From Limnohabitans sp. (lineage in GTDB: Bacteria; Pseudomonadota; Gammaproteobacteria; Burkholderiales; Burkholderiaceae_C), in the NCBI GenBank assembly GCA_030158125.1, contig JAOATL010000003.1:1-64000 (forward strand): a stretch of DNA of 64,000 nt, in the 5' to 3' direction. This document shows positions 1 through 64,000 of this stretch, piece after piece (position 1 is the stretch's first letter; the number at the start of each line of letters is the position of its first letter). The position numbers were made by a program, and so were the translations under genes. Under the pieces are notes generated by a model that did no database searches, was not told the DNA's origin, and was given only the letters and a program-made list of their open reading frames with translations.

Positions 1-476
1 CTTGAGTCGATTTCTTCTTTAGTATGGGCTTGCATGCTACGGGCTCCGTTAGTTCCATGAAGCCGCATGTTTGCTTCGATCCCGAGGAGCTATCAAGTCG
101 ATCTGAAAAATTCATACCGATTGGCTGCGCGTTTTTCTCAGCGGGGTGGGTTAGTGCATGCACGAGCAAGCATTTACTTGTGGCGATGTTTCGGATTTCC
201 AATCCATAGTTCATGTGCCGGGGAACCTCTTTGGTCATGAAAGAAGTGTTTGTGGAGAAATTTAAGGGGCGGCTTTAGGCTGCTAGCGGCCGCTCGGCCT
301 ACACCTAGGTAAACGTCCGCTCTCGACCCAAAGCGGGAATCCATAGCCTCAGATTCATTGCCCGAAAGCCGACATTCACAGGGTGGACATCCGGACTTCA
401 AAGCACAGTGCTACTGAAAACAGGGGGACGTCGGGAGTATCCGAAGTGCTATCAAAGGCTCGCTGTTTCCCAGGAT
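1..476. other. Left-end stretch without a convincing gene
   Basis: Two short open frames cross this stretch (24-209 plus, 174-401 minus). Neither has a recognisable motif, a ribosome site or family resemblance, and they overlap each other, so I do not call them. The minus strand near 322-336 contains CGCTTTGGGTCGA, which recurs at 34.5 kb, so part of this stretch may be an interspersed intergenic repeat. The leftward ligase gene ends at 477, so its transcript would terminate somewhere here, but I see no clear stem followed by a T run. Confidence 0.5.
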
Positions 477-1700
477 TCAATGCTTCCTGTCAACCAGCAA
501 AGGGGCATCAATAGGCATATCCTCATGAGTTGACCACTCGATGGAGTCGAGCTTAAGGCGAGTTAGTTGCCTGAATACTTCCATCAATCTATTTTGTGTG
601 TCTTCCTTTGAAGATCCCGGCGTCAGTACCGCACGCAAGGTTGCGGTTTCCCGATGCGGATTTTTTCGAGCGATGACCTGGGCACGTTCGATAGCAGGCG
701 TTCGGATGATTAGCTCCTCCACGTTACGCGGATAGATGAAGATTTCACGCACTTTAACGCCTTGACCCACTCGGCCTTGCAACAAGCTGATGCGTTCGAC
801 GAGACCATCCGGTGAATGGCTCAGCGCTTGCGCCACATCGCCTGTACCAAAGCGGACCAAGGGCCAGCCGCGGTCCAGCGTAGTGACCACTATCTGACCG
901 GGTTCGCCCAAGGGAAGGGGGGCACCAGTGCGCGGGTCGCAGATCTGGACAAGCCGGTCAGGCTGAACCGTGTACCCCTCTTGTCCTGCTTCCTCGTACG
1001 CAATCAGCCCGAAGTCGCCGGTGGCATAGGCCGAGAATGTGCGGATGGCGTATTTCTGTTCCAGCGCGCGGCGCTTGCCCATCCAGTCGCCCAGTTCGCC
1101 GCCCAGCATGGCCGAGCGGACCTTCCATTGCGAAGGCAGGTCATACCCCATGCGCTCCAGCGTTTCGACCAAGGTCACGAAGAACGATGTGGAGGCGCAA
1201 ATGCAGGTGATGCCCAGCTCGATGATGAGCTGCGCTTGTTGCTCGACGCCGCCAGGGCCGCAGGGGATGAGCGTGGCCCCGGTGGCGGCAATCCCTTCGT
1301 CCAGCAGAAGACCCGCTGGCACCAAGTGGTAGGACCAGGTGTTGAGCACACGGTCGCCCGGGCCGATGCCCGCCTGCTGGAAAACGTGGGAGAAGCCGTG
1401 GCCGGTGCGGTCGTCAAACAACTGCGGCTCGTAGACAGGGCCTGGTGAGACAAATATACGGCGGATGGAAGCGTCGTCGGCGGCCAAAAAACCGCCGAAG
1501 GGTGGCGACAGGCGTTGCTTTTCCAGCAAGGAATCCTTGCTGGTGACGGCCAACCGTGCAAGGTCGTCTGGGCCTTGGAGATCTTGTGGCGTCATCTGCG
1601 CAAGCGCATAGACCGTGCGAATGGCGGGCGCGCGATCATAGGCAAATTGCTGTGATGCGCGCAGGGTTTCGAAGCGATCCGAGAGGGCTAGGGCGTGCAT
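477..1700 (-). CDS. Phenylacetate-CoA ligase-like AMP-forming acyl-CoA ligase
   Basis: This 407-residue protein resembles the PaaK branch of the adenylate-forming enzymes, which activate a carboxylic acid to its CoA thioester with ATP. The PaaK-like landmarks visible are LNTWSYHLVPAGL around residue 110-125, a glycine-rich ATIIPCGPGG-type stretch, the adenine-site segment SAYATGDFGLIAYE, and the C-terminal DRGWPLVRFGTGDVA hinge region. Its length is a little below the usual 430 or so. It is the second gene of a two-gene leftward unit, 12 bp after the enoyl-CoA hydratase stop, so the two are probably cotranscribed. The substrate is unknown. With the neighbouring branched-acid beta-oxidation genes it may activate an aromatic or side-chain acid. 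An aryl-CoA ligase other than phenylacetate ligase is equally possible. Confidence 0.8.
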   Translation of the reverse strand: MHALALSDRFETLRASQQFAYDRAPAIRTVYALAQMTPQDLQGPDDLARLAVTSKDSLLEKQRLSPPFGGFLAADDASIRRIFVSPGPVYEPQLFDDRTGHGFSHVFQQAGIGPGDRVLNTWSYHLVPAGLLLDEGIAATGATLIPCGPGGVEQQAQLIIELGITCICASTSFFVTLVETLERMGYDLPSQWKVRSAMLGGELGDWMGKRRALEQKYAIRTFSAYATGDFGLIAYEEAGQEGYTVQPDRLVQICDPRTGAPLPLGEPGQIVVTTLDRGWPLVRFGTGDVAQALSHSPDGLVERISLLQGRVGQGVKVREIFIYPRNVEELIIRTPAIERAQVIARKNPHRETATLRAVLTPGSSKEDTQNRLMEVFRQLTRLKLDSIEWSTHEDMPIDAPLLVDRKH

Positions 1701-1712
1701 GGTGTGTTTGTC

Positions 1713-2495
1713 TCAGTGGCCCGTGAAGCGGGGGGCGCGCTTTTCGCTGAAGGCGGCCAGACCTTCGTGGAGGTCGGCGCTGTGCGCATGGACTTCGCAG
1801 GCCAGCAACTCCAAGCGCAGGGCAGTGTCTATGGATTGTTGCAAGCCATCGTCGACCAGCGCTTTCATGCGGCGCAGACCTAGGGGGCTCTTGGTGGCGA
1901 TCTTGTCCGCCACGGCCTGTGTGGCGCTTTCCAGCTGCTCGTCGTCCACCACCTGGTTGACGAGTCCGGCCGCAACCAGTTCGGATGCGGCAACGAAATC
2001 ACCCGTGAAAAGAAGGTACTTGGCGCGTGCGGGGCCAATCGCCCGCGGCAGGCGCACCGAACCACCGCCACCGGGGAGCAGTCCGAAGTTGGCATGCGCG
2101 TCGCCAATCTTGGTGCTGCGTGCCGCCAGCACCAGATCGCAGCAAAGCACCAGCTCCAGTCCACCTGCTAGGGTGATGCCGTTGAGGGCGGCGATCACCG
2201 GCTTGGGAAAACGGTTGATGCGGTTCATGGTGGCCAGAACGCTGTCCAGAAAACCGTGCGTGCCACTTTCACCCGCCTGGGTCTTGACGTACTTGAGGTC
2301 TGCGCCAGCGCAGAAGGCGCGGCCAGTGCCCGTTAATACGACAGTGATGACGTCCGCCCGCTCCTGTGCTTCGTTGAGTGCTTGGTCTATGCCCAGAAGC
2401 ACTTCTGGAGTGAGTGAGTTCATGGCTTCAGGTCGGTTCAGGCGAATCCACATGGCGCCTTTTCGTATTTCTGAAATTACAACCGGGGTCGACAT
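1713..2495 (-). CDS. Enoyl-CoA hydratase/isomerase family protein
   Basis: This 260-residue crotonase-fold protein hydrates or isomerises enoyl-CoA in the cytoplasm. The oxyanion-hole segment GTGRAFCAGADLKYVK and the second active-site block LNGITLAGGLELVLCCDL, with the expected glutamate, are both present. The length is standard for a monofunctional hydratase. The start MSTPVVISEI is preceded by an A/T-rich divergent promoter region shared with the CoA-transferase family gene at 2638. It heads a leftward two-gene unit with the ligase at 477-1700. It supplies the hydration step that the rightward genes lack, so it likely serves the same pathway. The exact substrate cannot be read from the sequence. 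Confidence 0.9.
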   Translation of the reverse strand: MSTPVVISEIRKGAMWIRLNRPEAMNSLTPEVLLGIDQALNEAQERADVITVVLTGTGRAFCAGADLKYVKTQAGESGTHGFLDSVLATMNRINRFPKPVIAALNGITLAGGLELVLCCDLVLAARSTKIGDAHANFGLLPGGGGSVRLPRAIGPARAKYLLFTGDFVAASELVAAGLVNQVVDDEQLESATQAVADKIATKSPLGLRRMKALVDDGLQQSIDTALRLELLACEVHAHSADLHEGLAAFSEKRAPRFTGH

Positions 2496-2594
2496 TTTTT
2501 GGGCCTTTGATGAAGTGTGCGTAGATGAAGTTTGATTGTGCTTTTCCCTGAGCTTTGAGAGGGATAGGGTTATCCATTACTTCACGAACAATTA

Positions 2595-2613
2595 GTTTAA
2601 CATAAAGTAAAAC
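2595..2613. promoter_or_regulatory. Putative operator, imperfect inverted repeat
   Basis: The stretch reads GTTTAACATAAAGTAAAAC. Its arms GTTTaAC and GTaAAAC match as an inverted repeat at six of seven positions around a 5-bp centre. It lies between the divergent hydratase and racemase-like genes. A similar element occurs at 3733-3752, sharing 12 of 15 core bases. A TetR regulator is encoded at the end of this locus and is a candidate binder. That assignment is inference. Confidence 0.45.
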
Positions 2614-2637
2614 GATTGAATTGTCGGAATAATTTGC

Positions 2638-3702
2638 ATGCAAAGTCAAACTCAGTCGCCCATGTCCCCGCTTTCGGGTATCAAGATCGTTGAGTTCGAG
2701 GGCATTGGCCCCGGGCCATTGGCGGGAATCCTGCTGGCGCAAATGGGGGCGGACGTGACAGTGGTCGGGCGCCCCGGCGCGGGCGCGCTGCCCGCCGAAC
2801 TGACGGCGAAGGGCGAAACGCTCTTGTCGCGCGGCAAGCGTCGTGTCACCTTAAATCTCAAGCGTGAAGAAGACCGGGCGCAGGCGCTGGACTTGATTGC
2901 CCAAAGCGACGGGCTGATCGAAGGCAACCGCCCCGGCGTGATGGAGCGACTGGGCCTGGGCCCGGATGCCTGCGGCAAACGCAACCCGCGACTAGTCTAT
3001 GGACGCATGACCGGCTGGGGCCAGCATGGCCCGCTGGCCCATGCCGCCGGGCACGACATGAACTATGTTGCTCTGACGGGGGTGATGTCGCTGACGGAGC
3101 GGCCGGGGCACCCGCCCATGGTGCCGCCCACGGTGGTCGGAGATGCCGCGGGTGCGCTCGGGTTTGCGTTCGGCATGGTGTCGGCCTTGCTGGGTGTTCG
3201 GAGCACGGGGCAGGGTTGCGTGGTGGACGGTGCCATCGTGGATGTGCTGGCCATGCTGTCGCCGATCGCGCAACTGGTTCGCCAAGGCGGCGGCCTAGAA
3301 GGCACTGAGCCCAGCGTCTTTCACGATTCGCCATTCTATGACCGCTATCTGTGCAGCGATGGCCGTTACATCACTGTCGGTGCGATCGAACCCCAGTTCT
3401 ATGCATTGCTCCTGGCGCAACTGGAGCTGACGGATGTGGACCCCGCACAGCAAATGGACAAGTCGTTGTGGCCCGCGCTCAAGGCGCGGATTGCGCAACG
3501 CTTTGCCTCGCATCCCAGTGGGCACTGGAACGCGCTGATGGCGGGAACCGATAGCTGCTTTGCGCCGGTGCTCACTATGGCCGAAGCAGCCGCCCACCCG
3601 CACAACGTGGCGCGCGGTTTGTACAGCGTGACGGCGCAGGGCGACATAGAGACGGCAAGGGGCATGCGCTTTTTGCCGCTGATAAACACGGAAACGAAGT
3701 AA
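2638..3702 (+). CDS. CaiB/BaiF family protein, alpha-methylacyl-CoA racemase-like
   Basis: This 354-residue family III CoA-transferase fold protein opens with the typical PLSGIKIVEFEGIGPGPLAGILLAQMGADV segment. The motif GHDMNYVALTGVMS matches the GHDINYLAL-type block of alpha-methylacyl-CoA racemases, where the aspartate is catalytic. The length also matches racemases (about 350-380) rather than the longer formyl-CoA transferases (about 400-430). Racemases invert the configuration of 2-methylacyl-CoA so that beta-oxidation can proceed. The next gene is an SCP-x-type thiolase, which handles the same kind of substrate in other pathways. The start at 2638 gives MQSQTQSPMSPLSG; a second ATG at 2659 is possible. 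A plain CoA-transferase role is not excluded. Confidence 0.8.
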   Translation: MQSQTQSPMSPLSGIKIVEFEGIGPGPLAGILLAQMGADVTVVGRPGAGALPAELTAKGETLLSRGKRRVTLNLKREEDRAQALDLIAQSDGLIEGNRPGVMERLGLGPDACGKRNPRLVYGRMTGWGQHGPLAHAAGHDMNYVALTGVMSLTERPGHPPMVPPTVVGDAAGALGFAFGMVSALLGVRSTGQGCVVDGAIVDVLAMLSPIAQLVRQGGGLEGTEPSVFHDSPFYDRYLCSDGRYITVGAIEPQFYALLLAQLELTDVDPAQQMDKSLWPALKARIAQRFASHPSGHWNALMAGTDSCFAPVLTMAEAAAHPHNVARGLYSVTAQGDIETARGMRFLPLINTETK

Positions 3703-3732
3703 GCAAGGGATTACCCTAGGTTGAATAAAATG

Positions 3733-3752
3733 GTTTTACCATAAAATAGAAC
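3733..3752. promoter_or_regulatory. Putative operator, second copy of shared motif
   Basis: GTTTTACCATAAAATAGAAC lies 67 bp before the thiolase gene. Its core ACCATAAAATAGAAC matches AACATAAAGTAAAAC at 2599-2613 in 12 of 15 positions. The presence of the same A/T-rich motif in front of two transcription units of one pathway suggests a common regulator, perhaps the TetR protein encoded at 14140-14820. Confidence 0.4.
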
Positions 3753-3818
3753 AACTAACTAAGTCGTAAATCAATTAAATACCATGCGTCGCATGGATCT
3801 GACAATGGAGGTGATGCG

Positions 3819-5057
3819 ATGGAAGAAATTTATGTGGTCGGTGTAGGAATGACGCCATTTGGGCGGCATCTGGACAAGGACATCAAAGCGCTGACAAAAG
3901 AAGCGGTTAGCGCCGCCTTGGCGGATGCCGGGCTTCAAAAAGAAGACCTGGGAGCAGCCTTTTTCGGCAACACGTCTCAGGGGCACATGGACGGCCAGCA
4001 CATGATCCGCGGGCAAATTGCCTTGCGCGCCATGGGTATTGGGCGCATTCCTGTGGTCAACATTGAGAATGCTTGCGCCAGCGGCTCGTCGGCCTTTGTT
4101 CTAGCCTGCAACCACCTCAAGTCGGGCGCGGGTGATGTGGCCTTGGCCATCGGGGCGGAGAAGATGTTCGCCACGGACAAACTCAAGATGTTTTCAGTGT
4201 TTGACAGTGCCTGGGATCTTTCGCGGGCCGAAGAGATCCGTGCAGAGCTGATGAAAATGGGGCGGGACGTGCCGGTGCCAGAGGGGTCCACCTCGCCCAG
4301 GCCCTACAGCGTGTTCATGGATGTGTATGCCGCATTTGCGCGCTCGCACATGCGCACCTTTGGGACGACTCAACGCCAGTTGGCCGCAGTGTCGGCGAAG
4401 AACCATGCGCACTCCGTGCACAACCCACTGTCGCAGTACCAGATGGCGTACAGCATTGAGGAGGTGCTGGCCGCGCCCCCGATTACTTACCCCTTGACGC
4501 TGCCCATGTGCTCCCCCGTATCGGATGGAGCCGCTGCCGCCATTTTGTGCACGCGCTCGGCGCTCAAGCGTTTGAACATCGATGAAAAGCGCGCCATCAA
4601 GGTGCTGGCAGCCGTGGTCCAAAGCGGCTCAGATCGCAATGAGGACGACTACACCAACCATTGCACAGCTTTGGCCTCGCGCAGGGCATATGAACTGGCG
4701 GGCGTGGGCCCTGCCGACATCTCTGTGGCCGAGGTGCATGACGCCACAGCCATGGGTGAAATTATTCAGACGGAAAACCTGGGATTTTGCGAATTTGGCA
4801 TGGGTGGCGTTATCGCAGAGCGAGGTGAAACTCGGATTGGAGGCAGGATTCCTGTAAACCCTTCGGGCGGTTTGGAGTCCAAAGGGCACCCGGTCGGGGC
4901 TACCGGTATCGCCCAGGTCCATGAGTTGGTCACCCAACTGCGTGGAGAGGCTGGATTGCGGCAAGTCGCGAACGCGCGGATTGCGCTGGCAGAGAACGGC
5001 GGCGGACTCGAAGGCGTTGAAGAAGCGGTTGCCTGCATCACCATTCTGGCGCGCTGA
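3819..5057 (+). CDS. SCP-x-type thiolase (3-ketoacyl-CoA thiolase family)
   Basis: This 412-residue protein belongs to the sterol-carrier-protein-x/lipid-transfer thiolase branch, which cleaves 3-oxoacyl-CoA esters, often branched or sterol side-chain ones. The nucleophilic cysteine lies in NIENACASGSSAF, and the histidine in NPSGGLESKGHPVGATG, which is diagnostic of this branch. The segment GEIIQTENLGF is also typical. An ATG is preceded by GGAGGTGAT, a strong ribosome site. It begins a rightward run with the dehydrogenase 29 bp downstream. Unlike FadA thiolases, it has no FadB-type partner nearby. Some proteins of this branch act as aldolases on side-chain substrates with a DUF35 partner. 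I see no such partner in this window. Confidence 0.85.
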   Translation: MEEIYVVGVGMTPFGRHLDKDIKALTKEAVSAALADAGLQKEDLGAAFFGNTSQGHMDGQHMIRGQIALRAMGIGRIPVVNIENACASGSSAFVLACNHLKSGAGDVALAIGAEKMFATDKLKMFSVFDSAWDLSRAEEIRAELMKMGRDVPVPEGSTSPRPYSVFMDVYAAFARSHMRTFGTTQRQLAAVSAKNHAHSVHNPLSQYQMAYSIEEVLAAPPITYPLTLPMCSPVSDGAAAAILCTRSALKRLNIDEKRAIKVLAAVVQSGSDRNEDDYTNHCTALASRRAYELAGVGPADISVAEVHDATAMGEIIQTENLGFCEFGMGGVIAERGETRIGGRIPVNPSGGLESKGHPVGATGIAQVHELVTQLRGEAGLRQVANARIALAENGGGLEGVEEAVACITILAR

Positions 5058-5086
5058 GCGCTCTACTGAGGAACAAGAAAGACACT

Positions 5087-5845
5087 ATGGAAATCAAGAA
5101 CACCGTTGCCTTCGTCACAGGGGCTGCGTCGGGCCTGGGGCTTGCCACCTGCAAGGTTTTGCTTGAGGCCGGCGCGCGGGTGATGGCGGTTGATCTAGAT
5201 GAAGCGCGCCTAGCGAGCGAGGTGCTGCCCCTGAGCGACCGTGTGCGCATCCAGAAAGTGGATGTTTCGGATGAGGCGAGTGTGAAGGCGGCGGTGGACG
5301 CGGCAGTTGCTGAGTTTGGTGCGCTGCATGTGGCGGTGAACTGCGCGGGGATTCTGGGTCCGTGCAAGACCTTGTCCAAGGGCGAGTTGTTTCCGATGGA
5401 TCTTTGGAACCGGGTGATCGCCATCAATTTAACGGGAACCTTCAATGTGGTGCGTTACGCGTCGCAAGCGATGTCCAAGAATGCGCCCAATGCAGACGGC
5501 GAACGGGGTGTCATCGTGAACGCCTCCTCGGGTGCAGCATGGCAAGGCCAGATGGGTCAGGCTGCCTATAGCGCCAGTAAAGCGGCGGTCATCGGCATGA
5601 CACTTCCGGTGGCGCGGGATCTTGCGCAATATGGCATCCGCATCGTGGCCGTTGCGCCGGGTCTTTTTGAAACCGCCATGTCGTCGGGTATGCCCACCAA
5701 GGTGTCGCAAAACATTATCGACAACGTCATTCTCTTTCCCCATCGCATGGGGCAGGCGCCAGAGTTCGGTGGGCTGGTTCGACACATTGTGGAAAACGCC
5801 TATTTGAATGCCACCACGATCAGCCTAGACGCGGGCGCGCGCTAG
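5087..5845 (+). CDS. Short-chain dehydrogenase, HSD10-like 3-hydroxyacyl-CoA dehydrogenase
   Basis: This 252-residue classical SDR oxidises a hydroxyl group with NAD. The nucleotide-binding TGAASGLGLA is at the N-terminus, followed by VNCAGI, the serine in IVNASSGAAW, and the catalytic YSASK tetrad motif. The sequence resembles type 2 3-hydroxyacyl-CoA dehydrogenases (HSD10), which act on short and 2-methyl-branched 3-hydroxyacyl-CoA. The pattern GVIVNASSGAAWQGQMGQAAYSASKAAV is typical of that group. It starts 29 bp after the thiolase stop and is likely cotranscribed with it. It would supply the third step of beta-oxidation, between the hydratase and the thiolase. Confidence 0.85.
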   Translation: MEIKNTVAFVTGAASGLGLATCKVLLEAGARVMAVDLDEARLASEVLPLSDRVRIQKVDVSDEASVKAAVDAAVAEFGALHVAVNCAGILGPCKTLSKGELFPMDLWNRVIAINLTGTFNVVRYASQAMSKNAPNADGERGVIVNASSGAAWQGQMGQAAYSASKAAVIGMTLPVARDLAQYGIRIVAVAPGLFETAMSSGMPTKVSQNIIDNVILFPHRMGQAPEFGGLVRHIVENAYLNATTISLDAGAR

Positions 5846-5925
5846 TGAGGTTTGACGGCTAAACGCTGCCGGAACGCCCGTGACAGCATGTTTGAAATCT
5901 GCCAAGGTCTCTAGAAGGAAATTCG

Positions 5926-5964
5926 ATGGACGAAGTTAAGAATGCAGAGCGGAGGTGGCCATGA
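5926..5964 (+). CDS. Possible 12-codon leader ORF overlapping livG
   Basis: An ATG at 5926, preceded by AAGGAA, opens a frame of 12 codons (MDEVKNAERRWP). Its TGA at 5962-5964 overlaps the livG ATG at 5961 as ATGA. Every following junction in this operon down to livM uses the same ATGA overlap, so this tiny ORF may couple translation into livG. It has no recognisable function of its own and may be chance. Confidence 0.25.
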   Translation: MDEVKNAERRWP

Positions 5965-6758
5965 ATGCGCCCCTCCAGGACCAGCGCGACGATGTGGTGC
6001 TGACGGCTCGGAATTTACTGTTGCAGTTCGGAGGGATTGTGGCGTTGAACGACGTTTCGATTGATGTGCGCAAGGACGAGTTGCTGGCCATCATCGGGCC
6101 GAATGGCGCGGGCAAGTCCTCGCTGATGAATTGCCTGAGTGGTTTCTACCGCCCCAAAAAGGGAGACATCTCGCTGGCCGGACGGAATGTGCGCAACATG
6201 GCAGTGCACGACGTGGCAGCCCAGGGCTTGGCGCGCACTTTCCAGGGGACGCATATTTTCTCGGGTATGACCGTCATTGAAAACCTTATGGTGGGGCGAC
6301 ACATGCACATGAAAACCAACCTCGTGCAGTCGTTCTTTCATTTCGGCCCTGCTCAATGCGAAGAAGTCTTGCACCGGGAAGCCGTGGAAGAAATCATCGA
6401 ATTTCTCGAAATTGAATCTATAAGGCATGTGCCGGTGGGTAGCCTGGGCTATGGGCTTCGCAAGCGCGTAGACCTGGGCCGTGCACTGGCACAGGCCCCA
6501 AAGATCTTGTTGATGGATGAACCCATGGCGGGCATGAACACGGAAGAAAAGGAAGACTTGGCGCGCTTCATTCTGGACGTGCGCGAAGCAAAACGCATTC
6601 CCATCGTTTTAGTGGAGCATGACATGGGAGTGGTGATGGACTTGGCCGACCGCATCGCGGTGCTGGACTTTGGCCGCAAGATCGCCGATGGAACGCCCAA
6701 GGAAATCCAGGCCAATCCTGCGGTTCTCAAAGCCTACCTTGGTGAGGATTCCCAATGA
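5961..6758 (+). CDS. livG: LIV-type ABC transporter ATP-binding protein (LivG-like)
   Basis: This 265-residue ATPase is one of two in a branched-chain-amino-acid-type importer. Walker A GPNGAGKS is near residues 46-53, the Q-loop follows in the ARTFQGTHIF segment, and Walker B ILLMDEPMAGM is followed by the LivG-type switch segment VEHDMGVVMDLADRI. The signature segment LGYGLRKRVDLGRAL replaces a classical LSGGQ, as in many LivG proteins. I chose ATG 5961 over an upstream GTG at 5955 because GGAGG at 5951-5955 is correctly spaced for it. Its stop overlaps the acyl-CoA synthetase start. In this context the solute is probably an organic acid rather than an amino acid. Confidence 0.9.
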   Translation: MNAPLQDQRDDVVLTARNLLLQFGGIVALNDVSIDVRKDELLAIIGPNGAGKSSLMNCLSGFYRPKKGDISLAGRNVRNMAVHDVAAQGLARTFQGTHIFSGMTVIENLMVGRHMHMKTNLVQSFFHFGPAQCEEVLHREAVEEIIEFLEIESIRHVPVGSLGYGLRKRVDLGRALAQAPKILLMDEPMAGMNTEEKEDLARFILDVREAKRIPIVLVEHDMGVVMDLADRIAVLDFGRKIADGTPKEIQANPAVLKAYLGEDSQ

Positions 6759-8722
6759 AACTCGAGATGGCAACCCTTCCTCAGTTGCTGCGCAAGCATG
6801 CGCAGACAACCCCAAACCGTCTTTCGCAGCGCCACAAGCAGCGCGGTATCTGGCGGGAATACAGCTTTGCCGAAGTGCAGCGCAATGTGCGAGAGCTGGC
6901 ACTGGGACTGCAACAGGCGGGCATCAAAGCCGGCGAAACCATCGCCATCATTGGCGAGAATGAGCCGCAACACTACTGGGCCGAGTTTGCCGCACACGCC
7001 CTGGGCTGCAAGGTGGTCTCCATGTACCCGGACCTCACTGCGGGCGAAGTGGCCTACTTGATGGATGACAGCGAAGCCGTCGTTCTTTTTGCGCAGGATC
7101 AGGAGCAGGTTGACAAGGGGATCGATGTGCGGGCCAAGCTGCCCACGCTGCGCCACATTGTGTACTGGGATACCACAGGGATGTGGTCGTACAACGACCC
7201 CATTTTGCACACCTTCGATGCCCTGCAACAGCAGGGACGTACTGTGCACCAACGGGAAACCAAGGCGTATGACGCGCTCGTGGACGCGGGCTCGGTCGAT
7301 GACATCGCGGTGCTCTCTTATACCTCCGGCACGACGGGACAGCCCAAGGGAGTCATCCTCACACACCGTTTCCTGATCGACAACGCTCAGCGTCTGATCA
7401 ATTCCATGGTTGTGAGGCCGGATATGGAGTATCTGAGCTATATCGCGCCATCTTGGGCCACCGAGCAGATATACGGCATCACACTGGGGCTGGGATTGCC
7501 CATGGTAGTGAATTTTCCTGAAGGCCCGGAGCAGGTGTTGGCCAACATTCGGGAGTTGGCGGTTGAAGGTATGACGTTTGCCCCGCGGCAATGGGAGAGT
7601 ATGGCGTCCTCGGTGCAGGCGCATATGCTCGACGCAGGCCCGATCCGGCGTGGTGTCTACGAATGGGGCATGAAGGTTGGTCATACCGTTAACGTGGGAC
7701 GCCTCGATGGCAAGCCCATCGGCCTGTGGGATCGAATACTTTTCCCCATCGCCAACGCGCTTGTCTTGCGCCCACTGCGTGATCAGCTCGGCTTGACGCG
7801 GCTGCGCTGCGCCAGCTGTGGTGGCGCAACCATGGCGCCGGACATTTTCCGCATGTTTCATGCGATGGGAATTCCTCTGCGCAACATTTATGGTTCCACC
7901 GAAGTCGGCTTGCTGACATGTCACCAGGGTGACCGGTTTGATCTCGAAACGGTCGGAAATTGGATGAAGTCGCACCCCGAGGCTGGCCCGCCTCTGGAGT
8001 GGCGCGTGAGTGCGGACGGCGAGCTTCAAATTCGCGGTGGAAGTCCGTTCCTGGGTTACTACCGCAGGGAAAACTCAGTGGAATCCAAGGTGAAAGACGG
8101 TTGGTTTTACACCGGCGATGCGGTAACAAAAACCGAGCGCGGAGAACTCGTTTTTCTGGAGCGGCTGTCAGACCTCAAACGTTTGCGTGGTGGTGAAACA
8201 TTCCCGCCGCAATTCGTCGAAACGCGTCTGCGGTTTAGTCCTTTCATAAAGGACATCATGACGGTGGGCGACGAAACGCGGGGATTCGTTGCGGCGCTCA
8301 TCAACATCGACATGTCCGTTTTATCGCGTTGGGCGGAAGAAAAGCGGATCGGCTTCTCTACCTTCACCGATCTGTCGCAGCGGCCGGAGATCGCCGCTCT
8401 GCTGGGCCAGGAAATTGCCCGCGTGAACCTGTTCTTGCCGGAGCATGCGCGGGTCAAGCGATTCGCCAACTTCCCGAAGGAGTTGGATCCAGACGAAGGA
8501 GAGCTGACTCGCTCGAGAAAGCTGCGGCGCGAGTTCTTGGAAGTGCGCTACAGCAAGCTGATCAGCAGCTTGTACGACGGATCAAGCGAGGTGCGTATCG
8601 ACATTCCGGTGACCTACCAGGACGGCCGTCGCGGCAATTTCGAGGCGCTGGTGTCCATTAACGACACCGACTCTGCCGGGTCGGACCACTTGGGCGCAGC
8701 CCGAAGCAAAGGACACAAATGA
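6755..8722 (+). CDS. Long-chain-type acyl-CoA synthetase (AMP-forming)
   Basis: This 655-residue adenylate-forming enzyme resembles FadD15-type long-chain acyl-CoA synthetases. Visible motifs are the phosphate loop SYTSGTTGQPKG at about residue 188-199, the adenine-site YGSTEVGLL, and YTGDAV in the hinge region. It sits inside the ABC transporter operon, overlapping livG by ATGA upstream and livH by ATGA downstream. Imported acid would thus be activated to its CoA ester at once. The same arrangement of LIV transporter genes with an embedded AMP-binding enzyme is familiar in betaproteobacterial catabolic loci for aromatic and alicyclic acids. It gives the locus two ligases with the PaaK-like enzyme at 477-1700, perhaps for different substrates or stages. 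Confidence 0.9.
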   Translation: MKLEMATLPQLLRKHAQTTPNRLSQRHKQRGIWREYSFAEVQRNVRELALGLQQAGIKAGETIAIIGENEPQHYWAEFAAHALGCKVVSMYPDLTAGEVAYLMDDSEAVVLFAQDQEQVDKGIDVRAKLPTLRHIVYWDTTGMWSYNDPILHTFDALQQQGRTVHQRETKAYDALVDAGSVDDIAVLSYTSGTTGQPKGVILTHRFLIDNAQRLINSMVVRPDMEYLSYIAPSWATEQIYGITLGLGLPMVVNFPEGPEQVLANIRELAVEGMTFAPRQWESMASSVQAHMLDAGPIRRGVYEWGMKVGHTVNVGRLDGKPIGLWDRILFPIANALVLRPLRDQLGLTRLRCASCGGATMAPDIFRMFHAMGIPLRNIYGSTEVGLLTCHQGDRFDLETVGNWMKSHPEAGPPLEWRVSADGELQIRGGSPFLGYYRRENSVESKVKDGWFYTGDAVTKTERGELVFLERLSDLKRLRGGETFPPQFVETRLRFSPFIKDIMTVGDETRGFVAALINIDMSVLSRWAEEKRIGFSTFTDLSQRPEIAALLGQEIARVNLFLPEHARVKRFANFPKELDPDEGELTRSRKLRREFLEVRYSKLISSLYDGSSEVRIDIPVTYQDGRRGNFEALVSINDTDSAGSDHLGAARSKGHK

Positions 8723-9603
8723 TCGACTTTCTCAACTACCTGATTAACGGCGCGCTGTCAGGGCTTTTGTATGCGTTGATTGCCATGGGATTTGTGGTGA
8801 TCTACCGCGCCTCCAAGGTCTTCAACTTTGCGCAAGGCGAACTGGTGGTCTTTGGCGGCTACATGGTGTGGTTGACCATCATTCAGATGGGGCTACCGAT
8901 GTGGGTCGGCTTGCCCATCGCGTTTGCAAGTTCGGCGCTGTTCGGCTTCATGATCGAACGTATATTCTTTGCCCGGCTGGTCGGCGAGTCCGTTTTCTCG
9001 ATGGTCATGGTGACGATTGGCCTGCTGATCTTGATCCGTGGCATCGTGCTGGTGCTCTTTGGGCCGCAGGTGCGCGTCTTCCCGATCATCTTTCCGCTGG
9101 AACCGATCATTCTCGGAGACATTATCGTTTCCCGGTCGATGCTCTACGGCGGAATCATAACCATCGTCATCGGCATCGGTCTCTCCTGGTTCTTCAACCG
9201 GACCCGTGCCGGCTTGACCATGACGGCCGTGGCGGAAGACCACCAGGTGGCCATGTCCATGGGCATTTCGGTGCAGCGCTCCATTGCCTTTGCCTGGGTT
9301 CTTGGGGCAGTGCTTTCCACCCTGGGGGCCATGGTCCATTTGAGTGGTCGTTCGATCAACATGATGAGTTCCGATATCGGTATGACCGCACTGCCCGTGG
9401 CCTTGCTGGCCGGGCTGGAGTCCCTGGCGGGGCTGCTGTTGGCCGGGCTGCTGGTGGGGGTGATTCAGGGATTGGCCTCGGCGTATCTCGACCCCCTGGT
9501 GGGCGGGGCACTTGGTTCGGTCTTCCCATTCATCATCATGTTGGTGGTGTTGTTGATACGTCCTACCGGCTTGTTCGGCTGGAAAACCATTGAGAGGGTA
9601 TGA
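8719..9603 (+). CDS. livH: LIV-type ABC transporter permease (LivH-like)
   Basis: This 294-residue integral membrane protein has the LivH family pattern. It begins with INGALSGLLYALIAMGFVVIYRASKVFNFAQGEL, where the NFAQGE box is characteristic, and has about eight hydrophobic segments. It forms the inner-membrane channel with LivM. The start ATG overlaps the synthetase stop and the stop overlaps the livM start, so expression is translationally coupled. The typical cytoplasmic loop follows the AVAEDHQVAMSMGIS segment. Confidence 0.93.
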   Translation: MIDFLNYLINGALSGLLYALIAMGFVVIYRASKVFNFAQGELVVFGGYMVWLTIIQMGLPMWVGLPIAFASSALFGFMIERIFFARLVGESVFSMVMVTIGLLILIRGIVLVLFGPQVRVFPIIFPLEPIILGDIIVSRSMLYGGIITIVIGIGLSWFFNRTRAGLTMTAVAEDHQVAMSMGISVQRSIAFAWVLGAVLSTLGAMVHLSGRSINMMSSDIGMTALPVALLAGLESLAGLLLAGLLVGVIQGLASAYLDPLVGGALGSVFPFIIMLVVLLIRPTGLFGWKTIERV

Positions 9604-10658
9604 GTATGGATCCCGCAGGTGTATTCGCGACATCGTTCGCCAAAGATCAAGCACTGATTCGCACGCGCAGCCAGGCGGTGGCGCTGGGCTTGTTCCTCAT
9701 CGCGCTGTTTGCGCTGCCCTTGTACAGCGAAATCCGCTGGGTGGCGATCATGACCTCCATGCTTATCACGGCGGTGGTTGTCATGGGCTTGCAGATCAAT
9801 ACCGGGTTGGCCGGTCAGATTAATCTGGGGCAGGCTGCATTCATGGGGGTGGGGGCGTATGCCACGGCGTTACTGGCCACCAAGGGCAACCTACCTTTCT
9901 GGCTGGCCCTGCCCCTAGGCGGCTTGTGCGCTGCCTTGTTTGGACTGGTCTTCGGCATGGCCGCTATGCGGATCAAGGGCTTCTATCTCGCCCTGACAAC
10001 AATTGCGGCGCAGATCCTGTTCCACTTCTTTGTGCTGAACCTGCCTGCCAACTGGCTGGGCGGCTCCAATGGCATCACCTTGGAGGCGGCAGAGCTCTTT
10101 GGCTTTGCCTTTAATACCGACACCCGCATTTACTACCTGTGCCTGGTGGTTGCTTGTGTCATGGTTGCGGGGGCCTACGGCGTGGCGCGAAGCCGCCATG
10201 GTCGGATTTTTGCTGCCGTGCGCGATGACGATGTCGCCTCGGGAATGATGGGCATCAACGTTGTGCGTACCAAGGTGCTGGCCTTTCTGTTGGGGGCCTT
10301 CTATGCAGGTATCGGTGGTGGTCTCTGGGCTTTCTATGTCCGATTCGTGGCGATTGACCAGTTCACCCTCATCCATTCCATCTGGTTCATTGCCATGATC
10401 ATTGTGGGTGGTATGGGCTCGGTGACGGGTGCCTTGATTGGTGTGGTGGTCATTCGCACGGTCCAGGAGTCGATCACTATCGTGGGCCCTTCACTGGTTG
10501 AGAGCTTTTCGTTCTTGAGCGGCGACGTCGTCTTCGCGGTCATGAACATTTTCCTGGGTGGAGTTATTGCGGGATTCCTGATTTTTGAACCGCGCGGTCT
10601 GATGCATCGTTGGAACATCATCAAGCGTTCCTATCGCATGTGGCCCTATCCCTACTGA
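9600..10658 (+). CDS. livM: LIV-type ABC transporter permease (LivM-like)
   Basis: This 352-residue protein is the second channel subunit. It shows the family pattern NTGLAGQINLGQAAFMGVGAYATALLATK and the loop AVRDDDVASGMMGINVVRTKVLAFLLGAFYAGIGGGLWAF. Many hydrophobic segments are visible, and the C-terminus is RGLMHRWNIIKRSYRMWPYPY. The GTATGAGTATG junction overlaps the livH stop. An ATG at 9606 is an alternative start. It is followed by a hairpin at 10680-10708 before the binding-protein gene. Confidence 0.92.
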   Translation: MSMDPAGVFATSFAKDQALIRTRSQAVALGLFLIALFALPLYSEIRWVAIMTSMLITAVVVMGLQINTGLAGQINLGQAAFMGVGAYATALLATKGNLPFWLALPLGGLCAALFGLVFGMAAMRIKGFYLALTTIAAQILFHFFVLNLPANWLGGSNGITLEAAELFGFAFNTDTRIYYLCLVVACVMVAGAYGVARSRHGRIFAAVRDDDVASGMMGINVVRTKVLAFLLGAFYAGIGGGLWAFYVRFVAIDQFTLIHSIWFIAMIIVGGMGSVTGALIGVVVIRTVQESITIVGPSLVESFSFLSGDVVFAVMNIFLGGVIAGFLIFEPRGLMHRWNIIKRSYRMWPYPY

Positions 10659-10679
10659 TCCTCAATACAAATTTTTCTG

Positions 10680-10708
10680 CAGCCATTCTGTGCGCTAGAG
10701 GATGGCTG
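10680..10708 (+). promoter_or_regulatory. Intergenic hairpin between livM and binding-protein gene
   Basis: CAGCCAT at 10680-10686 pairs with ATGGCTG at 10702-10708, with one further near-pair, around a roughly 13-nt loop. It is not followed by a long T run. Such hairpins in transporter operons often stabilise mRNA or partly attenuate, letting the binding protein be expressed at a different level. That role is inferred. Confidence 0.4.
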
Positions 10709-10743
10709 TTTCACAGCAAAGCGCTATTGCAACGGAGACTTAT

Positions 10744-11997
10744 ATGAAAACTACGCAAGAAAATTTTACGGTCCTGCCAAAGCTGGTGCGATGGGGTGCC
10801 TTGGGGGTTACAGCGCTGTGCCTTAGTAGTACGGCACACGCGCAGGTCACTACTTACAACGTGGCAGGCCTGGCAGACTTTACAGGCCCCTATGCAAACA
10901 TCATGAAGGACGTAACCGGCTGCCGTCGTGGGGTGCTCGACTGGTGGAGCGAAGAGGTAGGTAAGTCCCTTGGTGTGGCACTGCGGATCAAAGAATTTGA
11001 CACCCGTTACGACGTGGCCCAGGTGGCCAGCCTGTGGCCTGGCATCAAGTCGGAACTCAATCCGGTGGTCATTCTTGGCGTGGGCGGTGCTGACACGAAC
11101 GCGCTGCAGCAGCGCCTGCCCAATGACAAAGTGTCTCTGATACTGGGCACGGCGGGCTATGGCTTCGCGTGGAAGGGTGACAATTGGGCGTTCAATGGCC
11201 GTGCGACCTATCCACACGAAGCTGCTGCGTTCTATACGTGGATGCAGAAGAAATCGGGCTCCACGGCGCCCCTCAAAGTGGGAGTGATTTCATCGGAAGT
11301 TTCGCCCGCCTACGTGGACATCCACAAGGGCGTCGAGAAGTTTGCCAAGGACAATCCTAAGATCCTCGAAGTGGTCGAGACGATCTACACCGAAGCCCAA
11401 CCGACCGACTTGACCCAGCAGGTCAACCGTTTGATCCGCAAGGGCGCCACGATGTTGCAGGTGTACACCAACACGGCATCGGTCGTAGCAACACGCCGTG
11501 CCCTGCAGGGTTTGGGTAAGTCCAATATCCCCATCGTGGTGAGCGCCCACAACGGCTTGCAGTCGTCTGGCAAGGCGCTGGGTGACCTGAGTCAGATGGA
11601 GGGTAACTACGAGGTTTACGGCATGGCCATGCCCTCTGAAGATGCAACGCCAGCGCGGACATTCTTCGACAAACTGCGCACCCAATACAAGGTGCAAGCG
11701 GATTACACGTCCAACTGCATTATGGGCATGAGCCAGGCGATCATCGCAGCACGCGCCGTGGAACAGGTCGTTAAGGTCAAGGGCGCTGGCGGCGTGACGG
11801 GCGAAGCGGTTCGCGCCGCATTGTTGTCCACGCCGATGCCGACCGAGCGCAGCTTCGGCATTTTGCCTAACATCAAATTCAGCAATGAAGCTCCGTTCCC
11901 GACAGAAGGCCTTGCAGTCAATATCAGCACCATCGAAAAGGGCAAGTACAAACTTGTCGAGCAAAACGTTCCGGTTCCTTTATTGAACAAGTGGTAA
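10744..11997 (+). CDS. LIV-type ABC transporter periplasmic substrate-binding protein
   Basis: This is a type 1 periplasmic binding protein of about 417 residues. The ATG at 10744, preceded by GGAGAC, gives a clean signal peptide MKTTQENFTVLPKLVRWGAL, then a hydrophobic core ending at AHA-Q. I prefer it to the longer frame from 10702. The mature start YNVAGLADFTGPYANIMKD is typical of the family. It delivers solute to LivHM. Its length exceeds that of amino acid-binding LivK (about 370), and the surrounding genes suggest a carboxylic acid ligand. It is flanked by hairpins at 10680-10708 and 12010-12035. Confidence 0.9.
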   Translation: MKTTQENFTVLPKLVRWGALGVTALCLSSTAHAQVTTYNVAGLADFTGPYANIMKDVTGCRRGVLDWWSEEVGKSLGVALRIKEFDTRYDVAQVASLWPGIKSELNPVVILGVGGADTNALQQRLPNDKVSLILGTAGYGFAWKGDNWAFNGRATYPHEAAAFYTWMQKKSGSTAPLKVGVISSEVSPAYVDIHKGVEKFAKDNPKILEVVETIYTEAQPTDLTQQVNRLIRKGATMLQVYTNTASVVATRRALQGLGKSNIPIVVSAHNGLQSSGKALGDLSQMEGNYEVYGMAMPSEDATPARTFFDKLRTQYKVQADYTSNCIMGMSQAIIAARAVEQVVKVKGAGGVTGEAVRAALLSTPMPTERSFGILPNIKFSNEAPFPTEGLAVNISTIEKGKYKLVEQNVPVPLLNKW

Positions 11998-12009
11998 TTT
12001 AAAACTGGT

Positions 12010-12035
12010 CTGGGTTTTGGATCGCCCAAACCCAG
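12010..12035 (+). promoter_or_regulatory. Intergenic hairpin between binding-protein gene and livF
   Basis: CTGGGTTT pairs perfectly with AAACCCAG, with two further GG/CC pairs across a mismatch and a small loop. No T run follows, so a terminator is unlikely. An mRNA-stabilising or processing stem is more plausible. Together with the hairpin at 10680-10708 it brackets the binding-protein cistron. Confidence 0.45.
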
Positions 12036-12057
12036 ATCCCATCATCTGGAGCCACCT

Positions 12058-12846
12058 GTGCTTGAACTGAACAATGTTGAAGTCCTCTACAGTGACGTCA
12101 TTCTCGCTGTCAAAGGCATTACCGCCAAAGTGCCGACTGGACAGTGTGTAACCCTGCTGGGCGCCAATGGTGCCGGCAAAAGCACCACGCTCAAGGCCAT
12201 CTCCAACCTGGTGAGGACCGAAGATGGTCGTGTCACTGCGGGAAGTGTTGCGTTTGACGGCGCGGACATCACCGGCGCCAACCCTGTCGATGTCGTTCGC
12301 CAAGGACTGGTGCACGTCATGGAGGGACGTAAGGTGCTGCGCCACATGACGGTAGAGCAAAACCTGGTTGTTGGGGGCCACATGGGCAACGCCAGCGCAG
12401 GCAAGGAAATGCTGGATGAGGTGTATGGCCGCATCCAGCGTCTAGCGGCTTTGCGCCATCGCACTGCGGGCTACCTGTCGGGCGGCGAGCAGCAACTGCT
12501 GGTGATCGGCCGGGCGCTGATGGCCAGGCCCAAGTTAATGATGATCGATGAGCCCTCGCTCGGCCTGGCCCCACTGATGGTTGAAGAGGTCTATGGCTTG
12601 TTGAGTGACCTCAAGACCACTGGACTGACGCTGCTGATCGTGGAGCAAAACACCCGCGTTGCACTTGATTTGGCCGACTATGGGTATGTGATGGAGAGCG
12701 GAAGAATCGTGCTGGAGGGACCCTCCAGCAGTCTCAAGACCAATGAGGATGTGCGTGAGTTCTACCTTGGCCTGACGGCCGACGGCGAGCGCAAGAGCTT
12801 TCGCGACATGAAACATTACCGCCGCCGCAAGCGCTGGTTGGGCTGA
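12058..12846 (+). CDS. livF: LIV-type ABC transporter ATP-binding protein (LivF-like)
   Basis: This 262-residue ATPase is the second nucleotide-binding subunit. Walker A GANGAGKST is at about residues 35-43, the signature is LSGGEQQ, and Walker B is LMMIDEPSLGLAP. The gene begins with GTG at 12058; GGAG lies just upstream. The C-terminus carries a basic extension of about 25 residues ending in HYRRRKRWLG, not usual for amino acid LivF proteins but seen in LIV systems of acid-catabolic loci. It is separated from livG by four genes, so the two ATPases are not adjacent. Confidence 0.92.
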   Translation: MLELNNVEVLYSDVILAVKGITAKVPTGQCVTLLGANGAGKSTTLKAISNLVRTEDGRVTAGSVAFDGADITGANPVDVVRQGLVHVMEGRKVLRHMTVEQNLVVGGHMGNASAGKEMLDEVYGRIQRLAALRHRTAGYLSGGEQQLLVIGRALMARPKLMMIDEPSLGLAPLMVEEVYGLLSDLKTTGLTLLIVEQNTRVALDLADYGYVMESGRIVLEGPSSSLKTNEDVREFYLGLTADGERKSFRDMKHYRRRKRWLG

Positions 12847-12889
12847 GCGCATTCAGTCACTCGTTATCCCAATTTTTAAGGAAAAATCT

Positions 12890-14041
12890 ATGAGCATCGT
12901 TTCTAACGCTTTGCTGAGCGAACAAGAGGTCATTATTCGGGAATCCGCCCGGCGCGTTGCAACGGAGGTGGTGGCTAGCACCGCTGCTGAGCGTGATCGC
13001 TCGGGTGCCTGGCCGCATGACGAAATCAAGGCAGTGGCCGAGGTCGGTTTCATGGGCATGCTCGCACCAGAGGCTCATGGCGGCTCAGGGCTTTCGTTTG
13101 TGGAGTATTGCCTGGCGATTGAAGAGTTCGCGGCGGCCGACGGTGGTTTTGCCACCATGATGCATGTCCACAATTCAGCGGCGCACGTGCTGCGCACCTT
13201 CGGAACCGAAGCGCAGATGGCACGCTACCTACCCGGTCTGGCCAGTGGCGAACGTATTGCTGCCTTCTTGTTGTCTGAGCCGCACGCAGGTTCGGATACC
13301 GCAGCACTACGGACCACGGCCAAGCGCGATGGGGACTTCTATGTGGTTAATGGCAGCAAGCAGTGGATCTCCAATGGCAGCGAGGCGGGCTTTGCGCTCT
13401 TGGTGGCCGCTACTAGTGAGCCCGGTACGCGCAACCGCTTTAGCCTGATGATTGTCGACCCAAAGGACCCGGGTTACCAGTGCTTGCGTATTGAGCGAAA
13501 GCTGGGCCAGCACACCGCCCATACGGCCCAGATCCAGCTGGACAACATGCGCGTGCCTGTCGCTAACCTGGTCGGCGAAGAAGGACGTGGGTATGGCAAG
13601 GCGTTGTCGTTGCTGTCCGATGGCCGCATCGCCATTGCGGCTCTGGCGATCGGCATCGCCCGTGCGGCCCTGGAAGCAGCCATTCGGTATGCCAAGGACC
13701 GAGAGGCGTATGGCAAACCACTGACCGAGTTGCAGGCTGTCAGTTTCGATTTGGCGGAGATGACGATGCAAGTTGAGGTGGCGCACCAGTACATGCTGTA
13801 TGCCGCGCGCCTGACGGACGCGGGCCTGCCAACCGGCAAGGAGGCTGCCGTGGCCAAACTCTATGCCAGCGAAATGGCCGAGAAGGTGTGCTCTGCTGCG
13901 CTGCAGGTGCATGGCGGGTATGGGTATGTCAACGACTTCCCGGTCGAGCGCTACTACCGCGACGTGCGAGTGACCAAGATCTACGAAGGTACGAGCCACA
14001 TCCAGAAGTTGATCATCGCGCGCAATATTCTTGCGGGTTGA
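12890..14041 (+). CDS. Acyl-CoA dehydrogenase
   Basis: This 383-residue flavoprotein is of standard length for short, branched or medium-chain acyl-CoA dehydrogenases. Visible are the FAD-binding segments LLSEPHAGSDTAALRTTA and QWISNGSEAG, and the C-terminal YRDVRVTKIYEGTSHIQKLIIARNIL with the family's catalytic glutamate in YEGTS. It performs the first beta-oxidation step and passes electrons to ETF. The start ATG has AAGGAAAAA upstream. It follows livF by 43 bp and completes, with the hydratase, dehydrogenase and thiolase genes to the left, a full beta-oxidation cycle. Confidence 0.92.
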   Translation: MSIVSNALLSEQEVIIRESARRVATEVVASTAAERDRSGAWPHDEIKAVAEVGFMGMLAPEAHGGSGLSFVEYCLAIEEFAAADGGFATMMHVHNSAAHVLRTFGTEAQMARYLPGLASGERIAAFLLSEPHAGSDTAALRTTAKRDGDFYVVNGSKQWISNGSEAGFALLVAATSEPGTRNRFSLMIVDPKDPGYQCLRIERKLGQHTAHTAQIQLDNMRVPVANLVGEEGRGYGKALSLLSDGRIAIAALAIGIARAALEAAIRYAKDREAYGKPLTELQAVSFDLAEMTMQVEVAHQYMLYAARLTDAGLPTGKEAAVAKLYASEMAEKVCSAALQVHGGYGYVNDFPVERYYRDVRVTKIYEGTSHIQKLIIARNILAG

Positions 14042-14139
14042 TGGACGGGGCAGGGGTAAACGCCCTGTCAGCGCACCCCCAAACATATATTATTATGACC
14101 CTGATGGGGATGCGGATACCCGCAAGGAATAGAACATTA

Positions 14140-14820
14140 ATGAGCACGCAAATTGATGCAAAACCGAAGTCGCGGCCACGCGTGCTTGCCAAGCGGGCGA
14201 ACAAGGCCGCGAAATGGAACAATGCCGTGGGCGGAGCGGATGAGCAGTACCAGCTCAAGAAGCAGGCCGTCATTGCAGAGGCTTCGCGCGCGTTTGGCCG
14301 CCATGGTTACAAAAATGTGTCGCTCGACGAAATTGCCAAAACGCTCAACGTCACCAAGCCCGCCCTTTACTACTATTTCAAGAACAAGCAAGAGTTGGTC
14401 TACGAATGCCACGAGTTGGCCATGCAATTGGGGGATCGCGTTCTGCAAGACGCGATCGCTTCCGAAAGCACGGGTTATGGCCGCATCAGTGCCTTCATGA
14501 AGAAATACATTTCATTGTTGACAAATGAAATGGGGGCCCCGGCGATTCTTCATGATGTCTCGATGATGTCTGCCGCGGATCAAAAAAAAATCACGCTACG
14601 GCGACGCAAGTTCGATCTGGAGTTGCGGAAAGTGCTTGAGGGCGGTGTTCAGGACGGATCCATTGCACCGTGCAACGTGAAGTTGGCGGTTTTCTGGTTC
14701 ATGGGTGCCATCAACTCCCTTTCCCAATGGTTGCATATCGATGGCGATCTTCGAGGTGATGAAGTGGCAGACATTTTCATAGGATTTCTTGCGCATGGTA
14801 TTCGTCCCAACCACGCGTGA
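14140..14820 (+). CDS. TetR family transcriptional regulator
   Basis: The protein has about 226 residues. After a basic N-terminal tail, the helix-turn-helix reads ASRAFGRHGYKNVSLDEIAKTLNVTKPALYYYFKNKQELVYE, a clear TetR DNA-binding domain. The C-terminal domain is ligand-binding. I chose ATG 14140, with AAGGA upstream, rather than the long upstream extension, which overlaps the dehydrogenase gene and looks non-native; ATG 14096 is another option. In fatty and aromatic acid loci such regulators usually repress until a CoA ester binds. The repeated motif at 2595 and 3733 is a candidate operator. A run of A at 14583-14591 is intact in frame. Confidence 0.85.
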   Translation: MSTQIDAKPKSRPRVLAKRANKAAKWNNAVGGADEQYQLKKQAVIAEASRAFGRHGYKNVSLDEIAKTLNVTKPALYYYFKNKQELVYECHELAMQLGDRVLQDAIASESTGYGRISAFMKKYISLLTNEMGAPAILHDVSMMSAADQKKITLRRRKFDLELRKVLEGGVQDGSIAPCNVKLAVFWFMGAINSLSQWLHIDGDLRGDEVADIFIGFLAHGIRPNHA

Positions 14821-15374
14821 ATCTGCATACTTGTCAAGACTGGGCTTAGGCTGTCGAAAATTTGACTTGTCGCCAAGTCCCCTCTGAGTAGGTTGTCATT
14901 GTTCAAACTCGGATAGAGCTGCAGGCAATTTCAAATACGAATCAAATATGTTCAATATGGGTAAACGCAATGGGTCAATGGAATCCGCAAAACTGATTGC
15001 GTTGTTCCGCCAACTCTGAAACAAGTCGAAATTGGGTCCCACGCATTCCGGGTGACCAGAGACTGCCTGAACAAATGCACGTATGTCAGCAGCTGTCATC
15101 AAATGATCTGGTAGGACTGTATGTACTAAATATCAGCCACAGAGCGGTCATTGGCCAATGACCGAAACTGGCCGATCTGCTCCACGAGCTACTGCTATCG
15201 GCAAGTGCTGTGACCGTCAGCTAATGGCCGGTAGCAGCCAGCAGGTCTGAGCCAACGATAGTTCCCGTTGCGACGCCGATATCCTCAGCTGCCAGCCTGT
15301 GGCCTGTCGGTATGCGTTAAGAACCAAGGGACCGCAGAGGTCCCCCGCGTCAGCCCTCCGCTGCGTTCAAGCCA
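14821..15374. repeat. Intergenic repeat cluster A with a weak short ORF
   Basis: A perfect 20-bp palindrome CGGTCATTGGCCAATGACCG lies at 15145-15164, followed by related pieces such as GGCCGGTAGCAGCC around 15225. Nearly the same palindrome is at 23540-23559. This is a degenerate dispersed repeat, not a gene. On the minus strand, 14896-15102 could encode 68 residues (MMTAADIRAFVQAVSG at the start), but I do not recognise it. It may be a gene fragment. Confidence 0.6.
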
Positions 15375-16707
15375 TCACTTGCCGAACCACTTGGCCACGT
15401 ACTGCCATGTGCGCAGCAACAGACCGGCGCGCTCCACATCGGCCTGCGCCACGAGCGGGGTTTCGCCCAGCGGCTTGCCGTTCGAGGTGGCGACCACCTT
15501 GCCGACCACGGCGCCCTTGGCCACGGGCGCTTCCAGGCCCGGTTTCAGTTCCACCGTGGCCTGCACCTGCTGGCCGCGTGGCACGGTAAGCATCCATGGC
15601 GCGCCCAGGACCGCACCCACGGTGTCGGCCTTGCCAAAGCTCACCTTGGCCGTTGTGACCACTGCACCTGGCTGGATCGGGACAGCTTTTTCGAAGCTGC
15701 CAAAGCCCCAGCCGAGCAGCGTGCGCGTGTGGTCGGCTCGTGCCTGTGCGCTGTGGGTGTTGAGGATGACCGAGATCAAGCGCATATCGTTGCGCTTGGA
15801 CGAAGTGACCAGGCAATAACCGGCCTCAGCGGTGTGGCCGGTCTTGAGGCCGTCCACAGTGGGGTCGGTGTAGAGCAGGGCGTTGCGGTTGCCTTGCTTG
15901 ATGCCGTTGTATTTGAAATCGTGTTCGGCGTAGATGGGGTAGTACTCGGCGCTGTCGCGAATGATGGCGCGCGCCAGTATGGCGAGGTCACGCGCGGAGG
16001 ACTTGTGCTCCGGATCGGGCAGACCCGTAGGGTTGACGAACTGGGTGTACGTCATACCAAGGCGCTGGGCCTCGGCGTTCATCAGCTTGGCAAAGCCGGC
16101 CTCTGAACCGGCCATGTGTTCGGCAATCGCTTTGGAGGCATCGTTGCCTGACTGGATGACAATGCCGCGCAGGATGTCAATGACGGTGGCCTGGCTATTG
16201 AGCGGCAGGTACATGCACGACTCGGTGCCCGAACCGCGGCACCAGGCGTTCTGGCTGACTGTGACCAGATCGGTCTGCTTGAGCTTGCCTGAGCGCAGCG
16301 CTTGCTCGACGATGTAGCTGGTCATCATCTTGGTCAGCGATGCGGGGGGGCAGCGGCTCGTCGGCGTTGGCCGAAGCCAGCACCTCGCCGGAGTCAAAGT
16401 CCATCAGCAGCCAGGCCTTGGCAGGCAGCGCCGGCGGGTTGTCGGCCAGGGCCGTCTGGGCGGCCAGAGGCGGCAGGGCGTTTGCAGAGGCTGCGGCGGC
16501 CGCAGCCTTTTTGTGCGCTGCAGGCTTGGCGGCAGCGGGGTGTTTGGCCGCGAAGGACGCCGAGCTGGGCAACAGGGTGCCCACAGCGATGGCCAGGGCG
16601 ATGGGGAGAAGAGAGAAAGTCTTGGCTTGCAGGGTGTGGTTCGGTAGAGCATCGATTGTCGCGGATTGGGGGCGGGTTTCTTGGGATGGCTGCCGATTGG
16701 CAGTCAC
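15375..16707 (-). pseudogene. D-alanyl-D-alanine carboxypeptidase, frameshifted
   Basis: This is a penicillin-binding protein 5/6-type D,D-carboxypeptidase, which trims peptidoglycan pentapeptides in the periplasm. The frame from 16707 encodes a signal peptide and the N-terminus down to ADEPLPP. The continuation ASLTKMMTSYIVEQALRSGK lies in another frame, ending at 15375. The break is at a G7 tract on the plus strand (16344-16350), where six would restore the frame seen in the intact paralogue at 34841-36103. All catalytic motifs remain in the downstream part: SLTK, SGN in VIQSGNDAS, and KTG in GLKTGHTAE. It may be a sequencing error, a slippage site or a genuine pseudogene. The N-terminus overlaps the end region of the TetR gene. 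Confidence 0.8.
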
Positions 16708-16714
16708 CGCCGCT

Positions 16715-17392
16715 TCAGCGCCGCTCTGCCTCGCGCCAGCTGGCCGCGCCCAGCAAGATGATCTGCAACTGCTGCACGAAGTCCTGCACCATCGCCTGCT
16801 CGGACTGAGGCTCGTCGGCGGGCAGATCCAGAACCTCGGGGGCGGCGGCCAGCAGGGTGTTGACCATCAGGCCGCAGACCATGTGCAGGCTGGCCTGCGA
16901 CAGGCCCTGGTAGGCCTCCAGCGGCGCCAGGTCGCGTGCCGTGTCGTCCACAAAACGCTGCACCTCGTGGCGGATCGCCAGCCGCAGCACCCGGCTGCCA
17001 CCCGCGCGCTCGCTCGAGATGAAGCGGAACAGCACCCGGTTGTCGCGCACGTACTGCAGGTACACCTGCACCGACTGGCGCACCACGCTGGTCTGGGCCG
17101 AACTCGGCTGGCGCGCCTGGCGCAGCAGGCCGCGAAGCGTGGCCCCCACCTCGTCCACCAGGCTCAGGCCCAGCTCGTCTGGGCTGCGAAAGTGCCGGTA
17201 AAACGCATTGGGCACCATGCCGGCCTCGCGCGCGATCTCGCGGATGCCCAGGCTGGTGAAGCTGCGTCCCTCGCCGATCAACCGCAGCGCGGCCTGCACC
17301 AGGCTTTGGCGGGTCAGGTCCTTGCGGTCTTGCCGGCTCAGCGGCGGCTCGGGCGTGGCGGGGGCGGGGGTGTCGGGACGGGCGTTCGGCAT
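16715..17392 (-). CDS. TetR family regulator, FabR-like
   Basis: The protein is 225 residues from the ATG at 17392, giving MPNARPDTPAPATPEPPLS; an upstream extension of the frame would run through the divergent gene and is rejected. The DNA-binding domain is LIGEGRSFTSLGIREIAREAGMVPNAFYRHFRSPDELGLSLVDE, which closely resembles FabR/DesT-type regulators of fatty acid genes. The later LFRFISSERAGGSRVLRLAIRHEV also fits FabR. It is divergent from the FabG-type reductase gene, and a perfect 16-bp palindrome sits between the two starts. It probably represses both itself and the beta-oxidation operon to its right. Confidence 0.88.
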   Translation of the reverse strand: MPNARPDTPAPATPEPPLSRQDRKDLTRQSLVQAALRLIGEGRSFTSLGIREIAREAGMVPNAFYRHFRSPDELGLSLVDEVGATLRGLLRQARQPSSAQTSVVRQSVQVYLQYVRDNRVLFRFISSERAGGSRVLRLAIRHEVQRFVDDTARDLAPLEAYQGLSQASLHMVCGLMVNTLLAAAPEVLDLPADEPQSEQAMVQDFVQQLQIILLGAASWREAERR

Positions 17393-17420
17393 GGACGGAT
17401 TTGGCGGTTTGGGTTTTTCG

Positions 17421-17436
17421 GTGTACGATCGTACAC
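17421..17436. promoter_or_regulatory. Palindromic operator of the FabR-like repressor
   Basis: GTGTACGATCGTACAC is a perfect 16-bp palindrome in the 63-bp gap between the divergent regulator (start 17392) and FabG-type gene (start 17456). Its position, 20 bp before the reductase start codon, would place a bound dimer over both promoters. It is the best-supported operator in the window. Confidence 0.8.
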
Positions 17437-17455
17437 AAACAAAGGAGCCCTGTCC

Positions 17456-18856
17456 ATGTCCGACGCTTACCTCAACTTTGCCAACTCGGCCTTTGGCGCG
17501 CGCCTGGCCGGCATGCTGGGCCTGCCGCGTCCCGTGCCGCTCGAGCGGTTCGAAGCCGGCCAACCGGTGGTTGCTGGCGACGTGCTGGTCGGCGCCGGTG
17601 GTACGCCCGAACTGCTGCCCGCGCTGCTGGCTGCCTTCCGCGCCATGCGGGCCGCCACCGTGGCGCACCGCAGCGTGCAGGGCTGGACCGCGATGGCCAA
17701 CCAGGCCGGCTTGATGAGCGGGCTGTGGAGCACCGGCGAGCAGCCGGGCGGTCCCCTCAAGGCCGTGGTGTTTGACGCCACCGGCCTGGCCACCGTGGCC
17801 CAGGCCGAGGCGCTGTACCAGTGCTTCCACGACGCGGTGCGCTCACTGCAAAGCTGCGGCCGCGTGCTGGTGCTGGGCCGCCCGCCCGAAGCCTGCCCGG
17901 TTGCCGAGCAGGCCACGGTACAGCGCGCTCTGGAAGGTTTTGTGAAATCGCTGGCCAAGGAGGTCAAGCGCGGCATTGCGGTGCAACTGGTCTATGTGGC
18001 GCCGGGAGCCGAGGCGCAACTCGAAGGCACACTGCGCTTCTTTTTGTCGCCGCGCAGCGCCTATGTGTCGGGCCAGGTGGTGCGGCTGGCACCCTTTGAG
18101 GCCCCGGCCCCGAGCGACTGGGTGCAGCCGCTGGCGGGCAAAAAGATTTTGGTGACCGGCGCGGCGCGCGGCATTGGCGCGGCCATTGCCGAAACCCTGG
18201 CGCGCGATGGCGCCCAGGTGGTCTGTCTGGACGTGCCGCAGGCCCAGGACGCCTTGCAGGCCGTGGCCGAGCGGCTGCAGGGCCGCGCGCTGGCGCTCGA
18301 CATTGCCGATCCGGCGGCCGCCGGGCAGATCGCCCAGGCGGCCCTGGCTGACGGCGGCTGGGACGGCGTGGTGCACAACGCCGGCATCACCCGCGACAAG
18401 ACCATCGCCAAGATGCCGCCGCACCTGTGGCAGACGCTGGTGCAGGTCAACCTGGTGGCGCAGCAGGCGATCAACCAGGCCTTGCTGGAGCGGGGCGCGC
18501 TCCAACCCCAGGCACGGCTGGTGTGCGTGTCGTCCATCTCGGGCATTGCCGGCAACCTGGGGCAGACCAACTACGCGTTTTCCAAGGCTGGCGTGATCGG
18601 CCTGGTGCACAGCCAGGCGCCGCGCCTGCCCCGCGGCATGGCCATCAACGCGGTGGCGCCGGGCTTCATCGAAACGCAAATGACCGCCGCCATCCCGCTG
18701 GCCATCCGCGAAGCCGGCCGGCGCATGAATTCCATGGGGCAGGGCGGCCAGCCGGTCGATGTGGCCGAAACCATCGCCTGGCTGCTCAGCCCCGCCTCGC
18801 AGGGCGTGAATGGGCAGGTGGTGCGCGTGTGCGGCCAAAGCCTGCTGGGGGCTTAA
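17456..18856 (+). CDS. Long-form 3-oxoacyl-ACP/CoA reductase (FabG4-like)
   Basis: This 466-residue protein is a high-molecular-weight FabG. The N-terminal half (to about residue 215) is a degenerate Rossmann-like domain. The C-terminal half is a full SDR domain starting at KKILVTGAARGIGAAIAETLA, with HNAGITRDKTI, the serine in CVSSISGIAGN and catalytic NYAFSK. Such proteins reduce or oxidise 3-keto/3-hydroxyacyl thioesters. The longer frame extending left to 16340 is rejected because it would cross the FabR-like gene and the operator. It leads an operon with MaoC, thiolase and acyl-CoA dehydrogenase genes, which points to beta-oxidation rather than synthesis. GC content is higher than in region 1. 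Confidence 0.88.
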   Translation: MSDAYLNFANSAFGARLAGMLGLPRPVPLERFEAGQPVVAGDVLVGAGGTPELLPALLAAFRAMRAATVAHRSVQGWTAMANQAGLMSGLWSTGEQPGGPLKAVVFDATGLATVAQAEALYQCFHDAVRSLQSCGRVLVLGRPPEACPVAEQATVQRALEGFVKSLAKEVKRGIAVQLVYVAPGAEAQLEGTLRFFLSPRSAYVSGQVVRLAPFEAPAPSDWVQPLAGKKILVTGAARGIGAAIAETLARDGAQVVCLDVPQAQDALQAVAERLQGRALALDIADPAAAGQIAQAALADGGWDGVVHNAGITRDKTIAKMPPHLWQTLVQVNLVAQQAINQALLERGALQPQARLVCVSSISGIAGNLGQTNYAFSKAGVIGLVHSQAPRLPRGMAINAVAPGFIETQMTAAIPLAIREAGRRMNSMGQGGQPVDVAETIAWLLSPASQGVNGQVVRVCGQSLLGA

Positions 18857-18857
18857 G

Positions 18858-19772
18858 GTGCAGCGCCAGAACATCACACCCGCCAGCACGCTGAGCAACT
18901 TGGCCCGTGCGCTGGCCAGCAGTTTCAAGCGCCCCGGGCCGGTGCGCGCGCTGGCCCCGGTCACGCTGGTGCTGCCGCGCGTCGTGGTCGACGCCGCGCA
19001 CCTGGCGCGTTACGCCGAGGTCTGCGGTTTTGCCCCGAGTGCGCAAGCGCCGCTCACCTACCCGCAGATGCTGACTTTCCCCCTGGTCATGACCTACATG
19101 ACTTCGCCCGCCTGCCCCTGGCCTGCCATGGGCACGGTGCACCTGGCCAACGCCATCACCCAGCATGCGCCGCTGGCCGCAGGCGATGCGGTGCGGGTGG
19201 AGCTGAGCAGCGGCGAGCTGCTGGCGCACGACAAGGGGCAGGTGTTCACGCTGCACCTGCGCGTGCTACGCGAGTCAGATGGCGAGGGCGATGGCCAATG
19301 CGTCTGGCAGGCCACACAAACCCTGCTGCGCCTGGGCGTGAAGTCGCCCGTGGGCGCACCGTTCAACGGCGCCGTGGGGCCGGAACTCGCCCTGACCCAG
19401 GCCGGTGCATTCGACGCCCCCGCCGACACCGGCCGCCGCTACGCCCCGGTGTCGGGCGACTACAACCCCATCCACCTGTCGGCGCTGAGCGCGCGCTTGT
19501 TCGGCTTTCCGCGCGCCATCGCGCATGGCCTGTGGACGCAGGCGCGCGCGCTGGCCCTGTTGCAAGCCGCCGCGCCGGCCACTGTGCTGCAAGCCGCTTC
19601 GCTCACCACCGTGTTCAAGCGGCCCGTGCTGCTGCCGACACGCGCCTCGCTCTGGCAGGCGCAGGCCAGTACAGGCCAGACCGTGTTCGAGGTGCGCGAC
19701 GCACGCGGCGAGCAGGTCCATCTGCGTTCCGAACTCCGCGCCGAACCCGCGCATCAACCCACCATTTCCTGA
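18858..19772 (+). CDS. MaoC-like hydratase/dehydratase
   Basis: The protein has about 304 residues, starting at GTG 18858, one base after the reductase stop. The C-terminal hot-dog domain has the hydratase-2 style motif YAPVSGDYNPIHLSALSARLFGFPRAIAHGLWT, with the catalytic aspartate and histidine of the D-x(4)-H pattern. The N-terminal part resembles the inactive half of double hot-dog enzymes. It hydrates 2-enoyl-CoA to the (R)-3-hydroxy product, which suits the FabG-type dehydrogenase in front. The upstream in-frame ATG at 18810 overlaps the reductase and is less likely. Confidence 0.88.
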   Translation: MQRQNITPASTLSNLARALASSFKRPGPVRALAPVTLVLPRVVVDAAHLARYAEVCGFAPSAQAPLTYPQMLTFPLVMTYMTSPACPWPAMGTVHLANAITQHAPLAAGDAVRVELSSGELLAHDKGQVFTLHLRVLRESDGEGDGQCVWQATQTLLRLGVKSPVGAPFNGAVGPELALTQAGAFDAPADTGRRYAPVSGDYNPIHLSALSARLFGFPRAIAHGLWTQARALALLQAAAPATVLQAASLTTVFKRPVLLPTRASLWQAQASTGQTVFEVRDARGEQVHLRSELRAEPAHQPTIS

Positions 19773-19780
19773 GCCCCACC

Positions 19781-21087
19781 ATGACCCCCAACAGCACCCT
19801 CCGTCGCGTCGCCATCGTGGGTGGCAACCGCATCCCGTTTGCGCGCTCCAACACCGCCTACAGCCGCGCCTCCAACCTCGATATGCTCACGGCCACGCTG
19901 CAAGGCCTGGTGGACCGCTTCAACCTGCATGGCCAGCGCCTGGGCGACGTGGCCGCAGGCGCGGTGATGAAGCATTCGCGCGACTTCAACCTGGTGCGCG
20001 AAGCCGTGCTCTCCACCACGCTCTCGCCCGAGACCCCGGCCTTCGACCTGCAGCAGGCCTGCGGCACCGGGCTGGAGGCCGCCATGCTGGTGGCGCACAA
20101 AATTGCGGTGGGCCAGATCGAATGCGGCGTGGCCGGCGGGGTGGACACCACCTCGGACGCGCCCATCGCCGTCAATGACCAACTGCGCCGCACCCTGCTC
20201 GATGTTTCGCGCGCGCGCAGCCCCTGGCAGCGCCTGCAGCGGGCGCTGCGCATCCGCCCGGGGCAGTTCTTCCAGCCCGAGCTGCCGCGCAACGGCGAGC
20301 CGCGTACCGGCCTGTCGATGGGCGAACACGCCGAACTCATGGCCCGCGAATGGGGCATCACGCGCGAAGCGCAAGATGCCCTGGCCCTGCAAAGCCACCA
20401 CAACCTGGCGCGCGCCTATGGCGAAGGTTTCTTTGTCGACCTGATGACGCCCTTCCTGGGCGTGAAGCAGGACAACAACCTGCGCCAGGGCCTGAACGCT
20501 GAACAGCTGGCCAAGCTCAAGCCGGTTTTCGACCGCAAGGTGGCGCCCGGCCAGGGCACGCTGACGGCAGGCAACGCCACACCGCTGACCGATGGCGCCT
20601 CGGCCGTGCTGCTGGCCAGCGAAGCCTGGGCGGCCGAGCGTGGTCTGCCGGTGCTGGCCTACCTCACGTTCAGCGAGGTGGCGGCGGTGGACTTTTTCAA
20701 CCCCGACCCGGCCAAGAAAGAAGGCCTGCTGATGGCCCCCGCCTACGCCGTGCCGCGCATGCTGGCGCGCGCTGGGTTGACGCTGCAGGACTTCGACTTT
20801 TATGAAATCCACGAAGCCTTTGCCGCCCAGGTGCTGTGCACCCTGCAGGCGTGGGAAGACCCGGCGTTTTGCCGCGACAAGCTCGGCCTGGCGCAGCCGC
20901 TGGGCGCCATTGACCGCAGCAAACTCAATGTGAACGGCAGCTCGCTCGCCGCCGGTCACCCGTTTGCCGCCACCGGCGGGCGCATTGTGGCCACGCTGGC
21001 CAAGCTGCTCGCGCAAAAAGGCAGCGGGCGCGGTTTGATTTCCATCTGCGCCGCTGGCGGCCAGGGCGTCGTGGCCATTCTGGAGAA

Positions 21088-21091
<4 letters not shown>
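19781..21091 (+). CDS. Acetyl-CoA C-acyltransferase (FadI-like thiolase)
   Basis: This 436-residue thiolase is close in length and motifs to FadI. It opens with RRVAIVGGNRIPFARSNTAYS. The nucleophilic cysteine is in FDLQQACGTGLEAAML, the histidine is in NVNGSSLAAGHPFAATGGR, and the second cysteine is in ISICAAGGQG. It cleaves 3-oxoacyl-CoA into acetyl-CoA and a shortened acyl-CoA. The ATG at 19781 lies 8 bp after the MaoC stop. A much longer upstream frame is a shadow of the MaoC gene. Its stop overlaps the acyl-CoA dehydrogenase start. Confidence 0.92.
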
Positions 21092-22914
<1,823 letters not shown>

Positions 22915-23009
22915 ACCCGCTTCACCGCTTGGCGGCATGGACAGCAATGTATCTCAATGGATACAGAGCGCCATAAAAACGATCTATGCGCCAACTGAAG
23001 GGGTAACCG

Positions 23010-23302
23010 ATGACTGCACTCAAACTGCGGAAATGGGACAGCGCCCAACACCTCAAGACCGAAGAGGACATGGCGCTCTATATGGAGGCCTGCCTGCAAG
23101 AGGCAGGGGATGATGCTGCCAAGGCCCTGGGCACCATTGCCCGGGCCAAGGGCATGTCGCAACTTTCGCGCGTACGGGCCTGGGCAGGGACAGCCTCTAC
23201 AAGGCGTTGTCAGGGGAGGGCAACCCCAGCTTTGCCACGATCCTGAAAGTCACGGCGGCGCTGGGCATCCAGCTCCACGCACAGCCCATGCAGGCGGGGT
23301 AA
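23010..23302 (+). pseudogene. HigA-type addiction module antidote, frameshifted
   Basis: The first frame encodes KLRKWDSAQHLKTEEDMALY then LGTIARAKGMSQLSR, typical of the small putative antidote proteins with a Cro/C1-type helix-turn-helix. After about 23169 the frame must shift by one base to continue with TGLGRDSLYKALSGEGNPSF and ATILKVTAALGIQLHA up to TAA at 23300-23302, the expected second half. A one-base loss near CGCGTACGG explains it. No HigB/RelE-like toxin gene precedes it; the gap to the upstream gene is only 95 bp. It is therefore a decayed orphan antitoxin. Confidence 0.8.
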
Positions 23303-23682
23303 GCGTGATGGGTGTTGGGGTAGGAGCGTTTGTGGCTCATGCCCTGTAAAGGCTGGTTGCTGTCGCTCGTCCCAAGCCGGTCCAATGCCAGCTTCCGACC
23401 CATTGCAGCCGGTCACATCTTTTAAGACGTTGACTTGTTTGTAGCGGTTGCTGCCGGTCGTGTCCCGCAGTCATTTGTGGGCTTTCTGCCAGTAGCGGTC
23501 GGTCGATCTTTAACCATCAGGCTCGGCAGCCGGTCAGTTCGGTCATAGGCCAATGACCGCTATCACTCATCCTATCAAGTGCTGACGGATAGGATCCATT
23601 GATGCGCGGGCCAATTTGCACAACAGGCTGAGACGCCCAACGAATAGGGAGCCCTGCACATTTTCGATGCAGCGACGTGTTC
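23303..23682. repeat. Intergenic repeat cluster B
   Basis: The stretch contains several TGCCGGTC, GCAGCCGGTCA and CGGTCGGTCGAT pieces, and CGGTCATAGGCCAATGACCG at 23540-23559, one base away from the palindrome at 15145-15164. No credible gene is present. It lies immediately left of the copper operon, whose last gene ends at 23683, and may mark the boundary of an inserted segment. Confidence 0.65.
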
Positions 23683-24027
23683 TTACTGAACTGGCTGGAT
23701 GTCAGTGACGATCATCTTGCCACCTTCATTGAGCACCATAAACTTAATTTTTTCGCCCGGCTTGATGCTGGTCAATAAACTTTTATCTTTAGCAGTAAAT
23801 ACCATTGTCATTCCTGGCATATCCATATGCTTGATTTCGCCGTGTTTGATCGTGACCTTGCCAGTTTCTATATCAATTTTCTTGACCTCTCCGTCGGTTA
23901 AAGACGGCGTCATTTGCGACATGTTCATCTTGCTGTGATCCATGGCAGTTTGGGAAAAACTGCTTAAGGGAAGAGCCGCACCAATGGTCAATAGTAAAGT
24001 TGCAATTTTGGTTTGAATATTTTTCAT
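23683..24027 (-). CDS. CusF-like periplasmic copper-binding protein
   Basis: This 114-residue protein has a signal peptide (MKNIQTKIATLLLTIGAALP then a cleavage site near SFSQ-T). The mature part contains DHSKMNMSQM and the CusF/YdeI-type beta-barrel core ending in HMDMPGMTMVFTAKD, with methionine and histidine ligands suited to Cu(I). CusF usually delivers copper to the CusCBA pump, but no CusA or CusB is encoded in this window. It is the last gene of the leftward copper operon, 7 bp from the DUF411 gene, and is A/T-richer than region 2. Confidence 0.88.
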   Translation of the reverse strand: MKNIQTKIATLLLTIGAALPLSSFSQTAMDHSKMNMSQMTPSLTDGEVKKIDIETGKVTIKHGEIKHMDMPGMTMVFTAKDKSLLTSIKPGEKIKFMVLNEGGKMIVTDIQPVQ

Positions 24028-24034
24028 ATTTTCC

Positions 24035-24517
24035 TCATGAGTAAGAGTTAAAAACTTTTGATGATCCGTCTTTTTGGATTAACAAGACTTGATACGCGTC
24101 ACGCCTTGCGCCGTAGACAGGACCGTCCATTCCAGGAGATCCGATAGGCATCCCCGGAACAGCAAGACCTAACGCTTGTGGTTTTTCTTTGAGTAAACGT
24201 TGAATGTCTTCGGCTGGCACATGCCCCTCAATCACATATCCACCGACCAGAGCCGTATGACATGAAGCGAACTTTTGAGGCATACCCAGCCGAGCCCGCG
24301 CTGCGTTGTTACCTTGATCGTTTACTTTCAAAGAAAAATTATTCTTTTCTAAATGAATAATCCAGTCTTTGCAACAGCCACAGTTAGGGTCTTTCCAGAC
24401 TTGTATAGCTATAGCGTTTGGGCTGGCTGCAATGGCAATTGAGGACGAGCACATTGAAGCTATTCCCAACAATAGCAACCGCCTCATTGAATTTTTTGAA
24501 CTGTTTTTGTCAGTCAT
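24035..24517 (-). CDS. DUF411 metal-binding protein
   Basis: The 160-residue protein has an N-terminal hydrophobic export segment. The DUF411 core follows: VWKDPNCGCCKDWIIHLEKN with the CxCC cluster, then KFASCHTALVGGYVIEGHVPAEDIQRLL. DUF411 proteins are small, mostly periplasmic proteins found near copper genes, and the cysteines are probable metal ligands; the biochemical role is not established. Its place between cupredoxin and CusF-like genes supports copper handling. Confidence 0.88.
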   Translation of the reverse strand: MTDKNSSKNSMRRLLLLGIASMCSSSIAIAASPNAIAIQVWKDPNCGCCKDWIIHLEKNNFSLKVNDQGNNAARARLGMPQKFASCHTALVGGYVIEGHVPAEDIQRLLKEKPQALGLAVPGMPIGSPGMDGPVYGARRDAYQVLLIQKDGSSKVFNSYS

Positions 24518-24543
24518 TTCAGCAGCCCTTTCCTGTAATGAAA

Positions 24544-25038
24544 TTACTTCTTGCCAACCTTAATCGCACCCTTCATCCCAGCTTCGTAGTGGCCTGGCAT
24601 CAAGCAGGCAAAATTTACGGTTCCAGTCTTCGTGAATTGCCAAACAATTTCGCCTTGCTGTCCTGGAGATAGTGTCACTTTGCCAGGTTCGTCATGTTCC
24701 ATATCTGGGAATTTTTTCATCTGCTCCAGATGCTCGAGCAATTCCTTCTGGGTGCCCAGACTCAATTCGTGCTTCACCTTTCCTTGATTCTTGACAACAA
24801 AGCGGACCGTCTCTCCTTGCTTGACCTGAATAGATGAGGGTGTGTAACGCATGTTATCCGTCATATCGACATTGATGGTCTGCGTTACCTTGGAGGCAAC
24901 ACCTGGTTTGCCAATTGCGGTTTCCTCGTCAGCATGGCCATGCCCACCGGCGTGCTTTCCAGCCGCAAAAGCCGACGCTGACAGGGTCAGAGCAACCAAA
25001 ACAAAGATTTGGCGAGAAGTGATGTACTTGGGTTTCAT
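24544..25038 (-). CDS. Cupredoxin-domain copper resistance protein
   Basis: This 164-residue protein has a signal peptide ending near AFA-AGKHAGGHGHADEE, with a His-rich start to the mature part. The C-terminal blue-copper domain shows ligands in VKHELSLG (His) and FACLMPGHYEAGMKG (Cys, His, Met). This pattern fits CopI-like or plastocyanin/azurin-family proteins involved in periplasmic copper tolerance. It may carry electrons or copper for the adjacent multicopper oxidase, from which it is separated by 22 bp. Confidence 0.88.
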   Translation of the reverse strand: MKPKYITSRQIFVLVALTLSASAFAAGKHAGGHGHADEETAIGKPGVASKVTQTINVDMTDNMRYTPSSIQVKQGETVRFVVKNQGKVKHELSLGTQKELLEHLEQMKKFPDMEHDEPGKVTLSPGQQGEIVWQFTKTGTVNFACLMPGHYEAGMKGAIKVGKK

Positions 25039-25060
25039 TCGTTAACTCCGGAAAAAAAAT

Positions 25061-26488
25061 TCAGTGATTGCTATGTGATGAGGGCTTGCGCACCTTGACT
25101 TCGGTCGTTTTGGCGGGCATCTGGGCGCGAGGCATGGACTGCCCACCCTCCGCCTTGAAGCGCGCTGGTTCAGTCAACGGCCCGGTGTACTCATGGGCTA
25201 CCGTGCCTTCGGGATGCTTGTACCAACCCGGGTCCTTGTAGTCCCCCGGCTTTTGATTACGGCGGACCTTCAGAACGCTGAACATGCCACCCATTTCGAC
25301 CGATCCGAAGGGGCCTTGGCCAGTCATCATCGCAGCGGTGTTGTCAGGGATGGGCATTTCCATCTCAGTCATGTCGGCCATACCACGCTCACCCATGACC
25401 ATGTAGTCTGGAATCAGGTTATTGATCTTCTTGGCGATGCCACGGTGATCCACACCAATCAATGTCGGAACGTTATGACCCATGGCGTTCATGGTGTGAT
25501 GGCTTTTGTGACAGTGGAAGGCCCAGTCCCCTTCCTCATCTGCCAGAAACTCGATCTGTCGCATCTGACCGACGGCCACATCGGTCGTCACTTCATGCCA
25601 GCGGGTGCTCTTGGGTGTCGGGCCACCGTCCGTACCAGTGACGAGGAACTCATGGCCGTGCAAATGTATGGGGTGGTTCGTCATCGTCAGGTTGCCAATG
25701 CGAATACGCACCTTGTCGTTCAGGCGGACATTGAGGCTGTCGATGCCTGGAAATATCCGGCTGTTCCAGCTCCACAGGTTGAAGTCCAGCATTGTCATGA
25801 TCTTGGGGGTGTAGCTGCCCGGATCGATGTCATAGGCGTTGAGTAGGAAGCAGAAGTCTCGCTGGACCTCATCAATCAGATCATTCTTGACTTTAGGATG
25901 GGTCACCCAAAAGCCCATCATGCCCATGGCCATCTGTGTCATCTCATCAGCATGCGGGTGGTACATGAAGGTGCCAGGCCGGCGCGCGACGAACTCGTAA
26001 ACAAACGTCTTGCCGGAGGGAATAGCCGGCTGGTTCAGTCCGGCCACACCGTCCATGCCGTTGGGCAGGCGCTGCCCGTGCCAGTGAATGGAGGTATGCT
26101 CTGGCAGCTTGTTGGTCACGAAGATCCGCACGCGATCGCCCTCGACCACTTCAATCGTGGGCCCCGGGCTCTGGCCGTTGTAGCCCCAGAGATGGGCTTT
26201 AAAGCCAGGGGCCATTTCCCGCACTACTGGTTCGGCGACCAGGTGAAATTCCTTGACGCCTTGATTCATGCGCCATGGCAAAGTCCATCCATTCAGCGTC
26301 ACCACCGGGTTGTAGGCGCGTCCGCTGTTGGGGACAAGCGGCGCCATGGTGTTAGGGCTGGTCTGTATTACAGGCTCAGGCAGAGCGGCCATCGCCACGC
26401 GGCTGACCGCGCTGGCGGCCACGGCACCACCAGCAATCCCGGCGTACTTAAAAAAGTCTCTTCTGGAAGTCATCGTTGTATCTTTCAT
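25061..26488 (-). CDS. Multicopper oxidase, Tat-exported
   Basis: The 475-residue protein has a twin-arginine signal beginning TSRRDFFKYAGIAGGAVAAS. Four copper blocks are visible in order: SIHWHGQRLP, MYHPHADEM, HPIHLHGHEF and WAFHCHKSHHTMNAMGH, together providing type 1, 2 and 3 sites. Such enzymes oxidise Cu(I) to the less toxic Cu(II) in the periplasm. The length is that of the short CopA/CueO-like oxidases, without the long methionine-rich insert of plasmid CopA. The start at 26488 directly abuts the upstream TolC-like gene's stop; an in-frame ATG at 26473 is possible. Confidence 0.9.
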   Translation of the reverse strand: MKDTTMTSRRDFFKYAGIAGGAVAASAVSRVAMAALPEPVIQTSPNTMAPLVPNSGRAYNPVVTLNGWTLPWRMNQGVKEFHLVAEPVVREMAPGFKAHLWGYNGQSPGPTIEVVEGDRVRIFVTNKLPEHTSIHWHGQRLPNGMDGVAGLNQPAIPSGKTFVYEFVARRPGTFMYHPHADEMTQMAMGMMGFWVTHPKVKNDLIDEVQRDFCFLLNAYDIDPGSYTPKIMTMLDFNLWSWNSRIFPGIDSLNVRLNDKVRIRIGNLTMTNHPIHLHGHEFLVTGTDGGPTPKSTRWHEVTTDVAVGQMRQIEFLADEEGDWAFHCHKSHHTMNAMGHNVPTLIGVDHRGIAKKINNLIPDYMVMGERGMADMTEMEMPIPDNTAAMMTGQGPFGSVEMGGMFSVLKVRRNQKPGDYKDPGWYKHPEGTVAHEYTGPLTEPARFKAEGGQSMPRAQMPAKTTEVKVRKPSSHSNH

Positions 26489-27922
26489 TCAATGAGGCGC
26501 AGCGCCACCGGCTGGCGCACTGGGCATGGCTGCCAGCGGAGTGTTCATCGGTCGCCCGACCAGTGAGGCTTGTAGCGCGGCATCCGCTAGCCAAAACTGC
26601 TGCTCGGCTCCGATCGCAGCCATGACCGTAGAGACCTGATCACGTGAGTCCGCCAGCAACTCGAAGATGCCGATGATCATTCCGTTGTAGCGCAGTTGGT
26701 TCTCTTCTGAGATCACCTTACGAAGCGGTATCACCTCGTCCCGGTTGTGCCGTGCAATGTCATAAGCCGTGCGATAGGAGGAGTAGCTTTCTCGCAAGCT
26801 TGAACCCGCCGAGCGGACGGTCGCCTCAAGCTGATTGGCTGCGGCCAAGGTGCGTGCGTTCATGGCATCGCGCTGCATGCCCCCCCAATCAAAGATGGGC
26901 AGGCGTACCGCGATTTCATACCCTCGCGCTGCGCTGCGCTCACCCGCCACGCTGTTCGTGCTGGTGTTGCGCATGGCCCTCAGTTCAATGTCGGTGATGC
27001 TGGTGACCATGTTCAAACCCTGGGCTCTGGCGGAAGCATCCAGTGTGCTTTGGGCAAGACGGATGTCGAGGCGGTTACGCGTAGCAAACGTCGCAACGCC
27101 CTGCGGATCGAGCGCCTGTTTGGGTAGTTCAGGCAAGCGGTCCGGCAGTTTGAGCATCTGGGCCTGTTGGGCATCCAGACCGAGTACGCGTACGAACTCT
27201 TCGCGGGCAGCAGTTACTTGGTGAGTTGCTGTTGCCAATCGGGTCCCTGCGTCCGCATAGAAGGCCTGCTCACGAGCCCGTGTGAGGCGATTGAAGTTGC
27301 CTATGGCCTGCATCCTGCGAGCCAGTTCGGAACTCGCTGCAGCGCTTTCATACACCTGCTTGGCATACTGAAGCGTCTGTTGGGCAGCCACGGCGCGGAC
27401 CCATGCCTGGCGCACGCGGGTGACCTGGTCGACCACATCACTCGACAGTCGCAGATGGGCCACTTCGATGCGACGGTTGGCGATTCCCTGGCGACTAGGG
27501 AGGGTCAGAATATCGAGCAGACCAAAGGAAAGCGCACGGTTTAACTCCAGCGCATCACCGGCCACCATGCGTTCCAGGGAGAAGACCGGGTTTGCAATCC
27601 TGCCCACTTGTGCCGCATCTGCGGACTCCGCCCAACCTTGAGCCAGCAACGCCTGGAGCGATGGGCTGTTGACGAGCGCCAGCTGGACCGCCTCGCGCTG
27701 ACCCAGAATGTTTTGAAGCAGCTTCTGGGCCGCCTGCGCACGCTGTTCGCGCTCATCGGCAGTCCGCGCGAGAGAAATCTGCCCTTCGGCAAAACTCTTG
27801 GCCTCCTCGTTCACCCGGGCAACGTTTTGTTCGAGGCTAACAGTGGCGCAACCGGCAAGCGTGGCCAAGGCGATCGCGGATAGCGCCAGTTTCCCTAGCG
27901 AGGTGCTTGGGATGCGCTTCAT
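26489..27922 (-). CDS. TolC-family outer-membrane factor in copper operon (CusC-like)
   Basis: This 477-residue protein is a predicted lipoprotein, with lipobox LAGC in ATLAGCATVSLEQNV. It is rich in the long Ala/Gln/Leu helices of TolC-family channels, with two repeated halves. In CusCBA it would be the exit duct, but no RND pump or adaptor gene lies in this window. Either it works with a pump encoded elsewhere or it has another role. Its start overlaps the 107-residue protein gene by 4 bp (ATGA), so translation is coupled. Confidence 0.82.
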   Translation of the reverse strand: MKRIPSTSLGKLALSAIALATLAGCATVSLEQNVARVNEEAKSFAEGQISLARTADEREQRAQAAQKLLQNILGQREAVQLALVNSPSLQALLAQGWAESADAAQVGRIANPVFSLERMVAGDALELNRALSFGLLDILTLPSRQGIANRRIEVAHLRLSSDVVDQVTRVRQAWVRAVAAQQTLQYAKQVYESAAASSELARRMQAIGNFNRLTRAREQAFYADAGTRLATATHQVTAAREEFVRVLGLDAQQAQMLKLPDRLPELPKQALDPQGVATFATRNRLDIRLAQSTLDASARAQGLNMVTSITDIELRAMRNTSTNSVAGERSAARGYEIAVRLPIFDWGGMQRDAMNARTLAAANQLEATVRSAGSSLRESYSSYRTAYDIARHNRDEVIPLRKVISEENQLRYNGMIIGIFELLADSRDQVSTVMAAIGAEQQFWLADAALQASLVGRPMNTPLAAMPSAPAGGAAPH

Positions 27923-28242
27923 GGCTTGACTCCCCCATGATGACCAGATTGCGTATCAGGCACGTCAGAGGCGTCCTTCAGGGCCTCACCTGTCGCGACC
28001 TCCTTGGCATAGCTGCGCCAGCCTCCAATACGACCTACCAAGTCGTTGGCTTTGACCCATGACTGAATGGCCTGGTCGTTATAGGGGCGGAAGTCACTAA
28101 GTGCAGACTTGTACTCAACTTCCACCACCGAAAGATTTTTCACGGGCTCGCTGGTGGCTTGGGCCGCGGCTACACCAGCTAACATGGCACAACTCAGGGC
28201 GAGACATGTCTGTGCGAATAATAGTGAACGTCTGACGAGCAT
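27919..28242 (-). CDS. Small exported protein of copper operon, unknown function
   Basis: This 107-residue protein has a signal peptide of about 28 residues (MLVRRSLLFAQTCLALSC then a cleavage at AAA-QA). The mature part includes VVEVEYKSALSDFRPYNDQA, AWVKAND-like IQSWVKANDLVGRIGGW and a C-terminal HHGG. I do not recognise a named family. It is the first gene of the leftward copper operon, opposite the regulator gene, so it is likely copper-induced. The terminal histidines could bind metal. Confidence 0.7.
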   Translation of the reverse strand: MLVRRSLLFAQTCLALSCAMLAGVAAAQATSEPVKNLSVVEVEYKSALSDFRPYNDQAIQSWVKANDLVGRIGGWRSYAKEVATGEALKDASDVPDTQSGHHGGVKP

Positions 28243-28319
28243 GGTTTCCTCAATGTGATCGGTAACATAGATAGGGGGAATTATTAAAATACCAAGTCGT
28301 CAGCACGATGTCGAAAAGA

Positions 28320-28334
28320 TTACATATTTGTCAT
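28320..28334. promoter_or_regulatory. Possible copper-response regulator binding site
   Basis: TTACATATTTGTCAT sits between the divergent copper operon (start 28242) and regulator gene (start 28396). TTACA and TGTCA half-sites resemble the imperfect inverted repeats recognised by CusR/CopR-type regulators. The evidence is position and resemblance only. Confidence 0.4.
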
Positions 28335-28395
28335 CTTGCCATCGCAACAAATGGAAGTCGTCATACTCAGGTCTGCCATAGAGGGTCAGTTGCCA

Positions 28396-29079
28396 ATGAA
28401 AATTTTGATTGTGGAAGATGAGCCCAAGACCGGGGCATATCTGCGCCAGGGACTGATCGAGGCCGGTTTCGTTGTGGACTTGGCCAGAAATGGGCCCGAC
28501 GGCCTTCACCTAGCTCTTGGCGGTAACTACGATCTCGCGATCCTGGATGTGATGATGCCGGGCATGAACGGTTGGGAGGTCCTGCAGGCGATACGTCATG
28601 AAGGCCTACAAGTGCCAGCCATGTTTCTCACCGCCCGCGATCAGGTGGAAGATCGCGTGAAGGGGCTTGAATTAGGCGCCGACGATTACCTCGTCAAGCC
28701 GTTTTCCTTTGCCGAGCTCTTGGCCCGAGTTCGCACCATTGTGCGCCGCGGTCGTAGTGGCACCGAATCCACGATCTTGCAGGTGGCAGACCTCCAACTT
28801 GATCTGCTACGCCGCCGCGTCACCCGAGACGGCAAGCGCCTTAATCTCACCGCCAAGGAGTTTGGATTGCTAGAACTGCTGATGCGTAGGCAGGGAGAAG
28901 TCCTGCCCAGGTCGCTGATCGCCTCTCAGGTTTGGGACATGAACTTCGACAGCGACACTAACGTCATCGAGGTGGCCATGAGGCGTCTGCGCGTCAAGAT
29001 CGATGATGATCACCAGTTCAAGCTGATCCAAACTGTACGCGGCATGGGCTACGTGCTCGAAGCGCCGGAGGGTCGCTAG
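28396..29079 (+). CDS. Copper-type response regulator (CusR/CopR-like)
   Basis: The protein has 227 residues and is of the OmpR class. The receiver domain starts [20 protein letters not shown], with the phosphorylated aspartate at D51 in AILDVMMPG and the conserved lysine in LVKPFSF. The winged-helix domain follows from about residue 130, with [20 protein letters not shown] and [14 protein letters not shown]. The ATG at 28396 fits the family start; a TTG-initiated extension upstream is not needed. It overlaps nothing, and the kinase ATG follows directly. It probably activates the divergent copper operon. Confidence 0.9.
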
Positions 29080-30501
29080 ATGTTTCGCAGGCTGTCACTG
29101 ACATCCCGCCTCACCATCTTTTTTATAGCGCTGGCCAGTTCGGTCATCCTGGGCTTGGCGCTTCTTTTCATGGTAGAGGCTGATAGGCACTTCGTCGACC
29201 TCGATAGCGCCGCCTTGGATGATAAAAAGCACCTGATCGAGGGCATTCTGGCCAGTTCTCGATCCCATGAAGAAGCTCGCAGTCGCCTGAACGAAGCATT
29301 GAGCCATCACCACGGCCTTTACGCTCTGGTCAAAGGACCGCAGGGTGAAAAGTTGTACCAGACCAACGGATACAGCGGCCCGACTACGCAAGCATCATTC
29401 ATCACGAATGACGACGGCCACGGGCTTCAGTCTTGGAGGAGTGGCGGTCGCGAGTTCCATGAGATGAGCTTTACTGCTGGCATGGTTCAGGGAATGGCCG
29501 GGCCGCTCCAAATATCACTCGCCGTCGATACGCAGCACCACCAAGAATTCATGAGGGAGCTCCGGCGCAGCATTGCGATCTATGCTGTGCTGGCCATTCT
29601 TCTAAGCGGATTCTTGGCTTGGTTCGCGGCTCATCAAGGCATGTCTCCGCTGCGCGCAATGAAACGTCGCGCCGCTGCAGTGACAGGCCAACAGTTGCAA
29701 GAGCGCATGCCCGAGGATGCCGTCCCGATTGAAATGGCAGATTTGGCAAGGGAACTCAATGAGATGTTGGGTCGCCTGCAGAACGACTTCAAACAGCTTG
29801 CTGATTTTGCGGCGGATTTGGCACATGAACTTCGCACACCCATCAGCAATCTCCTCACCCAAACACAGGTGACGCTGTCCACCCAACGCGACCTTAAGAC
29901 ATACCAAGATACGCTGGCGTCCAACGCAGAGGAATTGCAGCGTTTGGCTCGGGTGGTATCAGACATGCTATTCCTCGCCAAGACAGAGCGGGGGGTAGAC
30001 CTGCCCCATAAGGAGTCCTTCTCGGCAGCACAAGGAGCTCGCGAACTCGTTGAATTTTATGAAGCCGTTGCGGACGAAAAACGCATCTTGATGAGCGTGG
30101 AAGGTGATGGGCGAATCTATGGCGATCGTTTGATGTTCAGACGTGCCTTGAGCAACCTCCTATCCAATGCGCTCAGGCATGCACCAGTCGGCGGTGTCGT
30201 GGGCGTCAGAATCGAAAGTTCGTCGCGTGGAATTGAAGTCACTGTCAAAAACACGGGCAAGGAGATTCCATTGGATGTCCAGCAGAGAGTCTTCGAGCGC
30301 TTCTATCGCGCAGACTCAGCACGCAGGCACCCAGCTTCTGACGGGGCAGGCTTGGGGCTGTCGATTACCAAAGCCATCGTCGAGGCCCATGGCGGGGCGA
30401 TCTCGGTTACTTCAGACCAGGAGTGGACTCGATTCAGGCTTGTTTTTCCAGGGCTTCAAGCAAGGATGAGGCAAGCGACGGAACTACTTAGTCGGCCCTG
30501 A
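29080..30501 (+). CDS. Heavy-metal sensor histidine kinase (CusS/CopS-like)
   Basis: This 473-residue kinase has a first transmembrane segment at about residues 12-33, a periplasmic sensor region, and a second segment near 168-187, followed by HAMP. The phospho-acceptor is H249 in AHELRTPISNLL, and the ATPase boxes are SNLLSNALRHAP and DGAGLGLSITKAI. The layout and the final VEAHGGAISVTSD match heavy-metal sensor kinases. It is immediately downstream of the response regulator, forming a two-gene unit divergent from the copper operon. Confidence 0.9.
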   Translation: MFRRLSLTSRLTIFFIALASSVILGLALLFMVEADRHFVDLDSAALDDKKHLIEGILASSRSHEEARSRLNEALSHHHGLYALVKGPQGEKLYQTNGYSGPTTQASFITNDDGHGLQSWRSGGREFHEMSFTAGMVQGMAGPLQISLAVDTQHHQEFMRELRRSIAIYAVLAILLSGFLAWFAAHQGMSPLRAMKRRAAAVTGQQLQERMPEDAVPIEMADLARELNEMLGRLQNDFKQLADFAADLAHELRTPISNLLTQTQVTLSTQRDLKTYQDTLASNAEELQRLARVVSDMLFLAKTERGVDLPHKESFSAAQGARELVEFYEAVADEKRILMSVEGDGRIYGDRLMFRRALSNLLSNALRHAPVGGVVGVRIESSSRGIEVTVKNTGKEIPLDVQQRVFERFYRADSARRHPASDGAGLGLSITKAIVEAHGGAISVTSDQEWTRFRLVFPGLQARMRQATELLSRP

Positions 30502-30515
30502 ATAACGCCTTTTGC

Positions 30516-30908
30516 GTGAACAAGAGAGGGCCGGATCGCGCTGTACCGATTCATAACAACCGCCGCAGCGGGCGCAAACAAATGAGACTGCCCAATGAGC
30601 AATCAAGGCGACCGGGGAAACTGCTGCGGCCGTGGGACGTGGCGGCCACACCGCTGGAACTGGCGCTGGCCAGGGGCCACCGGTGGTTGGCAATGCTGGA
30701 GTACGGCAAGTTGAAAAACCTGACTGAAAATGTAGCGCTGGAGGGAGTCGACAACAGCTACGTCAGCCGGATGGTGAATTTGACTACGCTGGCACCGGAC
30801 ATCGTCGAGGCGATTTTGGAGGATACGCTGCCGGATCACCTGACGCTGTTTGATCTTGCGGTGGACCCGCCTGCGCTGTGGGAGGAGCAGCGGTTACGGA
30901 TTTGGTGA
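30516..30908 (+). CDS. Orphan recombinase-associated helix-turn-helix protein
   Basis: The frame of up to 130 residues contains ATPLELALARGHRWLAMLEYGK, then a helix-turn-helix-like VDNSYVSRMVNLTTLAPDIVEAILEDTLPDHLTLFDL and a final PPALWEEQRLRIW. I associate this type with small KorB/ParB-like HTH proteins encoded next to site-specific recombinases of integrated elements. No recombinase is present here, so it may be a leftover of an element. It sits 14 bp after the sensor kinase gene. The native start is uncertain because the first 30 residues look unconserved. Confidence 0.55.
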   Translation: MNKRGPDRAVPIHNNRRSGRKQMRLPNEQSRRPGKLLRPWDVAATPLELALARGHRWLAMLEYGKLKNLTENVALEGVDNSYVSRMVNLTTLAPDIVEAILEDTLPDHLTLFDLAVDPPALWEEQRLRIW

Positions 30909-31410
30909 GACGGGACTGTAAAAGATAGTGATGGCGACTGACTCCATGACAGCGGGGTGTCTGTACAGCCAGCACCAGACCGCCCGATCATGTTCGCATA
31001 AGCACGGATCGCATACGCGGCATGTCGAGTGACCGGTATTTCAATTACAACGGTCCTCGTAGCTCCTCCCGCTTAAATGACCGGTAGTAATCGCCGCAAC
31101 TATGACGTCCACTTACCGCGAGTGACTACAACCAGCCTAAATCACAGATTGATACAACAACAGCATCGTCCGCTTTTGGCCGACAGCTGTAGCTCCGTTT
31201 GCGACGATCGATGACCGCAAACGCTGCATTCCAGACCTTCGCCCTTGTAAGTTGCCTAAAGGCTGAAAGCAGCCATAAAGACATTGAGCAAGTGGCATTT
31301 AGCAACCACCCCGAAGCAGACAAACATCCTGAAACCGAGGATCAGTTTTCCATCGTAAGCGACTCAGTAGTCAATTCATTTTGAGTAGTCTTCAAAAAAT
31401 ATCTATTTGG
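30909..31410. repeat. Intergenic repeat cluster C
   Basis: GAGTGACCGGTATTTCAATT near 31028, AATGACCGGTAGTAATCGCC near 31075, CGTCCGCTTTTGGCCGACAG around 31168 and CGATGACCGCAAACG near 31205 resemble the degenerate dispersed elements of clusters A and B. Short frames here (31126-31323 minus, 31199-31384 plus) look like translations of repeat DNA. I see no gene. Confidence 0.55.
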
Positions 31411-32352
31411 TCATGCGTGGTGCATGTATGAACTTTGCAAAAAATGCACCAATGTATGCAAAGCTGGCGAATGATCCGCCGCAGGTACGAGCAAACCTAT
31501 GTCACTGACCGAAATGGGGCTGGCTAATGGCAACTCTAAAAGCTGACCTTGTACTAATTGTTTGCTGACCAAACTTTTTGGCACGATGGTCAACAAGTTT
31601 TCCCGCTGCAACTGGTGCAACACCACTGAGGCAGCAGATGAGACGATGCCATGCATTTTTGGAGGCTTGGGCGCTGTCTCAAACAACTGGTCGAAGGCCT
31701 GGCGAGCAATCACACCTGTGGGTGACACCATCCACACACAATTCAACAAATCCTGCTGGCTAATGACTTTTCGTTGTGCCAACGGGTGTCCACTGTTGCA
31801 AACAATCACCAACCGATCGGGCATCCAGGGTAAAAACGTCCAACCCTCAGGGGGGAACTCTGGTTGGCGACACACAGCAACATCAATCTCATGGGCTGCA
31901 ATCAGGCTGAACTGACGACGTGCATCGGCCTCCTGCAACTGAATTGTGATGTGCGGATGCTTTTGGCAAAAGACCGACAAAGCATCGCCTAGTAAACCAG
32001 TAATGGCTGCAGAAATAGAAGCTATGCTGACCATAGAGCGAGAACGATCGTCCATCGCTGAGAGGACCGTGGCACTGTCGTCCACCAAAGCCAGCATACG
32101 GTTCACCATCGGTGCCAATGCCAACGCATTATCAGTGGGTGCCATACCTTTGGTATGTCGCAAAAACAAGGAGCATCCCAGCAATCTCTCCAGCTCTGCA
32201 AGTGCCTCTGTGGCGGAGGGTTGCGTCATGCCAATGGCCTGTCCAGCTAGACGCAATGAGCCCAGTTCGAGCACTTTCTGAAAAAGGAGCAGATGACGCA
32301 GTCGCACCTTGGTCAGTAGGCGATTGCGAATGACTGTAGCGGAAAGGATCAT
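31411..32352 (-). CDS. LysR family transcriptional regulator
   Basis: The 313-residue protein has the LysR winged helix at the N-terminus: LRHLLLFQKVLELGSLRLAGQAIGMTQPSATEALAELERLLG. The substrate-binding domain follows, with VCRQPEFPPEGWTFLPWMPDRLVIV. It is divergent from the Bug protein and hydrolase genes at 32452-34307 and is probably their regulator; the gap is 99 bp. The start at 32352 gives a short basic extension, MILSATVIRNRLLTKVR, before the HTH. The inducer is unknown. Confidence 0.85.
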   Translation of the reverse strand: MILSATVIRNRLLTKVRLRHLLLFQKVLELGSLRLAGQAIGMTQPSATEALAELERLLGCSLFLRHTKGMAPTDNALALAPMVNRMLALVDDSATVLSAMDDRSRSMVSIASISAAITGLLGDALSVFCQKHPHITIQLQEADARRQFSLIAAHEIDVAVCRQPEFPPEGWTFLPWMPDRLVIVCNSGHPLAQRKVISQQDLLNCVWMVSPTGVIARQAFDQLFETAPKPPKMHGIVSSAASVVLHQLQRENLLTIVPKSLVSKQLVQGQLLELPLASPISVSDIGLLVPAADHSPALHTLVHFLQSSYMHHA

Positions 32353-32451
32353 GATGGGTATAGGTAAACCTTATGAGAGAGCACCTTATTCTATTAGACC
32401 ACCTATGACTTGCAGCATAAGCTTCGTCCACATCATTAAAGGAGACCATTC

Positions 32452-33426
32452 ATGTTCAATTCATTTTCGCGTCGCAAGTTGGGGTTACTGGCAGTTTCGC
32501 TGACGTTGGGCAGTGGACTGGCAAAAGCCGAAACTTTCCCGGCAAAGCCCATGACCATGGTTGTGCCCTTTGCGGCTGGTGCGGCAACTGACCGTGCCGC
32601 TCGATCGATTGCCAAACAACTTGAAAAGCAGCTGGGTCAAACGTTTGTAATCGAGAACGTTGCAGGCGCATCTGGAACACTGGGAGCTAAGCGATTGCTG
32701 CGCTCGCAGGCCGATGGCTACACGATCATGCTCGGCACGAACAACGACCTGGTAATTGGGCAGGCAGTGATGAAGCCCGGTTACACCTTGGACGATTTCA
32801 CACCGCTGGCGCGCACGGGTCTGGATATGACAGTGCTGGTGGCTCATCCATCCTTTCCAGCCCAAAATGCCGATGAATTCGTGAGGATGGCGCGCTCAGC
32901 CGCTGCCCCTATTCAGATAGGAGTTCCAGGCCAGGCAACCATGCAGACCTTTGGCGCTAATTTGCTGGCAGATGCGGGAGATTTCAAAATTCAGACGGTG
33001 CCTTACAAAGCAGGCGCACCGCTGGTCACAGACTTGCTTGGGGGCCAAATACAGCTGGGTACCATCGCTCTGTCCTCTGTGCTTCCACAAATCCGTGCAG
33101 GCAAACTCAAAGCCATTGGTGTGCTCTCGGATCGTCGGCATTCCGGTGCGCCAGACATTCCGACAGTCAACGAAGGCCAAATGCTAAAGGGGGTGAATGC
33201 TGATTTGTGGGTGGCCGTGGTGGCACCCAAAGGCTTGCCACCCGCTGTAAGCCAGCGCTTTAGAGACGCACTTGGAAAAATCATGGCCGATCCAGTTTTC
33301 CGATCAGATGAGCTGCGGGCAGGATTCATGATTCCCGATATCCAGACACCGATGCAAACCAGCCAATTCATGGCTCAAGAGTACCGACGTCTTAAGACGC
33401 TCATCGATAGCACTAAGCTCGACTAA
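32452..33426 (+). CDS. Bug-family (TctC-like) periplasmic binding protein
   Basis: The 324-residue protein has a signal peptide (MFNSFSRRKLGLLAVSLTLG then cleavage near AKA-ETFP). The mature start FPAKPMTMVVPFAAGAATDRAARSIAKQLEKQLGQ and VIENVAGASGTLG are typical of the extracytoplasmic solute receptors that bind carboxylates. These are highly expanded in betaproteobacteria, often without adjacent permease genes, as here. Its neighbours, a LysR regulator and an alpha/beta hydrolase, suggest that an ester, lactone or similar acid is sensed or taken up. Confidence 0.88.
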   Translation: MFNSFSRRKLGLLAVSLTLGSGLAKAETFPAKPMTMVVPFAAGAATDRAARSIAKQLEKQLGQTFVIENVAGASGTLGAKRLLRSQADGYTIMLGTNNDLVIGQAVMKPGYTLDDFTPLARTGLDMTVLVAHPSFPAQNADEFVRMARSAAAPIQIGVPGQATMQTFGANLLADAGDFKIQTVPYKAGAPLVTDLLGGQIQLGTIALSSVLPQIRAGKLKAIGVLSDRRHSGAPDIPTVNEGQMLKGVNADLWVAVVAPKGLPPAVSQRFRDALGKIMADPVFRSDELRAGFMIPDIQTPMQTSQFMAQEYRRLKTLIDSTKLD

Positions 33427-33428
33427 GC

Positions 33429-34307
33429 ATGAATCACACTATCGAGTCCTTGCCGCTTGAACGCGCTGTAACGGCAGATGGAACCGAATTCCACTATGTG
33501 ACTGCTGGACAGGGCTATCCGATCGTTTTCATACACGGCGGCTTTGGTGATTGGACATCTTGGGCGCCTCAATGGCAGCACTTCACAAATACTTATCGGT
33601 GCTTTTCATACAGCCGAAGATTCAGCTGGCCCAACCGCAACCACTGGCGTGAGCATGCGGTTGCTCAGGACGCCCAAGATTTGTTGACCTTGCTGGATAT
33701 CTGGAAATTACCGAAAGCTATTTTGGTGGGTACCTCATACGGCGCTTACACCGCCTTGATGCTCGCATTGCAAGCTCCAGAACGTATACAAGCCATGGCA
33801 TTAACAGAGCCTCCACTTCTAGGTCTAGCCGACCAAGCGCCAGGTGGTACACAAGCTCGTAGAGACTTTGAAGCGGTGTTGGCAATAGGTGCCGAAGCTT
33901 ATGTGAACGGTGACGAGCGAGAAGCTGTCCGTATTTTGACGACCGGCATTAATGGAGGCCAGATTCAAAAAGATACTTCGCCAGAAGGCCTCGAAAAACG
34001 CATCAAAAATGCTCCCGCGATGCGCGCTATATGTGAAGCCTCCGAGCCTTTCCCGATACCTGGTGATGAGGCGTTAAGGGGGTTGAAAATGCCGATTTTG
34101 CTGACCAGTGGCCATGACAGTCCAGACATTCATCAGTGTGTTTTTTATAGCTTGACTCGTCTAATTTCGTCGGCACAGATTGTGAGAATAGCGGATGCAG
34201 GACATGGTGTGCACAGGGATCAACCAGATGAGTTCAATCAATCACTGTCAGATTTTTTAAAGAATTTCGAAAGCGACCACCAAGAATCCAAATTTAAGTC
34301 TGCGTAA
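33429..34307 (+). CDS. Alpha/beta-fold hydrolase
   Basis: The 292-residue protein shows the hydrolase pattern: oxyanion segment VFIHGGFGDWTSWAPQW, then the nucleophile elbow VGTSYGAYTAL with Ser near residue 103, and the C-terminal histidine in IADAGHGVHRDQPDEF. The acid residue likely lies in LLTSGHDSPD. It starts 2 bp after the Bug gene, so the two are cotranscribed. The length and layout fit esterases, lactonases and C-C bond hydrolases. The substrate cannot be assigned. Confidence 0.88.
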   Translation: MNHTIESLPLERAVTADGTEFHYVTAGQGYPIVFIHGGFGDWTSWAPQWQHFTNTYRCFSYSRRFSWPNRNHWREHAVAQDAQDLLTLLDIWKLPKAILVGTSYGAYTALMLALQAPERIQAMALTEPPLLGLADQAPGGTQARRDFEAVLAIGAEAYVNGDEREAVRILTTGINGGQIQKDTSPEGLEKRIKNAPAMRAICEASEPFPIPGDEALRGLKMPILLTSGHDSPDIHQCVFYSLTRLISSAQIVRIADAGHGVHRDQPDEFNQSLSDFLKNFESDHQESKFKSA

Positions 34308-34714
34308 ATCGCTCTGTGACTGTTAACTGCTCGACCAGTTCGTTGCGAATCAGGACAGGACCCCCTTCGAATATTTCTGGTTTACAGATACACGGCATAT
34401 CAGTCATACCGAAGTATCGTAGGGTGTGTTTGAGTAACCGATACTATTGACAAACCAAAATTGATTGCGTTTCACGACCGGCCGCTTCCGCTGCATTACC
34501 GCCCGCCCAAGGCAGCGCCGCGACCGTTCGCTTTGGGTCGAAGGGGCATAGTGGGACAACCTAGCAGGTTCTAATTCCGGAGCCTTTAGCACAGAGGTTC
34601 TGAAAACTCTCGGTAAAAGAAGATGTCTCAACATTTAGAATAATGAACTGGGGCCCAAGTACTTGATCGGCTTGCTCTTGGGAAATTTAGGCGGTTTGCG
34701 ATCTAGAATCTTCT

Positions 34715-34779
34715 AGCCCGCCAGCACAACCTAAAGCCTCGAAAGAGGTTTTGCAACAAGCCCCGCAAGGGGCTTTTTT
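34715..34779 (+). ncRNA. Candidate small RNA or leader before dac gene
   Basis: A stretch of about 65 nt contains a stem AAGCCTC-GAAA-GAGGTTT at 34734-34751 and then the terminator stem at 34758-34779. It is too short for a protein, has no tRNA arms, and lies 60 bp ahead of the carboxypeptidase start. It could be a small RNA, an attenuator leader, or the tail of an undetected upstream transcript. Confidence 0.3.
34758..34779 (+). terminator. Rho-independent terminator
   Basis: The stretch is AAGCCCC, loop GCAA, GGGGCTT, then a continued run giving six T in all. The 7-bp GC-rich stem and the T run are textbook. No gene ends just upstream on the plus strand except the hydrolase at 34307, so it may stop a short RNA or act as an attenuator. 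Confidence 0.75.
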
Positions 34780-34840
34780 GTTGTTTGCAACAAGGGGTTT
34801 ATTTTTAAACCTGTTCGGCGACACTGCTTTTTATAACGTC

Positions 34841-36103
34841 ATGAAAATCAATACATTCTCCAAATTTTCCATCCTCTGTGGCTTCACATTGGCAACACTG
34901 CTCACCACGCCAAGTTCTTTCGCTGCGAAACAACCTGCAACCAAGCACGTTGCCTCCAAAAAAGCAGCAGCTTCTAAAAAAGCAGTGGCTTCGGCCAACG
35001 CCATGCCGCCATTGCCTGCCCAAGAATCTTTGGCGCCAAACCCGCCTGCACTTGCCGCCAAGGCATGGCTCTTGATGGATTTTGATTCTGGCGAATTGCT
35101 GGCTGCGGCCAATGTGGATGAGCCACTGCCACCTGCATCGCTCACCAAGATGATGACAAGTTACATCGTTGAGCAAGCCTTGCGTTCTGGTAAGTTGAAA
35201 CCAAGCGATATGGTCTCGGTCAGTCAAAACGCTTGGTGTCGCGGTACCAATACCGAGTCGTGCATGTACTTGCCGCTGAACAGTCAGGCCACGGTCATTG
35301 ATATTTTGCGCGGCATCATTGTTCAGTCGGGTAACGATGCCTCCAAAGCCATTGCAGAGCACATGGCTGGCTCGGAGGAAGGCTTTGCCAAGTTGATGAA
35401 CGAAGAAGCGCAGAAACTGGGCATGACGAAAACAAATTTCGTCAACCCCACAGGCCTTCCTGATCCCGCGCACAAATCTTCTGCCCGCGATCTGGCCATT
35501 TTGGCGCGCGCCATCATTCGCAACAGTGCCGACTATTACGCGATCTACGCGGAGCGTGAATTCAAGTACAACGGCATCAAGCAAGGTAATCGCAATGCAC
35601 TGCTTTATACCGATCCAACGGTGGATGGCTTAAAGACGGGCCACACGCAAGAAGCCGGTTTTTGCTTGGTGACATCTTCGGTGCGCAATGGCATGCGTTT
35701 GATTACCGTGGTGCTGAATGCCAGCAGTGCAAAGTCGCGGGCTGACGAAAGCAGAACCTTGTTAGGTTGGGGCTTTAGCAGTTTTGAAAAAGTAACGCCT
35801 ATTCAGGCCGCTGCTGTGGTGGGTTCGGCCAAGGTAGGCTTTGGCAAAGCCGACGCAGTGGCTGCTGGTCTAGCTGCGCCCTGGATGTTGACGGTGCCTA
35901 AAGGTCAACAAATTCAGACTGCGGTAGAGATTAAGACAGGGCTTGAGGCGCCGTTGGCCAAAGGTGCAGTGGTCGGCAAAGTGGTCGCTACTTCTAATGG
36001 CAAGCCAATCGGTGAAATGCCGCTCGTGGCGCAGGCAGATGTTGAGCGGTCTGGCTTGTTACTGCGCGGTTGGCAGCATGTGACCAAGTTATTTGGAAAG
36101 TGA
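34841..36103 (+). CDS. D-alanyl-D-alanine carboxypeptidase (PBP5/6-like)
   Basis: The 420-residue enzyme trims peptidoglycan stem peptides in the periplasm. The ATG at 34841 gives a signal peptide (MKINTFSKFSILCGFTLATL, cleavage near SSFA-AK) followed by a Lys/Ala-rich linker. The catalytic motifs are S100-L-T-K103, S163-G-N165 and K265-T-G267. A C-terminal domain follows, ending WQHVTKLFGK as in PBP5-type proteins with an amphipathic tail. The upstream frame extension to 34751 crosses the terminator and is rejected. It is strongly similar to the frameshifted gene at 15375-16707 over the whole length, so the window contains two divergent copies. Confidence 0.9.
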   Translation: MKINTFSKFSILCGFTLATLLTTPSSFAAKQPATKHVASKKAAASKKAVASANAMPPLPAQESLAPNPPALAAKAWLLMDFDSGELLAAANVDEPLPPASLTKMMTSYIVEQALRSGKLKPSDMVSVSQNAWCRGTNTESCMYLPLNSQATVIDILRGIIVQSGNDASKAIAEHMAGSEEGFAKLMNEEAQKLGMTKTNFVNPTGLPDPAHKSSARDLAILARAIIRNSADYYAIYAEREFKYNGIKQGNRNALLYTDPTVDGLKTGHTQEAGFCLVTSSVRNGMRLITVVLNASSAKSRADESRTLLGWGFSSFEKVTPIQAAAVVGSAKVGFGKADAVAAGLAAPWMLTVPKGQQIQTAVEIKTGLEAPLAKGAVVGKVVATSNGKPIGEMPLVAQADVERSGLLLRGWQHVTKLFGK

Positions 36104-36117
36104 GTTGGATCTAAAGC

Positions 36118-36135
36118 CAGGGCTTATTTGCCCTG
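36118..36135 (+). terminator. Weak hairpin after the carboxypeptidase gene
   Basis: CAGGGC and GCCCTG form a 6-bp perfect stem around TTATTT, 15 bp after the stop codon. There is no strong T run after it, so termination may be partial or need Rho. Confidence 0.35.
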
Positions 36136-36175
36136 TCTGTGAAATTCGCTAGACCACGCTAAGCTTCAACCTTCC

Positions 36176-36204
36176 AAATTAATGTTGCTCTGACCCCAAT
36201 TAAT
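36176..36204. repeat. 29-bp direct repeat, left copy
   Basis: This copy begins AAATTAATGTTGCTC and ends TGACCCCAATTAAT; it matches 38273-38301 at 28 of 29 positions. A further partial copy (GACCCCAATTAAATTT) follows at once. The pair frames the RTX metalloprotease gene. Sequences with a core like CTCTGACCCCAATTA are known to me as common proteobacterial interspersed repeats. Confidence 0.8.
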
Positions 36205-36224
36205 GACCCCAATTAAATTTTCTC

Positions 36225-38234
36225 ATGGCCATCAAATATGGAACTGCTGGCAATGACAACCCTTTGCGGGGAACGTCTGGCAATGACTCGCTGTATGGGC
36301 TGGGGGGCGATGACCTTATTTTGTCTGAAGATGGCGAAGACTATGTTGAGGCGGGTGATGGGGATGATGAGATCAATGGCTACGATGGGGAGGCGGGGTC
36401 CTACACCTACTACCCAGTCATTGGTTTAAAAACAATTCACGGTGGCAACGGCAACGACTTCATTGTGGGCGGCGCCGTTGGTGATGCCTTGTATGGCGAT
36501 GATGGCAGTGATCAGATTTATGGCCGCAATGGCAACGATGTAATCAGTGGAGGCTTGGGCGCTGACTTCATGAGCGGCGGCGCTGGCGATGACACTTTTT
36601 ATGTGTCTGATTTCCATGATGTGATTGATGACTTGGAAGGCAATGACACCGCATACGTCGCCACCAGTTTCGTCAAAATTCCAAGCACGATTGAGCGAGT
36701 GGTTTACACCGATGGTGCATTGGCGTTGCCTTACTGGATTGATGCATTGTTGCCAGACGATGGCGCAGGCAACGCATTTGATACCCTGCTGGGAAGTGGT
36801 CGCACCTACTTCTACACCTTTCCAACATCACTGCCCTCGTACGACACCAACGCCAGCCATGGCTTGGGTTTCAAGGCTTTCAGCAATGTGCAAATGGCAA
36901 GGACGGAAAGTGCACTGAGTGAGGTGTCTTCTGTGATCAATGTGCATTTTCAGAAAACCAACAATGCCGGTGTGTTGAACACCTTGGTATTTGCCAACAA
37001 CGATCAGGTGTCTTCCGCAGGGTTTGGTAATTTTCCCAGCGCCTACATGATCGGCAGCGATTTGTATTTTGACAACTCAGATTTGAATGCCAGCTTTGCC
37101 GATCGAACGTATGGTGCATTAACGCTTGTCCACGAGATTGGCCACGGCTTGGGTTTGGAGCATCCTTTTTCACATGCGCAGGCCGGTGGCAGTGGGCTGG
37201 CCGATCCGCCCTACCTGACAGGTATGGAAGAAAGCACCACTTGGACCGTGATGAGCTACAACGACTCGTCGGCGCAATACTTTTTAAGCTTCAGCCCCCT
37301 CGACATTGCCGCGTTGCAATATGTGTACGGGCCTAGCAAAACGTCACGCACCGGCAACAACACCTATCAATTGTCTGCGACTGAACCCAACTTCATTTGG
37401 GATGGCGCAGGGGTCGACACGGTGGATGCGTCAGGACTTAACCAAGGTGTCACTGTTTACCTCACGCCTGGGCACTGGGGACATGTGGGCAATGTCAAAT
37501 CGAACAGCATCACGGCACCGGGCCAGGTCACTGTCAATTTTGGTTCCGCCATTGAAAACCTCACGGGGACATCTTTTGCAGACAAGTTGTTCGGCAATGA
37601 GTTGGCCAATGCGCTGATAGGTGGCACAGGCAGCGATTGGCTAGAAGGTTGGGCTGGCCAAGACTATTTGGTAGGTGGTCTGGGCGACGACCAGTTGACG
37701 GGTGGACCAGGCATCGACACCGCGCAGTTTAGCGGCGCTTATGACAGCTACAAGCTCACCCTTTCGTCCAGTGCATTGGGTGTGAAAGACAAACGCAGCA
37801 ATGCCGATGGCACCGATGTGCTGAGCAGTGTCGAGCGCCTCAAGTTTGCCGACAAAACAGTGGCCATGGACCTGGCGGGCAACGCCGGCGTGGTGGTTAA
37901 AGTGATTGGCGCCGTTCTGGGTGCAGATGCTGTCAAGTTACCCAACGTGGTGGGCATTGGCTTGCGCTATGTCGACAACGGCATGAGCTATGCCGATTTG
38001 GGTTTAACCGCCTTGAACGCCGTGGGCGCCTTCACACCCGATGCCATTGTGTCAACCCTGTGGCGCAACGTGGTGGGCTTGGCGGCATCTGACAAAGACA
38101 AAGCCCCGTACCTGAAAATGCTGGCAGAGGGCACCCAGCCGGGGGATCTGGTGATCTTGGCCGGCGACTTTTCAATGAACGTCAGCAAAATCGGGTTGAT
38201 GGGCTTGTCGCAAACGGGCATTGAGTTCAGTTAG
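36225..38234 (+). CDS. RTX zinc metalloprotease, serralysin-like, unusual domain order
   Basis: The 669-residue protein begins with calcium-binding nonapeptide repeats such as GTSGNDSLYGLGGDDLI and GGNGNDFIVGGAVGD (residues about 10-135). An M10/serralysin catalytic domain follows: zinc motif HEIGHGLGLEH at residues 303-313 and Met-turn VMSYND with the methionine at 343 and Tyr 345. A second short repeat block (GGTGSDWLEGWAGQD, about 470-505) and a C-terminal DUF4214-like region come last. Usual serralysins have the protease first. No signal peptide is seen, so type I secretion is expected, but no exporter is adjacent; the system at 59-63.7 kb is a candidate. Direct repeats flank the gene, which may have been acquired. 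Confidence 0.88.
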   Translation: MAIKYGTAGNDNPLRGTSGNDSLYGLGGDDLILSEDGEDYVEAGDGDDEINGYDGEAGSYTYYPVIGLKTIHGGNGNDFIVGGAVGDALYGDDGSDQIYGRNGNDVISGGLGADFMSGGAGDDTFYVSDFHDVIDDLEGNDTAYVATSFVKIPSTIERVVYTDGALALPYWIDALLPDDGAGNAFDTLLGSGRTYFYTFPTSLPSYDTNASHGLGFKAFSNVQMARTESALSEVSSVINVHFQKTNNAGVLNTLVFANNDQVSSAGFGNFPSAYMIGSDLYFDNSDLNASFADRTYGALTLVHEIGHGLGLEHPFSHAQAGGSGLADPPYLTGMEESTTWTVMSYNDSSAQYFLSFSPLDIAALQYVYGPSKTSRTGNNTYQLSATEPNFIWDGAGVDTVDASGLNQGVTVYLTPGHWGHVGNVKSNSITAPGQVTVNFGSAIENLTGTSFADKLFGNELANALIGGTGSDWLEGWAGQDYLVGGLGDDQLTGGPGIDTAQFSGAYDSYKLTLSSSALGVKDKRSNADGTDVLSSVERLKFADKTVAMDLAGNAGVVVKVIGAVLGADAVKLPNVVGIGLRYVDNGMSYADLGLTALNAVGAFTPDAIVSTLWRNVVGLAASDKDKAPYLKMLAEGTQPGDLVILAGDFSMNVSKIGLMGLSQTGIEFS

Positions 38235-38272
38235 AGCGACTCTGCGACCCTGCATCTACCTAAAATTCCTTA

Positions 38273-38301
38273 AAATTAATGTTACTCTGACCCCAATTAA
38301 T
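38273..38301. repeat. 29-bp direct repeat, right copy
   Basis: It matches the repeat at 36176-36204 with a single A for G difference. It lies 39 bp after the RTX protease stop and 20 bp before the DUF4266 gene. Same orientation as the left copy. Confidence 0.8.
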
Positions 38302-38320
38302 TTGAACAAGGACAAGCTGC

Positions 38321-38539
38321 ATGTGTGCCAAATTCTTGGCGTTGATGGCCCTCTTGGCGTTGCAGGCGTGCTCGCACATACAGCCTGTGGCGGCTTGGCA
38401 AAAAGGAACGCTGGCACTGCCTGAGATGAGCTTTGACGATGACTTGCTAGAGCGCGGTTACAAAGAACACATCTACAGCAGCAAAGAAGCATCGGCCGGT
38501 GGATCGGGTGTGGGCGGAGGTGGCTGTGGCTGCAACTAA
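38321..38539 (+). CDS. DUF4266 small lipoprotein
   Basis: This 72-residue protein has a lipoprotein signal (MCAKFLALMALLALQAC, lipobox LQAC). The mature part reads AAWQKGTLALPEMSF, then DDDLLERGYKEHIYSSKEA, and it ends in a Gly-rich tail with the Cys-Gly-Cys-Asn terminus. This is the DUF4266 pattern. The function is unknown. The gene is followed directly by DUF3570, ApbE and thioredoxin-like genes. The paired C-terminal cysteines could be oxidised by, or reduced by, the thioredoxin-like protein. It could instead be a substrate of post-translational modification. Both are inference. Confidence 0.88.
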   Translation: MCAKFLALMALLALQACSHIQPVAAWQKGTLALPEMSFDDDLLERGYKEHIYSSKEASAGGSGVGGGGCGCN

Positions 38540-39722
38540 AACCCCTTCACACAGCACAGAACTGGGCGCTGCACTGCTCAGTGCCGCCATGGCCTTGCCG
38601 TGCATCATGGGGGCGGCCCACGCCGGAAGTGCGCCAGAAAAAGGCACCCTCAGTTTCAAATTCCTCAACTACCAAGAGCGACAACAGCTTGGCAAAGATA
38701 CCGCTGTAGGCGGTGCCCCTCTCAGTGGCTACTCTGGCGCCTCTGCCTTTGATGAGCGCATTCGCGTCAAAGCCAGTGCCACCAACATCATGTTGCCATT
38801 GAACGCTGAGTGGTCCATGGCAGGCACTCTCATTACTGACAGCATCTCGGGTGCATCGCCTGCGTATCACACGCAAGCTTTGTCGGGCATGAAAGATTTT
38901 CGGCGTGCAGTAGACACCTCGCTCACACGCTACTTGCCGAACGGCACCCTCACAGTGGGCATGAGTCATTCTGGTGAGAACGATTACGTGTCGCGAGCGG
39001 TGTCTGTTTTGACCACACAAGTGTCTGAAGATAAAAACACCACTTGGACTGCGGGTCTGGGTTTAAACCGCGACGCCATTCAACCCGCCAATTTCATTGT
39101 GACCCATGAACAAAAGAAGGGCGCAGACCTGTTGCTGGGTGTCACACAAGTGTTCAGCATGAATGACATTGTGCAAGTCAACCTAGGGCATTACAGCGGC
39201 CACGGGTACTTTTCCGATCCGTACAAAATTTACGATGAGCGCCCTAGAGATCGGCAGCATCAAACGTTTCAGGCCCGATGGAACCACCATGTGGCTGCGT
39301 GGGGCGGTACATCGCGCTTGGCTTATCGCTACTACACCGATACGTGGGGCATTCGCTCGCATACCCTCGATGCTGAATGGGTGCAGCGCTTGGGAAGTGA
39401 TTGGCGTGTGGCGCCTTTGCTGCGTTTGTATTCACAAAATGCGGCGCGCTTTTATGTGGAAGTCGATCCGCGCATTGCGCCTTTTCCACCCAGTCCATTG
39501 CCCAGTGCTGTCCATTTTTCCGAAGACCAGCGACTCAGTGCCTTTGGTGCCATCACCATGGGTCTTAAAGTCACGCGCCAGTTGAATGTGGACACCTCAG
39601 TGGATGTGAAGGTGGAACAATACGGACAAAAAGCGGTTTGGAAATTCACAGGCGTAGGCAGTCAAGGGCTTGCGCCGTTTTATGCGCGCAGCATTCAAGT
39701 GGGCATCACGCACGCATTTTGA
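38526..39722 (+). CDS. DUF3570 outer-membrane beta-barrel protein with flavinylation-like motif
   Basis: The protein is about 398 residues from GTG 38526, which has GGAGG at proper spacing and overlaps the DUF4266 gene by 14 bp; GTG 38499 is an alternative. A signal peptide ends near GAAHA-GS. The mature protein is rich in alternating hydrophobic strands and ends in VGITHAF, a terminal phenylalanine as in outer-membrane barrels. Residues 105-111 read DSISGAS, which fits the Dxx(S/T)GA(T/S) pattern to which ApbE attaches FMN, and apbE is the next gene. Function is unknown; a flavin-bearing outer-membrane protein is my inference. Confidence 0.85.
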   Translation: MAATKTPSHSTELGAALLSAAMALPCIMGAAHAGSAPEKGTLSFKFLNYQERQQLGKDTAVGGAPLSGYSGASAFDERIRVKASATNIMLPLNAEWSMAGTLITDSISGASPAYHTQALSGMKDFRRAVDTSLTRYLPNGTLTVGMSHSGENDYVSRAVSVLTTQVSEDKNTTWTAGLGLNRDAIQPANFIVTHEQKKGADLLLGVTQVFSMNDIVQVNLGHYSGHGYFSDPYKIYDERPRDRQHQTFQARWNHHVAAWGGTSRLAYRYYTDTWGIRSHTLDAEWVQRLGSDWRVAPLLRLYSQNAARFYVEVDPRIAPFPPSPLPSAVHFSEDQRLSAFGAITMGLKVTRQLNVDTSVDVKVEQYGQKAVWKFTGVGSQGLAPFYARSIQVGITHAF

Positions 39723-39724
39723 TC

Positions 39725-40639
39725 ATGCACGCTAGTTCAAGCTTGGCCGTTCAGCGCTATCCCTTCAGGGCCATGGGCAGTGCGTGTGAAGTGGTGCTGG
39801 TGGCCAGCAGTGCGCAGGATGCCCAGCGCCTGGCGCAAAGTGCCATTGATGAAGTGCTGCGCATTGAACGCAAATACTCGCGCTACACGGCCGATTCGAT
39901 CGTTGCCAAGATCAACCAAAAAGCAGGTTTGAACGCGGTTGTGTGTGACGATGAAACATGGGCCTTGTTGCAATATGCGTCTAAGTTGCATGAACAAAGT
40001 AATGGCCTGTTTGACATCACATCGGGCGTGCTGCGAGCAGCTTGGAATTTCAAAGTGCCCGCCATACCTTCAGCAGAAATGCTAGACGAGCTGCGTGCCA
40101 AAGTAGGCTGGCAAAAGGTGGTCCTGAAAAATCAAAGCATTGCTTTGCCTATTGCAGGAATGGAAATTGACTTAGGCGGCTTTGGCAAAGAGTACGCAGC
40201 CGACAGGGCTGCACAAGTGCTGCAAACTCAAGGCGTGGCCAGTGGCTATGTGAACTTGGCAGGCGACATGCGATTCTTGGGGCCAAAACTGACGGGTGAG
40301 CCTTGGATGATTGGCATTCAAGACCCTCGCCACCCAGACCAGGTTGTGGCCACTTTGCCCATGGTGCAGGGTGGCTTGGCCACCAGTGGTGACTATGAGC
40401 GCTATTTCGAATTGAATGGCGAGCGCTATTGTCATGTGCTCAACCCCTTCACAGGATGGCCGGTGAAGTATTGGCGCACTGTGAGTGTGACGGCGCCTGC
40501 GGCTGTGGTGGCAGGCTGCACCAGCACCATGGCGATGCTGATGGAACAAGAGGGGCTGTCATTTTTGCAAGCCACAGGCTTTGATTTTTTGGCAATTGAC
40601 CATGCAGGCAATGTGCACATGCGTCAGCAAGCCGCTTGA
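39725..40639 (+). CDS. apbE: FAD:protein FMN transferase (ApbE)
   Basis: The 304-residue ApbE-family protein covalently attaches FMN from FAD to Ser/Thr in target proteins outside the cytoplasm. It starts MHASSSLAVQRYPFRAMGSACEVVLVA. Further landmarks are ITSGVLRAAW, VNLAGDMRFLGPK, GGLATSGDYERYF and NPFTGWPVKYW, all typical of the family. There is no obvious signal peptide in this frame, so the periplasmic location is unclear; an N-terminal uncleaved or missed segment is possible. It begins 2 bp after DUF3570. No FMN-bind or Nqr/Rnf target gene is in the window, so DUF3570 is the nearest candidate. Confidence 0.88.
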   Translation: MHASSSLAVQRYPFRAMGSACEVVLVASSAQDAQRLAQSAIDEVLRIERKYSRYTADSIVAKINQKAGLNAVVCDDETWALLQYASKLHEQSNGLFDITSGVLRAAWNFKVPAIPSAEMLDELRAKVGWQKVVLKNQSIALPIAGMEIDLGGFGKEYAADRAAQVLQTQGVASGYVNLAGDMRFLGPKLTGEPWMIGIQDPRHPDQVVATLPMVQGGLATSGDYERYFELNGERYCHVLNPFTGWPVKYWRTVSVTAPAAVVAGCTSTMAMLMEQEGLSFLQATGFDFLAIDHAGNVHMRQQAA

Positions 40640-40685
40640 CCCCCTTTGCATTGCGTCTTTGCCTGGCCCCATTAAACTGTCGCCT

Positions 40686-41159
40686 ATGAAACTCAAATGG
40701 ATTGCAGCTTTGCTGTTGGGTCTGCTGTTGCAGACCGGTCGTGTTCTGGCCGTAGAGGCTGGCAAGCCATTGCCTGTTTTGGATTTGGCAGAAGTGCAAT
40801 CTGTCCCAGGGCAGTTTGTCTACATTGACTATTGGGCGTCGTGGTGTGGGCCTTGTCGGCAGTCTTTTCCTTGGATGAATGTTTTGCAGGCCAAGTTGGG
40901 TCCCAAGGGGCTCAAGGTGGTGGCAGTGAATGTGGATGCCAAGCGTGCAGATGCCGACAAGTTTTTGGCGCACACGCCAGCGCAGTTCACCATTGCTTAC
41001 GACCCGCAGGGTTTGTCTGCCAAGCGCTTGGCCATCAAGACCATGCCCACTTCGATGTTGGTGAGTCCGGAGGGGCTGGTGCTGTTGGTTCATTCCGGTT
41101 TTAGAACGGAAGAGGCAGGGCAGTTGGAGGCTAAGATCTTAGGCGCCATGGTGCGGTAA
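40686..41159 (+). CDS. TlpA/ResA-like thioredoxin-fold protein
   Basis: The 157-residue protein has an export segment (MKLKWIAALLLGLLLQTG, cleavage near VLA-VEAG). The thioredoxin core shows YIDYWASWCGPCRQSFPW with the CGPC active site and the cis-proline in KTMPTSMLV. It likely acts as a periplasmic disulfide reductant. The ATG at 40686 has normal spacing. It is the last gene of the DUF4266-DUF3570-apbE set, 46 bp downstream of apbE. Its job is probably to keep the CGC-type cysteines of the DUF4266 protein in a given redox state (inference). Confidence 0.88.
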   Translation: MKLKWIAALLLGLLLQTGRVLAVEAGKPLPVLDLAEVQSVPGQFVYIDYWASWCGPCRQSFPWMNVLQAKLGPKGLKVVAVNVDAKRADADKFLAHTPAQFTIAYDPQGLSAKRLAIKTMPTSMLVSPEGLVLLVHSGFRTEEAGQLEAKILGAMVR

Positions 41160-41181
41160 GGCTTTGCTGAGCTCGCTGAGT

Positions 41182-41247
41182 GAGTTTGTATTGGGCAGGC
41201 TCCTCATGCTGGGGTACCAGAAATCGTCACCTGCCCAATACAAACTC
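41182..41247. repeat. 18-bp perfect inverted repeat with 30-nt loop
   Basis: GAGTTTGTATTGGGCAGG at 41182-41199 is matched by its exact complement CCTGCCCAATACAAACTC at 41230-41247. The 30-nt loop contains its own small CTGG-GGTA-CCAG hairpin. It lies between the thioredoxin gene and the lipoprotein gene. No T run follows. It could be a strong transcription-ending stem, a small mobile-repeat, or a site for a DNA-binding or recombining protein. Confidence 0.85.
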
Positions 41248-41337
41248 CCACAGACTGCGAACAAGATGGTTGGTAGCAAAACCCTTCACGCCACTTGTCC
41301 AGTTATGATGCCAAGCAAATTCTGGAGCGCTTAAAGC

Positions 41338-41748
41338 ATGCAACAACTTGTCAGGTTCATGGGTTTGTTGTTCGCCGCTGTGCTGGCTTTGAGTTTTTCT
41401 GGCTGTGCCAGCCAAACGCGCAACATGGCGGAGAGTATCAACCCCCATGGTTTGCAATACAAAGAGGTGGTTTGTCAACGATCGTTTGAGTTGGCACCTT
41501 TTCACGATGACATCAAACTCACGCGTTTTATTGCAACCCCCACTTTGTTGTTGCTAAGTGGCGGCAGTTATTTGTTGCCACTGTTGGGTGTCAACATGGG
41601 CTTGGATGCACTGGACCATTTGGATGCATCGCATGTGTCGCAAGCTTGCGGTGGATTTGCGACGCCTTCTGAGAATATTTTGGAGAAGGTGGTGCTCGGT
41701 GCGGGCTTCAGTTTGTTCAGTGGCAATGTGCGCTTGGGACCTAATTAA
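41338..41748 (+). CDS. Predicted lipoprotein, unknown function
   Basis: The 136-residue protein has a lipoprotein signal with lipobox FSGC (MQQLVRFMGLLFAAVLALSF). The mature region contains SINPHGLQYKEVVCQRSFEL, a hydrophobic LTRFIATPTLLLLSGGSYLLP and a C-terminal VVLGAGFSLFSGNVRLGPN. I do not recognise a family. It is isolated between a repeat and the Bug gene. A GTG/TTG start choice is unnecessary. Confidence 0.6.
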   Translation: MQQLVRFMGLLFAAVLALSFSGCASQTRNMAESINPHGLQYKEVVCQRSFELAPFHDDIKLTRFIATPTLLLLSGGSYLLPLLGVNMGLDALDHLDASHVSQACGGFATPSENILEKVVLGAGFSLFSGNVRLGPN

Positions 41749-41801
41749 GTGATGGGCTAGGCCCAATTCAGTATGATGGTGTTTTAGAAGGAGTTTCGTT
41801 C

Positions 41802-42800
41802 ATGCAATTCAAAACAAGACGTCAATTGATTCAAGGTTTGATGGGGGCTGTGGCTGTCACGGCACTTGCATTGGCATCGTTCAGTGTTTCTGCGCAAAGC
41901 ACGTGGCCAAGCAAGCCTGTCAAAGTCATCGTGCCTGCGCCTGCTGGCAGCTCCTTAGATGTCATTGTGCGCGGCATGTCCGAAACGCTCAAAACCCGCT
42001 GGGGCCAGCCCTTGGTTGTAGAGAACAAGCCCGGTGCTGGTGGCACCATTGGCATGGATGCTGTGGCCAAGTCAGCACCCGATGGCCATACCTTGGGCAT
42101 TGGCTTCAATGGGCCCATTGCGTTCGGTCCCTTCATGTTCAAAAAAATGGCCTATGACCCTGCCAAAGATTTGATTCCTGTCGTCTTGACCACCTCGCAA
42201 CCTAACGTTCTGGCCGTGCCAGCCTCACATCCCGCGCAAAACTTCAAAGAGTTTGTGACGTGGGCTAAAGCCCAAGGTGACAAGGTCAGCTACGCATCAG
42301 TGGGTCAGGGGAGCTCTTCCCACTTGTCCATGGAGTTGCTGAAAACAACGGCTGGTTTTGAAGCCACGCATGTGCCTTTTACGGGCTCACCGCCAGCGGC
42401 TTTGTCGGTGGCTCAAAACGAAACACAGGCCTTGTTGGCTGTTGAGCCTGCGCTCTTGTCCTTGGTACAAGGTGGTCGTTTGAAATTGTTGGCAGTCACC
42501 AGCCCACAACGCTTGCCGTCGCGTCCCGACTTGCCCACAGTGGCCGAAGCAGGCTTTGCCGGATTTGATGCCTTGGCATGGAATGGCTTGTTTGCACCTG
42601 CGGGCACACCTGCGGATGTGATTCAGCGCATCAATGCCGATGTCAATGCCGCCATGGCCGACCCCGCATTTCGTCAAAACATGGTTAAGCAAGGGTTGAT
42701 CATTGGCGGTGGAAGTGCTGCCAACTTCAAGTCTTTCATCGACAGCGAGTCTCGCAAATGGGGTGCCATCATCACCAAAGCCGGCATCAAAATCGATTGA
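41802..42800 (+). CDS. Bug-family (TctC-like) periplasmic binding protein
   Basis: The 332-residue protein has a signal peptide beginning MQFKTRRQLIQGLMGAVAVT, with cleavage near VSA-QSTWP. The mature segment WPSKPVKVIVPAPAGSSLDVI and VVENKPGAGGTIGMDAVAKS are characteristic. It probably binds a carboxylate in the periplasm. Permease genes are not adjacent. AGAAGGAG precedes the start ATG. It is a second Bug protein in the window, only about 45% similar by eye to the one at 32452. Confidence 0.88.
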   Translation: MQFKTRRQLIQGLMGAVAVTALALASFSVSAQSTWPSKPVKVIVPAPAGSSLDVIVRGMSETLKTRWGQPLVVENKPGAGGTIGMDAVAKSAPDGHTLGIGFNGPIAFGPFMFKKMAYDPAKDLIPVVLTTSQPNVLAVPASHPAQNFKEFVTWAKAQGDKVSYASVGQGSSSHLSMELLKTTAGFEATHVPFTGSPPAALSVAQNETQALLAVEPALLSLVQGGRLKLLAVTSPQRLPSRPDLPTVAEAGFAGFDALAWNGLFAPAGTPADVIQRINADVNAAMADPAFRQNMVKQGLIIGGGSAANFKSFIDSESRKWGAIITKAGIKID

Positions 42801-42811
42801 ACAGTTTGAAC

Positions 42812-43729
42812 TCAAGCGCCTTCAAGTTGCTTTGATTTTTTGACAACTTGCAGGGTTTGAGGCATCACCTGTACCTGGATGCTGCGGGCCTCGCCCAAAG
42901 GCTCGCCGTCCGCGGCCACAGGTACATTGACACTGCTTGTCAAGCTTGCCGATTGAAATGAGCGGCACGATATCCTGGCATGACTCAGGTGCGTCCCCGT
43001 CAACAAGCGCGGCAACATCAACAGGGTTTGAAGCCTGTTGAAATGGGATGCCACCAACAAGTTCAATTGGCCATCGTCTATCAAGGCGTGTGGAACAGCG
43101 GGCATGCCTGCACCATAGCTTGACGTATTCAAACTAGATGCCAGCAAGCACAGTCCGTCGTGCATTAAATGGCCATCCGCTTGAATGCAAAGTGGCCAGT
43201 TGCGTAGATTTTGAAGTTCTCGCAATGTGGCCAACAGGTATCTGGGCAGCCCTCGCAAGAAGCTAGGGCCTGCCAACGCGCGATTGCCAACCGATGCGTC
43301 AAATCCGATGGCCAGGCTGGAGTGAAAATAGTGTGACTTGCCTAGATCAAGCGCAATGCGGCCCACATCGACAGGGCTTGACACGCCACTCAATGCAAAC
43401 GCCAAGGCGTCTTGCCACGATAGCTTGTGCAAACCCCAAGCGCGTGCGCAGTCGTTGCCACTGCCAGAAGGCACCAGCCCAACAACGTGTTTGCCGTTGA
43501 TCAAACTGGGCAGCATTTGGTTCAGCGTGCCATCGCCGCCCACCACAACAATTTTGGACCTCGTTGCACGCTGGGCAATGTCGCGATGCGCCTCTTGCAA
43601 ACTTGCGGGCATCACAATTTCAGGCTTCATCGGCAAGTGAAGTGACGTCAGCCACGCATCCATTGGCTGCAAAAGGCGTCTGGTGCTGCCACCTGCAGCG
43701 TGGGGGTTGATCAGGATGAGTGTCTGCAT
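42812..43729 (-). CDS. Diacylglycerol/lipid kinase family protein
   Basis: The 305-residue protein is of the DAGK/sphingosine-kinase-like catalytic family. It opens with MQTLILINPHAAGGSTRR, has the nucleotide-binding VVVGGDGTLNQ and GLVPSGSGNDCARAWG, typical of the family. It would phosphorylate a lipid such as diacylglycerol or act in phosphatidylglycerol-related turnover. I chose ATG 43729 because the upstream extension to 43888 overlaps the metalloprotease promoter. It ends 11 bp from the Bug gene stop, in convergent orientation. Confidence 0.85.
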   Translation of the reverse strand: MQTLILINPHAAGGSTRRLLQPMDAWLTSLHLPMKPEIVMPASLQEAHRDIAQRATRSKIVVVGGDGTLNQMLPSLINGKHVVGLVPSGSGNDCARAWGLHKLSWQDALAFALSGVSSPVDVGRIALDLGKSHYFHSSLAIGFDASVGNRALAGPSFLRGLPRYLLATLRELQNLRNWPLCIQADGHLMHDGLCLLASSLNTSSYGAGMPAVPHALIDDGQLNLLVASHFNRLQTLLMLPRLLTGTHLSHARISCRSFQSASLTSSVNVPVAADGEPLGEARSIQVQVMPQTLQVVKKSKQLEGA

Positions 43730-43877
43730 CGCCTGATTGTGCAAGTTTGCGCGCCATCGAATGACGCGGACAAACCCTGTTGAGCGCTTAACCCTAAGCA
43801 CATCAGGGCTTGGTGTTAACCCCAGTGAAGGCCTCTTTAGAATGCTCACATTACTGAATTCTAGACTTGGACTTCTC

Positions 43878-46541
43878 ATGGCTCGCATTGAATGTCAATT
43901 AACCTGCTTCAACCGTTCACTGCTGTCGGCAGCTTGTTGGAGTTTGTTGGCGTGGTCTTCAGTGCAGGCGCAATCGCCTACTGCACCCCCGGTTGCCCCC
44001 GCCAATGGTTCAGCCCCGGTTGCCGGCGCCGCCACAGCGGCTTCACCCGTAGCAGCCCCCGGTGCCCTGCGTCCCATGAAGGACATTCTGAAAGACGCCA
44101 AGTCCACCCCTGGCTTTTTCACTTTGCATCAACGGGATGAGAAGGTTTGGTTGGAAATCTTGCCATCGCAATTGGGCAAACCATTTTTCTTTTCATACAA
44201 CGTGCCTCGCTCGATCGGTGAGCGCGGTTTGTACGGTAGCCAAATGGGTGGCTCCAAATTGGTGGCGTTTCAAAAAGTGGGCAACCAGGTTCAGCTGATT
44301 GCCAAGAACACACAGTTTTTCGCAAAAGAGGGCACGCCCCAAGCGCAGTTTGTGTCTGAGTCTTTCTCTGACAGTTTGATGAGCAGCGCAGCTGTGGTGT
44401 CTGCCCCGCATCCTGAAACCAAATCTATTTTGATTGAGGCCAACGCGCTGTTGTTCACGGACATTCCGGGTTATCAAACTCGCATCGAAGCAGCCTTTCG
44501 CATGCCCTTTGGGCTTGATGTCAGAAACACCTCGTTTAGCAGTCTCAAAAATACAAGCACCCTCACAGGCCTTGAGGTCAGAGCGCATTTTGCGGTGCCT
44601 AAGTTGCCTGCGCCGCCCATGATGCCTTCGCCCGTGCCAACACCGCCACCGCCCAGCGCCACGCCCGATCCGCGCAGCATGTTTGTGTCCTTCTATTACA
44701 GCTTCATGCCGTTGCCCGAACCTATGGCAACGCGCGTGGCCGATGAGCGTGTGGGCTTTTTTACAGTGCCTCGCACAGACTACACCACCGACCTCAACGT
44801 CAAATCCAAAACGCATTTGCTCAAACGTTGGCGCCTGGAAAAGAAGGACGCGAGTGCCGCTGTGTCCGAGCCCAAAGAACCCATCGTGTATTGGCTGGAC
44901 AAGAACATTCCAGAAAAATACCGTGAGTCTGTGATGCTGGGCATTTTGGAATGGAACAAAGCCTTTGAACGTGCTGGTTTCAAGAACGCCATTGTTGCCA
45001 AGCAGCAGCAAGCGTCTGATGATTTCAACAACATGGACGCGCGCCATGCCTCGGTGCGTTGGTTCACAGGTGCCGATGTGGGCTTTGCCATTGGCCCGTC
45101 ACAAGCCGATCCACGTACGGGTGAAATCTTGGACGCCGACATCGGCATGGCCGATGTGTTCACGCGCGGTGCACGCCGTTTGGTCATCGAAGATTTGGCG
45201 CGTGTGCGCGGAGCCGATGGCGAGTTGTGTGAGCATGCAGCAGATGCAGCACAAGAGTTGCATTACGCGCTCGATTTGCTGGAAGCCCGTGGTTTGGAAT
45301 TGGACAGCCCACAAGCAGAAGCCTTGGCCAAAGCATATTTGAAAGACGTCATCATGCACGAGGTGGGTCACACCTTGGGCTTGCGCCACAATTTCCGTGC
45401 GTCAACGGTATATGACTTGAAGCAAATTCAAGATCCCAATTTCACCAAAGTCAATGGTGTCACGGCATCGGTCATGGATTACACGCCCTACAACATCGCA
45501 GTCAAGGGCGAGAAACAAGGTGAGTACGTCATGTCCACCCTAGGCCCTTACGATTACTGGGCCATTGAGTTTGGCTACAAACAGTTTGACGCCGGCCAAG
45601 AAGCGCAAGGCTTGGCGCAAATTTTGGCCAAGGCCGGTCAACGTGAGCTGCAATTTGACACCGATGAAGACGCAGGCTACGGCAGCACGGGCGGCATCGA
45701 CCCCTTGGTGAACCGCTTTGATTTGGGTGCCGATCCGCTGGCGTACTACAAACAGCGCATGAAGCTGTCACGCGAGTTGTGGGACCGTTTGCAAAATATG
45801 AACTTGGCCACAGGCGAGAGTTACGAACGCCTCACACGCAGCTTCCGCAGTGGTTTCAGTCAATTGGCGCGTGTGGCGCCTTTGGCCGCCAAGTACATTG
45901 GCGGCGTGCACACACGTCGCGAGCGTGCGGGTAGCAACAAGCCTTTGTTTGAGCCCGTGAGTGCCGCTCAGCAACGAGAGGCTTTGAGCTTGGTGACCAA
46001 AGATTTCTTTGGGACTGACAGCTTCAAGTTCAAGCCAGAACTGATTGCCCGTTTGGCTACCGACCGTTTGGACAGGGGTGCCACAGACAGTGGCTTGCAA
46101 ACTTCTGTCGCCTCTTTGGTGGCCGGTGTGCAAAGAGGCATCCTTGACCATATTTACGCTCCCTCTGTCGCTGCTCGATTGGCTGAAGTCAGCATGAAGG
46201 TCAACGATCCCAAAGACAGTTTGGGCTTGGCCGATGTTTACGATGCAGTGCAAGACGCCATATGGTCGGAAGCCAAATCGGGTCAAGAAACCAACTTGAT
46301 GCGACGCAATTTGCAGCGCGAACAGTTGCGCCGCATGACCGATGTATTGGTGAAGCCTGCCGGGCCATGGCCTGCAGATGCGCGCAGCATCTTGCGTGAA
46401 AATGCACGCCAGTTGGCCAATGCCTTAGAGAAGGCTTTGGCCAAACCAGGTTTGTCTAAAACCACGCGCGCCCATTACGCCGACGCACTCGATGCCCTCA
46501 ATGCCACCCTGAAAGCCTCGGTACAACGCGCAGCGCCTTGA
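43878..46541 (+). CDS. Large zinc metalloprotease (DUF4953/DUF5117-type)
   Basis: The protein has about 887 residues with a signal peptide (MARIECQLTCFNRSLLSAAC then cleavage near VQA-QS) and a Pro/Ala-rich linker. It has the extended zinc motif HEVGHTLGLRH at about residues 494-504, followed by SVMDYTPYN, a Met-turn. The segments VYWLDKNIPEKYRESVMLGILEWNKAFERAGF and FTRGARRLVIEDLARV match the DUF5117/DUF4953 zinc-dependent metalloprotease family. It faces the giant adhesin gene end-to-end with 7 bp between stops. An ATG at 43842 is an alternative start. A role in processing surface proteins such as the neighbouring adhesin is possible but only suggested by position. Confidence 0.85.
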   Translation: MARIECQLTCFNRSLLSAACWSLLAWSSVQAQSPTAPPVAPANGSAPVAGAATAASPVAAPGALRPMKDILKDAKSTPGFFTLHQRDEKVWLEILPSQLGKPFFFSYNVPRSIGERGLYGSQMGGSKLVAFQKVGNQVQLIAKNTQFFAKEGTPQAQFVSESFSDSLMSSAAVVSAPHPETKSILIEANALLFTDIPGYQTRIEAAFRMPFGLDVRNTSFSSLKNTSTLTGLEVRAHFAVPKLPAPPMMPSPVPTPPPPSATPDPRSMFVSFYYSFMPLPEPMATRVADERVGFFTVPRTDYTTDLNVKSKTHLLKRWRLEKKDASAAVSEPKEPIVYWLDKNIPEKYRESVMLGILEWNKAFERAGFKNAIVAKQQQASDDFNNMDARHASVRWFTGADVGFAIGPSQADPRTGEILDADIGMADVFTRGARRLVIEDLARVRGADGELCEHAADAAQELHYALDLLEARGLELDSPQAEALAKAYLKDVIMHEVGHTLGLRHNFRASTVYDLKQIQDPNFTKVNGVTASVMDYTPYNIAVKGEKQGEYVMSTLGPYDYWAIEFGYKQFDAGQEAQGLAQILAKAGQRELQFDTDEDAGYGSTGGIDPLVNRFDLGADPLAYYKQRMKLSRELWDRLQNMNLATGESYERLTRSFRSGFSQLARVAPLAAKYIGGVHTRRERAGSNKPLFEPVSAAQQREALSLVTKDFFGTDSFKFKPELIARLATDRLDRGATDSGLQTSVASLVAGVQRGILDHIYAPSVAARLAEVSMKVNDPKDSLGLADVYDAVQDAIWSEAKSGQETNLMRRNLQREQLRRMTDVLVKPAGPWPADARSILRENARQLANALEKALAKPGLSKTTRAHYADALDALNATLKASVQRAAP

Positions 46542-46548
46542 GCTTGCT

Positions 46549-49500
46549 TCAAAGAATGCTGCTGCGTTGAATGTCTGTTTGCACCAACAACATGGCAGGT
46601 GCACCACTGGTGGCGGTGTAAACGCTGTAATAGATGCCGGCACTGTCCATCACCTCACCGGTGGTGTTCAAGGTCCAGCCGGTGGTGCTCACCTTGTCAT
46701 CGCCGCTGCCGGTCACGGCCACTTGGTGGTAGTTCATCAGCGTTGAATTGATGCCCGTTGTACTGAATGTTGTTTTATTCCAGCCGCCTGCGCCCTGGCT
46801 GTTCAGGGCGCTTAAGTTGGCCCAGTTGCTGCCCGCCATGTCGAGTACATCGGCCACACGGATGGTCAATTCGTTGGCGCCAGTGTTGGTGAGCAAATCA
46901 ATGCGTTCAATGCTGTTGATTCGGCTGCTGCCTTCAATGTTGCCCGCGGAAGTATTGCTGACCAAGGACAGATTCAAATTAAGGGTGCCCGTGCCGCCCA
47001 AGCGCAAGGTGTCAATGGCCCCACCCCCATCGATCTTGGCCAATTGAGTCGTGTTGCCACCTGCGCCAAACTTACTTTGAAGTGCCGTGATGGTGGTTTG
47101 GTTCAAAACGAAGGTGTCTTTGCCCATGCCGCCCAACAGCACGTCTGCACCGTTGGAGGTGAAGGTGTCATTGCCCGTTCCTGCTGAATTGCTGCCGCCC
47201 GCCAATGTTTGAGCGCCGGCAGAGGTGAGGGTGTCGTTGGCGCTGGTGCCTGTGTTGTCAACCGCACTGCCGGCGGCAAACGCGCCCGTCTTGCTGCCAA
47301 AGATGATGTAGGAGCGACCTGTTAGAACACTGCTGTGAGCTGCGTCATACCCATGTGCACCCACAATCAAATCGGCCAAGCCATCGCCGTTCACATCACC
47401 TGCAGCACCGACTGAATAGCCGCTCAAATCTTGTGCGCCTTGTCCAATGATGGCAAAGCCGCCCGTGTTGTTGAGAACATCACTCAGGTTGACATTGGTG
47501 GTGGTCGATTTGCCATAGACCACGAAGCTTCGGCCCGCGCTAGCGCCGCCATCAACTGAACCAAAAGGTGCGCCCAAAATAATGTCAGCCAAACCATCAC
47601 CGTTGATATCACCGGCGCTGCTCACGCTGTGACCACTTTGCTCGACGGCCGTTGTGGACAGAATGGCAAAGCCACCAGTGCCTGCAGCAATTTGCCCTAA
47701 ATCGATGGTGGCATTGGCGGTGTTTCGACCGAAGATGACATAGGTCTTGCCGCTCTCTGGGTTGGCATTGCCGGTGCCAGCAATGACGGCACCAATCAGA
47801 ATGTCGCCCAAGCCATCGCCATTGATGTCGCCGCCGCTGCTCACCGACACACCGCTCATGTCTTGGCCGTTTTCTCCCAAAATCACAAAGCCGCCTGAGT
47901 TGTTTTTGATGTTGGTCAAATCAACGGCGGTGTTGCCTGTTTTGCCCAAGATGACGTATGTGGCACCGGCTTGAGTGCCTGCGGTGTCGTTGAAATAGGC
48001 ACTCACCAGCAAGTCGGCTTTGCCATCGCCGTTGAAATCGCCCGCACTGCTGACCGAGGTCCCGCTTTCTTCGCCGGCTTGCCAACCCGAAATGACAAAG
48101 CCCGGCACAGTGCCGCCCACATTCCCTAAAGAGATGGTTTGCAAAGCGGATAAAGCCGCGCTGCCATACACAACATAGGTGTTGCCAGTGTTACCCGACA
48201 GTCCGCTGACTGTTTGAAAATGCGCACTGATGATCATGTCGATCCAGCCGTCACCGTTCACGTCACCTGCGCTACTCACTGAAAAACCTGCCGTATCAAA
48301 GGTGCTGGTGATGCTGAGCGCATCAGGCGTCGTGGCCAAAGCAGAGATGTCTTTTTGATATTCCGCCAAGCTGCCTGTCGTTGAATTCGCTTTTCCGTAG
48401 ACCAAGAATGCGCCGCCTGGATTGGTGCTGGCGGCATCTTGTGGCATGCCAATTAACAGATCGGCCAGACCATCGTTGTTCATGTCGCCTACACCCGCTA
48501 CAGAAAAACCCAGCCAACCTTTGTTGACACTGTAGGTGTAATAGTGGCCATTGACCTGTCCGGTGCCGCTGTAACCTTTGGGCACCAGGCTGGTGTTCAG
48601 GCCGCCTTCATACAGCACGACACCACCACCTTGGGTGCGCAATGCGGTGTCGGTGAAGGTGTTGAGCGGCGCACCCATCACCACGTCGCCATACCCATCG
48701 CCATTGAAGTCGCCGGCCAAGCTGACCGCAAAACCAAAGTACGAACCCGTGTTGGGTGCCTCAATGGCATAGCCGCCAATGTTGTTGGCAATGTCGTCCA
48801 AGTAGATGGCGTTTTTGAAGGTGTTGACGTTGAGGGTGGGGGAGGTGCCGGCAACGCCTGCATTGTATTTGGCATCTGTGTAGCTGCCAGCTGGCAAGGT
48901 GATGCTGGCAGCAACCAAAGGTGTGTCTGCAAAGGGTGTGTAAACCGCCGTGCGCGTCAGACCCGTTCCTGAAATGGCGCTGAGCGTGCCTTGTGTCACC
49001 ACGACATCGCCCGTTGTGCCATTCCATGCAAAACTGCTGCCAGGGTCTTCACTGAAGGTGAAGGTGATGTTGGCGGTTTGACCCATGCCTAAGGTCGACA
49101 CGTTTGAGGTGATGCTCACAGTCGGCACAACAGTGTCGTAGTTGATTGTGATGACCCCGCTGGCCGACCCCAGATTGGCCGCTGCATCTTGGTAGCTGTT
49201 GTTTTTGACCGAGACTGTGCTTGTGCCATAAGTAACATTGGCTGGCGGCGTGAAAATAAAGCCCCTCGAAACGCCCACTTGTTGGCTGGGGTGAGGGACC
49301 AAAGTGCCCGCGCCAGTCAATGTTAAGTCGCCAATGCTGCCATCCCAAGAGAAGCTGGTTCCTGGGTCTTCACTGAAGGTGAAATAAACCGGTGTGGTTT
49401 GGTTTGTAATCAAGTTGTTACTGCCTGCATAACCTGAAACAGTGGGTGTACGCGTGTCAATGCTGAGGCTGGGCGATGTGCCTGCCGTGCCCAAATTGCC

Positions 49501-52500
49501 TACGGTGTCCTGATAGCTAAGTGCCGTGACAGTGATACTGGCATTGCCACTGGCCAAATTGGCGGTGGGTGTAAACACTGCGGTACGTGTGAGCCCTGTG
49601 CCGCTGATGGCACCCAGTGTGCCGCCCGAAACCACCACATCGCCCGTTGTGCCATTCCATGCAAAACTGCTGCCAGGATCTTCGCTGAAGGTGAAGGTGA
49701 TGTTGGCGGTACCGCCCGCTTTGACGGCAGAGACATTGGATGTGATGACCACAGACGGCGCAACCGTGTCAATGCTGATGGCAGGTGATGTGCCTGCGCT
49801 GCCATTGTTACCCGGCACGTCTTGGTAGCTGTTGGCCGTCACCGTGATGCTGGCATTGCTGCTGGCTGTGTTGGCTGTTGGTGTAAATGTAGCAGTCCGT
49901 GTCAGTCCAGTACCGCTAATCGCGCCCAATGTGCCGCCTAAAACACTGATGTCACCTGTTGACCCATCCCAGACAAATGTACTGCTCGGGTCTTCACTGA
50001 AGGTGAAGGTGATGGTGGCCGTTTCGCCTGTTTTCAAACTTAATTTGTTGCTTGTAATGGTGACAGTGGGGGGCGTTGTATCAACTTTTGCCCCCGAGTT
50101 GACAAGACCTGAAAAAAGCGGGCTGGCCGTGTTGCCAGACCTGTCTTGAATGGTTGCACCATTCAATGCCAATGAATTGGCCACAAGGCTTACGCCATCG
50201 GTATCTGTTTGACCTGGTAAAACTGTGTAGGCAAACTTTTTGCGAAGTTCACTTGTATCATAAAAAAATTCGGCTTTGACTAAAGTACTGCCAATGAGCA
50301 AATCAACTGTAGGCAAGCCATTGCTTATACCAACCATGGCACGTTCTGGGTAAAAAAGATACACGACAATTTCTGTACCCGCCTTGACTGTATACGTGTT
50401 GTTGTTGGGTAACTGTACAGAAGAGATGCTCAGCCCCAAGGTGTCTATTGAAATACCGGGTAGGCTGCCCAGTGTGCCTGCATTGCCGGCGACATCGCTG
50501 TAGCTGCCTGCAGTTACCGCAATGCTGGCATTGCCGCTGGCCAAATTGGCGGTGGGTGTGAAGATGGCGGTACGTGTAAGCCCCGTGCCACTGATGGCAC
50601 TCAAGGTGCCGTTGCTGAGCGTGATGTCGCCTGCGCTGCCATCCCATACAAAGGTACTGCCTGGATCTTCAGAAAACGAGAACGTGATGTTGGCCGTTTG
50701 GCCGATCAATAAGTTTGATTTGTTACTTGAGATGCTCACCGTGGGTGCGGTGGTGTCGACTTTGTAGGCGGCGTTGTCTGCACGGGCAATGGCGGTGAGA
50801 ACTGCGTTGTTGCCGGCGCTGTCTTTGATGGAGCCACCATTCAGTTGCAAGGCATTGACGCCATAGCTCAAACCATTCGCATCGTTCTCACCTGCTACAA
50901 CGGTGTAGTTGAACAGCAAGTCGGTGGTGCCAGAGCCGGAAACATATGTGGCCGAGTTGCTGGCGCCGCCAATGTTCAAAACCACCTTGGGGTTGCCACC
51001 TGTGGCATTGACGGTCACAGCTTCACTGAAGGTGGCTGTGATTTGCACCACATCACCTGCATTCAAAATGTTGCTCACGATGCCGCTGGCGCCAGTGATG
51101 TTCATGCTGGTGAGGGTGGGCACGCCCGTGTCGATGGACACGCTGGCACTGCTGCCGACTTGGCCTGGGTTGCCAGCCAAGTCGGTGTAGACAGCCGCGG
51201 CTGTTGATACGACTCCGGCTACTGTGCTGCCAGCTGTGGGCGTGAAAGTGGCAGTGCTGACATAGTTGGCGCCACTTAGTACAAAGGGGCTGAGGGCACC
51301 GAGGGTGCCGCCAGTGACGGTTAAATCGCCTGCAGTGCCATTCCAAGTGAAGCTGGTGCCTGTTTTGTCGTTGGCTGTGACGGTGAGGGTGGCCGTTTCG
51401 CCTACTTTCAGCGAAGCCACGTTGAAAGCCAGCGACACGGAAGGGGCAAGCGTGTCAACCATGTATGCGCTGTTGCTGCTCACGGCGGCAGAGGTGGGTG
51501 TCGATGTGTTGCCACTGGCATCCGTGAGCACAGCGCCATTCAAGCTGAGCGCATTCAGTGCAATGGCAATGCCATCGACATCGTTTTGCCCAGATGCAAT
51601 GGTGGTGGTGAACACCAGGGTGTTACTGCCAGCGCCCGATACATAGGTGGCCTGCACAGTGCTGCTCCCTACCAGCAAGGCCAAGGTGGGCGAGCCGCCC
51701 GCCACATTCAAATTGACCACTTCATTGAAGGTCACACTGACGTTGGCGGTATCAGCTTCATTCAAATAGTTATTCAGAATGCCAGTTGAGCCGCTGAGTG
51801 CAATTGAAGAAATGGTAGGCGCCAGGGTGTCAAGGGTGAGGCTGGGTGTGCCGCCTGCACTGCCATTGTTGCCAGCAGCATCTTGGTAAGTGCCAGCGCC
51901 AACAGAAATGCTTGCGGTGCCTGAGTTCACACCAGGTGTAGGGGTGAATACCGCAGTGCGCGTAACGCCTGTGCCCGAGATAGCGCTCAAGGTGCCATTG
52001 CTGAGCGTCACATCGCCCGCGGTGCCATTCCACACAAACGTGTTGCCCGGATCTTCGCTGAAGGTGAAGGTGATGTTGGCTGTTTCGCCTACTTTGACCT
52101 GAGCCACATCTGACGTGATGCTTAAGAAGGGTGCAGTGGTGTCGACGGTGTAGCTGCTGTTGTCAGCGGTTGCTGGCACGCTGAGCGTGGTGGTGTTGGT
52201 GCGCGGATCCTTCAGGGTGCTGCCATTCAATGACAGTGAATTGGCATTGAGGGCAATGCCGTTGGCATCGGTTTGACCTGCCAGAATGGTGTAGGTGAAC
52301 AGCAAATCGGCGGTGCCTGCACCAGACGCATAGTTGGCAGTGACCGTGCTGCCGCCAATCTGCAAGGCCACTGTGGGTGAGCCTGATGTGGTGTTCAGTG
52401 TTTGGGCTTCAGAAAAGTGGGCGGTAACCGTGACCACATCGCCTGCATTGAGGGCATTGTTTTGCACGCCTACTGCGCTGGTAATTTGCACATCCATCAA

Positions 52501-55500
52501 GGTGGCGGGCGAGGTGTTTAGCACCAAGCTGCCAAGTGTGTTGCCGACCCCTAAATTGCCTGCACTGTCTGTGAACAGATCGTTGTTGACGGTGATGCTG
52601 GCGCTACCGCCGGTTAAACCCTGTGTTGGCAAAAATGTAGCGGTGCGGGTGAGGCCTGTGCCGCTGATAGCGGACAAGGTGCCGTTGACCAATGTCACAT
52701 CGCCCACACTGCCGTTCCATGTGAAAGTGCTGCCAGGGTCTTCACTGAAGGTGAAGGTGATGAGCGCAGTTTCGCCGCTTAAGAAAGTGCTGCGACTGCT
52801 GCTGATGTTCACCACCGTGGGTGCGGTGGTGTCGACCAAATAGTTGGCATTGTCGGCGACAGCAGAAAAGTTCAGAGTGGGTGTGTTGCCTGCTGTGTCG
52901 GTTAAGACTTTGCCATTCAAGCTGAGGCTGTTGGCATTGATGGCAATGCCATTGACATCGTTTTGGCCGGTCAGAATGGTGTAGTTAAAAACCAGTTGTG
53001 CGGTGCCAGCGCCCGAAACATATTGCGCGCTGACTGCACTGCTGCCAATGGTCAGATCAATGCTGGGCGTACCTACGTTGGCATCCAAAAACACAGCCTC
53101 CGTGAAATTGACAGCCACCGACACCACGTCGCCTGAGTTCAATAAATTATTTTGAATGCCCGTGGCACTGAGTAAGGCCACACTGGCAACGGTGGTGGTT
53201 GTGGTGTTGACACTGATGTTTGCAGATTTATCAGTCACACCAGCCGATGCCTCTTGACCGATGTTGCCAGCAGCGTCGGTATAGCTGTTGAGTGCAATGG
53301 CCACGTTGGCGGTACCAGCACTCACGCCAGAAGTGGGCGTGAGAAGCGCGGTGCGGGTTAGCGGATTTCCCGTGGTGCTTAGCGCGCCCAAGGTGCCTCC
53401 TGAAACCACCACGTCGCCGCTGGTGCCATCCCATACAAAGCTGCTGCCGGGATCTTCACTGAAGGTGAAGGTGATCGTCGCGGTTTGACCGGAAATTAAG
53501 GCGTTGGTGCTGGTGGTGACGGTGGCCGTTGGGCGGGTTGTGTCCACCAAATACTTGGCGTTATCTGCTACTGCCAATGCGGTGATGCTGCTGATGTTGC
53601 CCGAGGCATCCGTCAAAGTACCGCCATTCAGGCTGATTGCATCTGCACCGATGGCCACACCGTTGCTGTCGTTGTGTCCGCTGACCACGGTGGCCGTAAA
53701 GACCAAGGCATTGCTGCCAGAACCCGACACGTATGTGGCTTGGACCGAACTGCCACCCACATTCAGTGTCAAGGTGGGTGTGCCGCCGGAGGTGTTGACT
53801 GTGATCAGATCATTGAAAGTGACGGTGGCACTGAGCGTATCGCCAGCGTTTAAATTGTTGACAGTGGCATCTGATGCGCTGACCACACCGCCTGTGGAAC
53901 TGCTAAGTGCCAAGCTTGAGAGGGTGGGTGCGAGGGTGTCTAAATTGAGCGTGGGTGTGGTGCCTGCAGTGCCATTGTTGCCTGCTGCATCTTGGTAGCT
54001 GTTGCCTAAGACGGTGATGCTGGCTGAACCATTGCCTTGGTTTGCGGTCGGTGTGAAGACGGCGGTGCGTGTCAGCCCTGTGCCACTGATGGCGCCCAAA
54101 CTGCCACCGGAAACCACGACATCGCCAGCTGCGCCGTTCCATGAAAAACTGCTGCCTGGCGCTTCAGAAAAAGTGAAGGTGATGGTGGCAGTGTCTGTTG
54201 CCAGCAAGTTTGACTTGTTGGATGTGATGAGCACGCTAGGTGCTGTGGTGTCCACTGAATAATTGAGGTTGCTACTGACAAATGAAGACAAAGTGTTGCT
54301 GGCATTGCCATTGGCATCTATGAGGGTGGCACCGTTCAATGTAATTGCATTGGCCGGTATGGCGACGCCATCGGCATCGGTTTGGCCACTGACGATGATG
54401 GTGCTGAACACCAAAGCGTTGGTCCCCGAACCCGACACGTAGGTGGCTTGTACCGTGCTGCTGCCAATCTCCAATGCCAAAGTGGGCGCGCCCCCGTCTG
54501 TGTTGAGGGTTACGACATCGCTGAAGGTTGCAGTCACAGACAAGCTATCGCCGGCATTCAGGGTGTTGTTGAGTTGACCCGTTGCGCCGCTCAATGCCAC
54601 GGCGCTGATGCTGGGTGCCAAGGTGTCAATGCTGATGCTGGGTGTGGTGCCAGCGGTACCCAAGTTGCCTGCTACATCGTGATAGCTTGAATCGGCCACG
54701 GTGATGCTGGCTGTGCCACTGCCCAGATTGACCGTGGGTGTGAACGTGCTGCGCCGCACGGTACCCAAGCCTGTGAGTGCGCTCAGGGTGCCCCCCGTCA
54801 CCGTCACATCCGACACAGAAAAGCTTGTATCGGGGTCTTCTGAAAATGTGAAGTAAATCAAACTGGTTTCGCCACTCTTCAAGCTTGCCGCAGAAGACGT
54901 GATGCCGACGCTGGGTGCTGTGGTGTCCACAGGGTACAAGAGGTTGTCGGCCACGATGGCATTGCCCAAAGTGACGGCATTGCCAGGCACACTTCTGAGT
55001 GTGCTGCCATTGAGGGTGATGGCAGCTGCGGGAATGGCAATGCCATTGGCGTCATTTTGGCCAGACAAAAGGGTGTAACTGAACACAAAGTCGGTGCTGC
55101 CACTGCCAGACACATATGCCGCTTGAACCAAGGTGTTGCCCACCATCAACCCCAGTGTGGGTGAGCCACCCGTGGTGTCCAAGGCGATGGCTTCGCTGAA
55201 AACCACCGTGGCAAACACCACATCGCCTGCATTCAACAGATTGTTCACAGCGCCCGTGGCGCTGCTCAGGCCGACTTGACTGACAGTTGGGGTGGACGTT
55301 GAAAACGTGAGCAAAGGTGTGCCGGCGGCACCGCCGGTGTTGCCCGCCGCATCGGTGTAGGTGCCCGCATTGACGGCAATGCTGGCGGTACCCGACACCA
55401 CATTGGCCGTAGGTGTGAAGGTGGCGGTGCGCGTTAATCCGCTGCCACTGAGGTTGCTCAAAGTGCCATCACTTACAAGCACATCGCCCGCATTGGATGC

Positions 55501-58500
55501 CCAAACAAAACTGCTGCCAGGGTCTTCGCTGAATGTAAAGCTGATGGCTGCGGTCTCTCCAATTTTCAAAGTGGCAACATCCGAGCTGATGCTGAGCGTG
55601 GGGGCTGTGGTGTCCACCAGGTACTGTGCATTGTTGGCAATTGCAATCGACGTGATGGCGCTGCTGTTGCCTGTCGCATCTTTGAGGGTGGCACCATTCA
55701 GGCTGAGTGCATTCAGGGCGATGGCGACGCCATCGGTGTCGGTTTGTCCGTTGACGATGGTGCTCGTGAAAACCAAGGTGTTGGTGCCAGAGCCCGACGC
55801 ATACGTGGCCTGCACAGTGCTGCTGCCAACGACCAGCGCCAATGTGGGTGAACCTGCCGTGGTGTTGAGCGTGACGGCTTCGCTGAAGCTGACTGTGGCG
55901 CTGAGCGTGTCGGTGGCGTTGAGAAGTTTGACTGTGGCATCGGCGGGATTTAGGACGTAGCCTGTGGCGCTGCTCAATGCCACACTGGCCACGCTGGGTG
56001 CCAGGGTGTCCAAATTAAGTGTGGCCGAACTGCCAGCACTGCCGTTGTTGTCGGCCAAGTCTTGATAGGTGCCCGCATTGACTGCAATGCTGGCCGTGCC
56101 GGTTGCCAAGTTGGCCGTGGGTGTCAACACTGCTGTTCGCGTCAGCCCCGTGCCACTGATGGCACTCAAGGTGCCACCGGTGACGAGCAAGTCACCAGCG
56201 CTGCCGTCCCATGCAAAGCTGCTGCCCGGGTCTTCAGAAAATGTGAAAGTGATGTTGGCGGTGTCACCGGCTTTGAGGCTTGCCAGATTGGAGGTGACTG
56301 CCACCGTGGGCGTTGTGGTGTCAACCAAGTAGTCTGAATTGCTGCTGACAGCACTGGCGCTGTTGATGCTGCTGTTACCGGCGATGTCTTTCAGTGTGGC
56401 GCCATTCAGGCTAAGCGCATTCAAGTCAATGGCCACACCATCGGTGTCGGTTTGTCCGTTGACAATGGTGGTCGTGAAAACCAAGGCATTGGTGCCAGAG
56501 CCCGATGCATAAGCGGCCTGCACAGTGCTGCTGCCCACCAACAGGGCCAGAGTGGGAGAACCACCCGACGTGTTCAAAGTCACTGCATCGTTAAAGTTGA
56601 GCGTGGTACTGAGCGTATCGCCCGCATTCAGCAGGTGGTTCATATCGCCCGTAGCACCACTCAAGGCCACCGAAGTGACGGTGGGCGCTAAGGTGTCGAT
56701 GCTGATGCTGGGTGAAAGACCCGCGGTGCCAAGGGTGCCGGCCGCGTTTTGATAGGCATTGGCCGCCACGGTGATGCTGGCACTGCCACTGGCCAAATTG
56801 GCCGTGGGTGTGAAGACGGCTGTGCGTGAAGTTCCCGTGCCACTGATGGCACCCAAGCTTCCGCCGGTCACGGCGATGTCACCGGTGCTGCCATCCCATG
56901 CAAAGCTGCTTCCTGGGTCTTCAGAAAATGTGAAGGTGATGGTGGCGGTTTCTCCGACCTTGAGTGCATTGGCACTGCTGGTGATGTTGACGCCGGGCGA
57001 CAAGGTGTTAATGGTGAGAAGGGGGGTGGTGCCTGCGCTGCCATCGTTGCCCGCTGCATCTTGGTAGCTGTTGGCGGCCACTGTGATGCTGCCGCTGGTG
57101 TTGCCTAAGTTGGCTGCGGGCGTGAATGTTGCCGTGCGTGTCAAACCATTGCCACTGATGGCGCTCAGTGTTCCGCCGCTCACAACAATGTCGCCTGACG
57201 TGCCATTCCACGCAAAGCTGCTGCTGGGATCTTCGGAAAAAGTGAAGGTGATGTTGGCAGTTTCGCCAGTGCTGAGTGTGGCGACGTTAGAACTGATGAC
57301 GACACTGGGCGCCAGGGTGTCTAGGCTGATGCTAGGGGAAATGCCCGCTGTGCCATTGTTACCCGCAGCATCTTGGTAGGTGTTGGCGGCAATGCTGATG
57401 CTGGCGCTACCGCTGGCCACGTTGGGTGTAGGTGTGAAGGTGGCTGTGCGTGTGAAGCCACTGCCGCTGATGGCGCCCAGAGTGCCGCCCGAAACCAGGA
57501 TGTCACCTACAGTGCCGTCCCAGCCGAAGCTGCTGCCCGGGTCTTCAGAAAATGTGAAGGTGATGCTTGCAGTTTGCCCAACTTTGAGCGCAGTCACATT
57601 GGCCGTGATGAGCACGCTGGGGGCTGTTGTATCTGCTGGAGGAGGAGGAGGAGGAGGAGGTGGAGGAGCTGGAGGAGGTGGAGGTGGAGGAGTAGGATTT
57701 TCAGTCACCACCAAGGATTCAGAGCTGAGCACGGACACATTGCCAGCCAAGTCAACACTGTAGAGTTGATAAATGGCCGCAGGCAAGCCACTCACTGAAA
57801 TCGGTGTGTTGGTTTGAACAGCCTCGATGGCCACATGCTTGGCGAAGAGCGGGCTGAGATTTTCCAAGTCAGTCAAACTTGCAATCGGACTGGTGCTGGG
57901 CACCAAGTAGGCTTTGCCAAGTTCGTTGCTCTGAACCAAGACCGAGGCTGTCAAGGTTTGCGCCAGTGTAAGTATTCCGGCTTCCAGTGTGGCAATGGGA
58001 GGCGTGGTGTCAACCATGTGCAAGGGGTTGCTGATGACTGCACTGGCGGTGTTCACGGTGGGGTTACCCAACCCGTCTTTGAGTGTGGCCCCGTTCAATT
58101 GAAGTGCGTTGCTGGCAATGGCCACACCATCAAGGTCTGTTAGACCACTGGCGATGGTGGTGACAAAGACCAAGGCTTGGGTGCCAGAGCCTGAAACATA
58201 CAAGGCCTGAATGCTTTGGGAACCTATCAGCAAAGTGAGCGTAGGACTGCCACTGCTTGTGTCGAGTTCAACTGCGCCACTGAAGGATACGGTGGCGGTG
58301 AGGGTGTCGCCTGCATTGAGGCGTTGGTTCATCTCACCTGTGGCACTGGTGAGGGCCATGGCTGTGATGAGGGTGCTGGCAGGCGGAGGAACGGGTGGTG
58401 GAGGAACGGGCGGTGGAGGAACGGGCGGTGGAGGTGCCGGCGGCGGCGTTACAGGCGTGACCGGTGTGTCAGAGCCGCCACCACTTAGCGCAATCACACC

Positions 58501-59016
58501 GAGCACCGCACCAGTCACATCGCCTAAACCAATGCCTGCTGCGACGGGTGCTGCAGGCAAAAATGCCAAAGCATTGCCAGGGTTGAGCAGTGCCACTTTG
58601 CAATCGAGTGCACCATCACGTTCAGTCCACACCAAACTTTCGGGGACCTCAAATGCCTCCTTGGGTAAATGGGAGGTGACTTGCACTTCTTCACACGACT
58701 GATCTTCGAGTTTGTAAACAGCAGCGTTGGGCAACGGAGAAGCGCTGGCCACAAAATAGTCTTGCAGTTCAAGTGAAAGGACATCATTGACCAAAACGTG
58801 CAGATTTTTTTTCGAGCGGAGCAGTTTCTGACCTTTTACGTGGCCGCCTGCATCGGGGTCAATCAGCTTGTATTGAAATCCCACTTGGGCTTTGACAACG
58901 AGGGTGCGCGTGTTTGGCGCTGAAGCGACTTGGGCGTCACTCAATTTGTCTAGTTGAATAACCTGTACGCGACCTTCAGGTGTGGTGGCGTGAAATTGGA
59001 TGTCATTGAATGTCAT
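46549..59016 (-). CDS. Giant Ig-repeat type I-secreted adhesin with FG-GAP region
   Basis: The protein is 4,155 residues. The N-terminal 185 residues resemble the BapA-type prefix domain, followed by two proline-rich linkers (about 190-212 and 439-458). A long array (about 215-3395) alternates two Ig-like modules: about 16 of the TFTFSEDPGSSFAWDG type (about 95 residues) and about 11 of the LNAGDTLSATVSF type (about 125 residues). Near 3410-3900 are seven FG-GAP-type blades (for example DFNGDGYGDVVMGAP, DVNGDGLADLIVGAH). The C-terminus has degenerate RTX and a secretion-signal-like region. No signal peptide. It is the last gene of the operon with TolC-like, ABC and HlyD-like genes, and is likely a surface adhesin. 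Module boundaries were counted by eye. Confidence 0.9.
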   Translation of the reverse strand: MTFNDIQFHATTPEGRVQVIQLDKLSDAQVASAPNTRTLVVKAQVGFQYKLIDPDAGGHVKGQKLLRSKKNLHVLVNDVLSLELQDYFVASASPLPNAAVYKLEDQSCEEVQVTSHLPKEAFEVPESLVWTERDGALDCKVALLNPGNALAFLPAAPVAAGIGLGDVTGAVLGVIALSGGGSDTPVTPVTPPPAPPPPVPPPPVPPPPVPPPASTLITAMALTSATGEMNQRLNAGDTLTATVSFSGAVELDTSSGSPTLTLLIGSQSIQALYVSGSGTQALVFVTTIASGLTDLDGVAIASNALQLNGATLKDGLGNPTVNTASAVISNPLHMVDTTPPIATLEAGILTLAQTLTASVLVQSNELGKAYLVPSTSPIASLTDLENLSPLFAKHVAIEAVQTNTPISVSGLPAAIYQLYSVDLAGNVSVLSSESLVVTENPTPPPPPPPAPPPPPPPPPPADTTAPSVLITANVTALKVGQTASITFTFSEDPGSSFGWDGTVGDILVSGGTLGAISGSGFTRTATFTPTPNVASGSASISIAANTYQDAAGNNGTAGISPSISLDTLAPSVVISSNVATLSTGETANITFTFSEDPSSSFAWNGTSGDIVVSGGTLSAISGNGLTRTATFTPAANLGNTSGSITVAANSYQDAAGNDGSAGTTPLLTINTLSPGVNITSSANALKVGETATITFTFSEDPGSSFAWDGSTGDIAVTGGSLGAISGTGTSRTAVFTPTANLASGSASITVAANAYQNAAGTLGTAGLSPSISIDTLAPTVTSVALSGATGDMNHLLNAGDTLSTTLNFNDAVTLNTSGGSPTLALLVGSSTVQAAYASGSGTNALVFTTTIVNGQTDTDGVAIDLNALSLNGATLKDIAGNSSINSASAVSSNSDYLVDTTTPTVAVTSNLASLKAGDTANITFTFSEDPGSSFAWDGSAGDLLVTGGTLSAISGTGLTRTAVLTPTANLATGTASIAVNAGTYQDLADNNGSAGSSATLNLDTLAPSVASVALSSATGYVLNPADATVKLLNATDTLSATVSFSEAVTLNTTAGSPTLALVVGSSTVQATYASGSGTNTLVFTSTIVNGQTDTDGVAIALNALSLNGATLKDATGNSSAITSIAIANNAQYLVDTTAPTLSISSDVATLKIGETAAISFTFSEDPGSSFVWASNAGDVLVSDGTLSNLSGSGLTRTATFTPTANVVSGTASIAVNAGTYTDAAGNTGGAAGTPLLTFSTSTPTVSQVGLSSATGAVNNLLNAGDVVFATVVFSEAIALDTTGGSPTLGLMVGNTLVQAAYVSGSGSTDFVFSYTLLSGQNDANGIAIPAAAITLNGSTLRSVPGNAVTLGNAIVADNLLYPVDTTAPSVGITSSAASLKSGETSLIYFTFSEDPDTSFSVSDVTVTGGTLSALTGLGTVRRSTFTPTVNLGSGTASITVADSSYHDVAGNLGTAGTTPSISIDTLAPSISAVALSGATGQLNNTLNAGDSLSVTATFSDVVTLNTDGGAPTLALEIGSSTVQATYVSGSGTNALVFSTIIVSGQTDADGVAIPANAITLNGATLIDANGNASNTLSSFVSSNLNYSVDTTAPSVLITSNKSNLLATDTATITFTFSEAPGSSFSWNGAAGDVVVSGGSLGAISGTGLTRTAVFTPTANQGNGSASITVLGNSYQDAAGNNGTAGTTPTLNLDTLAPTLSSLALSSSTGGVVSASDATVNNLNAGDTLSATVTFNDLITVNTSGGTPTLTLNVGGSSVQATYVSGSGSNALVFTATVVSGHNDSNGVAIGADAISLNGGTLTDASGNISSITALAVADNAKYLVDTTRPTATVTTSTNALISGQTATITFTFSEDPGSSFVWDGTSGDVVVSGGTLGALSTTGNPLTRTALLTPTSGVSAGTANVAIALNSYTDAAGNIGQEASAGVTDKSANISVNTTTTTVASVALLSATGIQNNLLNSGDVVSVAVNFTEAVFLDANVGTPSIDLTIGSSAVSAQYVSGAGTAQLVFNYTILTGQNDVNGIAINANSLSLNGKVLTDTAGNTPTLNFSAVADNANYLVDTTAPTVVNISSSRSTFLSGETALITFTFSEDPGSTFTWNGSVGDVTLVNGTLSAISGTGLTRTATFLPTQGLTGGSASITVNNDLFTDSAGNLGVGNTLGSLVLNTSPATLMDVQITSAVGVQNNALNAGDVVTVTAHFSEAQTLNTTSGSPTVALQIGGSTVTANYASGAGTADLLFTYTILAGQTDANGIALNANSLSLNGSTLKDPRTNTTTLSVPATADNSSYTVDTTAPFLSITSDVAQVKVGETANITFTFSEDPGNTFVWNGTAGDVTLSNGTLSAISGTGVTRTAVFTPTPGVNSGTASISVGAGTYQDAAGNNGSAGGTPSLTLDTLAPTISSIALSGSTGILNNYLNEADTANVSVTFNEVVNLNVAGGSPTLALLVGSSTVQATYVSGAGSNTLVFTTTIASGQNDVDGIAIALNALSLNGAVLTDASGNTSTPTSAAVSSNSAYMVDTLAPSVSLAFNVASLKVGETATLTVTANDKTGTSFTWNGTAGDLTVTGGTLGALSPFVLSGANYVSTATFTPTAGSTVAGVVSTAAAVYTDLAGNPGQVGSSASVSIDTGVPTLTSMNITGASGIVSNILNAGDVVQITATFSEAVTVNATGGNPKVVLNIGGASNSATYVSGSGTTDLLFNYTVVAGENDANGLSYGVNALQLNGGSIKDSAGNNAVLTAIARADNAAYKVDTTAPTVSISSNKSNLLIGQTANITFSFSEDPGSTFVWDGSAGDITLSNGTLSAISGTGLTRTAIFTPTANLASGNASIAVTAGSYSDVAGNAGTLGSLPGISIDTLGLSISSVQLPNNNTYTVKAGTEIVVYLFYPERAMVGISNGLPTVDLLIGSTLVKAEFFYDTSELRKKFAYTVLPGQTDTDGVSLVANSLALNGATIQDRSGNTASPLFSGLVNSGAKVDTTPPTVTITSNKLSLKTGETATITFTFSEDPSSTFVWDGSTGDISVLGGTLGAISGTGLTRTATFTPTANTASSNASITVTANSYQDVPGNNGSAGTSPAISIDTVAPSVVITSNVSAVKAGGTANITFTFSEDPGSSFAWNGTTGDVVVSGGTLGAISGTGLTRTAVFTPTANLASGNASITVTALSYQDTVGNLGTAGTSPSLSIDTRTPTVSGYAGSNNLITNQTTPVYFTFSEDPGTSFSWDGSIGDLTLTGAGTLVPHPSQQVGVSRGFIFTPPANVTYGTSTVSVKNNSYQDAAANLGSASGVITINYDTVVPTVSITSNVSTLGMGQTANITFTFSEDPGSSFAWNGTTGDVVVTQGTLSAISGTGLTRTAVYTPFADTPLVAASITLPAGSYTDAKYNAGVAGTSPTLNVNTFKNAIYLDDIANNIGGYAIEAPNTGSYFGFAVSLAGDFNGDGYGDVVMGAPLNTFTDTALRTQGGGVVLYEGGLNTSLVPKGYSGTGQVNGHYYTYSVNKGWLGFSVAGVGDMNNDGLADLLIGMPQDAASTNPGGAFLVYGKANSTTGSLAEYQKDISALATTPDALSITSTFDTAGFSVSSAGDVNGDGWIDMIISAHFQTVSGLSGNTGNTYVVYGSAALSALQTISLGNVGGTVPGFVISGWQAGEESGTSVSSAGDFNGDGKADLLVSAYFNDTAGTQAGATYVILGKTGNTAVDLTNIKNNSGGFVILGENGQDMSGVSVSSGGDINGDGLGDILIGAVIAGTGNANPESGKTYVIFGRNTANATIDLGQIAAGTGGFAILSTTAVEQSGHSVSSAGDINGDGLADIILGAPFGSVDGGASAGRSFVVYGKSTTTNVNLSDVLNNTGGFAIIGQGAQDLSGYSVGAAGDVNGDGLADLIVGAHGYDAAHSSVLTGRSYIIFGSKTGAFAAGSAVDNTGTSANDTLTSAGAQTLAGGSNSAGTGNDTFTSNGADVLLGGMGKDTFVLNQTTITALQSKFGAGGNTTQLAKIDGGGAIDTLRLGGTGTLNLNLSLVSNTSAGNIEGSSRINSIERIDLLTNTGANELTIRVADVLDMAGSNWANLSALNSQGAGGWNKTTFSTTGINSTLMNYHQVAVTGSGDDKVSTTGWTLNTTGEVMDSAGIYYSVYTATSGAPAMLLVQTDIQRSSIL
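57630..57695 (-). repeat. GGA-rich tract coding a polyproline linker
   Basis: On the plus strand the tract is a run of GGA/GGT triplets at about 57639-57690, read on the minus strand as a proline-rich linker (about residues 439-458) between two modules of the adhesin. The triplet run is a site of possible length change; changes of 3 bp keep the frame. Confidence 0.7.
58378..58440 (-). repeat. 15-bp tandem repeats coding the first Pro-rich linker
   Basis: A 15-bp unit (plus strand GGTGGAGGAACGGGC, near-copies) occurs about three times and encodes PPPVP-type repeats after the adhesin's prefix domain. Length variation in this linker would not shift the frame. Confidence 0.65.
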
Positions 59017-59022
59017 GAAATA

Positions 59023-60240
59023 TTAGCGCTCGTGCAATGCGCCCGAAAAAGCTTTTTGAACTGGTTTGACGAGGTACTGAAGAACCGACCTGGCGCGTGT
59101 TTGGATGTCGAGGGTGGCTGTCATGCCCGGCTTGAGGTCACTCAAGCGCAAACTGTTGGGGGTGTGCTTGGGTGCGCGATCAGCTTCGGCATTTGCATGG
59201 ACTTGAACTTGCACCCGGTAATAGGTTTGTGCGGCACCCGAGGGGCTGCTTTCTGTCAGGGTGTCTGAACTGATGTAACTCAGTGTGCCATTCAGCATGC
59301 CGTAAACACTGTAGTCAAATGCATCAAACTTCAAGCTCACAGGCAAGCCAACGCGCAATTCACCAATGTCGCTTGGATGAATTTTGGCTTCAAGCACGTG
59401 GCCACCTGTGCTAGGTGAAATGTGCATGAGTTCATCGCCAGAGCGCAACACGCCGCCAACCGTGTTGATGCGCAAAATCTTGACAATGCCATCCACGGGC
59501 GTGGTGAGCACGCTGTGATCGAGCAAGCTTTGACGTTCATGCAGTTTGAATTGATTGGCCGAAATCTCTTCTTCTAATCGAACCACATCTTGCTTGGCGT
59601 CTTGCAAGTACTTATTTTTCAAGCTGGCCATTCGCCCTTGCGTTTCTTGTACTTGACGTTGCGCGCGCATCATTTCCAGCTGACTCACATCGCCTGTTTT
59701 GAAAAGAGTTTGGCTGATGTGCAACTCTTCTTCCGAGAGTTTTAAGCCTGCCTGCAGCATTTTCAAATCATCTTCTAAGCTTTGTCTTTTTTGCGCGTAG
59801 GCTAGTTGCTGCCCTGACCTGAACACACTGTTTTGGGTGCTGCGGGTGTCAAAAATCAAAGCTTTGCCAGAGGACTCTGCGGAGGCCCTTGCCAAGGCGA
59901 CTTGCAAGGCGTTCAGTTTGGTTTGAATTTCTTGAAATGCTGCTTTGGAGCGAGTGGTTTCCAGGTGCGCCACGACTTGGCCTGCATGAACATGCTGACC
60001 TTCCGATACCAATATTTGTGTCAGTACACCGCCGTCAGCGGCTTGGATGATTTGGTTGCGCGCAATGGCAATTATTTGACCGTTGCTGCGCACGGTTTGC
60101 GCCATGTCGGACATGCTGGCCCATGCAAAAAAACTCAGCAGGCCCAATAACAACAAGCGTGTACCGGTGAGTTGCCTGATGAGACGGTGCATCCCTCTTT
60201 GTGGGGTGATTGGCGGCGGCCAATGGGGGTCTGTGTTCAT
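59023..60240 (-). CDS. HlyD-family membrane fusion protein, type I secretion
   Basis: The 405-residue periplasmic adaptor has a single N-terminal membrane segment (RLLLLGLLSFFAWASM, about residues 28-45). A lipoyl-type region (VRSNGQIIAIARNQIIQAADGG) and a long coiled-coil region (about 90-235, with QRQVQETQGRMASLKNK) are visible, then a C-terminal beta domain with PVDGIVKI and LKPGMTATLDI. It links the ABC exporter to the TolC-like channel. The start ATG overlaps the exporter TGA (ATGA), and the stop is 6 bp before the adhesin start. LapC-like by context. Confidence 0.92.
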   Translation of the reverse strand: MNTDPHWPPPITPQRGMHRLIRQLTGTRLLLLGLLSFFAWASMSDMAQTVRSNGQIIAIARNQIIQAADGGVLTQILVSEGQHVHAGQVVAHLETTRSKAAFQEIQTKLNALQVALARASAESSGKALIFDTRSTQNSVFRSGQQLAYAQKRQSLEDDLKMLQAGLKLSEEELHISQTLFKTGDVSQLEMMRAQRQVQETQGRMASLKNKYLQDAKQDVVRLEEEISANQFKLHERQSLLDHSVLTTPVDGIVKILRINTVGGVLRSGDELMHISPSTGGHVLEAKIHPSDIGELRVGLPVSLKFDAFDYSVYGMLNGTLSYISSDTLTESSPSGAAQTYYRVQVQVHANAEADRAPKHTPNSLRLSDLKPGMTATLDIQTRARSVLQYLVKPVQKAFSGALHER

Positions 60241-62285
60241 GCTTGAAGTTGTTTGAGCACTTGGTCTTTGGGGCCATCCAACACAATCTCGTGTTTCGCG
60301 ATGACCACCAGTCGATCGACCAGTGCCAACATTTCCGGTTTGTGGGTGACCAAGATCAAGGTGTCTTGCGGGCGAAGGGCTTGTGCGAGTGCTTGCGTCA
60401 CATGATCGGCCAATTGCCTGTCCATGGCCGCTGTGGGTTCATCCATGAGCCAAATGCGAGGACGCCTTAAAAAGACGCGTGTGAGGTTGACCAGCTGGCG
60501 CTGTCCGCCTGACAGCCCATGACCGCCTTCGTGGATGGGCAAGTCAAAGCCCAAAGGGTGATGGGCCAGCACGGCTTGCTGCAGCCCTGTTTGTTGCGCC
60601 GCGCCCTTGAGAATGTCATCACCTGGATCGGTCATGCCAACCAGCAAGTTCTCGCGCAAAGTACCTTCAAAGAGGCGCCCCTCTTGTTGCAAATAGCCTA
60701 ATTGTTCTGCCAACAAAGGTTTTGCAATGGCAGACAAGTCGACGCCATCGAGCGTGATGAGGCCAGCTTGCGGTTTGTACATGCCGCTGAGAAGTCGAAG
60801 CAGCGTGGTTTTGCCTGCACCAATGGGACCCAGAACGCCAATTTTTTCACCACCTTTGATGTGCAACTTGGTGATCTTCAAGGCGGTTTGTTGGTGATAG
60901 CCAAAAAGTACATCATTGAGAGAAAAATGTCCCCCCACCGAGTCCAACACCACCGGTGTTTGATTGTGGTGATCGTTTGGGAGTTGCCAGATTTGGTCCA
61001 GTCCCTGCAATGCCGACTTGCAGTGGCCCCATTGCAGAAGTTGCGAGGGCAAGGCCGCAATGGGTTGCAAAATGCGATTGGACAACATGGTGCAGGCAAT
61101 GAGACTTCCCATGCTGAGCTCGCCTTTTGAAATCATGAGTGCACCGGCGGCCACCATGGCAACGTAGGCGATTTGCTGCAGTGCTAGAAGTTGGTGTTGT
61201 GACGATTCACTGATGTATCGCAAACGCAGATCTTCTCTGCGTGCAGTGTCTGAGATGTTTTGCCAAAGGCTGAGTTGTCGCCAGCCGCCTTGTCCAGATT
61301 TCAAGGTTTCAGCGCCTTCAATGGCCTCCACCAAAAGACCTGTTTTGCGCATGTTGGCCAATGCGGCCTGATGGCTTCGGTTTTCAATCTCTTTGAGACC
61401 GCGCAGGCCCAAACTCAGAGACAAAAGCAAAAACACAAAAGGTATGAGCGCCAACCAGCCCGCAATTGACCAAAGCGCCAGTGTGAAGACGATGGCAAAC
61501 GGCGCATCGATGATCATTTGCGTGGCCGAGCCGGTGAGAAACGCTCGCACACTCTCATAGGACTTGAGTTGGCCCGCCAAACTGCCCACACTGGTGGGCA
61601 ATTTGTCCATTCGCACCTGAAGCAGTCGCATGAAAACTTCGCGCCCCAAGCGCTGATCGACCGCCTCAATGACTTTTTCGTTCAACTGCGCCCGAAGTGT
61701 TCTGGCCAGCCACTCAAATCCAATGGCGCCCAGCACGCCTAGGCTCAACACCCATAGCGTGGCACTGGCGCCAGTGGGGACCACGCGGTCATAAACGTGC
61801 ATGCTGTAGAAAGAAATGCCCAGGGCTACAAAATTCAGCATGACACCGTTCAGGCTGGCATCGATGAAAGTGCTGCGGTGCTTTTGAATCTCTAGCATGA
61901 TCAATCGCCAGACTGGGCTAGCGGTGCGATCAAAGGGCACGCTGAGGTTGATTTTTGCGAGCGCAAAGTTGCCTAAGTTGTGATGGGTTGTTTCGCCATC
62001 TGCACCTTCAAGCACCCATTGCATTTGGCTGTTGAAGCTTTTAAGAACGCGCCATTCACCTTGGTGGTCAATGGCAAGGCAGGGCAGCAGCGACGGGTCT
62101 ATGTTGGCGCTGCTGTACCACTGCACCGACTGCCAATTTAAAAATAATTTCAGTTGGAGCAGCAGCTTGGGCGGCTGCAAGTCATGTGGACTGATGCGTT
62201 CTAGGATGGCCAGCAGTTCGTGCTTGTCTAGACTTTGGCGTTGCAGTTGTGCCAAGCGTTGAAGTGCGGGAAGTAGGGATGTCAT
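60237..62285 (-). CDS. ABC exporter, type I secretion (LapB-like)
   Basis: The protein is about 682 residues from ATG 62285, which overlaps the TolC-like stop as ATGA. The N-terminal 140 residues are a C39-like domain lacking an obvious catalytic cysteine, as in RTX exporters. A six-helix membrane domain follows (about 155-435). The ATPase has Walker A GPIGAGKTTLL, signature LSGGQRQL and Walker B IWLMDEPTAAM. It exports the 4,155-residue adhesin and perhaps the RTX protease at 36 kb. The extended start at 62333 is rejected. Confidence 0.93.
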   Translation of the reverse strand: MTSLLPALQRLAQLQRQSLDKHELLAILERISPHDLQPPKLLLQLKLFLNWQSVQWYSSANIDPSLLPCLAIDHQGEWRVLKSFNSQMQWVLEGADGETTHHNLGNFALAKINLSVPFDRTASPVWRLIMLEIQKHRSTFIDASLNGVMLNFVALGISFYSMHVYDRVVPTGASATLWVLSLGVLGAIGFEWLARTLRAQLNEKVIEAVDQRLGREVFMRLLQVRMDKLPTSVGSLAGQLKSYESVRAFLTGSATQMIIDAPFAIVFTLALWSIAGWLALIPFVFLLLSLSLGLRGLKEIENRSHQAALANMRKTGLLVEAIEGAETLKSGQGGWRQLSLWQNISDTARREDLRLRYISESSQHQLLALQQIAYVAMVAAGALMISKGELSMGSLIACTMLSNRILQPIAALPSQLLQWGHCKSALQGLDQIWQLPNDHHNQTPVVLDSVGGHFSLNDVLFGYHQQTALKITKLHIKGGEKIGVLGPIGAGKTTLLRLLSGMYKPQAGLITLDGVDLSAIAKPLLAEQLGYLQQEGRLFEGTLRENLLVGMTDPGDDILKGAAQQTGLQQAVLAHHPLGFDLPIHEGGHGLSGGQRQLVNLTRVFLRRPRIWLMDEPTAAMDRQLADHVTQALAQALRPQDTLILVTHKPEMLALVDRLVVIAKHEIVLDGPKDQVLKQLQA

Positions 62286-63658
62286 GGCGCACCCCAGCCA
62301 GAGACGCCATGGGCCAGAATGTGCAGGCGCCAATAAGTTTGCAGCAAGGCCATGTCATTGCTCACAATTGCCAGTTCGGCTTGGGCGGTTTCGCGTGCAG
62401 CGTTCATCACATCGATCCAGCTTTTTTTGCCATTGATAAATTGGCGTTCCCAAGCGAGTTGAAGTTCTTGTGAAGACTCTAAATTCAGGCGCAGTGCAGC
62501 AAGCTTGCTTTTGCTTGCAATTGCATTGATGTACTCAGTCTGAACCGATTCAATGACGCTTCTTTGCGCTGCCTCAATTTCTTCCAGGGTGCTGTTGCGC
62601 TTGACTTGCAGCGCTGCCAATTGATGCACAAGACTGAAGCCAGCACCTGTGCTGGCGGTGAGGCCTATGAACACACGATTGGTGGGCGGTACATTGGCGT
62701 ACGCATAATGGCCGCGTTGATGCTCTGCCCGCACATACACCTCAGGTTGGAGGGCTGCACGTTTTTCTGCCAGCTCTGCCAATTGCACTTGCAACACCAT
62801 GCGCAGTCGCTGCAACACTGGCGATTGGGCCAGGCTGCGCAACTCCCAGTCGGCCAGCGAGATGGATTCGTTTGCCGTGAGCAGCTGTGAAAGATGGGCT
62901 TGCGTTTCGCGGTCATTGGCGCTTTGCAGTTTGAACCCCATATTGGCGACGTTGGGAATCCATTGCTGGAGTCGAACCCATGCACGACTTTCTTGTTGTT
63001 GTGCGTCACTTAGCGCCTGTCCAGCTTGTAGCAAACGCAATTGGGCGTAATGGGCTTCACTGCGTGAGGACAAGCCCTGATCGACACGACGCATCATTTT
63101 GCTGAGCAGTTCAGATTGAATGGCTTGACTGTTTCGCAACACCACTTGTTGGCGTTGGGCGCTGACAAGTTCGGCCCAGGCTTGAATGGTTTGAATGGCC
63201 AGTCCTTGTTGAACTTCAGCCAATCGAGCTTGTTCTAGGCCTTGCATGGCCTCTGCTTTGTCAGATTGCGCTGTTAATCGGCCGCCGGTCCACAGTGCTT
63301 GGTGCACCTTGAATGTGAGAACTTGGGGTGGTCCTGCATAAGAGGGGTCGGGCGGGTGGGACTGTGCCCGCTCTATCGATACGGAGGGTGTCGGCCAATA
63401 GGCTTGCTGCGCAATGCGAGTTTGCAAGCCGGCAGCTTGCACGGTTTGCCATTGGCTTTTGACTTGCGGGTGCTCTAAAACAAGCTTTTCAAGCAGAAGC
63501 TGGAGGGCAGCCGCGCTTTGGAAAAAAAGTGACGGCTGTGCAGCCAAGCCAAAATCAGGATCTTTTGCGTTGGAGTAAAGCGGCTGAGCACTTATCAACG
63601 CAAAAATACATAGCAAGGGAAGCCTATATATTCTTTTGTTTTTGTAAAAATGAATCAA
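62282..63658 (-). CDS. TolC-family outer-membrane channel, type I secretion
   Basis: The 458-residue protein has an N-terminal export segment (YRLPLLCIFALISAQPLYS). The long Ala/Gln-rich helices and two repeat halves of TolC proteins follow, as in EQARLAEVQQGLAIQTIQAWAEL. It is the first gene of the leftward operon tolC-like, ABC, HlyD-like, adhesin. It is distinct from the lipoprotein TolC-like protein of the copper operon. GGA-poor upstream DNA holds the promoter. Confidence 0.9.
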   Translation of the reverse strand: MIHFYKNKRIYRLPLLCIFALISAQPLYSNAKDPDFGLAAQPSLFFQSAAALQLLLEKLVLEHPQVKSQWQTVQAAGLQTRIAQQAYWPTPSVSIERAQSHPPDPSYAGPPQVLTFKVHQALWTGGRLTAQSDKAEAMQGLEQARLAEVQQGLAIQTIQAWAELVSAQRQQVVLRNSQAIQSELLSKMMRRVDQGLSSRSEAHYAQLRLLQAGQALSDAQQQESRAWVRLQQWIPNVANMGFKLQSANDRETQAHLSQLLTANESISLADWELRSLAQSPVLQRLRMVLQVQLAELAEKRAALQPEVYVRAEHQRGHYAYANVPPTNRVFIGLTASTGAGFSLVHQLAALQVKRNSTLEEIEAAQRSVIESVQTEYINAIASKSKLAALRLNLESSQELQLAWERQFINGKKSWIDVMNAARETAQAELAIVSNDMALLQTYWRLHILAHGVSGWGAP

Positions 63659-63884
63659 TAAAACTTTGAATTGTATTTAATACTAGCATGATTTTTAAGG
63701 CGCATTGACCCTGCACGGTGCCGCTGAAGGTGTTGACAGCAAGCCAGTTTTGAAATTCACAAAGTTGCAACTCAAGCGGGGTATGATGGAAATTAGCCCT
63801 GCAATGAGCAGGACAATTCGATCCTTTTTAAATGAATTCTTTGGCATTCATTTTTATTTTTAACCAACTGTTTTGGAGATGTTT
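63659..63884. promoter_or_regulatory. Divergent promoter region at the right end
   Basis: This 226-bp A/T-rich gap separates the leftward secretion operon from a rightward binding-protein gene. I see an imperfect CCTGC/GCAGG stem near 63800-63812 and A/T-rich stretches, but no promoter pair with correct spacing that I would commit to. Confidence 0.4.
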
Positions 63885-64000
63885 ATGCAACGCCGATTGG
63901 TTCTTCCCGTGCTTGTTTCTACACTTGCTGGTATCGCAAGTTTTTGTATGCCCTCAATGGCATCGGCCCAAGCCAAAGATTTGAAAATTGCCCACATTTA
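63885..64000 (+). CDS. Periplasmic substrate-binding protein, truncated by window end
   Basis: Only the first 38 codons are present. The ATG has TTGGAGAT upstream. The signal peptide begins MQRRLVLPVLVSTLAGIASF and is cleaved near ASA-QA. The mature start AKDLKIAHI is like that of LIV-type ABC solute-binding proteins in betaproteobacteria. The rest lies outside the window. Confidence 0.6.
   Translation, partial: MQRRLVLPVLVSTLAGIASFCMPSMASAQAKDLKIAHI

Follow-up and report, generated by a model that had tools for sequence, protein, structure and literature searches.

The window analyzed here, a stretch of 64,000 nucleotides from a Limnohabitans genome, carries a DUF4266-DUF3570-ApbE-thioredoxin gene set that is probably a Limnohabitans member of a known flavin module. 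In this reading, FMN would be attached to the DUF3570 chain in the cytosol, the modified chain would be exported and inserted as an outer-membrane barrel, and electrons would pass from thiols to the flavin. The module is best read as a thiol-to-flavin set by which FMN would become covalently fixed at the cell surface. Its core idea, flavinylation of the barrel, is already published and is well supported here; the comparison suggests that a signal-less ApbE clade, an extracellular site, and motif-bearing RTX-type partners can be added to it.

Gene Set and Published Relatives

All four genes lie on the forward strand. The first encodes a DUF4266 lipoprotein (38321-38539; PF14086, 6.2e-21; lipobox LQAC, by eye) whose C-terminus is GGGGCGCN, with the tail GCGCN. 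The codons of its Cys-Gly-Cys (38525-38533) overlap the start of the gene for the DUF3570 outer-membrane β-barrel (38520-39722; PF12094, 2.8e-60), which begins at GTG 38520 or GTG 38526. apbE (39725-40639; PF02424, 2.8e-74) starts 2 bases past the DUF3570 stop and is followed by the gene for a TlpA/ResA-like periplasmic thioredoxin (40686-41159; CGPC at 40845-40856; signal peptide by eye). The latter matches the Pfam families Redoxin, AhpC-TSA, Thioredoxin_8, and Thioredoxin, PF13899 of Meheust et al. (2021) not being among the matches, and corresponds by profile match, and also by eye, to the thioredoxin encoded upstream in relatives. An earlier note on this DNA had named this four-gene set, with apbE directly after the DUF3570 gene, a CGC lipoprotein, and a CGPC thioredoxin-like protein; Pfam matches and translations bear out these assignments. 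An open reading frame (ORF) with a DUF4266-like tail, found via the tail pattern, occurs near the DUF3570 gene in 51 of 61 loci. The window DUF3570 shares 98% identity with its counterpart in a Limnohabitans MAG (L131).

Directly upstream of the DUF4266 gene, on the same strand, lies a gene for a serralysin-type (M10 metalloprotease) RTX protein (36225-38234; Pfam and NCBIfam). An RTX gene occupies this place in five of the eight Limnohabitans-group loci that have upstream sequence (L131, L133, L134, L136, and L137; absent from L132, L135, and L138), L139 having none. The protease is perhaps associated with the module, not part of its core. The window protein contains zero cysteines and zero ApbE motifs; lacking the motif, it was ruled out as a flavinylation substrate.

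ApbE-dependent flavinylation of DUF3570 from Chlorobium luteolum was reported by Meheust et al. (eLife, PMC8238504), who also described ApbE/DUF3570/thioredoxin/DUF4266 clusters. Literature searches on DUF3570 and on DUF4266 both led to this paper alone. Both acceptor motifs of the C. luteolum protein are modified, the sites having been mapped by Ser-to-Ala changes. The earlier note's proposal that DUF3570 is flavinylated is well supported, but its view that such chemistry would be novel fails, because the central idea was published for this protein with the same set of neighbors. The window shares with the published module its ApbE, a DUF3570 with [S/T]GA[S/T], a thioredoxin-like protein, and a DUF4266 with a C-terminal CXC. 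However, the thioredoxin gene stands first in the published module, whereas it stands last in the window, as it does in the Limnohabitans group, with DsbD encoded elsewhere in the genome. The main text of Meheust et al. uses neither "barrel" nor "RTX", and "outer membrane" appears once, concerning siderophore receptors. Huang et al. (2024, PMC11334425) modeled other flavinylation substrates and, by the text search for DUF3570, does not name that family.

The genome of the window (G000, 3.06 Mb) encodes one ApbE, one DUF3570, and one DsbD_TM protein, the gene for the last not adjoining the operon. The one further substrate class searched for in it, the FMN_bind domain, is absent. Among four genomes of the genus that were sampled, DUF3570 and ApbE occur together in G000 and G231, and neither occurs in G577 or G650. 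Next-gene counts are based on the 61 of 80 named loci with apbE on the strand. The gene after apbE has a DsbD-type tail in 19 of these 61, including Duganella, Massilia, and Chlorobiaceae, and Pfam upheld all three that were tested. Such a DsbD-like fifth gene agrees with the published model. At further Duganella and Massilia loci, an RTX-type gene takes this position.

Acceptor Motif and Predicted Barrel

The motif DSISGAS, a conserved ApbE acceptor motif, is encoded at 38838-38858 (forward strand) within predicted extracellular loop 2 of DUF3570. The residue numbers 105-111 assigned to it in the earlier note fit the GTG 38526 start; from GTG 38520 they become 107-113. A review (PMC12052999) gives the general form as D-x-x-[S/T]-G-A-[S/T]. 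Strict [ST]GA[ST] is present at this place in 137 of 152 DUF3570 sequences, so that the conservation proposed as a check on the motif is borne out; the strict form is missing in 12, and for the remaining three the place falls outside the scanned stretch, yet the motif is visible in the alignment. In a 60-sequence DUF3570 alignment, conservation reaches 90% or more at D72 and A77 of the motif (model numbering, equal to P0001 minus 35). At the level of sequence, DSISGAS is more than a chance match.

The model of the window DUF3570 has a pLDDT of 92.2 and 16 strands, and barrel matches were found for it; a second DUF3570 homologue gives a similar model. The window protein has a signal peptide and a C-terminal aromatic residue, and its strands, even in number, are joined alternately by loops and by short turns. 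A sequence search against solved structures returned a single match, at E 0.72. Modeling confidently predicts that DUF3570 forms a barrel of 16 strands whose DSISGAS sits in an extracellular loop, a placement that differs from the earlier suggestion of FMN on the barrel "or its periplasmic part". The 24 most conserved positions are all found on the outer side, in loops or at strand ends, a side that accounts for 202 of 357 positions overall. A gradient of mean conservation along the strands was also considered, but outer and inner strand thirds do not differ significantly (p 0.29), and only the count of the top 24 positions is strong.

A second SGAS, a detail absent from the earlier note, is encoded at 38733-38744 (forward strand) in an insert of extracellular loop 1, with no Asp at -3. 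In one model protein, loss of the motif Asp is described as having only a minor effect (PMC12052999). The insert reads DSKSGAS in six near relatives (L133-L138) and GYSGAS in the window and L131, and L132 has none. At the usual place of the second motif, the window DUF3570 reads QALSGMKD, as opposed to, for example, AISGASKMKE elsewhere, and the motif there is lost. Judging from these alignments, the loop-1 SGAS may stand in for the lost second acceptor motif and is a candidate second FMN site. The idea that loop-1 and loop-2 second sites are mutually exclusive was dropped: 25 sequences have the loop-1 site only, 44 the loop-2 site only, one both, and 67 neither (n = 137), and with just two to four independent pairs on the tree, a sign test cannot reach 0.05.

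A Signal-less ApbE Clade

The window ApbE has no signal peptide or lipobox by hydropathy and pattern tests, a feature on which the earlier note did not remark. The comparison covered 105 adjacent ApbEs, defined as encoded within 3.5 kb of a DUF3570 gene on the same strand, and 29 other ApbEs, taken from three loci near DUF3570s and the best-scoring matches, not all matches, of an ApbE search. Signals were scored as the mean hydropathy of a 12-residue stretch before the catalytic domain, with permissive upstream starts, a test cruder than SignalP. A value of at least 2.0 is reached by none of the 105 DUF3570-linked ApbEs versus 25 of the 29 others, and at least 1.8 by two of the 105, both via far-upstream TTG starts, versus 26 of the 29. 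As a control, 102 of 111 thioredoxins and 124 of 151 DUF3570s score at least 1.8. The nearest start codon lies 7-20 residues before the catalytic domain in 81 of the 105 linked ApbEs and nearer in 20. A quick tree built from 59 adjacent ApbEs and the 29 others separates the adjacent set by a branch with 99% support (SH-aLRT only). L046, which lies beside a DUF3570 gene on the opposite strand and was therefore counted among the others, groups with the adjacent set.

The clade also differs at the catalytic triad. The triad Asp corresponds to Asp285 in Vibrio cholerae ApbE (PMC12052999). At this place, all 102 aligned adjacent ApbEs, the window included, carry Gly, whereas 28 of the 29 others carry Asp or Glu, L046 being the exception. 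We take the Gly position as the place of the triad Asp because its distance to the conserved His is 27 in the window, against 28 for 25 of the 29 others, and this identification is our own. The window enzyme therefore departs from the Ser-His-Asp catalytic set by replacement of Asp with Gly; triad Ser and His are retained in all 103 aligned DUF3570-linked ApbEs. Judged from sequence, the missing Asp could mean weak or altered activity. We infer activity of the window ApbE, and use its name, by its domain score and by analogy with the published activity of a Chlorobium ApbE.

With a signal peptide present on the substrate but seemingly missing from the enzyme, attachment before export is the simplest reading, and FMN is probably attached in the cytosol. 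In Meheust et al. (PMC8238504), DUF3570 and ApbE were coexpressed in Escherichia coli by cloning termed "similar" to a strategy that used signal-peptide-truncated genes, and most of the DUF3570 protein was in the pellet. Together, these details suggest that ApbE can probably act on an unexported barrel. A signal peptide on C. luteolum apbE, if real, would disagree with the Chlorobiaceae ApbEs compared here. The cytosolic ApbE of Klebsiella pneumoniae likewise lacks a signal peptide (PMC12052999); however, its substrate is a soluble fumarate reductase flavinylated in the cytoplasm, whereas the window substrate is an exported outer-membrane protein.

RTX-Type Partner Proteins

Among related betaproteobacteria, a cysteine-free RTX-type protein is often encoded next after apbE (23 of 61 loci), and in 21 of these 23 cases its gene begins no more than 60 bases past the apbE stop. 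Pfam analysis of seven of these proteins gave HemolysinCabind in seven, Big_5 in six, and DUF4214 in five; the type of the other 16 was assigned by alignment. Within their first ~90 residues, 19 of the 23 contain D-x-x-S-[GS]-A-S, which takes the canonical form D-x-x-S-G-A-S in 16; all 22 that were aligned share its D, A, and S without exception. The RTX-type protein of Undibacterium (L147, 7976-9229) reads DTLSGAS. A profile of this N-terminal module matches six of 299 family genomes at E ≤ 1e-6, all among the 64 genomes with DUF3570 (p 8e-5; 1.3e-3 by genus). Each of the six has one module match with the canonical motif, which in five lies within ~3 kb of the DUF3570 gene on the same strand; two of the eight profile matches are further modules, one of them (L242) without the motif. 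Having been derived from proteins with the motif, the profile is biased toward such matches. Two of the genomes abound in RTX repeats (116 matches in G689 and 162 in G691), so adjacency there means less.

The sixth genome is that of the window. The match, on contig C13 at about 13.5-14.4 kb, is an ORF of at most 303 aa that contains DAVSGAS. Genes for a putative type I secretion system, namely two ABC genes, one HlyD gene, and one TolC-type gene, lie directly upstream, and DUF1800, DUF1501, and M10-RTX genes follow. Its HemolysinCabind score of 20.8 bits falls under the 23-bit cutoff. The stop-to-stop frame contains one Cys and no ATG or GTG before the neighborhood of the motif, and TTG is the likely start. 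The same gene occurs in a relative (G685), with DAISGAS. A strict link between RTX partners and single-site barrels was dropped, as the window's clade has both the loop-1 SGAS and this motif-bearing RTX-type ORF elsewhere.

Among 12 further RTX matches, nine were counted (L227, L231, and L233 being left out), and in all nine (L221, L222, L224-L226, L228-L230, and L232), as in L242, the motif is missing at the matching place. In L229, DLQTGAT occurs at another position, and L221 (E 1.3e-11) possesses a complete N-terminal module lacking the motif. At the motif place, the common RTX module has a D..xG pattern, and the motif of the partners may accordingly have arisen by convergence from a similar start.

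Because type I secretion bypasses the periplasm, its substrates could be modified by a cytosolic ApbE only, which fits the signal-less clade. We tentatively suggest, while thinking it somewhat less probable than not, that one cytosolic ApbE serves both the DUF3570 barrel and a type I-secreted, covalently flavinylated RTX-type protein that docks at the barrel mouth; the second flavin of the relay would reside in a barrel loop or in the RTX-type protein. Literature searches that paired flavinylation with RTX or with type I secretion, and ApbE with outer membrane, barrel, and FMN transferase, returned no paper, and one for RTX with covalently bound flavin returned nothing on RTX flavinylation, judging by titles.

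Proposed Mechanism and Alternatives

We propose that the signal-less ApbE would transfer FMN from FAD to Ser113 (P0001 numbering), within DSISGAS of the DUF3570 chain, in the cytosol, and perhaps also to Ser75 in the loop-1 SGAS. The FMN-bearing chain would then be exported and inserted as a 16-strand barrel, leaving the flavin in an extracellular loop near the conserved barrel mouth. The most likely electron path would start at DsbD and run through the TlpA-like thioredoxin and then the Cys-Gly-Cys tail of the DUF4266 lipoprotein to the flavin, and on to an extracellular acceptor. We infer the timing of attachment, this path, its direction, and its acceptor from the features described above. 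In porin-cytochrome conduits such as MtrCAB, an outer-membrane barrel likewise serves the passage of electrons between periplasm and outside; the four window genes, in contrast, encode no heme protein, and covalent flavin on the barrel together with thiol partners would take its place.

FMN might instead be attached in the periplasm, with the DUF3570-linked ApbE exported nonclassically or from a true start further upstream and acting there on the unfolded barrel. ApbEs for secreted targets are described as membrane-anchored in the periplasm (PMC12052999), and the hydropathy test is crude; however, no linked ApbE reached the higher threshold despite permissive starts, most have a start codon close before the catalytic domain, and the RTX-type partners, expected to bypass the periplasm, share the motif. 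We consider periplasmic attachment improbable. Still less credible, and in our view very unlikely, is that DSISGAS is a structural loop and the ApbE without its triad Asp is inactive or does something else. The uniform Gly of the clade is consistent with this, as is a DUF3570 subfamily (L052, L053, L057, and L059-L064) with no apbE directly beside it, two of the regions being annotated in part, which keeps partly degenerate DxxS[SN]AS motifs. Retention of Ser and His argues against it, as does the presence of the same Gly in six of six Chlorobiaceae members, given that a Chlorobium ApbE is active (PMC8238504; the Gly is read in relatives).

The direction of flow is the point at which an alternative carries the most weight. 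The module could oxidize or repair thiols of surface or exported proteins, with no outside acceptor being reduced. The thioredoxin, the Cys-Gly-Cys tail, and DsbD are all thiol-exchange parts, whose direction sequence does not fix, and Meheust et al. note that electron flow could in principle be reversed (PMC8238504). Since DsbD normally exports reducing power and the model places the flavin site outside, away from periplasmic thiols, we regard such inward or thiol-directed chemistry as unlikely, though a serious minority reading, and favor outward flow from thiols to the surface flavin.

Were FMN fixed to the chain before export, the Sec and BAM machinery would have to handle covalently modified chains. 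Such attachment, if true, would explain how exported flavoproteins are made without FAD in the periplasm. The extracellular barrel site offers a concrete hypothesis for a system whose function was called uncertain by its 2021 authors (PMC8238504). If RTX-type proteins that carry the motif and are encoded behind a signal-less ApbE do receive FMN, flavinylation would reach into type I secretion; a secreted flavoprotein of this kind would be a new class of ApbE substrate and, together with the barrel, would form a thiol-flavin conduit spanning the outer membrane.

Directly upstream of the operon, window positions 36225-38234 encode an M10/RTX protease that contains no cysteine. Its C-terminus (..GLSQTGIEFS) looks similar, on visual comparison, to the end of an RTX-type partner at locus L160 in another genome (..GLQQTGLEYS). 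A DUF5117/DUF4953 met-zincin protein of 934 aa is encoded at window positions 43737-46541, and a homologue lies close to the operon in three relatives (loci L132, L133, and L139). Contig C13 of the window's own genome (G000) carries a type I secretion operon followed by an RTX-type ORF bearing a DAVSGAS motif and then by DUF1800, DUF1501, and one M10-RTX gene (L234:2118-14421, about 7.1-19.4 kb of the contig). A comparable gene order is found in L235, from a related genome.

In Chlorobiaceae, DUF3570 paralogues occur in tandem (four at L172, two each at L177 and L156). Some of them have loops rich in Gly and Ser and carry additional SGAS motifs. A second DUF3570 subfamily has no apbE directly beside it (L125, L129, L057, and L059; genomes G267, G246, and G366), and some members contain DxVSSAS or DAVSNAS. 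Among the matches listed, six have another ApbE encoded about 7-18 kb away on their contig. HZS_alpha-domain proteins lie between the two in L125 and L129, the two regions scanned. The second-subfamily DUF3570 and the distant ApbE region possibly constitute a larger related system.
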